A stretch of 64,000 nucleotides of DNA, from positions 1,736,001 to 1,800,000 of the forward strand of contig NC_092650.1 in assembly GCF_032118995.1 (NCBI RefSeq), given 5' to 3'. Of this stretch, positions 1-64,000 are shown piece by piece. The DNA is from Asterias amurensis. Lineage: Eukaryota; Echinodermata; Asteroidea; Forcipulatida; Asteriidae. How positions within the stretch are numbered: the stretch's first letter is position 1; every line of letters begins with the position of its first letter. Position numbers and translations under genes: made by a program. The notes beneath the pieces were generated by a model. The model worked only from the letters and a program-made list of their open reading frames with translations. It did no database searches and had not been told where the DNA came from.

Positions 1-600
1 TCGGCAAGTAACTCTTTTGATACAACACTAGATCAGTGCAGACAATGACCGTTCCTATTAATGGGAAACAAAACATTCACTTGCTGAAATGGCGCCCATG
101 CGTATTTCACTTTCCAACAGTAGATAAAGCTTCAGTTCCGCATCTTGCGCCTTGCGGCGCTCTATAATCTTTGCTTTTTAAGGCAAGAAAACTCTTGATC
201 TCTTTTCCAATTTCTTTGATGTTTTTTGTATAAAATACTTTACCTTTGTTGTAAAGGGAAAACAACTTGACTACTACAGAATTGAACATGTTATCGTAAA
301 GAGACAAATTATTGTAAAACTGGTTCAGAATTTAATCATTTTGTCCACACTGTATGGAATACGTGGAATTGAAAATGCTCTGTATATTTTGTTTTCGGAT
401 GTATAAATCTTGAGAAAAAAACATATAAGATACTGTTTGTAAAAGTACTACAGAATTTAATATGATATCGTAAAGAGACAAACATTTTTTTAATGACTTC
501 TCGGGGAACAAGGTATTGTGTGTAATTGCTTAAGTTTTTAAGAAGGTATATTTGTATATTTACCTGCAATTTGAAGGATATAAGTACTGCATTTAATATA
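1..600. other. Intergenic stretch with a direct repeat
   Basis: No gene is recognised. A block of about 45 bp at 270-315 (TACTACAGAATTGAACATG then TATCGTAAAGAGACAAA) recurs at 447-492 in direct orientation, so about 175 bp looks tandemly duplicated and diverged. Confidence 0.5.
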
Positions 601-730
601 GTCTAAAATGAGAGGGGGGAAATTCCCCTGGCGGACAGAAAACCCTAGCCAAGGGGACAGAATCCCCTAGGAGATAATGTCCCCCCCCCCCCCCCCCCGA
701 ACCCATTGTACGGGGGCGGGACAGAATTTC
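601..730. repeat. C18-20 homopolymer in a GGGACAGAAT-type low-complexity patch
   Basis: A run of C begins near 680, within a patch where ACAGAA followed by CCC recurs at short spacing. No coding potential. Confidence 0.6.
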
Positions 731-1121
731 TTGTGACACCAGCATGGTCAAACTCACCTACTATACTCATTGAATATAATTTGTAATATGTATTAAATAT
801 TTCACTTCTTTAGATCTCTTGAGAATTAAAAGTTAAGGAATTCATCTATTTGTTAAAAAAAAATAAAGCAAAATGTTTAAAAACTTTAAACAATTTCAAA
901 TTTCATCAAAGAAAACAATTGTTATGTATATGGCAAAACACAGGGTTCATAAGACAGACGGGTACAAATACAACAAATTATACATTCAAATTAGTTTATT
1001 ATTTTGATGTATACAAAGCCACATCACTTTTGCTGATAGATCATTCTCAGTACATGGACCAAAACTCTGGAATAAACTTCCAAGTCACACAAACAGCTGG
1101 AGTGTCTCAAAAGAATGCAAC

Positions 1122-1590
1122 GTTAAAGACCCAGGGGTCGATTTCACAAAAAGTTAGGACTAGTCCTATGAGATATACAAAACTAATGCATAATCCTCTT
1201 GTCCTAACTCAAGATAAGACTAGTCCTAACTCCTTGTGAAATCGACCCCTGGGCACCTTTGGTAATTGTCAAAGACCAGTCTTCTCACTTTGAAAAGTGA
1301 AAAGTGAAAAGTGAAAATTTGAGCTCCATTTGTCGTTGAAGTTGCTAGATAAAATGAATGAAAAAACACCCTTGTCACACGAAGTTGTGTACTTTCTGAG
1401 GTCTTAAAATCAAAATCAAATTCGTGGGAAATCACTTCTTTCTCAAAAACATCGTCACTTCAGAGGGAGCCGTTTCTCACAGTGTTTTACATGTTTTATA
1501 CCATCAACAGCTCCACATTACTTGTTACCAAGTAAGGTTTATGCTAATAGTTGTTTTGAGTAATTACCAATAATGTCCACTGCCTTTAAA
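1122..1590. mobile_element. Inverted-repeat family A copy interrupted by a family B element
   Basis: The outer element starts at TTAAAGACC and ends at GTCCACTGCCTTTAA. Its body carries GGTAATTGTCAAAGACCAG, CTTGTCACACGAAGTTGTG and ACTTCAGAGGGAGCCGTTTC, shared with the other family A copies in this window. It is split near its left end by the palindromic element at 1133-1250. Family A is noncoding and about 400 bp when whole. Confidence 0.8.
1133..1250. mobile_element. Palindromic family B element nested in family A
   Basis: Termini AGGGGTCGATTTCACAA and TTGTGAAATCGACCCCT are exact inverses. The interior carries further inverted pairs of ACTAGTCCTA type. It is 118 bp and noncoding. A second copy is at 17669-17807, also inside family A. 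Confidence 0.85.
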
Positions 1591-2200
1591 GCTTTCCATA
1601 ATATATTGACTCATACTTATTGCAGAGACCATTCTTATTCTGACGTTTGCAATAAACTGAACATTCCTCCAATATCAGAGAGACTCGGAAGCCTCCTCTT
1701 AAAGTTTGGGAAGTCCATTTTAAATTCAAGTTATAGTCTCCGGGGATGGCTTCCCCCAATAGGAACAACCACCTTAGATCTAACAGCAGTTGTATTCCCA
1801 ATTTGACAAGTATGCTTAATCACAAATAATAGTTTTTTTATTTGAAGTGTTCTATTTTCTTAACAATTCACTGGCTGTCCCAGTTTTGTGGTGCCTTTTT
1901 GTTCTCTTTTATACCTACTTCCTTGTGTATGTATAACTTTAATGCATGTAAAATAATGTTAATGTAATTATAGTAATAATAACAGTATTTTTATTCTTTG
2001 CATATAATGCATTCGCAACTTGGGTTTTGTGGCCGCCATCTTTGCTTTTTTAATAAACCAATAATAACAATAATAGTAACATCCTTCAACATGTTCAAGG
2101 CAGTTATATAAGTTGCCTCTAGATAAAAAATGCCTTGTGTGACTAATTGATTTAATAGTATTATCTTTAGATTAACGAGTTTTTAAAAACTAACGTCAAA
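1591..2200. other. Intergenic AT-rich stretch
   Basis: No gene, RNA or clear repeat is recognised. Short open frames here lack family features. Confidence 0.4.
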
Positions 2201-2202
2201 AC

Positions 2203-2375
2203 TTATCTTCAAGCAAACTTGAAAACTTGCTTCAGATTGGTCAGTCCACAGCAACAAGAGTAGGATATTAACCTATATTGCAAGCTTATATCAAGCCCTC
2301 TCCTATCGCGCTGTTCTAATGCTGCATATTTTGCTTTGTTTTTTAAAACTGTGCATCAAGTTCGCTTGAAGATAA
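2203..2375. mobile_element. Inverted-repeat element downstream of DPM1 (1 of 3)
   Basis: TTATCTTCAAGCAAACTTG at the left faces CAAGTTCGCTTGAAGATAA at the right (one mismatch), about 173 bp in all. Noncoding, MITE-like. Confidence 0.7.
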
Positions 2376-2390
2376 ATTCATTATCACACG

Positions 2391-2491
2391 GGCACGAGTG
2401 GAACACAGAATTATATAATATTGTGTCTGCATCACTTATTGGATATGGGATGTAAAAACGATTGTATCTTTCCGTAGTCCACTCGTGCTTG
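2391..2491. mobile_element. Inverted-repeat element downstream of DPM1 (2 of 3)
   Basis: GCACGAGTGGA near the left end faces TCCACTCGTGC near the right end of a 100-bp AT-rich unit. It lies between two other such elements. Confidence 0.55.
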
Positions 2492-2496
2492 AATTA

Positions 2497-2622
2497 AGGC
2501 CGTGTCCGAAACAGCGGCTTCAGCTACAGCTACATCAGCGCTTCTTCAAGGTGTTGAAGAATTTGCAGACGCGCGCAATCTAGCCGTTGCTGTAGCTGGA
2601 GTCGCAGTTTCGACCACGGCCT
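2497..2622. mobile_element. Inverted-repeat element at the DPM1 3' end (3 of 3)
   Basis: AGGCCGTGTCCGAAAC faces GTTTCGACCACGGCCT, and inner GCTACAGC faces GCTGTAGC. It is 126 bp, GC-richer than its surroundings, and ends 20 bp from the DPM1 stop, so it should be transcribed in the 3' UTR. Confidence 0.75.
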
Positions 2623-2642
2623 AACAGAGTTTGTATCGCTCA

Positions 2643-7041
<4,399 letters not shown>

Positions 7042-7400
7042 TTAGTTGAAATACCGACGGCTGTTTTATGATTTGTAAAACAAATTGCAGGGAGAATCAA
7101 TCACGGATGCTTGAAGGTATCCATACAAATTACATAAAATAGTCACTGAATAGACACTGTTGCTGCTCTTCACAAGTTTTCCATCGTCCAAATTCTCGAG
7201 TACAGTTTTTCACGTTTTTCCTTGTAAGTATTTGTTTTCACCGATTTCTTAAGGAGTCAACTAAAGATGTGCAAATAAGTCAGTCTTTATGTACAGAAAG
7301 TACAGAAAGTGAAAGTGTTTTCCGTGTTTTGTTACGCAAGTTTACAGAGCCATTTTAAGCTCACGTTGGTTGTTGCACACTAGCACAGGGCATTGTTAAT

Positions 7401-7454
7401 GGGGGGGGGGGGGGGACTCCTACTAGGAGTCCTAGAACTTTGGGGGGGGGGGGG
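7401..7454. repeat. G15 run, 19-bp palindrome, G13 run
   Basis: Fifteen G at 7401-7415 and thirteen G at 7442-7454 flank the palindrome GGACTCCTACTAGGAGTCC (9-bp arms, one-base centre). The G runs could form quadruplexes on the plus strand. It sits about 370 bp from the DPM1 start and 410 bp from the DUS2 start. Confidence 0.85.
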
Positions 7455-7488
7455 TTACTCCTATTTCTACTTCCATGGACTGAGGTAG

Positions 7489-7648
7489 ACCCAGTAACTG
7501 GTGCGCTGTACTCCTTTTTTTTTCTTTTTTTCATTATCGGTCGTACTTTTTGAATATTTGTCATTTAATGATTTATCGGTTGTACTAAAAGTAACTGAGT
7601 AATGACCGGTAAAATTAGTAGGTCTACAGTGCCCCAGTTACTGGGTCA
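7489..7648. mobile_element. Short inverted-repeat element, promoter copy 1
   Basis: Ends are ACCCAGTAACTGG and CCAGTTACTGGGT, with pairing extending about 22 bp inward at roughly 19 matches. The interior has no coding potential. This fits a miniature inverted-repeat transposon (MITE). Confidence 0.65.
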
Positions 7649-7651
7649 GAT

Positions 7652-7779
7652 AACTTTCCGCATGGCGCCACCACTTTTTCACTCATTTTTACAAAAAGGG
7701 ATATATCAATCAGGTAAATTAGATACTATATTATTTTATTTCGAATGAAAAAGTGGTGGCGCCATAAGGAAACTTTTCC
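7652..7779. mobile_element. Short inverted-repeat element, promoter copy 2
   Basis: Arms GGCGCCACCACTTTTTC (from 7664) and GAAAAAGTGGTGGCGCC (from 7746) are exact inverses around an AT-rich loop. It lies immediately beside the 7489-7648 element and about 80 bp before the DUS2 start, so it may be transcribed in the DUS2 5' UTR. Confidence 0.75.
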
Positions 7780-7822
7780 ACTGTGTCTAATGATGACGAT
7801 AGTACAGATTACAGACAATTAA

Positions 7823-15404
<7,582 letters not shown>

Positions 15405-15416
15405 CATGTGCAGTAA

Positions 15417-15623
15417 GCCAGGGCCCAATTTCATAGAGCTGCTGCTGAAGTACAAAAAGTAGCTTAGCACAACAAAATCATGCTTTCCAGAACAAGGTTA
15501 CCAGCCAAGTTATCATGTCCCATGTACAATTTGTGACTGGTGTCCTGCTCATTTCTCTGCTAAGCAAAAGTTAAATAAGCACTATTTTCCGCTTTTTAGC
15601 AGCTCTTTGAAATTGTGCCCTAT
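15417..15623. mobile_element. Inverted-repeat family E copy downstream of DUS2
   Basis: CAGGGCCCAATTTCATAGAG faces TTTGAAATTGTGCCCT. It begins about 12 bp after the DUS2 stop and so probably lies in the 3' UTR. Confidence 0.75.
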
Positions 15624-16189
15624 TGTTCATTCTTCATATTGTAACTTTCTCAGGTTGGAACAACGTTATAAATTGATGACTGGCAATCGCTTTTATTGTT
15701 AACAGTTATTTTTTATTATATCATTTTTGTACTCCTTTACATTACACAAAAATATCGGAAGAAGTCATTAAAGAATCTATAAATTGTTCACAGTATAAGA
15801 ATATCAAAATTTATGACAAATCAGCTCATTAAGGTATAATTTTTATGAAAAAATAAACGAACTCGGGAATAATTTTGATCAGTTCATATCTTCATACATT
15901 TATTTCTGCAAACAAACAGTTCAGATATAATTTCAGACGAAACAAGGTGTAGCCTGTTTAAACCCAAAGTTTATCTACTGGTAACTTAAGTAAGCACCAA
16001 ATATATTAAGGGCTATCTTTGATGATAAATATAAAGAACTCTTTTCAAAAATATTCTCTAAAACGAAGGATGATGGATCCCCTAAAAGAGTAAAACAAAT
16101 GATAATCTTTTATTTTCAAATGGGTACATTTTTATAGAAATACCTAGGTTAAGCTGCGACGTGAAAAATTTGCTGGGAAAACTCCAGGT
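15624..16189. other. Intergenic AT-rich stretch
   Basis: Apart from the AATAAA at 15852 nothing is recognised. Confidence 0.35.
15852..15857 (+). terminator. Possible DUS2 poly(A) signal
   Basis: AATAAA lies 448 bp after the DUS2 stop, downstream of an inverted-repeat element that would then lie in the 3' UTR. No transcript evidence is available. Confidence 0.35.
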
Positions 16190-16382
16190 ACCAGGGCTTA
16201 ATTTCATAAAGCCAGTGGAATCACAAAAACCTGATGAGCACAGGAAAATCTTGCTTAGCAGAAACAGGTTTCCAGCCAACAATCCATACACTTCACATTG
16301 TTGCGACTGGCTCCCAACTCATTTTTTGCTTAGCAAAGAAATTTGTTACGCAATGCCTAACAGCTTAATGAAATTGGGCCAA
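16190..16382. mobile_element. Inverted-repeat family E copy
   Basis: CAGGGCTTAATTTCATAAAG faces CTTAATGAAATTGGGCC. Interior CTTGCTTAGCAGAAACAGG faces TTGCTTAGCAAAG-type sequence. Confidence 0.7.
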
Positions 16383-16875
16383 AGCAAGTTCGCTACTACT
16401 TCTGAATGTAGAAAAGAAATATTTCTAGTGCATGGGTCTACTTGGTGTGCCTATGTCATTAAGCCCATAAATATGCAACACATGTTCACAGTTATTGCAA
16501 GTGTTGGCCATGTTGCTAGGCCCTTAAGAACCAAGGCTGCGGCTTCTGGCTTAGGCTTATGATGTGGCTGATGCTTAGGCTTATTCTGGCCATCGAAGCC
16601 ATATATCAAAAGTGCATGTATTCAAAATATTTAAAAAGGCCTTGGTCACTGAAGCACCATCAACAATATAACTAGCAATTACAGCGGGAGCCATTTCCCG
16701 CCAAAATATATCTACAATACCCAGACAAAGTATAACTTGATTTTCTCAAAAAATAAACGTTTCAAATGAATTATTTACAAGCACAGTACCGGCTTCACAG
16801 TATTTGTTACTATTATTTACAGTATTTTCATGCAAAAGTTCCCCATACACCTTGTAAAAAAAATATTTGTGTGAT

Positions 16876-17033
16876 CTAGGGCTGATTTCACAAAGCAATA
16901 AAAATCATCGCAAGACAATTTGTCTGCATCACCATAGTGACTTGTATTGTGACATCACACTTTACTAAGCAACTGCGACTGATTTGCAGTTACGATCAAT
17001 CTTAGATCTTTGTGAAATCTGCCCCTGATAATA
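16876..17033. mobile_element. Inverted-repeat family N copy
   Basis: GGGCTGATTTCACAAAG faces CTTTGTGAAATCTGCCC. The body has GACAATTTGTCTGC, TGTGACATCACACTTTAC and GCAACTGCGACTGATTTGC. A diverged copy is at 56983-57127. Confidence 0.75.
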
Positions 17034-17635
17034 TTTATTCAAACGCCTCAATCCCTCTGTGTTAACATGTAATACATGTACTACGTTTTTGAGTCATGCA
17101 AAAATTAACGACTTTCTTTACAAAGTATTCATCGTCTCTACTCTCTATTTATCTACTATTTTTGTATGATATTTTTTGGCATTAATAATAAGTTAACTAT
17201 TCTGAATAAATTATACTACTGTTTTTTTTCTAAAGAAATTACCCTATAATCCTTGGATGAAATGCTTTTTATTTTTCCAGAAGGAAATTTACATAAATTG
17301 CATTACTTGGCCATTCAAAAACCTCAAGGCTTAATTCTCCTTTTATATCATGTTTTTAAACAGAATCCACTGAAAATATGATTAAATTTTTAATTTATGC
17401 GGAAAGAAAACTACCTTTAAAAACATTTTAAACTAAAAGTTAGCGAACTAAATTAATTATAGAAAAAAAAAAACTTAAAATGTTATCAGTCACAGCATTT
17501 CTTTCAAGGTGTATCTACAGGTTTTGTGCGTAGCAGACTAAATGCAGCAAAAGCAAACTTTTCAAGATAAATCACAGCAAAAATAAAAATCACATCAGGT
17601 AAAAACAAAAGGTATTTGTTAAAAATCAAGTTAAA
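17034..17635. other. Intergenic AT-rich stretch
   Basis: Nothing recognised on either strand. Confidence 0.35.
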
Positions 17636-17900
17636 AGCACTTGACACCTTTGATAACTGTCAAAGACCAGGGGTCGATTTCACAAAGAGTTAGGTTAGGA
17701 CTAGTCCTAGGAGATGTACAAATTGCATTGATAGTCCTTAGTTAGGACGAGTAACTGGTCCTAACTCGAGATAAGACTTGTCCTAACTCTTTGTGAAATC
17801 CACCCCCGTTTTCCTACTTGGTGTATCTCAACATATGCATCAAATTTAAAAAAAACAGTGACAATTTTGATTTTGTTTTTTTATAAAAAAATTTTTTAAA
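17636..17900 (+). mobile_element. Family A fragment split by a family B element
   Basis: GATAACTGTCAAAGACCAG before the insertion and CTACTTGGTGTATCTCAACA after it are contiguous in intact family A copies. The right half of family A is missing. Confidence 0.75.
17669..17807. mobile_element. Palindromic family B element nested in family A
   Basis: AGGGGTCGATTTCACAAAGA faces CTTTGTGAAATCCACCCC, with GGACTAGTCCTAGGAGAT inside. Second copy of the 1133-1250 element, at a different point in its host. Confidence 0.85.
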
Positions 17901-18907
17901 AGTTTGTAGGGGTTTATATTTCCGGTTAAAATGAAAAATCACATACATATAGGAATGTATCTTATGCATTGACGTCATCTAACTGCCACCCTAGAGGTAA
18001 ATTGGTGATGAAACACGCCAATGAACAGCCTTCTTTTTTCCTCCAGACGAATGCGCCCTAATCAAATTACATTGTATGCAGAAGGTCTAGCGAGTTGGAT
18101 ATCCAAACTAAAATTTGAAAAAGATTTCTTTTTTTCTGCAAGGAGTGAAAGTATAAATGATGCAGCAGAATCAGGGTCAAATATTTACTACCAAGGTTTA
18201 ATCTCAAAGTGAAGAGCATTTTTATCAAACATACTGGATTTTTTTTTTTTAAGCAGTTATGGTTTTGGTAACTGGTTAAGGTTATTTTGCAGCTCAATTT
18301 ACAAATTTAAAATAAAAGGCAAGATTTTATTAGTAAAAAACAAAAAGTTGTTTAAAAAATAAAAAAAATCTATTGGCTTGACTCTTAAATGCGATGATAT
18401 CTGCAAATGGAACAAACACAAAAAAACAAAAGTATTGAATTTTCTAGAATAAAACTCCAAGTAATAAGAAGCAAAATTGAAAGATGAAGGTAAGCTTGCG
18501 AAACAATACGGTCAGTAAAAGATGGTAATATTGCCAAAAGGAAGAAAAATGTAAACATACTTAATATGTACAAAAACATGCTTCAAGGTAACAAAAATAC
18601 ATTGTTATTGGAAATCTAGAGGCATTTGAAAAGAATAAGGATGATACAAATTTGTCTTAAGGGGCCTTCTAAAGTTATCAACAGTCTCAACAATTGTCCT
18701 GAAAAGTAGTACTCTTCGTACATTCCCACAAAATGCTGAAAACTTATGACTATCCCTTAAATTTGATTAAATTTTGGATTAACAGACAAGACAATTATCC
18801 CATTTACAGAGAAAAATATTTATGGCCTAGTAAACCTGATCACGGAGGTAAGGTTTTTAGGAAAGACTTTATCATCACATCGATATCGGAGCCAAACCAG
18901 CGTTGTG
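17901..18907. other. Intergenic stretch downstream of LPCAT
   Basis: AT-rich, probably containing the LPCAT 3' UTR (transcribed leftward from 18908). TTTATT at 18326 reads AATAAA on that strand. Nothing else is recognised. Confidence 0.35.
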
Positions 18908-21900
18908 TCAGTCTCGTTTCTTTTCATCCTGCGTCTTAGAAACAGCGCCCTCTTGCTTCAGTTCGGCCTGCGATCTTTCCAAATCCACGTTGCCCTGTGG
19001 AGGGCAGAGGTCACTCTTGAAGTCTGCCTCGATGGTCTCCGGTAGCGTCGCTAGGCGCTGGTACATCGTGAACAACTTGGCGTATTCTGGCTTCTTCTGA
19101 ACATACGCCTTAAATTCATCTGAGAGAGTCGGACGCAAGAAAACGTCATTAGAAGAAAAAATTAGCACACACCGGCCTCGATAACGAGAACGAAAACGTT
19201 ATCAATACATGCCCTCGATTGGTTGAGTAAGCGTGGGCATATTCTGTGCAGAGCAATTCAACCAATAGAATGCGTTCTCTTTGCGTCCTTATCGTTATCA
19301 TTTTCTTTGTCGCTGCAGTGTGACTCAGCCTACACTTTTCTGAAAGGCACTGCAAACAATGAACAAATGAGCTCTTGGATTTAATCCCCAAAGCCGGGTT
19401 CATATTTCCTGCGAATGCGAAGCGAATTTTACGTCACATGCCTGTTTTCGCGCATATGTTTCGCAGGAGATGAGCACATTTCAACTGATGCAAATTATTC
19501 CTTGTAACATCAAAATTTGTATCGCATACGCAAAATGGAATATGAAATGGGCTTGAGTGAACTGGTTAATGGCAACGGATTAGCTATAGACCTTTATCAT
19601 GGTGCAGCTATCTTGAATTCCCCCATTGATGTTACCAAACCGAGCCTGGAAGAACAAAATAGTCTGGTTCCTTTTTGCAAAATGATTATTAGCAATACCG
19701 TATTAGCAATACCAATACTTCCTACCGTATGTAACTGTGCCAGTGTTGTCTGTATCCGCTTGATTGAAGAGTTTTAACGACTCTTCCTCAGCCATACCAA
19801 AAGCAGTGTTCATGATGCTACACATATCATCTGGTAAGATGTAATCCTTATCACCACCAAACATCTACAGACAAAATAAAGATGAGAAAATAGATTTAGC
19901 TGTTGTAAACTGCTTAACAAACAAAAGGACCTACGGTATAAATGCAAAAAAATTAATTAATGACCCAACGTTTCGACCCTAGCAGAGTCTTTCTCAAAGT
20001 AATGACAACACAACAAACATGAACAGGTAACCAAGTGTAAAATAAGCAGTGGAAATACTGCAGTGAAAAAAATGTCAGATTATACCAGCCTGTAAGAACT
20101 ACGAGGGTCAGTCTATTTACATCAGGGCTAGAATTTGGGGGAAAACGCCACAAGACCGCAGGGTTTTTGTAACTCAAAATTTTTTTTTAACTGGACCAGA
20201 ATTTTGAGTGAAAGACCAGAGAAGAAAAATGCCTACACAGGTTAATACTTGAACTGTTTGAACTTGCAAAGCACTAGGACAGGATTTATTTCATTTGAAT
20301 CTGGTTACTTTTAGTTTCAAAATACTCAATATTTACCGAGAATGCAAGCTGCAAAGTCTCATCATTGTTGACAGGTTGGGCAACCAGTGAGCAGCCAATC
20401 ACATACTCTCTGAAATCAATCTTTCCACTCCCATCCTGGAAGAGACAAAAATTACAACAAACTTATCAAACGTCTCAAAATAATAATGATAATAACTAGT
20501 TCTTAAATAGCACATTTTACAATAACCATATCAATGCGCTTTACATTAGTCCCCTGGTCATTGAGCCAATAACATTCCTTTAATCTTTCTCAGCTCACTG
20601 GGGAGAATACAGCCCTTGGCTGCCGTGGCGCTCCAAAGGCTTTTTCATGCACAATATCAACCTCTACCCTTGCAGGTACCCATTTATACCCCTGAGTGAA
20701 CGGAAGCGATAGTAAAGCATCTTGCTCAAAAACACAAGTGTCACGACTGGGATTCAAATCCACACTCTGATGACCTAAAGGAACACGTTGCCAGTTCTTT
20801 TCATACTGAGAAGTCTCCCAAAAAACTGAAAAATCTACTTTACGATAGTAGAATATATAGCAAGACAGTTTTCAATAAGAACAAACTCTACCTTGCAAGT
20901 AGATACACACATGGTGTTACCGCAAACCTCATATATATTGATACCTTACCATGCAATGCCTCAAATCACATAGAACTCCTCCTTACCCTGTCATAGAGAT
21001 TGAAGACCTCCGTTAGAGCTGGGGAGACCGGCAGTTCCAGATAATGAGCCAGATCCTCAATTCCTATATAGCCTCCAGACTTAGCGATATTAGCATAAGA
21101 CTTCAATCTCTCCTGTAAGTTATCCATTTTAACCCTGGACAACGAGAAAAAGAAAATAAATGGTCACTCTTGTGCAAACCTCTTTTTTAAACAGTGGTGG
21201 TAACTTTTCAACAACGACCCGTCAAGGGCAAAAGGAAAATGAACATTAAAAGAATGGCATTAGTGTTCAAATTTTTAATTTAACTACCCCCAGTTTGTGA
21301 GAGGTTCACATACCCATTTTAACAATGTGATAGCTTTTGTGAATTCTGAGAACTCAATAGCGATCTACATGTAATAACAAACAAACATAATATGACTTTT
21401 CTTACCCAAGTTTTGTGAGAAGTTTCTGGAATTCAACGAGGCCAACCTCAATGGGTAGACCCATCTCATGAGCTCTCATCATTAGTCTGCAATCCTCAAA
21501 GGTGTGGTCTGTGACTGGCTTGTCTATTGCACTGAGGAAGCAAGGTACAAGACCCAAGATACATGTAATAAAACAAATGATAGGCAGCAGTGCTATAGCC
21601 ATGGTCGATGGTGCCGGGCAAAGCCCGCCCAGAACTAAACTAATTTCGCCCAGCACTCTGAGCAAAGTACACTTTGCCGCCCAGCACAGTATTCCCTAAA
21701 ATTGCACTTTAGTAATTGCTCCACATCTTACAGCACCTTGTAAACCATTACATGGTGCTTAAGGATTAGGTCTTATAACTCAAACTTCGTCCCACTCCTT
21801 GCAGTAATAATACCTGGCGCTTTGTATCATTTGGCAAAATGTGCGTTATAAATACGGTTATTATAATTATTATTATTATTATTTGGGCTGAAACTTGGTA

Positions 21901-24900
21901 AAAGATTGTAATATACTGAATTGGTCAGGGAAACGCTCCCTGGAACAACATCTCTAAGAACTATGAAATGTCACTGGACGCTTTTCGCAAGCTGTGTGAT
22001 TGATTATGCAGTGTTCCACTTACTTGGCAATGACTGCTCGTACATTCCTTGCAAAGAGCTTGGAGTCTTTTATCTCCTCTTCACTGGGTGTGTAGACTGG
22101 AAGGAAATTCACCTCCAGTTGATTGCTGAAGTTGCACAGGGTAAGCCAAAGAACCGTCAAGCTACAGTCAGAGGAAAAAACAAGGTCATTATTTATATGT
22201 ATTTGTTCAGCCTTCGGGATATATGTTTTTTAGCCCTTGAGAAAGACTCTACTAGGCTCGAAACATCAGGCCCTTTTTTCAATTATTACCATACTAATGG
22301 GAGACTTTGGAACGCTAGGTGGCAGCAGACTTACCAGGTAAATTCTCATCGTTTACGTAGTTCTGAGCATGCATGTATTATCGAGAACAAAGGGTTTTAC
22401 CTGGTAAGTCTGCTGCCACCAAGCGTCCCGAAAGTCCCCCATTTGATTGACACCTACGTGTTTTTTCATAATAAGTAAAATTGGGCTTGACTTACGCTCC
22501 TGGCCCATCCCACGTCCAGGTGAATGTGTCCAATGAATTCTTGTATTGAATTGCCACAGGTTGGACTGGAACCCCCGGGTAGAAAGCACCTGAAACAAAA
22601 CACAAAACAATCCATTTTGAATAATATGGTATATATACAAAAATGTTCCAAATACTTTTCAGGTTTCCAATAGAAGTGCCCTTTGCAAAATGAAAACGGC
22701 CTTTTCCTCTCAAAGATGAAATTCCAAGCCTGATTTATTTCTTTAGGCAAAAACATTTGCAACCAAAGCGCACCATAAATTGCATTTAAACAGTCCAAAA
22801 TATTATATACAACAATTTTTAATCTACAGAATGCCCCAAATCTGACCTCCTTTGAATGTGATGAGGCATGATCCATTGGTACAGGTGCCCTCTGGAAAGA
22901 TGGTGATCTGAGGCCAGTCGCTGTCCGGATCACATCGTCGTTTGATCTCGTTGATTGTCTTCAGCCTAGAGTTGGGATCCGTCCTTGATACGTAGACAGG
23001 TTGTAGGCAATCAACTAAGGCTGGATTAGAGTAGAGACGGGATAGGGGGGGGGGCAGAACAATGTATCTAATTATTAAAGGTTCACGATGGTTACGCACA
23101 AAACTAAAAACAAGGGGGCAAAAAGAGTACGGAAAATTAAGGAAAAGAACAGACTTTTTGAGAGAAAGTGACCTTTGAGAAGAAATGTTCTCATTTTCTT
23201 TAATGAAAAACCTGGGCATAAGAATAACATTATTGCAAAATATGGAAATTTCCAGGAAAATTATTAAAAGTAATTTGTGAGTTTTAGGGGTTTATAAAAA
23301 AATAACAACAAATATTTGGATTTTACTTCTAACATCAAATCTTCTTTTGCAAGACTACAAAAAAATTAAGGTTTTTCTAGTGTAAGCTGTACACACATGC
23401 ACAAGGCAGTCAAAATTCATGTCATGCAAATAAATGCAGCCATGAGACGGGGAGGGGAGGGGCATGCTTGGCAATACATACACATTCATGTTATTAAAGT
23501 TAGGTAACTCAGACATGCACTGAATATGTCTAACATTTGTAAAACTCCATCATATTCATAAGTTATTTTTTAAATGTAGCTCCCATCACACGTGTTACAT
23601 TATGAACGGTGAACCGTCTTTAGACGATGTGAATATAATGCAGAAAAAACAATGCAAGTGCATGCAGTCACAACAACCATACAAGTTTATTTCATTTTAA
23701 ACTTGGGCGGGGGGAGAGGGGGGTTTGAACAAAGAATTTACTCGAGTGGGATTCGAACCAACAACCTCCGGAATCGTGCAGGCGCTCTACCAACTGAGCT
23801 ATCTACATGTAGCCCTATATTGGCCGTCCCCCTACTTTGTCAATATCTTTGTTCGGGGTGCCAGTCAGAAGCCACATAAAACTGGGAAGCAGCAGCCAGG
23901 GGATCACCTTAATGGAATACGACTTCTTGTGTCAGTCACAAGGGCAACTGACTGGGTAAATTGTTAAACTGGAAGTTTTTTAAGCACACTTTGTCAGCAC
24001 TCATTTTGGTTATTATCCCCAGACATTAGCCTTAACCAGATGTTGTCCAGTGTGTACCTATTTGACCTCGCATTCATTTCACATGGTGACGCCAGTTAAT
24101 TCACACAAAACAACACTACATGATGAACACAACATTACGCACAACACACGCTGCATGCAGATGGTCAAAAGGGCCAGCTGACACAACATCACCTTGGACC
24201 AATCATAACACAGAACAGCTTACTTCACTGCATGTTTATCCAATGAGACTGTAAAGCCCAGTTTATTCCTGCGAATTTTGGTGACGCAACGATTGTTACG
24301 CGCTCCCTTTCCCTTTATGACGCAGTGAAATTCACTGTGCATGCAGCAGTCGCAGGAAGTAATGACCCGGTCTTAAGACCAGTGGCTGTCTAAGATAGGG
24401 GACCAGTGGCTGTCTAAGATAGGGGACCAGTGGCTGTCTAAGATAGGGGACCAGTGGCTGTCTAAGATAGGGGACCAGTCTAGGTAAATACAGCTGGGCA
24501 TGTTTCCATGACCTCAGTGGTGCGTCCAATGCAAGCAGTCTTTAATTTTCACTCTGACAACAATATCATAACATTTTCACATATGTCATTTGGGTGATTT
24601 CACTGGAAATATGAATACCAGCCGCTGCCCCTTCCCTCCACCAACCTCCCCCTGTCTTACTACTTGAATGCTTCCGTTACAGTACACCTGTATGCCTGTT
24701 TGTGTGTGTTGTGCTGCCATTAAGCCTACCCAGGTCGAAATTCTAGTTGAACCTAGTTAAACTGGATTTAACTGGAACTAGTTGAAAACCAGTTGATAAA
24801 CTAGTTAAACACAGTTAAAACCAGTTGGTTTAATATGGAAAATGGACAGACACCAACTGGTTTATAATTTAAACCTAGATGAACACAGTTAAACCTAGTC

Positions 24901-27900
24901 CAAACCAGTTGGTTAATATGGAAAATGGATGACTTTGGTCACTATCCAGTTGAACCAGTTGACCCCAGTAAACTGGGTTCAACTGGAATTTTGACCCGGG
25001 TATAGACTCCTACATTCAAAAGCCTAGACCATTAACTATTTGTTAACTATTTCTTCCAGCTTTTCTAGACTAAACTTTCTTGAGGAGTCAGGGGTCACAC
25101 AGCAGATGCAGTATTTTGCTAGTTATTAAATAGCATAAAGCCCGGTTCACACTTCCTGTGAATGCGAAGTGATTTTTGACGTCACATGGCTGTTTTCGCA
25201 GCGAATGTCAATTCAACTATTGCGAATTAATCAATGTAAAAATTTGTGTCACATTCGCATTCGCATTCGCATTCGCAGGAAGAATGAAGTGGACTTTAGT
25301 ATCACACACACACACACACACACGCAGGTATGTTTATATAGACCGAGGATTTATCGTTGTTCTCCCATTGTTTGGACATGGTTTATTTTTCAGACATCCC
25401 CATCGGTTTTGTACACAAAACACACAGACACACACACAGTGCCACCTACTTCTGAAAAGAGGGGTTTGCCTATTCTCAATCCGTGATACCCCGCTCAGCA
25501 CCTGATGACCTACAAACACGACCGACGGGTCGAAGAAGCTAGTGTGGGGTGCAATGACCAGAATGTGCGCTTCTGAGGGGGATGCCTGACGACCTTTGAC
25601 CTTGATCCTGTGGAACCCTAGGAGAAAGACGTGTATTCGACCGAGCCGCATCACAACGTTTTGTAGGGTTCTGTAACGGGAGATTTACGAATCGGTCAAA
25701 AACAATGTTTGGCAGAGTTCATTGTCTATAAATAGGAAAAACGGTTAACGATTATTTGGAGGCTGGCTGAATCTGTTGTAAAAAACAATGAAATGTTTGT
25801 TGCAGGTCATCAAGTTCAAAGGTCACCTACAGGGACTCTGCTGTAATAAAGAAATTGAAGGTCAAAATAATGCAATGTATTGCGGAGGTCATCAGGTTCA
25901 AAGGTCATCTGGGACAAATCAACTGAGAGCTATATTGGGTGGAACTAGTGGAACAAACTCAAATACACGGTCTTTGAAATGCCATAGAAAACTGTAGAAA
26001 AATCCAACATATTGAGCAAAGAGAAACTTAGAACGAGATTTTTGTAGATAATTAAGGTATAATTTTCAATTAATTTTAAAAGGTATAAAACTCCAACTGT
26101 AGGCCTACATGTACGTACATTTCTTTGGAACAGTCTTCCTGTGCATATTCGCCAGGCTACTCTGTGAAAAACTCATGTTTGAAGCTGCTTATTTTTAATC
26201 TGCTTACATATTAATATTTGTAATTGTATCTTTCACTTAAGGTATGTTTTATTGTTCTCTTTATATGCAATTACAGGCTTTTGCATTAGGCACTTCACAA
26301 ATGTCTTTATTATTATCATTAATATGAGGAACAGATGTAGCTATCCTCTGTACACAAAGGCATTAATCCATCCTTTAAGTATGAACATTGCCTTGAGACT
26401 ACAACATATTGTGTTTTATATTTATTTATTTCATTACTCGATAATAAAAAGTGTTGAAATGCTTTATACACAAACTAATAAATCTCGCCTGGCACCTGCA
26501 TACAGCTACAGGTGTATTAGTCCAAGGTTCAAATATTGTTAATCCATACAGCAGGAATGTCCTTGGTCTACGGTCCAACAGGGTCAGTGTCCACCCTTCA
26601 ATGACATTTTATTCTGAAATTCATCTATATGCAAGTAACACTTAGGCCAAATAATTATAAAAAAACATGCTTTTAAACGTCCTGCCCTTTGGTAAATAGG
26701 AAGGAGGTTGCCTGGGCTTTAAGCAAAAAATTAAAATCTGAGATGTTAAAATGTATAATTTTTTATGAAAAAGAAAAAAGATAGAGTTCAAAACTCTTGT
26801 TTTTATTTAAAAAAAGAAAAGAGGCAGCCTCTCAAAAGGAAACAGACCGGAACGCTAAACATGTTTTTTTAATGTTTGGGCCGAACAGGTGTTGAACCAC
26901 TGCACTAATGATATGGTCATTATACTGTGTACAATGGTATTGATTGAGCTACCTACCACTTATATTTTTATTACATAATTAACTTTTATTAACCCAGACA
27001 GGGTTTTATTTGTGAACAAACTGAACTAGTGTTGAATAAAAATAACAGGCTGCCTTTACAAAAGCAATTATCTCAGCAGTTGATCTGAACATGCTCCATG
27101 ATCTGAATAAAGAGTTTATTTTATGGTATTATCTTTGGTTAATACAGAAAGCAAGAGATATGTAGTGTTTAATCAGTGATGTTTTGGATTGTTGTTAGGC
27201 TCTTTATACCCGGAAAGCTTCTCCAACATGGGCCATGTGAACTATTCTGAGTTTGTTTAGTAAACCCTTTTTGTTGTGTAGCCAGGGCTCGAGGTCAACA
27301 CTGGACCACAGGCCGGAGGCATGTGATTTTAGCCAGGGGCCAGTCAACATACACTGGGACAAGCTTGGTGCTCATGTGTTTTTCAATTGGATAAATTTCC
27401 TCATTGTGTAATTTCCTTGTAAAAAAAGTTGACTGTGAATTATCTTTCATTCCGCTTTCAAGAGTATCGAAGTATTCTTACACATTGACACTAATGATCA
27501 GATAAATCTCTCTCAGCGCTTGTCCCAAAACAGCTAAAACGTGAAACTGAGTTGATAGAATTCTTCTTGTTTTAATCCGGTCTTGTAAAATATACATTAT
27601 GTATTCTGGTCCAGTGAACATTTCGAGCTACAAACTTTGCAGTTTTGTGGATTTTTTCTTCAAATTCGAGCCTTGGTGGCTCTATCATCATTAGAATCAA
27701 GTGATGGTGCTACTAACATTATTGTGATGATGACATCATGTGCATTGGGATCATAGATCATAGAATTAAATAACTAGATCGGCCACGCGTACATACGCGG
27801 GTTCTGGCATGGGGGCAGCCATTAGCCTATCTCCAATGTGTATCTTCTACCAGCGCGTTCATGCGTGGTTAAAGGCCTACCTCCCATGTTCATTTTCTGC

Positions 27901-30900
27901 GCAATGCCACCAGCACGTCACTTTTAAATGCGTCCATGAAAAAATTGAAATGTTTGTAGGTATTGTATTCTATATCTATGATTTGGATAGTTACCTGAAA
28001 CAAAGTCTCAAACTTCTTACAAATTCTAACAAAAACTAAACAAAAAAATCTAAACTTACAAAATTCAAGATAATACCATATGTAACAAGTAGACTTTGCA
28101 GTGTGCCTGCACGGTTTTACTCTATTGTATTTATTTATTTATTTATTTGCAAGATTCCATATACCCAGACATGCTTTATATCAGTTTGTCAAGTGTTTGA
28201 TCAGTAATCTAAACTTGTCATGCACTAACAGTATGTAAAGTTTGTGATTTACACATCTATAGTTAGGTGCTTGGTATGGAGTAGTGACAGGGTGCAACAA
28301 ACAGTATGATATGAAGCTCTGTTGGTGGGCAGACAGACAGCATGCCCGGCGGAAAGACAGACAGAAACTAAGAGGGAAAAAACCCTTCATAATGATGCAG
28401 CTTCAATGTACCAAACTAATTCCCTCCAGAGATGTGTCTCAAATTTTCACGTGAAGGGAAAGTGTAACTTTGGTTTTTGAAACCATTTGCTTTTATCATG
28501 TACAGTACTAAGAAATAATAATAAAAAAAATTAAAAAAACTTTCTTCCAGACTTTAGCCAAGTGTTGGTAATGTGTCCATAATGTAAAATTACAGAGCTG
28601 CATCATGTTAAAGGTAGACTTTATGACTAAAAATGCACTACTTCTACTTCTACTTATACTTTACTACTCGGCAAAGTCTCATGATGGGATATCACGCCAA
28701 GATTACGCACGCGTTTGACCGATGAAGCAATGAGTACATGCTCAAATGTAGGCAAGTGAAAGATGAAAAAAATGATATAAATGAAGCATGCCTCAACATA
28801 CAACAAGCAACCCAGGCAACCGCAACTATGAACGCTGCGTTCCAGAACTGCGTTCCAAAACACATCATCAAAACCTACGTGAAAGCAATGGGTATTCTTT
28901 CATCCCGGATTGAACAATCACTGTTGGGTAGTCCATCAGATAGAAAATTAGCCCGTCGAAAAGAGTGGTGTGGCAGGCAGCCACAATGACGGGGGCCTCC
29001 TTTTTGGAAGCTTGCCTACCGCGCACGTCAACGCGGTGGAATCCCATCGCAAAAAACATCAACCGGTAGGCAAAACCCATCGGGAACCTGCGTAAAAAAC
29101 TGTGGAAACAAAATCAACAGACCTCAAGTTTAATTTTAGTTTTATTGCGTAACCCCTGACCCCAGACTTACGTTTTGAAAAAAACAAGTGATGAACAGGG
29201 TGAAATGTACACATGAAGTGATGTACATGTATGAATACTGTGAAACAAACACAATGTGGTGCGTACACATAAATGATGCATTCCTTCCAAAATACATTCG
29301 TACAGTATTGCCATAGCTACTAAATGAAAAAAAAAAAAAACTTTTAAAACGAGGCACCTGGCAACTGTGTACCCGTACTGCATACATGTGTTCCTTTTTA
29401 AAGGTCAATTTATTTTACTTCAATAAAGTTGTTTTACAAAGAAAGTGAATCTACATTGCACACATTTTTTTAACAGAACACAAAACTTTCAAATACAATG
29501 TTGAAGTCAAGGTCATTTATATTATTATTAAGTAAAATATATAAAAACTTTTGAACTTGTTGTTTTGTCCATAATGTTTTGTCCATAAATAACATTGTTC
29601 TGACTAAGGCCTATCAATTAAGTAAATAAACATACACACATTACACAACTCTGGATTGTGCAAAATGTGTATTTTCTGGGCACCTGGAATTCGCATTTAT
29701 TTGTTTTACAGCAAATAAATTACACACAACTTTATACAATCACACTACGTGTATTAGTACTGGTATGATGTGTTATCAGCAAATATTTGTTCAGTGATTA
29801 CAATAACTGCCTGTATTTATATTAATAATAATACTGATTGTGTGACATTAAAAAAAAAGTTTCTTCACATGCCCAAAGGGCGAAACAAGCAGCAAACTGT
29901 GGACCAATGCAAAAATTTGTATATATAATATATCTTTTTATTTTAGATCAAATTTATACACAAATCGTCCATAGGATAAACCGTTTGAATGCCCAGATTG
30001 CACAGTGTGGCTCTATAAAGTAAAAAAAAAAACATTCAAAGGACCTTAGTTCATTTCAGATTCCTTAGTTTAGAATACCCAAAAGTTTTAAAAAATCCTG
30101 GAGAGAACTTTCATAACAAAATAGCAAGTGATTAACCATTTCAAGGAAAAACTAAAATGGGTAACTCTGAAATAATTAACTAAAAACCTCCAGATTCAGG
30201 CGCCAGTGCTCTACAAACTTGAATAAGCCCTACATTTAATAAGCCCTATGTTTGGTTGTAATAGGTCACACAAAGGTTGATATGGTTTATCTCTGTGATA
30301 CACGGAGATAAAACCAGGTTCTTTTGCTTAATTTTTTTCCCCTTTTTAGCACATGCTAAAAATGTACTACAAAAGAACCTGCTTTATCCCTCCACAAAAC
30401 CAAGGTTTTAGACAAGATTTTGTAAAAGGGCCTCCAAATTTGGTGGGAATTAAAATAAAAAATTGATGTCCAAATTGTTCTCATAAAAATACAATATAGT
30501 GTAAATTAGAGATAAAATAAGTTGTCAAAACTTAAAGACCCTGGACACTATTGGTAATTGTCAAAGACCAGTCTCACTTGGTGTATCTCAACATTAAATG
30601 CATATATATAATAACAAACCTGTGGAAATTTGAGCTCAATCGTTCATCAAAGTTGCGAGATAATAATGAAAGAAAAAACATCCTTGTCACACGAAGTTGT
30701 GTGTTTTTAGATGCTTGATTTCGAGACCTCAAATTCTAAATCTGAGGTCTCTAAATGAAACTAGTGGAAAATAACTTATTTCTCGAAAACTACTCCACTT
30801 CAGAGGGAGCCTTTTCTCACAATGTTTTATATGACCAACCTCTCCCTATTACTTGTTACCAAGTGACATTTTATGCTAATAATTATTTTAAGTTACTACC

Positions 30901-32747
30901 AACAGTGTCTACTGCCTTTAAACCAGACACCCCTCTGGCTAACACCTCAAACCATCCTACCTCCATGCTCCAACTAAATCCACATCACCCCAATGTATAT
31001 GTTATGTCTCAACTAATTACACAGTAGCACAGACAGGATATCATCAAAAAAGGAAATGTTAATTATTTGATTAAAATGCTGAGACACAGGATACTTATAC
31101 TTACGTGTTACATTGTATTCAAAAGTAATTTTTACTCGTAATTGTTTTGCTAGAAACCTTTTTCTGGTAAGTGGTAAGCATAATTATTTTGTGCTTAGCT
31201 ACATGTACTTTGTGTGCTTCTAAAAGTATCTCAATGAAATTGGGTAAAGGCCTACTATGGTAAGGATTTAACCTCTGAACAAAGTTTCTTTTTTTACTTG
31301 GCCTATTAAGTTTGGTAAGTTTGTCTGTTCACCCTAACCAAACAATGCACTCCTCTGGTGTCCACCATATTTCAGAAAGATTAATGTACTGACCTGCGCC
31401 AACCCATTAGTGGTTGCTGTTCTCCTTCCGTGTCTTTCTGACCAAGAAGAATAAGACGACAGAATATCCAATCAACGGAGAGAAATAAAATGGCCATGAC
31501 GGCACGAAGCGGAGCGATCGTCACTGACATCAAACCGATCTGTTTGGGGTCAAATTTGAACCATTTTGTTAAAAATTCTAAATCATTATTGTGGAAATTA
31601 TTTTTATCAAATTCTAGACTTCAGAAGTGTTACTGCAGTAATGCTTCTCACATTAAAATTTTGGGCCATAAAAACTGAATAGGTTTTTACATTTATACTT
31701 CGAAGTGAAATGTTTCTCAAAATGCTTAAATATAATATCAAAAGCTACTGTAGGCTTCTTACCAATAGTTGCCATTGCTATTAATTTTAAGAGTGAAAAC
31801 CAAACATACCTTCCCTTTAATTGTCAGCCCCTACTACACGTGTATAACACGTATACAAAAAAACACGTAAAAAAAACCATAAAACCAAAACCTTTATCCT
31901 GTTTTCAGATTTCAACCACACTTTGTTTCCTTCATCCTTCACCAGTTTAGACAACTTCCTTCAGAGTCCAATGACAAGTCAAGGTGTAGTATTTTGTAGA
32001 TTGTTAAAAACATATAAATGTTTAACCAACCAAAGTACTATTTTCTACCTTCCACGCACGCCCTTTCTGTTAGTATTTTTATAGGGCACATTTTTCTCTA
32101 AATGTACATACTTCTCCTGGTTTGATTTTAACAACTTTGAATATTGATAAATTTTCAATTCTTGGAGAAAACTCTAAATTTAAAAGCACTTCTGACCCTG
32201 CCATTTTTAGGCTAGAATAGAAATTTTTGTAATATTTAGGGCCTACTAAAATACTATTGTAACTATAATAACAAATACATGATAAATTGGTTTAATTTCC
32301 ATGTTTTTATTACTTTATATATTTATTACTTGATATTACTTGATCAAAGAAATAGTCAGAGAAGTTTAAAGAAGAAAAAAGTTGCATTAATTTAAAAAAC
32401 AATAATAACATTATTTATTTTGTTTTGTTTTACTTTTATTTTTAAAAATAAAATTACAACAAAACAACAACACAACAAACACGAGAAGATCCCATGCCAA
32501 AATCATTAAAAATAGTTTGAGCAAATACTATAGCAACATTGACTCAACTTAAGAATCCTTTAAGAGCTATCTTGCCTTCAGATTAATGCTCATAAGTCAA
32601 AATTGCATTGTAAATACTCACCCTAATCTTATCCGCCAAAGTCAATTTGAGTTTGTGCACAAATGGATTCCGTATCGTAGGCATGATCAGAGATTTCGAT
32701 CGTGGTATCCGCTCCATCATCACATGTTTTCGCGGCTGTTGTTCCAT
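18908..32747 (-). CDS. LPCAT2: Lysophosphatidylcholine acyltransferase (LPCAT1/2 type) with EF-hands and a mutually exclusive exon pair
   Basis: Transfers acyl-CoA acyl chains to lysophosphatidylcholine or lyso-PAF at the ER or lipid droplets. Constitutive exons on the minus strand: 32622-32747, 31394-31539, 22847-23020, 22496-22589, 22024-22161, 21406-21531, 20987-21134, 20337-20435, 19726-19864, 18908-19119. Between exons 2 and 4, one of two 221-nt exons is used (28879-29099 or 25450-25670), giving 540 aa either way (human LPCAT2 544). Features in order: NPFVHKLKLTLADKIR near the start; a membrane segment about 45-75; HX4D at 133-139 (HTTLFD or HTSFFD); FPEGTCTN at 206-213; VTDHTFEDC; a canonical EF-hand loop D390 to E401 (DRDGSGKIDFRE); a degenerate second loop; a third EF loop at 461-472; and C-terminal KKRD, a KKXX ER-retrieval motif. 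IDFREYVIG resembles LPCAT2 more than LPCAT1, but a pre-duplication ancestor of both is possible. Head to head with PARP2. Confidence 0.95.
19391..19555. mobile_element. Inverted-repeat family L copy in LPCAT intron
   Basis: AAGCCGGGTTCATATTTCCTG at the left, then GCGAATTTTACGTCACATG and CATCAAAATTTGTATCGC, shared with 4776 and 25138. Confidence 0.65.
20124..20222 (+). repeat. Interspersed repeat family Y fragment
   Basis: GGGCTAGAATTTGGGGGAAA, CCACAAGACCGCAGGG, TAACTGGACCAGAATTT. The same ordered phrases occur at 43710-43812 and 49113-49533. Confidence 0.55.
20483..20778 (-). mobile_element. tRNA-derived SINE, family G, in LPCAT intron
   Basis: On the minus strand a tRNA-like head with a B box close to GGATTTGAATCCCAGTC, then CGTGACACTTGTG, GGGTATAAATGGGTACC, CACGGCAGCCAAGGGC and a 3' part AAAATGTGCTATTTAAGAAC. 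About 300 bp, the same layout as 42203-42530. Confidence 0.75.
20797..20968 (+). repeat. Interspersed repeat family K copy
   Basis: CATACTGAGAAGTCTCC, CGATAGTAGAATATATAGCA, AAGTAGATACACACATGGTG, TTACCGCAAACC, ACCATGCAATGC, in the same order as at 10150 and 39100. It ends next to LPCAT exon 8. Confidence 0.65.
21718..21882 (+). mobile_element. 5'-truncated SINE family H copy in LPCAT intron
   Basis: CAGCACCTTGTAAACCATTA, GGCGCTTTGTATCATTTGG and GCGTTATAAATACGG, then an (ATT)n tail. Matches the 3' portion of the full copy at 60945-61318. Confidence 0.65.
22297..22441. mobile_element. 145-bp near-perfect inverted-repeat element in LPCAT intron
   Basis: GGTGGCAGCAGACTTACCAG at the left faces CTGGTAAGTCTGCTGCCACC exactly, within longer GGGGACTTT-type ends. 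The arms contain splice-like CAG and GGTAAA strings. It lies 55 bp from the 3' side of LPCAT exon 5. Confidence 0.85.
23540..23870 (-). mobile_element. tRNA-derived SINE with a well-preserved tRNA head
   Basis: On the minus strand GATAGCTCAGTTGGTAGAGC (D-arm and A box) is followed 30 nt later by GGTTCGAATCCCACTCGAG (B box). The anticodon stem and acceptor do not pair cleanly, so it is read as a SINE rather than a tRNA gene. Outer limits are approximate. Confidence 0.6.
24255..24360. repeat. Family L fragment
   Basis: AAGCCCAGTTTATTCCTGCG, then GTGACGCAACGATTG and TGCAGCAGTCGCAGGAAG resemble diverged family L ends. Confidence 0.45.
24379..24480. repeat. 24-bp tandem repeat, about four identical units
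   Basis: The unit GACCAGTGGCTGTCTAAGAT plus AGGG repeats without visible change, with a partial fifth unit (GACCAGT). Lies in the 2.4-kb intron between LPCAT exons 3b and 4. Confidence 0.9.
24728..25003. mobile_element. Inverted-repeat element built of AACTGGTT-type repeats
   Basis: CCAGGTCGAAATTCTAGTTG at the left faces CAACTGGAATTTTGACCCGG at the right. The interior is nearly all CCAGTT/AACTGG words, with GTTAATATGGAAAATGGA occurring twice. Confidence 0.7.
25138..25290. mobile_element. Inverted-repeat family L copy in LPCAT intron
   Basis: AAGCCCGGTTCACACTTCCTG, GACGTCACATGGCTG, then (CATTCG)4 at 25256-25275. Ends CAGGAAG. Confidence 0.65.
25302..25324. repeat. (CA)n microsatellite
   Basis: About eleven CA units close to LPCAT exon 3b, with a second CA-rich patch at 25418-25438. 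Confidence 0.85.
25450..25670 (-). other. LPCAT2: LPCAT alternative exon 3b (catalytic block, HTSFFD version)
   Basis: Encodes LLGFHRIKVKGRQASPSEAH, then APHTSFFD with the HX4D motif, then VSRIENRQTPLFR, which resembles the VSRNENAQVPLIGR segment of LPCAT2. The acceptor is GTTACAG and the donor A|GTAGGT. It is 221 nt, phase 2 in and 1 out, the same as exon 3a. About 18 of 31 residues from GFHR to FD match exon 3a, so the two exons arose by duplication. Confidence 0.9.
26095..26320 (+). mobile_element. LINE 3' end in LPCAT intron
   Basis: TGGAACAGTCTTCCTGTGCA encodes WNSLPVHIRQATL, the typical last residues of a LINE reverse transcriptase, then a 3' UTR with CAGGCTTTTGCATTAGGC. The same UTR is seen at 57130-57310 on the other strand. 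Severely 5'-truncated. Confidence 0.65.
26321..28640. other. Intronic stretch of LPCAT without recognised elements
   Basis: AT-rich intron between exons 3a and 3b. A (TTTA)5 run is at 28128-28148. A diverged family Y-like phrase is at 27289-27360. Any regulatory sequence for the exon 3 choice would be expected here, but none can be named by eye. Confidence 0.35.
28879..29099 (-). other. LPCAT2: LPCAT alternative exon 3a (catalytic block, HTTLFD version)
   Basis: Encodes MGFHRVDVRGRQASKKEAP, then ACHTTLFD with the HX4D His and Asp, then a divergent segment ending KEYPLLS. The acceptor CCACAG after a T-rich tract gives 221 nt. A second in-frame acceptor (ACGCAG) 12 nt downstream gives 209 nt (28879-29087). 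The donor is C|GTAGGT. Phase 2 in and 1 out match exons 2 and 4. The segment after HX4D (TVIVQSGMKEYP) resembles LPCAT1 more than exon 3b does. Confidence 0.88.
30306..30389. mobile_element. 84-bp hairpin element in LPCAT intron 2
   Basis: GATAAAACCAGGTTCTTTTG faces CAAAAGAACCTGCTTTATC around a TTAGCACATGCTAAAA-type inner hairpin. Confidence 0.6.
30532..30921 (+). mobile_element. Full-length inverted-repeat family A copy
   Basis: TTAAAGACCCTGGACACTA to GTGTCTACTGCCTTTAA, 390 bp, with no nested insertion. An inner hairpin ATTTCGAGACCTCAAATTC faces AATCTGAGGTCTC. The best copy for defining the family. Confidence 0.85.
31128..31248. repeat. Family E fragment
   Basis: ATTTTGTGCTTAGCTACATG and CTCAATGAAATTGGGT match the right half of family E. 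Confidence 0.5.
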
Positions 32748-33947
32748 TTTGAGGAAAGAAACTGTTACAATTCTATCCTTGAATGAGCCCAGATTCTAAT
32801 AATGTTTCAGCTTCGCCAGTTACGGCATTTTCTCTCACTTAAAATACAAAAATAAAGAGAGTTCCAACTGGAAACAATCCGTACCGCTCGCTCTCATCAC
32901 AACATAATTTTAATCTCTCACACAGCGCCCTCTTACGTTCCTTTTTTCCCCAGAAGAACAGACCAAGAAAAAGAAACGAAAAATGACTTTCGCAAGTTTA
33001 TGAATGACGTCATGAACTTGTTGGAACATGCGAAAAAGTGGCGCGCCGATCTGTCGCTTGATTTCGAGGCCTCGATGTTGAGTAAATATCTAATATTTGT
33101 GGAAGTTTGTTTCATTTTAAAAACTTAAACTTATCCTTACTGTGTAGTCTTTTCATGCTTTAGAACTTAGAGTGTGAGAATTTAACTGGAGACTGAACAA
33201 CAGGTAGGTAGTACGGCGATTTTATTTTTGGTTTTTTTGCGGTGAAAACCTTCATTAACCAGTTGCAGTATTACTTTCTGATGTCCACCTAAACGGCTAA
33301 ATGATACAAATATTCAATTTTATAATGGTTTTAAATTAAGCAAGCTGTATGTGCGGTATAAAATGTGGCTAAAGTGGTTTCCACGAAGATAAATTGTTTA
33401 ACCATGCAGGAAGGAAATTTACTCTCTGCTGAATAAGGTTTATCCGAACCGCGATTCAGAACCGCAATGGAATGCGTTATTGGTAGGCAGAGAGAGGGGA
33501 AGGGGCATTCGACGCTGTGGTGTACATGGTGTATGTTGTCATGCACGACCGTGCGCACGCATGGCCTATATCATTCATGGTGTTGGTTCAACAGCGCTCT
33601 CTCTTGATATTTTGCTATTCGCGATGAACCTAAGTAATATATCATGATTCATAAGACATAGGCATGCGCTGTCTGTTTTTGCCATAATGATTATCCCAAC
33701 CACCCAACCAAAATTCAAGCTTTCATAGACAAATTTATCTTCGATCAAGTTGTCATGACAACACATTAACTTTTTAACAACACATAACAATTTTATTTAC
33801 CATGAGCTAACTGTCAATACATATGATATTTCATTCATGATTATTATTTGATCAAATTTATTATTATAGGCTCTCGTCATGTTTTGTAATTGTGTAATAT
33901 CCCCCACACGCTCTTCACATTGCAGGTTTTTCGTTAATCTTTTAGTA
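32748..33947. promoter_or_regulatory. LPCAT/PARP2 divergent promoter interval
   Basis: The 1.2 kb between opposed start codons holds no recognisable gene and no clear repeat. A likely 5'-UTR splice acceptor (CACATTGCAG, ending at 33925) lies just before the PARP2 start, suggesting a noncoding first exon upstream. The promoter role is inferred from layout. Confidence 0.45.
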
Positions 33948-43665
<9,718 letters not shown>

Positions 43666-43709
43666 GGGGATACTGAATAGTATATGATGTATGAAGTATA
43701 CAGTGCCTT

Positions 43710-43812
43710 TCAGGGCTCAAATTTAGGGGTGAATCCACAATAATACCACATGGCTTGTAGGGAACAATGGTTACTGGACCAGCATTTATTTTACGAGACC
43801 AGAATGTAATGA
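43710..43812 (+). repeat. Family Y fragment downstream of PARP2
   Basis: GGGCTCAAATTTAGGGGTG, TACCACATGGCTTGTAGGG, ACTGGACCAGCATTTATTTT, leading directly into the minisatellite. It begins 45 bp after the PARP2 stop, probably in the 3' UTR. Confidence 0.6.
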
Positions 43813-43832
43813 GAAAGTTTTTTCTACACAGT

Positions 43833-44310
43833 TTAGACGAGTCTTGAGATTTGAGTTCAGATGAGTCTTGAGATTTGAGTTCAGATGAGTCTTGAGATTT
43901 GAGTTCAGATGAGTCTTGAGATTTGAGTTCGGATGAGTCTTGAGATTTGAGTTCGGATGAGTCTTGAGATTTGAGTTCAGGTGAGTCTTGAGATTTGAGT
44001 TCAGATGAGTCTTAGGATTTGAGTTCGGATGAGTCTTGAGATTTGAGTTCAGATGAGTCTTCAGATTTGAGTTCAGATGATTCTTGAGGTTTGAGTTCGG
44101 ATGAGTCTTGAGATTTGAGTTCAGATAAGTCTTAAAATTTGAGTTCAGATGAGTCTTGAGATTTGAGTTTAGATGATTCTTGAGGTTTGAGTTCAGATGA
44201 GTCTTGAGATTTGAGTTTAGATGAGTCTTGAGATTTGAGTTCAAATGAGTCTTGAGATTTGAGTTCAGATGAGTCTTAAGATTTGAGTTAAGGTGAGTCT
44301 TGAGAATGGT
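43833..44310. repeat. 24-bp minisatellite, about 19-20 units
   Basis: The unit GATGAGTCTTGAGATTTGAG plus TTCA repeats with scattered substitutions. An open frame on the minus strand gives an eight-residue period (NSNLKTHL), explained by 24 being a multiple of three. It probably lies in or just after the PARP2 3' UTR. Confidence 0.95.
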
Positions 44311-45040
44311 GATGTCATGAAATGGCTATCAGTAAAAATGTGTAAATGGGTACCTGACTCTTACCATTGCCTGCAAAGTTAAAAACCACTTGGGTTGGAT
44401 ATGAACCCAATACCATTGCATGGGGTTGAAAGTAAAATTGAAGTCTTTCTCAGATTCAATTTTTGGGGTGAAAAATAATACTTCTTAATAATACATTAGT
44501 TCAATGGGGGTCGTTTCTAACAATGTTTTATACTATCAATAGCTATCTGTGCTTGATACCAAGTAAGCTTCTATAATGGTCACTAATTTTCAGAGTAATT
44601 ACCCAAGGTATACCCTCCTTTTGAATGACTTGCTTTTTTTGCCCAAAACAAGTACAAGGTGTACATGTTTACACCTTTTGCTTTATTTGTCTTATTTTCT
44701 AATAAAATACTTATTTTCAATTGAGAGATTGGATGGTGAGGCTCATGTATGCTGCAATAGAGAGGTTCAAGTTGTAAATGAAGCTTTTGTTAAATCAAAT
44801 GTAAATATTTTAAGAACTAATTGCTAGAATCTTTTCTTTACATTATAACAGATGAGTTCATGCGATTAAGACTTTCTGGTTGAATGGAAAGTCATCTGTA
44901 AATTATTTACTTTAATAGTGTTTGATACAAAGAAGTTTGAAATACTCAGACTTGATTAAGCTATTGCTCAGTATCTTTGCTGTTTGGTTGTCTAACCAAT
45001 TAGGTGGACTCAAATCGAAACTTTGTTCAGAAATATTTTC
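44311..45040. other. Intergenic stretch after PARP2
   Basis: Contains a diverged right half of family A at about 44500-44605 (GGGTCGTTTCTAACAATG) and AATAAA at 44701, a possible distal PARP2 poly(A) signal. Otherwise nothing is recognised. Confidence 0.4.
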
Positions 45041-45045
45041 GCTTA

Positions 45046-45180
45046 CATACAGGCATGCAACTTTTCCTCGGATCTCAGTTTTACTATTCAATATTGAAAA
45101 ATACTATACAAATCATTGAAACTTGTAATTTTTTTTTTTTTGGGGGGGGGGGTGAAGCAACTGTTGCATGCCTGTACATA
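45046..45180. mobile_element. Inverted-repeat element with T/G homopolymers
   Basis: ACATACAGGCATGCAAC faces GTTGCATGCCTGTACAT. The interior holds a T13 then G11 run. Confidence 0.6.
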
Positions 45181-45636
45181 AGTTTAAAGTAACAGCCAAT
45201 GTATAATATTGCATACAATTCTAAACTACAAAGTAAATGTAGGATTTGAAACTTTGGATGGTGGGAATTTTGATATGGAAAAGTTTGCCGTAACACCATG
45301 TAATGACTATCTCTCAATGAGTTGGGTAGTTCTGAAAAGAACCATTGGTTTCAACTCGGCGTTTCGATCAGTATGCTCTGATAACAGGAAAAGCCATTGA
45401 AATCTATCGATGTTGGAGACCTTCGATTGATCTAAAATGTCTTGTTCATTTGAGGCATTACTTTATTCTTCAGTGTATAGATTATATTTGCTTTGTGTAT
45501 CTTTATGTTGTTGTCCTCTTTTTATAACAACATTCCTGTTATAATTCGGCCAGCCCGAGCAATCTTGTTATAACAAGAGTCAAGTGTATCATGAGAATGT
45601 TTAAATACTCAGTTATTTAAGCCCATTATCAAAGGG

Positions 45637-45938
45637 TCAATGTGCCTTATTTTTGACTGTGCGAGGGCGCTATAAATAGTATTTTTTATCACTTCCGGGT
45701 ATACGCGATTCGGCCTGCATAGATTAATAGGCGTTGTCACTTTTGTTGCGTAGAGTTTCAATTTGCTTTAGAGGTGGATTATAACGGCTCCTTTAAAAGT
45801 CTTATTGTCCGTGATGGATTAGTCTGTGGTGGTTATGTGTTCCAATCGTTAATAACTGTTTTTGGTATGAATGAATACACCCCCGGAAGTGATCGAGAGC
45901 GCCCTCACACAGTCAAAAATATGGCCCATTGATTGAAG
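45637..45938. mobile_element. 302-bp inverted-repeat element between PARP2 and MTG2
   Basis: TTTTTGACTGTGCGAGGGCG (left) faces CGCCCTCACACAGTCAAAAA (right, one mismatch). ACTTCCGGGTATACGC faces ACCCCCGGAAGTG further in. Noncoding. Confidence 0.8.
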
Positions 45939-46507
45939 GCCAACGATTGATCAAAGGTCAACTAACAAATTTTTCTGAAGAGCAACTGAAACTTTATAGA
46001 TGGAAAATTCATACCATGAATGTATTCAGATATTTTTTATTAAAAGTTAAAATTACTCGAGAGTAATTGTACATAGATATAGCAAATAAAGCAAATAAAG
46101 CAAAGCATTACTCATATATACGGTTTGTTATTTCGTTGTTCAGTATCCCATTTTATTAATATAACATTTGGTGTCAACTTATTGCGTCAACTAATTTTGT
46201 CAACCTGGGGCCTTGTGCTATTATAAAGCATTACTGTGTTAGGTAACAAGATTCTCCTTCCTTCATATAGAATTCACATGTATCTTCATTGGAAAGCTTG
46301 GCATATTGACTCTTCAGAGACGATAGTGGCCACAAGCGGCTTGTACCAAAATGCCCATAGCGGCAATAAACAGTTGCAAGGTTTTACCTACTTTAACATG
46401 AAGAGGTCAAAGTAATGGTCATGTCTGGATGTCTGGATATGAAAATTTCCAATGTTGACATAACGCCCTAATCACTGAAACCAAACAGTTTTCTGTTTCA
46501 TGGTATT

Positions 46508-46513
46508 TTTATT
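46508..46513 (-). terminator. Possible MTG2 poly(A) signal
   Basis: TTTATT on the plus strand reads AATAAA on the MTG2 strand, about 250 bp after the stop codon. AT-rich background makes chance matches likely. Confidence 0.3.
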
Positions 46514-46766
46514 GACATTTTTACTGCAAAACTAATTTTCTGTTTCATATTTTGTTGTTGACATTTAAACTGAAACATTCTTTCATGAACAATAATACCA
46601 ATGTCTGGGTGTTTTGTGATGGTTATACAGAAATGAATGATCTCTAACGGGAACGTAAAGGGAAACAAATGCATTTCTTGCCGTTTGACTTTTAAGTTAT
46701 TTCAAATAGTTCAAGCAGACACCTTCAGTGGAATATTTACCTTTAATCAACAACTTTTATCAACAA

Positions 46767-49700
46767 TCATAATATTCTCTTGCCTTGTTTGACCACAGGT
46801 TTCAATCTACCCTTCATATCCTCATCATAAAGTTCCCTCAAATGAACCTTGAGGTGAGCAATATTTGTGAGGTAGTGAGCAGAAATAACAATGATAGGTA
46901 GCTGAACATTCTCACGCAGAAGCGCCAACTTCTCCTCTGCTTCTGGTAAATCAATTTTATTCGCGAGAATGGCGTGAGGTCGTTGTGAGAGACCTTCTTT
47001 GTACTGCTCAAGCTCATACTGAAGATCGTAGAGTTGCGTCCAGGGTTCTTTGGCTGAGAGATCGAGGACATAAAGGAGGCAGCTACAACGCTCGATGTGT
47101 CGGAGGAAGGAGTGACCCAGGCCTCGGTTGAGATGAGCCCCACGGATTAACCCCGGTAAATCAGCAACTGTGGCCAAGAGAAGAGTATAGAAATGCCAGG
47201 GGGTTTGTCAACTTTGATAAGCTCAAGTGATACCATTTATTGATTACACACCAAACAGCGGGATTAGCGCCAATAACAGGATGGATAGGGAACAAGAAAT
47301 TTTCATTCATAAATATCCCAGACAGTTTCTCTACTCCTATTGGTGGAGAGCGCGCCACGTGGCCGTGGGGGTGTTTAAACGGTTGATAATGACCAGTGTT
47401 TATAACCGGTTGGCTTCCGCGTGTCAGGCGCGCAAGATTATCACTCGGAACGCAATTCATAGCTATTAGTATAATCAGTTTATGTGTAGCCCTCGCCTTG
47501 TGGCCGTCCGTCCTTGTGATGTTGGGCATTCTCTCATATAAAGTAGAAATAAACAAATCTTTCTGATATTCTACTGTACCTGCAACTTGTTCCAAGTCAT
47601 CATATTCCACCATTCCTACGTGTGGATTGAGAGTCGTGAATGGGTAGGCGGCTACAGCAGGCCTTGCTCTAGATAATGCTCTCAATAAAGTAGATTTGCC
47701 TGCATTTGGAAACCCAATCTGAAGAGGGAAAATAAATAATGAGTTCTTTATTAAAATTGTTCAAAGTAGCAATCTCCTTAAAAGATATACATGTTCAAAT
47801 TAATACCTATAATAGTAAACTTGCAGGTACAACCACGTGTAAAATCTCTCTTGGAGGAGTGCTGACTCTGAAAAAAAAAAGGTGTGGTCTCAACATTTTG
47901 GAGCAGTGTACGCTGCTCATCTTCAGGAGAAAGCTGACAGAGGAAGCACAGTATCCCAAAGTGTTTGCAAGGTTGGCCGTGACCAAACTAACCCCCAAAA
48001 TGAAAACGTGGTGAGCGGACACTGAAAGAAATTTGAATCACTTCTAGTACAGCTTTTATTTTAACTGGATCATTGAGCTGTAACAGAAAACATCAGACAA
48101 GCTTGTTATATTTTGTCTTATCACATAATGCCACCAAGAGAGTAATTGCCCAATTTGAAGGGAAAAATGACACAAAGTTACTCTTACCAATCCAGCGTGT
48201 GCCATTATTTTGAGTTCCAACGACACCAGAGATTCTTCACCAGGAGTTCCCCGTCCTGCAATCCGAGGGGTTCTGTTCGATGGTGTCGCAAACGATTTAT
48301 TGCCTCGACCTCCTTGACCTCCGCGGGCAATGACAAACTAGAGAGAGAGAGAGAAGAAATATTTCTCAACTCAACAATCCTATGAAAGTATAATTAGTTG
48401 TGACTGGTTTCTCTACTCTTTGCGTAAACCCCCATCACACCAGACTCGTTCTCCCTCTGCTCTGAAAAATGTAGCTGATTGTACTTAAACTATGGACTAG
48501 TAGTAGCAACTTTTACGGTCTTTTTTAAGAACTTCATGAGCGGGCTCGGGCAGGTTTGATTGGCATGGTGCTCAAATTTGCTCCAACGACCATCCCGCCC
48601 TGCAGTTTGACAGAGTGTCATGATACTTAAATAGGAGAAGGACATACTCTGAAAGGAATTGACGAACTCGGGAGGTACTGGACAGGATGCGGCTCGACTT
48701 CATACGGATGTACATGTGCACACAAAACGCGTCAGTAAGCTATACGTTCCAGCCAGACCAAACCTATTTTAATATTTTCTTAGGACGGGTTCGGGCGTTT
48801 TGAGAACTAGTTTGGTGTGACCCAGCCTTTAGGTTGCATTTTGTTGAGTATTATTTTTTGCTAAATAGCTGAAAGAAATTAGGAAGATGTGTGACTCTTG
48901 AAAGCTGAACTCTCCTCACCTGATCCCCTTCTGACTCCAGATCTACTACAGTGACCTTGTCATCTTTGACGACTGTTCCGACTGGAACCTTAAACATAAA
49001 AAAACAGATAATTGTATTAAAAAACACATCTGTGATCAAGTTTAGGATGAAAAAATGGTTCTTGGATTGACAGTGGCTAAGTAAAAAAAATGTATGATGG
49101 TTACATAAAAGACATGGGCTTGAATTTGGGGTAAAATTCCACAAAATCACAGGGCTTGTACATGTAGCCCAAAATTATTACTGGTTCAGAATTAATTTGC
49201 AAGACCAGAATCTTTATAAGAACATGTTCAAAGAAAAAGCTTTCTACAGAGTTTAACATATAATTTTATTTTATTTAAAAAAGCACTACTAAGAAGAGAA
49301 GATTATCTCATTTGTGTTATGGGTTATATTTTGAGACTCATTATTCAATGGAGTTGTTTGACCAGCCTCACAGTCAACATTTGAGCATAATTTCTTTCTG
49401 TTCAAGATATTAATTACAAAGTTAGGTATTATTATTCAATTGACAAGCACAAGACCACCGAACATGTCTGGTCAAGAGTTTACCGGACCAGGGCTAAAAA
49501 CACTTGCCTTTAGTCCAGTGTCAAATATCGAGCCCTGGAAAAACAGAAATATAAAAGACCACTGACTATAACAAAAAAACAGGGTGGACTTACTTTAACA
49601 ATTGTATGAGCACCATTTTTGCCACTGCTGTTGTTCTTTGCTCCTGGATGTCCATGTTCTGCTTTGTAGTGTGGTCTTACTGCCCCCAGAGACTTTGTGC

Positions 49701-50868
49701 GCCTGTCCGCTAAGAACAAATAATAATCATTAAACATAGATAATAATATACAACAGTGTAACATTAATTGGCTTGTTCATAGAGCACGGCAGTAGGTTTA
49801 ATGAGCACAACAACATTATTGCTTAAATCAAAATGCTGTAACCAGCCAAAACACAATGTCATATGTATAATTTTTTTCCTCAGTTCTGCTAAGCAGAAAA
49901 ATTGTTAATCAATATTATCTGCTTAAGCAGCTCTATGAAATCGGGCCGAGGCACCCCTCTTAAGCCACCACTAGATTGATTGAGTTTTTCGTCTAAACAA
50001 AAGAAGAGTTGAGATCAGTAATGCCAAATTAATCCCCAAGGGTTGACTTTTACCTTGAAGTAAAATGTGGCCCCCATTCCCTCCGTCTCCACCGTCAGGT
50101 CCGCCAAATTCTTCAAAAGCTGCTCTTCTTAGTGAAATAGAACCATTTCCACCATCCCCTGCTTTCACACGAACCCTCCTCCAATCCACAAATCGTTTGG
50201 TCTGAAACAAAATAGAGAGAAGAAAAAAAACCAGAGACTGAAAACATCTGATGATCTAAAGGCCCTAGACCTCTTGCATATATGACATCACACTCTCTAA
50301 TAGCGCCACTCTTGAGGCCAAAAGGAGGCAGATTATTGGACGACAGCTGTTCTTTGTGCAGAAAAATTTGCAGGTGACATCAGCGTACCTGGTAGCAATT
50401 AACATTAAATGCAATGGGGTCCATTTCCATTCCATCATTTTGGGAGTCAAATCTTTTGTGCATATAAAGTATGGTTTGTGCACGATTTTAACTCCCAAAT
50501 TGAATAGGATAGCTGCGTGTGAGTGTGCAAATGGGGTCTATACACAGGATACTACAAGCTCATATAAATAAAGCACTATTTGTGAAGTTATATTTTGGGA
50601 CAAGAGTCTTCACTGGTGTCATCAGAAAGTTGTGTTTTGAATCCCGCCTGGAAAAAAAACAAGCAGAAAAAAAAACACTTTCAGACTTTAGAAAACCTAC
50701 CAGCTTTTTTTCAGATAGCTCATGCTTTCTGCTTTCAACATCTCCAGAAGAATACCTGGCATTGAAGGCTTGGATGTGATTGGTTGAACATGCGGCCAAT
50801 AGGGGTCTTGATTGGTGCCTCAGCGTCAGTAGCAGTTTAAAAACATCCCTTCCGCTAGGTTTTATCAT
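46767..50868 (-). CDS. MTG2: Mitochondrial ribosome-associated Obg-family GTPase, seven exons
   Basis: Obg/CgtA GTPase acting in late assembly of the mitochondrial large ribosomal subunit. Exons on the minus strand: 50701-50868, 50054-50201, 49594-49709, 48920-48988, 48188-48337, 47580-47718, 46767-47167. They total 1191 nt (396 aa plus stop; human MTG2 is 406). The N-terminal 56 residues are rich in Arg, Ser and hydrophobic residues with few acids, as in a mitochondrial presequence. The glycine-rich Obg domain starts at [19 protein letters not shown] and includes [14 protein letters not shown] and [14 protein letters not shown]-domain motifs: G1 GFPNAGKST (219-227), G2 within YPFTTL, G3 DLPG (266-269), G4 NKID (333-336), G5 ISAH (358-361). 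[16 protein letters not shown] matches MTG2 rather than GTPBP10. Tail to tail with PARP2. TTTATT at 46508-46513 (AATAAA on the coding strand) may end the transcript. Confidence 0.96.
47815..47935 (+). repeat. Interspersed repeat family M copy in MTG2 intron
   Basis: GTAAACTTGCAGGTACAACC, GGTGTGGTCTCAACATTTTG, ACGCTGCTCATCTTCAGG, in the order seen at 11140. Confidence 0.55.
48430..48822. mobile_element. Inverted-repeat element of about 390 bp in MTG2 intron
   Basis: CCATCACACCAGACTCGTTC faces GAACTAGTTTGGTGTGACCC with a few mismatches. The interior is GC-richer than the intron and repeats GGCTCGGGCAGG and GGGTTCGGGCG-type words. Confidence 0.6.
49113..49533. mobile_element. Family Y element, fullest copy, in MTG2 intron
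   Basis: GGGCTTGAATTTGGGGTAAA at the left faces CAAATATCGAGCCC at the right. TGGTTCAGAATTAATTTGC and AAGACCAGAA match the other copies. Confidence 0.6.
49810..49952. repeat. Family E fragment in MTG2 intron
   Basis: AATGCTGTAACCAGCCAAAA, TTCTGCTAAGCAGAAAAATTG and CTATGAAATCGGGCC match the family E right side. Confidence 0.6.
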
Positions 50869-51068
50869 TTCTATTTAAAGACAAAAATAACATTTTAATT
50901 TAAAGTAACTTTTACTCGTTAATATTATTATTAGTATTCAGACTACTACGTTGTAGTCAGTTATATTTCTGAATTGACTACCGCCATTGGATGGTTGTTT
51001 TAACTTTGGTTGACATGGTATTTAGTAATTACATCCTACATGCTAAATACACATCAACACATGGATTC

Positions 51069-51202
51069 CTAGCCCACCTTGTTGAGCTGTAAATGGCTCC
51101 GCTTTTATTAACATCGGTCTCATCACATCACTGTCACTGTCGCTGAGACCGATGTTAAAAGCGGAGCCATTTACAGCTCAACAAGGTCACAAGGTGGGCT
51201 AA
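51069..51202. mobile_element. Near-perfect 134-bp hairpin element with target duplication, upstream of MTG2
   Basis: From TAGCCCACCTTGTTGAGCTG to a matching inverse ending AAGGTGGGCTA. Arms pair over about 50 bp with one 8-nt insertion (TCACAAGG). ATGGATTCC lies directly outside both ends, a 9-bp target duplication. Identical arms suggest a recent insertion. Confidence 0.88.
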
Positions 51203-52335
51203 TGGATTCCCAACACATCAGCCCATCATCCATATGCTTTACTTGAGACACACTACTCACTCACTTTCTCAGCAAACAACGAACAAAAAACAATTTTGTA
51301 GGGAGCGGCGTGACAAAATCAACCGCATGTACTCTCCATTTTAATAATAAAACTGACTTCCATTCAACTATGGAGGGCGCACTACAGAATCAGAAAGTTT
51401 CTATTTCTTGGCTCGACTACCTTTCACGAGGAACACCAGCCCGAATTATTCGTTTGAAATTATGGCAAGTCATAAATTAAATTCGAAAACAGATCGCTAC
51501 TGTTTGTAACAATGTTACCGAAACATTCAAACATTGTGTTTGATTTTGTAAAATACTTGCAAACAACTATGAGAGGTACTATGACAGTTTGCAGAAAATA
51601 TTGCAATTTTGGTTAAAACACTGATTGAGTGTTTCATTCGGCTGTCCATGCCAACCAAGGCGGTTTGTTTATTTTTCTCAATTGTCGAAAGGCTTTGTGA
51701 GAAGGGGCAAAGCACACAATGTTCGACAACTTTGAGAAAAATCAGCAAGGCGGGAATCCGACAAGGTCTATTTGACGCAGCTTTTGATTTTGATTTAGAG
51801 TTTTTATGAAAGCTCCATCAAAAAATACTACTTCAACAAACGCGGCCATATTTTAGCTAATAATATAACGAGTCGTTTTGCTTATTAATTTTAAAATAAT
51901 ACCAAACAATTTGATACACCTCCGCACCTTCCATGCAAATTGTTACGTCTTTTAATGCAGTCCAGGTTTTTTGGTGACCGTTTTTTTCATTCACAGAAAC
52001 GAATTCCAACAGCTTCGCGAGATGAGTTGGGCAATGACCAGAAACAACAGCATGACGTTGGTATCTCTTGAAAATTAATGTTCTTTACCATGTTCCTCTC
52101 ACACTGTGGCGAATTTGCTAGCGAATTTTGCCAACGATTGTATTTTTGATCGACAATCGGTCCTCAAACTTGGCGAACATTCGCAGTGTCTTTGCAGGTA
52201 TGCAAATTCAGAACGTTCGTCACAAGTAATTCTCCACCTGATTACGAAGATCGATCACTTTATAGGAAGCGCTCCCTAAATTTCAACGAATGTCACGGAG
52301 ACGGTCATTCGCTGCGATTTTTGTAAGTATTTTGG
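51203..52335. other. Intergenic stretch upstream of MTG2
   Basis: No gene is recognised. Weak inverted words (GTGGCGAATTTGC and TTCGCTGCGATT) around 52110-52320 hint at another degraded inverted-repeat element. Confidence 0.35.
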
Positions 52336-52337
52336 TA

Positions 52338-53480
52338 TTAAAGACAGTGGACACTATTGGTAATTGTCAAAGACCAGTCTTCTCACTTGGTGTATCTCAA
52401 CATATGCATAACATAACAAACCTGTGAAAATGTGAGCTCAATCGGTCGTCAAAGTTGCGAGATATTAATGACAGAAAAACCACCCTTGTCACAGTGAAGT
52501 TGTATGCTTTCAGATAAATTGTAAAACCCAAAGTCATTATAAATTTACCAAGTCAATTTCCGCTGTGGTTTATTACTTGTATAGATACATGTAATTATGA
52601 AACAATCCTTCAAAACTGTAATAGCATCTGCAAGGACTTTTGTTGAGGCTTCGCTCAATCACTTTTTGAGAGACAATACGCAAGTTGTCCCTGAAGATGC
52701 TTGACTTCGAGACCTCAAATTCTAAATCTGAGGTCTCGTAGTCAAATTCGTGGAAAATTAATTATTATAAACTATAGGTTTTCTCGGTCAATTTCGGAAA
52801 ATGAGCAGTCAATTTAACCACCAGCCTATTCTATTTCGCACGAAATCGAATGCTACTAAAAAGGGTCATTCGGTTTCATTTTAAGACTATTCAAATGTAC
52901 TTTTACGTCATTCGATTTAACAAAATAATCATTCAATTTAACAATTCATCGAAACTGCATTCAAATTCGCAGGAGTGTTTTTGAGGCGTGTGTTTAGGCA
53001 TGCGATTTAATGTTTTGGCACTCTTGAACATAAAAAAGCCAAGATGTCTGGCACGCCAACAGATGGTTGGTGAATATTTACAAAAAAACAACAGGAAATG
53101 CATAAAAAAACATTCCATCTTGAACCTGTGAAGGTACGAAACGGTTTGCCTTATACAGTTTATCTGTTTATTCGTATTTCTTTAGTCGTACTTATTTGAA
53201 TCCTCGGTGAGCGTAATTGAAAATGATTAAATCAGCAAAATCTCTAGTCGAACCAGCTTTGCTAAATTGAATGATGATTGTGTGTCATAAAAAAGAATGA
53301 GTGCGCTAGGAACTTGAATGCCTCAAAACGAAATTGAATGACCGAATTCTTAATTTGAAACGCAGTAAAAACCGGTGAGGCAAAATAGCTTTAATTCGAG
53401 CGCCTGAAAATGAAATTGGCTGCTCATTTGCCGAATTTGACCGAGAAAACCTTTAAAATAAACTATTTCTCAAATCTTGC
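52338..53480 (+). mobile_element. Family A copy broken by two insertions
   Basis: TTAAAGACAGTGGACACTATT starts it. Family A sequence runs to about 52515, is interrupted by about 175 unrelated bp, resumes at CTTGACTTCGAGACCTC (about 52690), and is interrupted again by the 675-bp element at 52777-53451. Confidence 0.7.
52777..53451. mobile_element. 675-bp inverted-repeat element nested in family A
   Basis: GGTTTTCTCGGTCAATTTCG faces CGAATTTGACCGAGAAAACC (one mismatch), with ATGAGCAGTCAATTT facing AAATTGGCTGCTCAT inside. The longest inverted-repeat element here, with no transposase-like frame. Confidence 0.8.
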
Positions 53481-53639
53481 CTTAATTTGGGCATAATAGA
53501 CCTATGGCCCTATGATATTTCACATACAGTGCATGCATTCATCCAATCATGCCACAAATAACGGGGAACGGCACAACAAATTACATTTTTTTAAAGTGGG
53601 GTTTCACATCTAAAAACCGTCGAAGCCATTGAAATTTGT

Positions 53640-53955
53640 ATTTTGGGCACTGAACACCTTTGGTAATTGTCAAAGAAAATGAGTATTCTCACTTGGTGTA
53701 TCCCGACATAAAATGCATAAAATAACTCCGTCATCGAAGCTGCAAGAAAACAATGAATGAACGAAAAAAAAAACACCACTGTGCCTGTTATAAGAGGCTT
53801 CAGGCCTGTGAGAAATTACCTCTTTCTAAAAAAAAACTACGTTACTTCAGAGAGAACCGTTTCTCACAATGTTTTATAATATCAACATTTCTCAACATGT
53901 AAGTTTTTATGCTACCAATTACTTGAGTAATTACCAATTACTGTCCAGCGCATTT
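53640..53955 (+). mobile_element. Diverged family A copy
   Basis: TTGGTAATTGTCAAAGAAAA, TCACTTGGTGTATCCCGAC, ACTTCAGAGAGAACCGTTTC and GAGTAATTACCAATTACTG. Internal parts are deleted relative to 30532-30921. Confidence 0.7.
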
Positions 53956-56710
53956 AGAGGTGAACATAAATTGTTTGATATAAGTAAGCCGATGTAACAG
54001 AATTGAAGATTATGTACATTTTTACTATACTGCAACAGTGCATTATAATTCTCTTTTTCCCGGTACGCATGACTCAGATTGGCTATAGCCATTAATACAT
54101 TAGAATGTTGCATTAAGTAAATACTAATTATAATTATGGGTTCACTAAGAGTGGTCGGAGATGTACTTATACAAAAACCATAATTTGCGTCTAGGGAATG
54201 GCGGCAGAACTGCGATTACCATTACTGTCACACACCACAACAGGCCATATACCAACTTATTGTGTAAGCTGCACCATGGCAAGGCGCCAAATCACTGAGG
54301 CAGAAAAAGATGTTTTTTAAATGACAATGAACACGAACACAATGAACTATTGAAGTATACACAGGGACCACGTAATAAGTGCAGAGTTTTTGGTATCAAG
54401 TTTTTTAATAAAAACTGTAATATGATCGGCTCTTCTAAGAGAGCCAAGACTCACGCGAAGAGATTTTCGTTGCACACGCAAGTACTATTTGTTTATAGTT
54501 TCTTTCTATTACTTTAGTGGCATTCCAATAAAATAAACCATCAAACGATGTTAATCGCAACAAATCGCGTCAAAATTGGTCACAATGTTTTATGAATCAA
54601 CATTTAGAAAAACAAGGTCACCATCAGATAAAACATGCACGGCCTATACCCGAAACGAACGCACCTTCTTGTATAGGACAATGTTATTTCAAACCATTTT
54701 GGACTGCAGAGCAACCGGAAGGAAAGGTTCTATGGTCCCGGTCTAAAAAAATAAAGGCCTTCCGAAGGCTGTTTCGGCCCGGACCCCAAACGAACTCTCT
54801 TATACTTTGGACTCGCAGCTTAGAGCAAAGGGCAAAAGGTGAAGTGCATAAAAGCGCATAAAGTGATATTAAATATGGGTTGTAAGTCTAGGTTTCAACA
54901 AGACGAAATATTCTTTATGACAGAAGAAATAATTGTATATATGTATATCGTGTAGGCCTAACTCAGTTCCTTTTTCTATGTTATATTATTGTTACCTTCT
55001 TGGGCCTCTACTGTTTCGTGTCTACAGACAAATTTACCCAAACCTCCCCCATGTGTCATATTGTGCCCATTACCTCATAAAGGCTTATGGCATAACTAAT
55101 AAAAATTATCTATAAAACACTTTGACAAAGGGGATGGGGCTATCATTTAAATGGGGAAATCGAATTCAATTAAATTCAATTGCATTTATTACACATTGAC
55201 TTCCTTCTGACGGACCACAGTCTGATGTAGATAATTGCAGTAGCAGCCTATTTTATTAGTTTATGCTTTTATATCCGTGTTGGGTTCACGTGCCAAGTGT
55301 CATGACGAGACAGACCCTTTCTAAATAATAATATCATTGCACAAATGAATGTGAGTCTTTTCCTACCGGTGATTTTTTGTTGTATGGATATAAAACAACG
55401 TTCCCCCAATGCGTGTTCGCCACCATGAGTGTACAATACACGTCTATAGTGCACGAGGCAGAACCGGATTGGCTAGTTGGCGGTTGTGTTCAGTACGAAG
55501 CCAAAGAGCAAGCGGTTCACGGTGCGGTGACTTTTAATGCAAAGCTACTCGTACCTGCGCATTGTTCGCGGACGAACCCACTCACCAAATTGCATAAAAC
55601 GGTACCCAACGGCCTTGATGGATTCGCATTCAGTTTTCCTGCTAAATAAACAAAGTAGTTGAAATACATACACATAGTAGTTGACTGTGCTGTTCTTTTG
55701 AGCGCTAAAAATACGTTTAGACGACGTGGACGCGACGAGGTCTACTAGTATTGCCGATTTCGCAATACAAGTTCTATAGACGATTCTAGAGGCAAAAACA
55801 GTATCGTGAGAAGCAGTGTTGTCATCGTCAGAAAAGGTAAGATAAATGATAAACCATAAGATAAATAAAAGTATAAACACCATGTGACATTCAACGATGC
55901 ACCTTGTATATCAATTGAGGTACCGCACTATGGTGTGTTGGTGTTCACAGAAAATCAGCCGACCTATCGAAACCGAAAGGTAGCGGCAGTTATTAGATTT
56001 CATTTATAAACATGATGTGCCATGAGCTCTGTTTTGAATTTTCGTTTTCCTTCCTGAATCGATGTTTATCTTCATTAGCCTCAATGCTCTGAATAGGAAC
56101 TGCATGACAATAATGACTATCGACTTTGGAACAAAAGAAGGCAAGATGATTGTGCATGTAACGCCAACGGAAACGAGTAGGGTTAAAGGGTCGTGAATAT
56201 TATAGGGCTCTAACATTTATGTTTTGAAAGCACGTGTATGGTGGCTTAAATTGAATTGTGCAATCACAACCGTCGTTGGTGGGGGTTTCCCCATCAATCC
56301 ATTGTTTCGTCGTAAACAGACGCTAAGAAAACCATTTAGTACTTTTGTTACTGGCTAATAATATATATATTTATTTATTTAATTCTTCGGACAATACAAT
56401 AGTTGTTATAACAACAAGCAGAAACCTTTTACAAGGGAAAAGTATGTAAAAAAAACTGTCATCAAAAAAAGATGTGCCCTCTCATCAGACTTTGCTTATA
56501 AAACGAGTAAAAATGAAAAACTATACATAACACAGAAATCTAAAATTGTAATCGTCCATTGTTATGTTATGCAGTCTCCTGTTGATCGTTTGTCAAACGG
56601 ATAATAATAAAGTCATTATAATAAAGCATCGTTGCGGATCTTTCAGGGAAAAGCTGCAACTTACATTGATACAGTTTGATGTGACATGCCTGCGGTACAC
56701 AATAGCCGTA
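53956..56710. other. Intergenic stretch, no recognised gene
   Basis: AT-rich. Short open frames around 54592-54861 and 55377-55883 have no recognised domain. A donor-like GTGAGT occurs on the minus strand near 55577 without supporting coding signal. Confidence 0.4.
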
Positions 56711-56712
56711 TA

Positions 56713-56885
56713 TTAAAGGAACACGTTGCCTTGGATCGGTCGAGTTGGTCTTTGAAAAGCGTTTGAAACTGCTTGTTATGAAATGCATATGGTTAGAAAG
56801 ATGTTTTAAAAGTAGAATACAAAGATCCACACAAGTATCACTCGAAACTGCGTGGTTTTCCTTTTACCTCGTCGACTAACATAAT
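56713..56885. mobile_element. Single arm of foldback family D
   Basis: TTAAAGGAACACGTTGCCTT, GGATCGGTCGAGTTGGTC, GTTAGAAAGATGTTTTAAAA, CCACACAAGTATCACTCGAA and GGTTTTCCTTTTACCTCG match one arm of 59018-59408. The other arm is missing. Confidence 0.75.
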
Positions 56886-56982
56886 GCATGGCCGGATAGA
56901 GTTATATCCCATGTCAAATGGGTGTAGAACCTAGGTGCACGTACTCTAAATTGCTGTTTCCACTACACAGTAGTAGTACCTG

Positions 56983-57127
56983 GCCAATTTCACGAAGAGC
57001 CAAGATTGTTAACTGCAAATCAATCATGGTTGGTTAGTTAAGTGTGATGTCACAGTACAAATCAGTATGGTAATACTGACAATTTGTCTTGCAATGAATT
57101 TTATTGCTTAGTAAAATCGGCCCAAGG
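56983..57127. mobile_element. Diverged family N copy
   Basis: GGCCAATTTCACGAAGAGCC, AACTGCAAATCAATCATGG, AGTGTGATGTCACAGTAC, GACAATTTGTCTTGCAATG, ending AAATCGGCC. The inverse of the copy at 16876. Confidence 0.65.
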
Positions 57128-57129
57128 TT

Positions 57130-58090
57130 TCCTTTAATACTTATATTAAAATATAGACATTTGTAAAACGCCTAATGCAAAAAGCCTCTAATCGCATAGA
57201 GAACAATAAAATACAATGAGTTAAAGATACAGTTACAAATAAGCAGATTACAAACAAGCAGCTTTAATTGTAAAGAACTAGCCTGGCAAATATGCACAGG
57301 AAGACTATCCAAAAGAAACGGTGTGACAAAAGAAATTGATCTGTGGCCATAAAAAAAGTGGAGTAAGCTCTTGATGTTGAAAGCAATGACTGTTGAGATG
57401 ATCGTAAAGTCTAAGTAGGGGAATAATGGTGAACAAGTTCAGATAAAATAGATGTTAAATTTGCATCGGGGATAAAGAATATTAATTTTGGTTTTTACCC
57501 ATACACCGATGTGTGTTAGCACTGTATACTCAGTACTTTAATATTCTTTATCCCCGATGCAAATTTAACATCTATTATATCGTTGCGGTACCCGCTGCCA
57601 AAACATAGGATTCGAACTGCCTCTAGCTGCCGGGCAACCTCGGTAGTCTAGTTGGTAAGACACTGCTCTAGAATTGCAAGGGTCGTGGGTTCGAATCCCA
57701 CCCGAGTAACATGCCTGTGATATTTTTTCACAGGACTCGGGAAAGTACTGAGTATACAGTGCTAACACACATCGGTGTATGGGTAAAAACCAAAATTAAA
57801 AGTTCAGATAAATAAGCAGGAGATTGACATGTTTGAGTTTTGAAAGTTTACAAAGAATTTTATAAATCATACAAAACTTAACCGAAAGCCAAGGCAAATT
57901 CATTAGTACTGGTGTAATATGGTGGAACAAGGCAGACAAGAAAACGAGGCAAGCAGCAGTGTTTTGTACACGCTGGTTAGCAAGATCTTCATCAGGGAGT
58001 CCATACAATACAGAATAGAATTGCCACAATCAAGTCTAAGTTTGAAGAAAACGTGTGAACAAGACGGAGAACAGTAGCTTCATCTTTGGT
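57130..58090 (-). mobile_element. Truncated LINE 3' end split by a composite SINE
   Basis: On the minus strand 58030-57815 encodes the end of a non-LTR reverse transcriptase (SVLYGLPDEDLANQRVQNTA, then FHHITPVLMNLPWLSVKF). A SINE complex interrupts at 57449-57800, and coding continues to SLPVHICQASS and a 3' UTR to 57130. The UTR matches 26095-26320. 5'-truncated. Confidence 0.8.
57449..57800. mobile_element. Inverted-composite SINE family F insertion with 12-bp target duplication
   Basis: Left part (57449-57541) is the family F 3' half on the minus strand. Right part (57542-57800) is a tail piece plus a nearly full SINE on the plus strand, with A box TAGTCTAGTTGGTAAGAC and B box GGGTTCGAATCCC. 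AGTTCAGATAAA flanks the whole complex at about 57437 and 57803, so it entered as one unit. Confidence 0.8.
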
Positions 58091-59017
58091 CTCAAAAGGA
58101 ACTTTAAAATAATAAAAACATTAAATTTATTTTTCTTGTTTCATTTTAAAGCCCTAACCACCAAACTTTTGTCAATATCTTTGTAAAAAAAAAAATTAAT
58201 TTAGGCTAGAGAGGATGAAAGTTGTTTTACCTTACTTCCAAAAAACAATCCCTTTAAACATGGTTGGTTGAAAATCTCTTCAGAAACACACTTTTCAGCA
58301 AGAAATAAAACAACAACAACTTTATGGCAAAGTAGTCACTTGAGAACAGGCTTCAGCTACAATGCCTGCTTGGGGTCTCAACTGTCTTTCTTAATGTGAA
58401 GTGAGCCCTCTCTTGACAGTAAGAGCACCACCTTCTTGAACTTAAAGGAATTGGTTGATTCCATCTCATTGAATCAAGACTAAACAAAGTATTAAATCTC
58501 TAGAACTTGTTTAGTTCATTGTGTGATTACAAAACAGTATCAGAAAAACACATACACTTATCAATTTTGCAGCATGGTGTACAGATACATAGAAATGTTC
58601 AAACAAAAGACGAACCGCAGCTTTTAAAAATTGCTAAAGGAAACTTAATAATATTCTCCCTCCATGTTTCTACACACATTCAACATTCATGTGATAAATG
58701 AATGTGCTGTTACAAATGCGCATTGTCTTCTTAAATGTTCCACGACACCTCAGTTATCTATCTCTCTCTCTCTCTCTCTCTCTAATCGACCGAGGTCGGA
58801 ATCTTGCCCATCCCTTTCTATAAGGTATAAAACCACACGTAATACTCAATTTCAACACCTTTTAACAGCCAATGTACAAACAACTTATGTAAGTCTCACA
58901 CATGGCGCATCGTAAAAAAAAAACTCTGCTAATGACGGGTACTTACAGCTGAAACCGAACGAGTAAGTTTTCAGGTTGGTTTTGAAGCTGGAGAAAGTGA
59001 CTACTATAAGTATGACG
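58091..59017. other. Intergenic stretch
   Basis: (TC)n microsatellite at 58759-58783. Otherwise nothing is recognised. Confidence 0.4.
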
Positions 59018-59408
59018 TTAAAGGAACACGTTGCCTTGGATCGGTCGAGTTGGTCTATGAAAAGTGTTTGTAACCGTTTGTTTTAAAATGCAATGGTTAG
59101 AAAGATGTTGTAAAAGTAGAATAAACTGATCCACACAAACATGCCTCGAAATTGCACGGTTTTCCTTTTACTTTGCGAACTAACATGGTCAGCCATTTAT
59201 TGGAGTAAAAAATTTGACTACCATAAATGGCAGACCGTGTTAGTCGACGAGGTAAAAGGAAAACCGTGCAATTGTGAGTGATACTTGTGTGGATCATTTT
59301 ATTCTACTTTTAAAACATCTTTCTAACCATATGCATTTCATAACAAACAGTTTCACACGCTTTTTTTATAGACCAACTCGTCCGATCCAAGGCAACGTGT
59401 TCCTTTAA
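59018..59408. mobile_element. Foldback element, family D, 391 bp
   Basis: TTAAAGGAACACGTTGCCTT at the left faces AAGGCAACGTGTTCCTTTAA exactly. The arms stay complementary for most of their roughly 180-bp length (AAAGATGTTGTAAAAGTAGA faces TCTACTTTTAAAACATCTTT), meeting at a short centre near 59200. Confidence 0.88.
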
Positions 59409-60944
59409 TGTAGTTTTCCTTGTCATGACCTGGTTTGCTTATTAATTAGGCCTACTCTTCAATACCGGTGAATGATATTAATTTTCATCGATTATAATTA
59501 GACTCGGGTATCTATTTTGAAAAAAATATTTACTTGTAAAATAAATAGGAAATATCTCCCGATTCTTCAAGCTAGGAACATACTGTGGTAACTACCCCGA
59601 AAAAGCCGCTTTATGCATGAATGTTATGGATTGTTATGAAGATGGATGTAAGGGATTCTGCGTGATTTGGTTTTAAAAATCAACAAACAGTATGGTTGAA
59701 AAATGTGAATCTCTATTCTCCTATAACTCTCAACCTACTCTTTTAGTGTACCCCCACCCCCTCCCTTTGTAGTCCCTTGTCCATTTCTTTTGTGCCTTCA
59801 TTGCACCTATGACTTCTCTTAAAAAAAGATTTGCTTTTTTAGTACGTCCTGTTTCATTTTTTTCCCGGTTATTTATCCCTTTGGTTTTGTATGTTTTATG
59901 ATAATTTTTTATTTAACTTGTTATCTTTGTTAACTGCTCACACAGTTCAGCATGTTAAAATGTCGTCCCTTGCGAACAGTATTTGTTACTGTACAAATAA
60001 AAATAATTTGAGCTTTAAAATCAGCAGTGTTGGCAAAATCCAATTTAATACTGTGTGTTTTTTCTTTTGAGAAATGACGTGTATCTCAATTAGGCCTACC
60101 TTCACGGTTGAAGTGTGGGATAGACTCAGCTTTCCTATTTTGATAAAAGGGGTCGAATGAAAGATCAAATTACTTTTCATGTGTTCCATTTCATCGAAAA
60201 TTATTCTGTTTCTAGTCAAGATCAGTGACATAAATTACTGCATAAATTTACCTAAAAATTACAATTTCTGAATATACATTTCGATCCACCCACCCCCAAA
60301 ACAGCAATCTCTGAAAGTACAGTTTTTAATGACATGAAATTTCATATTCTTTCAATAGCATGTATTATCATTTTGAGTTTTCAAATATAGGCCAATTTAA
60401 AATTGTTATGCTAATTATTATTCTCTGTAAAAATTAGTTTATTAGGCGAGAGTGGCCTTCGGACGTAGATCGTTTCACGAATTAAGCACGTCGGACCTTC
60501 CTCCCTCAGCGAATCGCCCGTCTCCATTTGCCTAACACAAAACTGGCTTTATAAAAGAATCCGTCGTGGTGACGTGTCTTAACCACGCTGCTTCAAGACA
60601 AATTTGCCCAAAACAATTTTTTTTTTGATCGTATATTTTGTGTATCGTTTTAAAAGAGATGCAATCATTATTTGCCGATATGAGCCTCAAATGTTTAATA
60701 TAGCAATTTTTATACGAATTCAAAACAAACTATCGCTTTTAAGTTGTATTAAATATCATCCAAATATAAGAGGTTCCGCCAGTAGTTAATTAGAAACCAA
60801 AACAATGAGTTTTCGTCCGCATAACCGTGGCTTTTATGGGGGAAATTGTAAATATTTTTCGTTTTTCGTTGAAATTATGTATTTTACAGGGTTTGTGAAG
60901 AAAAAAACATCATTGTTTAATTTCAGTCTGAAACTTGCAGAATG
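59409..60944. other. Intergenic stretch
   Basis: AT-rich. No gene, structured RNA or repeat is recognised. A GC-richer patch at 60445-60535 is unexplained. Confidence 0.35.
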
Positions 60945-61318
60945 AGCTCTAAGAGCACCGAATTCAAACTCTGGTGTTTCTGATCAGCAGAGTGTGGGTT
61001 CGAATCCACAGCCGTGACACTTTACCATTGCTTCGTCCTTCGGACGGGACGTAAAGTCGTTTGTCCCATGTGTTGTGTAACGCATGTAAAAGAACCCAGT
61101 GCACTTATCGAGAAGAGAAGGGGGTTCACCCCGGTGATCCTGGTTTTGGCTGCTTAATGCGCCGTAGCACCTTGTAAACACTTACGGTGCTAAATAATTG
61201 GGTCTCAGAATCCATCACTGCATGCAATAACCCATCTTTCTGAAAGTTTGTATATACTCAGCGCCTTGAGTACCTTGTTATAGATACGTGCGCTGTATAA
61301 GACTTCGATATTATTATA
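60945..61318 (+). mobile_element. Full-length tRNA-derived SINE, family H
   Basis: AGCAGAGTGTGGGTTCGAATC holds the B box. CTTCGTCCTTCGGACGGGAC, GCATGTAAAAGAACCCAGTG, GGGGGTTCACCCCGGTGATC and AGCACCTTGTAAACACTTAC follow. The 3' end is GCGCTGTATAAGACTTCG then ATTATTAT. About 370 bp. Confidence 0.8.
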
Positions 61319-61507
61319 TGAGAACCATTTTTGGCCGTGGAAATTTTCCCTCTGAAACGAAAAGCTAGAATACCGTATTTGAAAACGTACAAAACGCAGG
61401 GCCGCAGCTATTTTGGTTGTTACATAACAGCCGCAACCGAAATTGAGGAAAATGTTTACATGCTGAAAATTGTGCTGGGTTCTTTACTTCCGACGCACAC
61501 AACGGAG

Positions 61508-61898
61508 TTTAAGGCAGTGGACACTATTGGTAATTTCTGAAAATAATTATTAAAACTTACTTGGTAACAAGCAATGGAGAGCTGTTAATAGTATAAAACA
61601 TTGCGAGAAACGGCTCCCAATGAAGTAAAATAACCTAGTTTTCGAGAAAGAAGTATAAATTTTCCACGAATTTGATTTCGAGACCTCAGAATTCGATGTT
61701 CAGGTCCCGAAATCTAGCATCTGAAAGAACACAACTTCGTGTGACAAGGGTGTTCCCCCCCCCCTCCATCATTATCTCGCAACTTCGATGAACACTTGTG
61801 GTCAAATTTTCACAGGTTTGTTATTTTGTGCATGTTGAGATACACCAAGTGAGAAGACTGCTCTTGACAAAGACCAATAGTGTCCAGTGTCTGTAAGG
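61508..61898 (-). mobile_element. Full-length inverted-repeat family A copy, minus strand
   Basis: TTTAAGGCAGTGGACACTATT at the left. On the right GACAAAGACCAATAGTGTCC. It carries the inverse of the family A body, including GAGAAACGGCTCCCAATG and CACAACTTCGTGTGACAAGG, with a C9 run near 61755. Confidence 0.85.
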
Positions 61899-63048
61899 CG
61901 ACTTAATGTACAAAGTTAAAAATGTCTGTTTGATTTAGTTTGATCAAACAAAACATCAATTGTGACTGCTCTATACCAATCTTGTTATAGTGTATAGGTG
62001 CCGAGTTTGCAAGGTTCAAAGTTCATTGGTGCCTAGTTTGATCGACAACATTATGTGCTCATAATAATCGTTTAACGACAAAGCACTCTTTAGCAAAAAA
62101 AGTCATTTTTAACCCCTAATGTGAATTATCGAATAATTTAATAATGAAGAGCTGGTCGATGTGTATTCAACACTCCATGGAATATCGACCCTGAAAATGC
62201 AATTCATGCGTGACTTTCTATAGTTAATGGTGGAATTATGAAATGGGAATTATTTTGAGGACATTTGTGGTTAACATTAGATTATAAAACTCATCACTAT
62301 ACGACAACGCTGATCATAAGACGCAATCTAATCAAATGTGGGTGTATATTGAGCTTGACTTATTTAGCCTCAGCTGCGCAATTATATCTTTTATTAGAAT
62401 TTAAACAAGTTTAATTCTCCACAGGGCTGTAAGGTTTTCTATATACAGAATTTTTTACTTATAGTGGTTTTTTTTTCTCGACGATTCTTCGATTTGAGCC
62501 CCAACAATTTTGGGCTCCGGTTGACTCGGTGGTTTCTTTACCTCCTTTCCCTCCTTTCACCCTCGGTGTTGACCCGTGACTCCGTGTCGAATCTTGAACA
62601 GCATAGCCTTGCACGTGGCCTTGTATGACCCAGTGACCAGGGGTAACAATATTGTTGTTGTTGTTGTTTTGCTTTGTTAAATATTATGTGAATGCCGGAG
62701 AAACGATGACTAATAAAAATGGCGGGAAAAAAATGGAGCGCCATAATATGAGCGTCACTCGAGTGTGACGAATTGGAGTGCTATACAAAAAGCCACTTTT
62801 ATGGTTCTGTGTAGAATAAATAAATAAATAAATAAATTATATTAATTGAAAAAAATAATATATAAAATACATATAAAATTCATTTACTTGACCTGAACAG
62901 TATTTCAACTCTACACGTTTGGAACTGGAAGAATTTTTGAAAATTGCATTTACATAAATAATTGGGCGAGTTGTAGTATGCGTGTGGTACATAACTGGAA
63001 TAGTTTAAGGTAGCCATATATAACCCATGTCTGTACCAACATGTAGTC
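61899..63048. other. Intergenic stretch
   Basis: A (GTT)n run at about 62651-62667 and an (AAAT)n run at 62814-62838. No gene is recognised. Confidence 0.4.
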
Positions 63049-63284
63049 AGGGCCCAATTTAATAAAGCCTGTAAGCACAACAAAATTGCTTAGCATGAAA
63101 TTTCTTCCTTGATACAAACAAGATACCAACCATATTTTAATGTGTTGCATATAACTGGCATTCAGCTGTTGTTTGCTCATGGAAATCACGTGGACATTTG
63201 GTTGGTAATCCTGTTTTTATTAAGGAAGACATTTTATGCTAAGCAAGATTTTGTGCTTACAGGCTTTATGAAATTGGGCCCAGG
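63049..63284. mobile_element. Inverted-repeat family E copy with the best-preserved ends
   Basis: GGGCCCAATTTAATAAAGCC faces GGCTTTATGAAATTGGGCCC. TGTAAGCACAACAAAATTGC faces AGATTTTGTGCTTACA. About 236 bp. Confidence 0.85.
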
Positions 63285-63687
63285 TTTATAAGAATTCATT
63301 TCAACGGTTCCTTATAGTCTGTCACGAAGACGACAACAGACACTTGTGTACGGCTCATCAAACCAAACAGACAGCTGACCATGGCAGTGTTGACCATTGC
63401 ATCTGGAAGCGAAACGCAACATTGGCCAAAGAAATATAGCCTTTAAACAATCTGGGATTGGACATTTCCATATCAAATGTTGCATTTAACGCACTTGGAA
63501 CCCCTTTTCATTCTTACATAACGCTAGATTATCTTGAACCTTAAATTTAAAGGCGCTAAAAAGTTGCTTGTTTAAGAAAAAGGCAAAGGAAAACTTTATA
63601 AGCCCGCAAAGCGCGCTCATGGGACCACTCCGGCGAGGAAAGTTCGGCTACATGTATAAACATAACATGAATCTGACAACAAATAAT

Positions 63688-64000
63688 TAAAGACAGTGGA
63701 CACTAGTGGTAATTGTCAAAGACTAGTCTTCACAGTTGGTGTATCTCAACATACGCATAAAATAACAAACCTGTGAAAATTTGAGCTCAATCGGTCGTCG
63801 AATTTGCGAGATAATAATGAAAGAAGAAAAACCCTTGTGTCACGAAGTTGTGTGCTTTCTGATGCTTGATTTCGAGACCTCAAATTCTAAACTTGAGGTC
63901 TCGAAATCAAATTCGTGGAAAATTACTTCTTTCTCGAAAACTACGTCACTTCAGAGGGAGCTGTTTGTCACAAAGTTTTATACCATCAACCTCTCCCCAT
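63688..64000 (+). mobile_element. Family A copy running off the window end
   Basis: TTAAAGACAGTGGACACTAG, GTAATTGTCAAAGACTAGTC, CTTGATTTCGAGACCTCAAA, ACTTCAGAGGGAGCTG. The right end lies beyond 64000. Confidence 0.85.

Follow-up and report, generated by a model that had tools for sequence, protein, structure and literature searches.

A predicted mutually exclusive exon pair that exchanges the catalytic block of a sea star LPCAT, and its possible division between vertebrate LPCAT1 and LPCAT2

The vertebrate lysophospholipid acyltransferases LPCAT1 (LPLAT8) and LPCAT2 (LPLAT9), members of the AGPAT family, share their domain order, an acyltransferase domain followed by EF-hands, with the sea star protein described here, and are roughly 40-50% identical to it. 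In vertebrates these enzymes come from two genes, whereas the sea star has one gene in which a block is predicted to be switched by splicing. PlsC of Thermotoga maritima is a bacterial LPA acyltransferase that, to our knowledge, has no EF-hands and no alternative exon. Its PDB entry 5kym (source organism named in PMC8753187) was the sole sequence match in the PDB at E <0.01 for the acyltransferase region of each isoform. In Drosophila, LPCAT (CG32699) is reported to be the one invertebrate counterpart orthologous to both LPCAT1 and LPCAT2 and to have LPCAT activity (PMC4293825); neither 'splic' nor 'exon' occurs in the main text of that paper.

Other genes with homologous exons in tandem, alike in phase and used one at a time, include Mhc, Dscam and those for voltage-gated channels. 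What sets the sea star swap apart is that a lipid enzyme exchanges its active-site module, and that vertebrate paralogues appear to have shared out the pair. A comparable division is that of fish mitf, where alternative exons of one gene were fixed in separate duplicate genes, although the LPCAT division would date back much further and involves a catalytic block. Many human genes are reported to have kept tandem-exon events in both gene copies (PMC9741552).

The DNA analysed, here called the window, is a 64,000-nucleotide stretch of the Asterias amurensis genome. It contains an LPCAT1/2-type gene on the minus strand, running from 32747 to 18908, with 11 exon positions and alternative versions at exon 3 (Table 1). 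The acyltransferase domain PF01553 scores 60.7 bits in the isoform with 3a and 52.7 bits in that with 3b (Pfam cut-off 23 bits), and in the part common to both isoforms five EF-hand Pfam models exceed their cut-offs at the C-terminal side. Motif 1 is read as HTTLFD or HTSFFD and motifs 2, 3 and 4 are read in exons 4 and 5; motif 2 is without the initial G of the general form GxxFxxR. In domains and motifs the protein fits the LPCAT1/LPCAT2/LPCAT4 subfamily of AGPAT-type acyltransferases. KKXX-type tails are known to act in ER retrieval. When the isoform with 3a was searched against its own genome, 12 of the 12 best candidates listed fell at this one locus, and no second LPCAT1/2-type gene was among them. 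A genome-wide Pfam search returned nine acyltransferase matches on other contigs.

Table 1. Features of the LPCAT1/2-type gene (positions in the window)
Feature	Position	Strand	Remarks
Exon 1	32622..32747	-	Start codon at 32747; 42 residues match Asterias rubens P0001/P0003
Exon 2 (constant)	31394..31539	-	Phase 2 exit
Exon 3a, alternative catalytic block, HTTLFD	28879..29099	-	Leans to type A, placement weak
Exon 3b, alternative catalytic block, HTSFFD + GVSRIEN	25450..25670	-	Type B, LPCAT2-like
Exon 3b 5' splice site, then TG-rich run	25410..25449	-	Candidate regulatory element, by eye
Exon 4 (constant)	22847..23020	-	Motif 2 QPVYVSR and motif 3 EGTC
Exon 5 (constant)	22496..22589	-	Motif 4 region VPVQPV
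Exon 6 (constant)	22024..22161	-	
Exon 7 (constant)	21406..21531	-	
Exon 8 (constant)	20987..21134	-	
Exon 9 (constant), EF-hand region	20337..20435	-	
Exon 10 (constant), EF-hand region	19726..19864	-	
Exon 11 (constant)	18908..19119	-	Stop codon; KKRD protein end, KKXX-type tail

A preliminary description of this DNA had proposed that exons 3a and 3b are a mutually exclusive pair swapping the catalytic HX4D block, and the coordinates, lengths and phases that it gave for them and their neighbours all hold. Both exons are 221 nt long with AG/GT borders, and both are entered in phase 2 and left in phase 1. Inclusion of either one alone yields a protein of 540 aa. Joining 3a to 3b leads to a TGA after six codons, 1122 nt before the last junction, and skipping both leads to a TGA after three codons, 911 nt before the last junction, so that, as had been claimed, only single inclusion makes protein. 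The spliceosome would thus take 3a or 3b, and transcripts with both or neither should be destroyed because of the frame shift to an early TGA. The two blocks are identical at 24 of 71 aligned residues and the rest of the protein is the same sequence. Asterias rubens database models hold both isoforms, P0001 (X2) with 3a and P0003 (X1) with 3b.

Matching borders, phases and frame support the proposed exclusivity, and from the sequence and the A. rubens models we infer that 3a and 3b are a genuine mutually exclusive pair in this animal. It is very improbable that the pair is an annotation artefact, with one exon unused or part of another gene: 3a and 3b both have good borders and matching phases, both isoforms are modelled in A. 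rubens and Patiria, and the swap recurs in 15 species. An intron too short to be spliced was considered as the enforcer of exclusion and found no support, as 3208 nt lie between the two exons. No third copy of the exon scored better than E 0.026 in the 64-kb window. The search for an RNA docking site complementary to a selector beside each exon, run at one length and seed setting and thus blind to shorter or gapped pairings, gave one weak inverted repeat only (29 nt, 72%), with both arms between 3a and 3b, and so no support for such control at that setting. The TG-rich run that follows exon 3b may be a regulatory element.

The alternative block holds AGPAT motif 1 (HX4D) and the residue matching LPCAT2 Arg166, and motif 2 is constant. 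According to PMC8753187, LPCAT2 His146 is catalytic, Arg166 was modelled as a contact to the phosphate of lyso-PAF, and AGPAT motif 2 corresponds to LPCAT2 residues 184-189 (its Table 3). The equivalent of these last residues falls in constant exon 4, and the earlier placement of motif 2 within the swapped block was thus mistaken. Position H+20 was arginine in all three LPCAT2 proteins checked, and the predicted structure of the A. rubens 3b isoform has pLDDT values of 86-95 across the block. Each exon encodes a structural module: a helix on the membrane side, a pair of strands, the catalytic HX4D loop, and the strand that bears the Arg166-equivalent. Motifs 2-4 and the EF-hands do not vary between isoforms. 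Given this swapped module set against a constant remainder, the switch most likely changes the acyl donor or the lysophospholipid and keeps location and calcium control.

Exon 3a departs from expectation at two sites in this module, with C in place of P before the catalytic H and, in Asterias, Q at the phosphate-contact position that is also the hallmark of block type (see below); Patiria 3a has the type A lysine there. Between the two Asterias species 3a also changes faster than the backbone (6/74 versus 1/466 residues, p 3e-5), the difference from 3b (1/74) not being significant (p 0.12). These features could mean that 3a gives a weak or regulatory isoform whose inclusion mainly tunes output, with no second working enzyme. 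We consider this improbable, as the H and D of HX4D are retained, 3a is 74% identical between Asterias and Patiria, and the Pfam score with 3a is above that with 3b.

The search for the same pair in echinoderms and hemichordates, suggested earlier, found it there, and the swap occurs in at least five phyla in all. Among 122 sequences compared, 27 protein pairs passed a filter of backbone >97% identical and block <80%, and in all 27 the block was <45% identical. Seventeen of these fall within one named species each, giving 15 species in five phyla that swap the block on a near-identical backbone: Asterias, Patiria, Ptychodera, Saccoglossus, Lingula, Macrobrachium nipponense and nine molluscs. 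Ptychodera has three block versions, so that hemichordates have a third. The exchanged region begins at residue 91 or 92 and runs to 162-165 in all but one of the 18 listed pairs, the exception being Patiria, where one model is truncated. One oyster-like pair (P0068/P0078) lies on contigs of <=1.6 and <=3.5 kb that carry whole coding frames and are mRNA-like. Two blocks occur in one protein in 11 of 205 database models. One of them, P0040, joins two tandem genes, and the other 10 (nine insects and the mussel Mytilus coruscus) are oddly linked; we read these 10 as probable prediction errors, though some may be real double inclusion. In these 10 the type A block, as defined below, comes first, and the second block is nearer to B in 8 and ambiguous in two insect models.

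The blocks sort into two types, A and B, according to profiles trained on 18 rows (A) and 21 rows (B) from protostomes and amphioxus only; the calls are partly circular, as training rows were also counted and the sequence searches began from type B and type A blocks. Position 154 is K in 114 of 115 type A and R in 64 of 72 type B blocks, counted over 196 of 207 rows with the 11 two-block models left out. Raw similarity was compared in 12 protostome A/B pairs, cross-species pairs (Mytilus, Penaeus, Macrobrachium rosenbergii, Palaemon) being left out. Asterias 3b scores as type B against the profiles (-37.8 bits) and in 12/12 of these paired comparisons, which bears out its claimed resemblance to LPCAT2. 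For 3a the earlier text had proposed a leaning to LPCAT1. Type A is favoured in 9/12 pairs for Asterias and 10/12 for Patiria, and the Patiria lysine agrees with this; however, raw similarity also favours A for several exons that are B by profile (Ptychodera X2 10/12, Patiria 3b 9/12, Acanthaster 3b 8/12), so the leaning is only weakly held. Nor do the trees place 3a: with 55 block rows it may sit within A, next to hemichordate X1 or next to starfish 3b, and grouping starfish 3a with 3b gave an AU p of 0.257. Exon 3a is too divergent to be placed by similarity, profiles or trees.

The recurrence of the pair could reflect convergence, with the catalytic exon duplicated separately in several phyla, phase and module-like borders making such duplicates usable, and the likeness among A blocks being due to shared constraint. 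PMC9741552 reports considerable evidence that tandem exon pairs in other genes have converged, and the hemichordate third version and the unplaced 3a suggest that extra duplications may have occurred. The trees and AU tests used 36 genes hand-chosen from a pool made up of 205 proteins and the window; six near-duplicates were removed from the first block tree, and the Mytilus coruscus two-block row was excluded for length. With a block alignment of only 73 columns, separate origin of single groups is not rejected (p 0.065-0.21 under LG+G4, 0.087-0.131 under C20). Eight group-by-group origins taken jointly were rejected under LG+G4 (dlnL 132, p 3e-5) and under LG+C20+F+G4 scored on the same trees (dlnL 118, p 1e-4), as were joint origins for molluscs, arthropods and vertebrates (dlnL 72, p 0.0015; dlnL 62, p 5e-5), and one A clade was the best tree of the set under both models. 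Group-by-group origin is thus rejected jointly, with AU p<=0.0016 under two models, and each single group is not. Convergence also sits poorly with the A-first order in M. coruscus and nine insects, where the second block is nearer to B in 8/10, and with a K/R hallmark common to several phyla. We regard it as quite unlikely.

In vertebrates, the profiles called A in 54 entries among 85 new matches of the type A search, 48 of them named LPCAT1 or PCAT1, and B in 18/18 entries of the type B search, by 8.6 to 26 bits (13 bear the name LPCAT2 and 5 are hypothetical). For each of six LPCAT1 blocks, A was preferred in 12/12 pairs (+59 to +67), which argues strongly that LPCAT1 carries type A. The assignment of type B to LPCAT2 is weaker. 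It is suggested by the profiles, by the FastTree block trees, which put LPCAT2 on the B side, and by the arginine at the hallmark position. In raw similarity LPCAT2 has no clear A/B preference (A better in 7-9/12 pairs), and in the careful block tree it adjoins the A group weakly (43/81), B not being a supported clade there. The pair may then be real without having been divided by LPCAT1 and LPCAT2, the LPCAT2 block being separate or original and only LPCAT1 matching an invertebrate type. The vertebrate-only AU tests (p 0.09-0.24) and amphioxus, with only type B there and no type A among the listed matches of the type A search, would also fit such a history, which the three observations in favour of type B nevertheless make fairly unlikely.

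The backbone tree unites LPCAT1 and LPCAT2 (support 99/97) and joins them with amphioxus (98/98), while the rival placements of amphioxus with LPCAT1 or with LPCAT2 were marginally rejected (p 0.025 and 0.042); the order of phyla was poorly supported and LPCAT4 was outside the sampling. This suggests that both backbones go back to a single gene whose duplication followed the divergence of amphioxus. The earlier remark, that it is as if splicing does here what gene duplication does in vertebrates, is closer to the truth than its author could know, with A in LPCAT1 and probably B in LPCAT2.

Our preferred explanation, to which we give a probability of about 0.75, is an ancestral bilaterian exon switch between types A and B that was later divided between vertebrate LPCAT1 and LPCAT2. 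One exon duplication before the protostome-deuterostome split would have produced the two types, many invertebrates would keep both in one gene, and in vertebrates the gene would have been duplicated and each copy would have kept one type. Exon 3a is upstream, where type A sits in the mussel and nine insect models, and is probably a fast-changed type A; this is the least certain step. Somewhat less securely, the difference between LPCAT1 (surfactant and C16:0 phosphatidylcholine) and LPCAT2 (platelet-activating factor, PAF) may predate both genes and stem from reciprocal exon loss, with one block of ~74 residues setting the substrate choice of both.

If true, this would explain how two human enzymes of medical importance, LPCAT1 for lung surfactant and LPCAT2 for PAF, an inflammatory lipid, came to differ. 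Two active sites that already existed as alternatives may have been parcelled out to separate genes, and one exchangeable block, with one charged residue in it, can be named as the candidate determinant. A further implication is that in many invertebrates with only one LPCAT gene, splicing selects one of two modes of phospholipid remodelling, which may have gone unnoticed in work on 'the' invertebrate LPCAT. We found no description of LPCAT exon switching in the main texts of the open-licence literature, as far as the listings covered it; LPCAT does not occur in the main text of PMC9741552, PMC5740500 or PMC3303723, and its splicing is not discussed in the relevant passages of PMC3929608. What is already known is the pair of A. 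rubens database models, in which annotation pipelines have registered both isoforms.

The minus strand of the window carries a complete coding frame of an LPCAT1/2-type acyltransferase, all borders of which were checked, and the gene has 11 coding positions, the third one being present in two copies (exons 3a and 3b, with HTTLFD and HTSFFD at the HX4D motif). The preliminary description had proposed that these two exons are mutually exclusive and exchange the catalytic block, and its coordinates were right: every border was rechecked, and lengths, splice borders and phases agree. Inclusion of 3a or 3b alike gives a protein of 540 residues. Joining both leads to a TGA after six codons, 1122 nt before the last junction, and skipping both leads to a TGA after three codons, 911 nt before the last junction; judging from the sequence, nonsense-mediated decay of both-exon and no-exon transcripts would be expected.

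Features located in the window
Feature	Position	Strand	Remarks
LPCAT1/2-type coding frame	32747-18908	minus	
Exon 3a	29099-28879	minus	221 nt, AG and GT borders, starts in phase 2, ends in phase 1
Exon 3b	25670-25450	minus	221 nt, AG and GT borders, starts in phase 2, ends in phase 1
Two TG-repeat runs	25300-25450		intron downstream of 3b
Perfect 24-nt tandem repeat	24377-24479		4.3 copies, intron between 3b and exon 4
Glycosyl transferase family 2 (PF00535) match	5966-6157	minus	open frame; dolichol-phosphate mannosyltransferase-like, enzyme name by eye
Dihydrouridine synthase (PF01207) match	9569-9952	plus	open frame
50S ribosome-binding GTPase (PF01926) match	46767-47177	minus	open frame
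Repeat-built open frame	43786-44244		152 codons

A search of the genome (491.5 Mb in 23 contigs), in which the best candidates were scored, found one LPCAT1/2-type gene, with all 12 matches to isoform 3a in this locus; nine Pfam acyltransferase matches lie on other contigs. Outside the block, 465 of 466 aligned residues are identical to the close relative Asterias rubens, whose public models cover both isoforms, X1 carrying 3b and X2 carrying 3a, so the exon pair is already in the databases as automatic annotation. Among the open-licence matches listed, supplements aside, we found nothing that describes exon switching in LPCAT or such an origin of LPCAT1 and LPCAT2. Mutually exclusive tandem exons as such are well known and catalogues of them may list an LPCAT gene; what the LPCAT pair adds is its unusual location and its history.

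The same swap was found in other animals. From the 1682 homologues returned by a type B query (type B being the LPCAT2-like class of block, type A the LPCAT1-like one), the best 120 (P0001-P0120) and the two window isoforms were compared all against all, and pairs with backbones more than 97% and blocks less than 80% identical were retained. Twenty-seven pairs passed this filter, all with block identity actually below 45%. Both members came from one named species in 17 pairs, covering 15 species: Asterias rubens, Patiria miniata, Ptychodera flava, Saccoglossus kowalevskii, Lingula anatina, Macrobrachium nipponense and the molluscs Gigantopelta, Dreissena, Mya, Haliotis, Mizuhopecten, Ruditapes, Saccostrea, Pomacea and Biomphalaria. 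One more pair came from oyster-like contigs (at most 1.6 and 3.5 kb) that carry whole coding frames and appear to resemble transcripts; the remaining nine were cross-species or involved the window isoforms. In 17 of the 18 listed pairs the swapped stretch runs from residue 91 or 92 to residue 162-165, the exception being Patiria, whose model is truncated; extra differing alignment columns outside the swap were seen in Pomacea (34) and the oyster-like pair (2). Ptychodera has three alternative catalytic blocks in otherwise identical proteins (P0014, P0011 and P0019, models X1, X2 and X3), a three-way switch, and its X1-like blocks occur also in Saccoglossus and Glandiceps.

In ten models, from Mytilus coruscus and nine insects, a single protein contains two blocks, of which the first is always type A. 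The second is nearer B in eight of them; in Zootermopsis and Leptosia it is ambiguous or closer to A. We read these models as gene-prediction errors that betray the genomic order of the exons, and they may instead reflect real double inclusion. An eleventh two-block model, the 884-residue P0040 of Anopheles atroparvus, appears to fuse two tandem LPCAT-type genes.

The 73-74 residue blocks divided into A and B in FastTree trees (0.91 and 0.88). A careful mixture-model tree put 23 of 25 A blocks together (72/92), with starfish 3a among the B blocks and B forming no clade; when 48 blocks were compared, the best of the trees uniting all A blocks fitted at least as well as the free tree. Sister relationship of A and B in each of eight groups was jointly rejected (dlnL 132, p-AU 3e-5 under LG+G4; dlnL 118, p 1e-4 under LG+C20+F+G4 on the same trees), as it was for molluscs, arthropods and vertebrates alone (dlnL 72, p 0.0015 and dlnL 62, p 5e-5, respectively). 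Tested singly, no group rejected a separate origin (p 0.065-0.21 in one run and 0.08-0.26 in another), and the claim of one old origin therefore depends on the groups combined.

Exon 3b is type B (profile -37.8 bits; 12 of 12 paired comparisons). Exon 3a has a long branch and a neutral profile (-0.5 bits), and tree tests permit three placements: within A, together with hemichordate X1, or next to starfish 3b. It leans to A, being closer to that type in 9 of 12 paired comparisons (10 of 12 for Patiria 3a), and its upstream position and the AK pair in Patiria point the same way. Relative to A. rubens, 3a has changed at 6 of 74 residues; the backbone has changed at 1 of 466 (p 3e-5 for the contrast with 3a) and 3b at 1 of 74 (p 0.12). 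Exon 3a is 74% identical to that of Patiria, with the H and D of HX4D kept. We read this fast change as a possible sign that selection on one of the alternative exons is relaxed or positive.

For the vertebrates, a third search used the amphioxus backbone with a consensus type A block; the best 120 of 1413 proteins gave 85 new entries, and profiles were trained on protostomes and amphioxus only. All 85 score type A, a result favoured by the query design, and 48 of the 54 vertebrate entries among them are named LPCAT1 or PCAT1; P0156 is named LPCAT2, yet its flanks are LPCAT1-like by eye. All 18 vertebrate entries from the type B search score B (13 named LPCAT2, five hypothetical). In raw similarity to 12 protostome pairs, six LPCAT1 blocks were closer to the A exon every time, by a margin of 59 to 67 score units. 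For five LPCAT2 blocks there was no clear preference, A being better in 7 to 9 of 12, and exons of profile type B also lean to A (Patiria 3b 9/12, Ptychodera X2 10/12), perhaps because A exons evolve more slowly. The careful tree attached LPCAT2 weakly beside the A group (43/81). The assignment of LPCAT1 to type A is firm, that of LPCAT2 to type B being the weaker half.

In a backbone tree sampled without LPCAT4 and with a poorly resolved order of phyla, LPCAT1 and LPCAT2 are sisters (99/97) joined next by amphioxus (98/98), which places the duplication on the vertebrate line; trees with amphioxus beside LPCAT1 alone or LPCAT2 alone were marginally worse (p 0.025 and 0.042). The simplest account would be that each vertebrate copy retained a different exon. 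No amphioxus type A block was present among the six matches heading the type A search, and only B was seen. In the crinoids, Antedon P0010 and P0025 have backbones 71% identical and blocks of types A and B, and Anneissia P0020 has a backbone like one Antedon protein (81%) and a block like the other (69%), as if exon choice had shifted or the pair had divided there too. Babylonia areolata P0063 and P0135, on contigs differing in size, have backbones 60% identical, one with type A and the other undecided but nearer B, perhaps another division of the pair through gene duplication.

The predicted structure of the A. rubens 3b isoform (P0003) has a mean pLDDT of 75, and 86-95 across the block. Exon 3b there encodes a helix at 89-107, two strands (112-116, 127-131), the HX4D loop with a helix at 138-143, a further strand (150-154) and the first part of a helix at 161-169; in this predicted fold the swapped exon is a module, not a loop. 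In PMC8753187, motif 1 of LPCAT2 is placed at 146-151, motif 2 is placed at 184-189, and Arg166 is modelled at the lyso-PAF phosphate. Arg166 is His146+20, and R stands there in the three LPCAT2 proteins checked; with the 11 two-block models excluded, 114 of 115 type A blocks have K in the aligned column, where 64 of 72 type B blocks have R. Since motif 1 and this column lie inside the block, the switch would exchange the catalytic loop and the proposed head-group contact, with motif 2 constant. We infer that the exon switch alters substrate choice.

The intron between 3a and 3b is 3208 nt, and no docking/selector pattern was seen. A TG-rich run directly follows the 3b splice site, and is the sole hint in the sequence to how 3a or 3b might be chosen, making it a candidate element. 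TG-rich runs of such kind are bound by CELF or TDP-43 proteins. Further along the window, the repeat-built open frame consists of an LNSNLKTH-like repeat and is probably a minisatellite.
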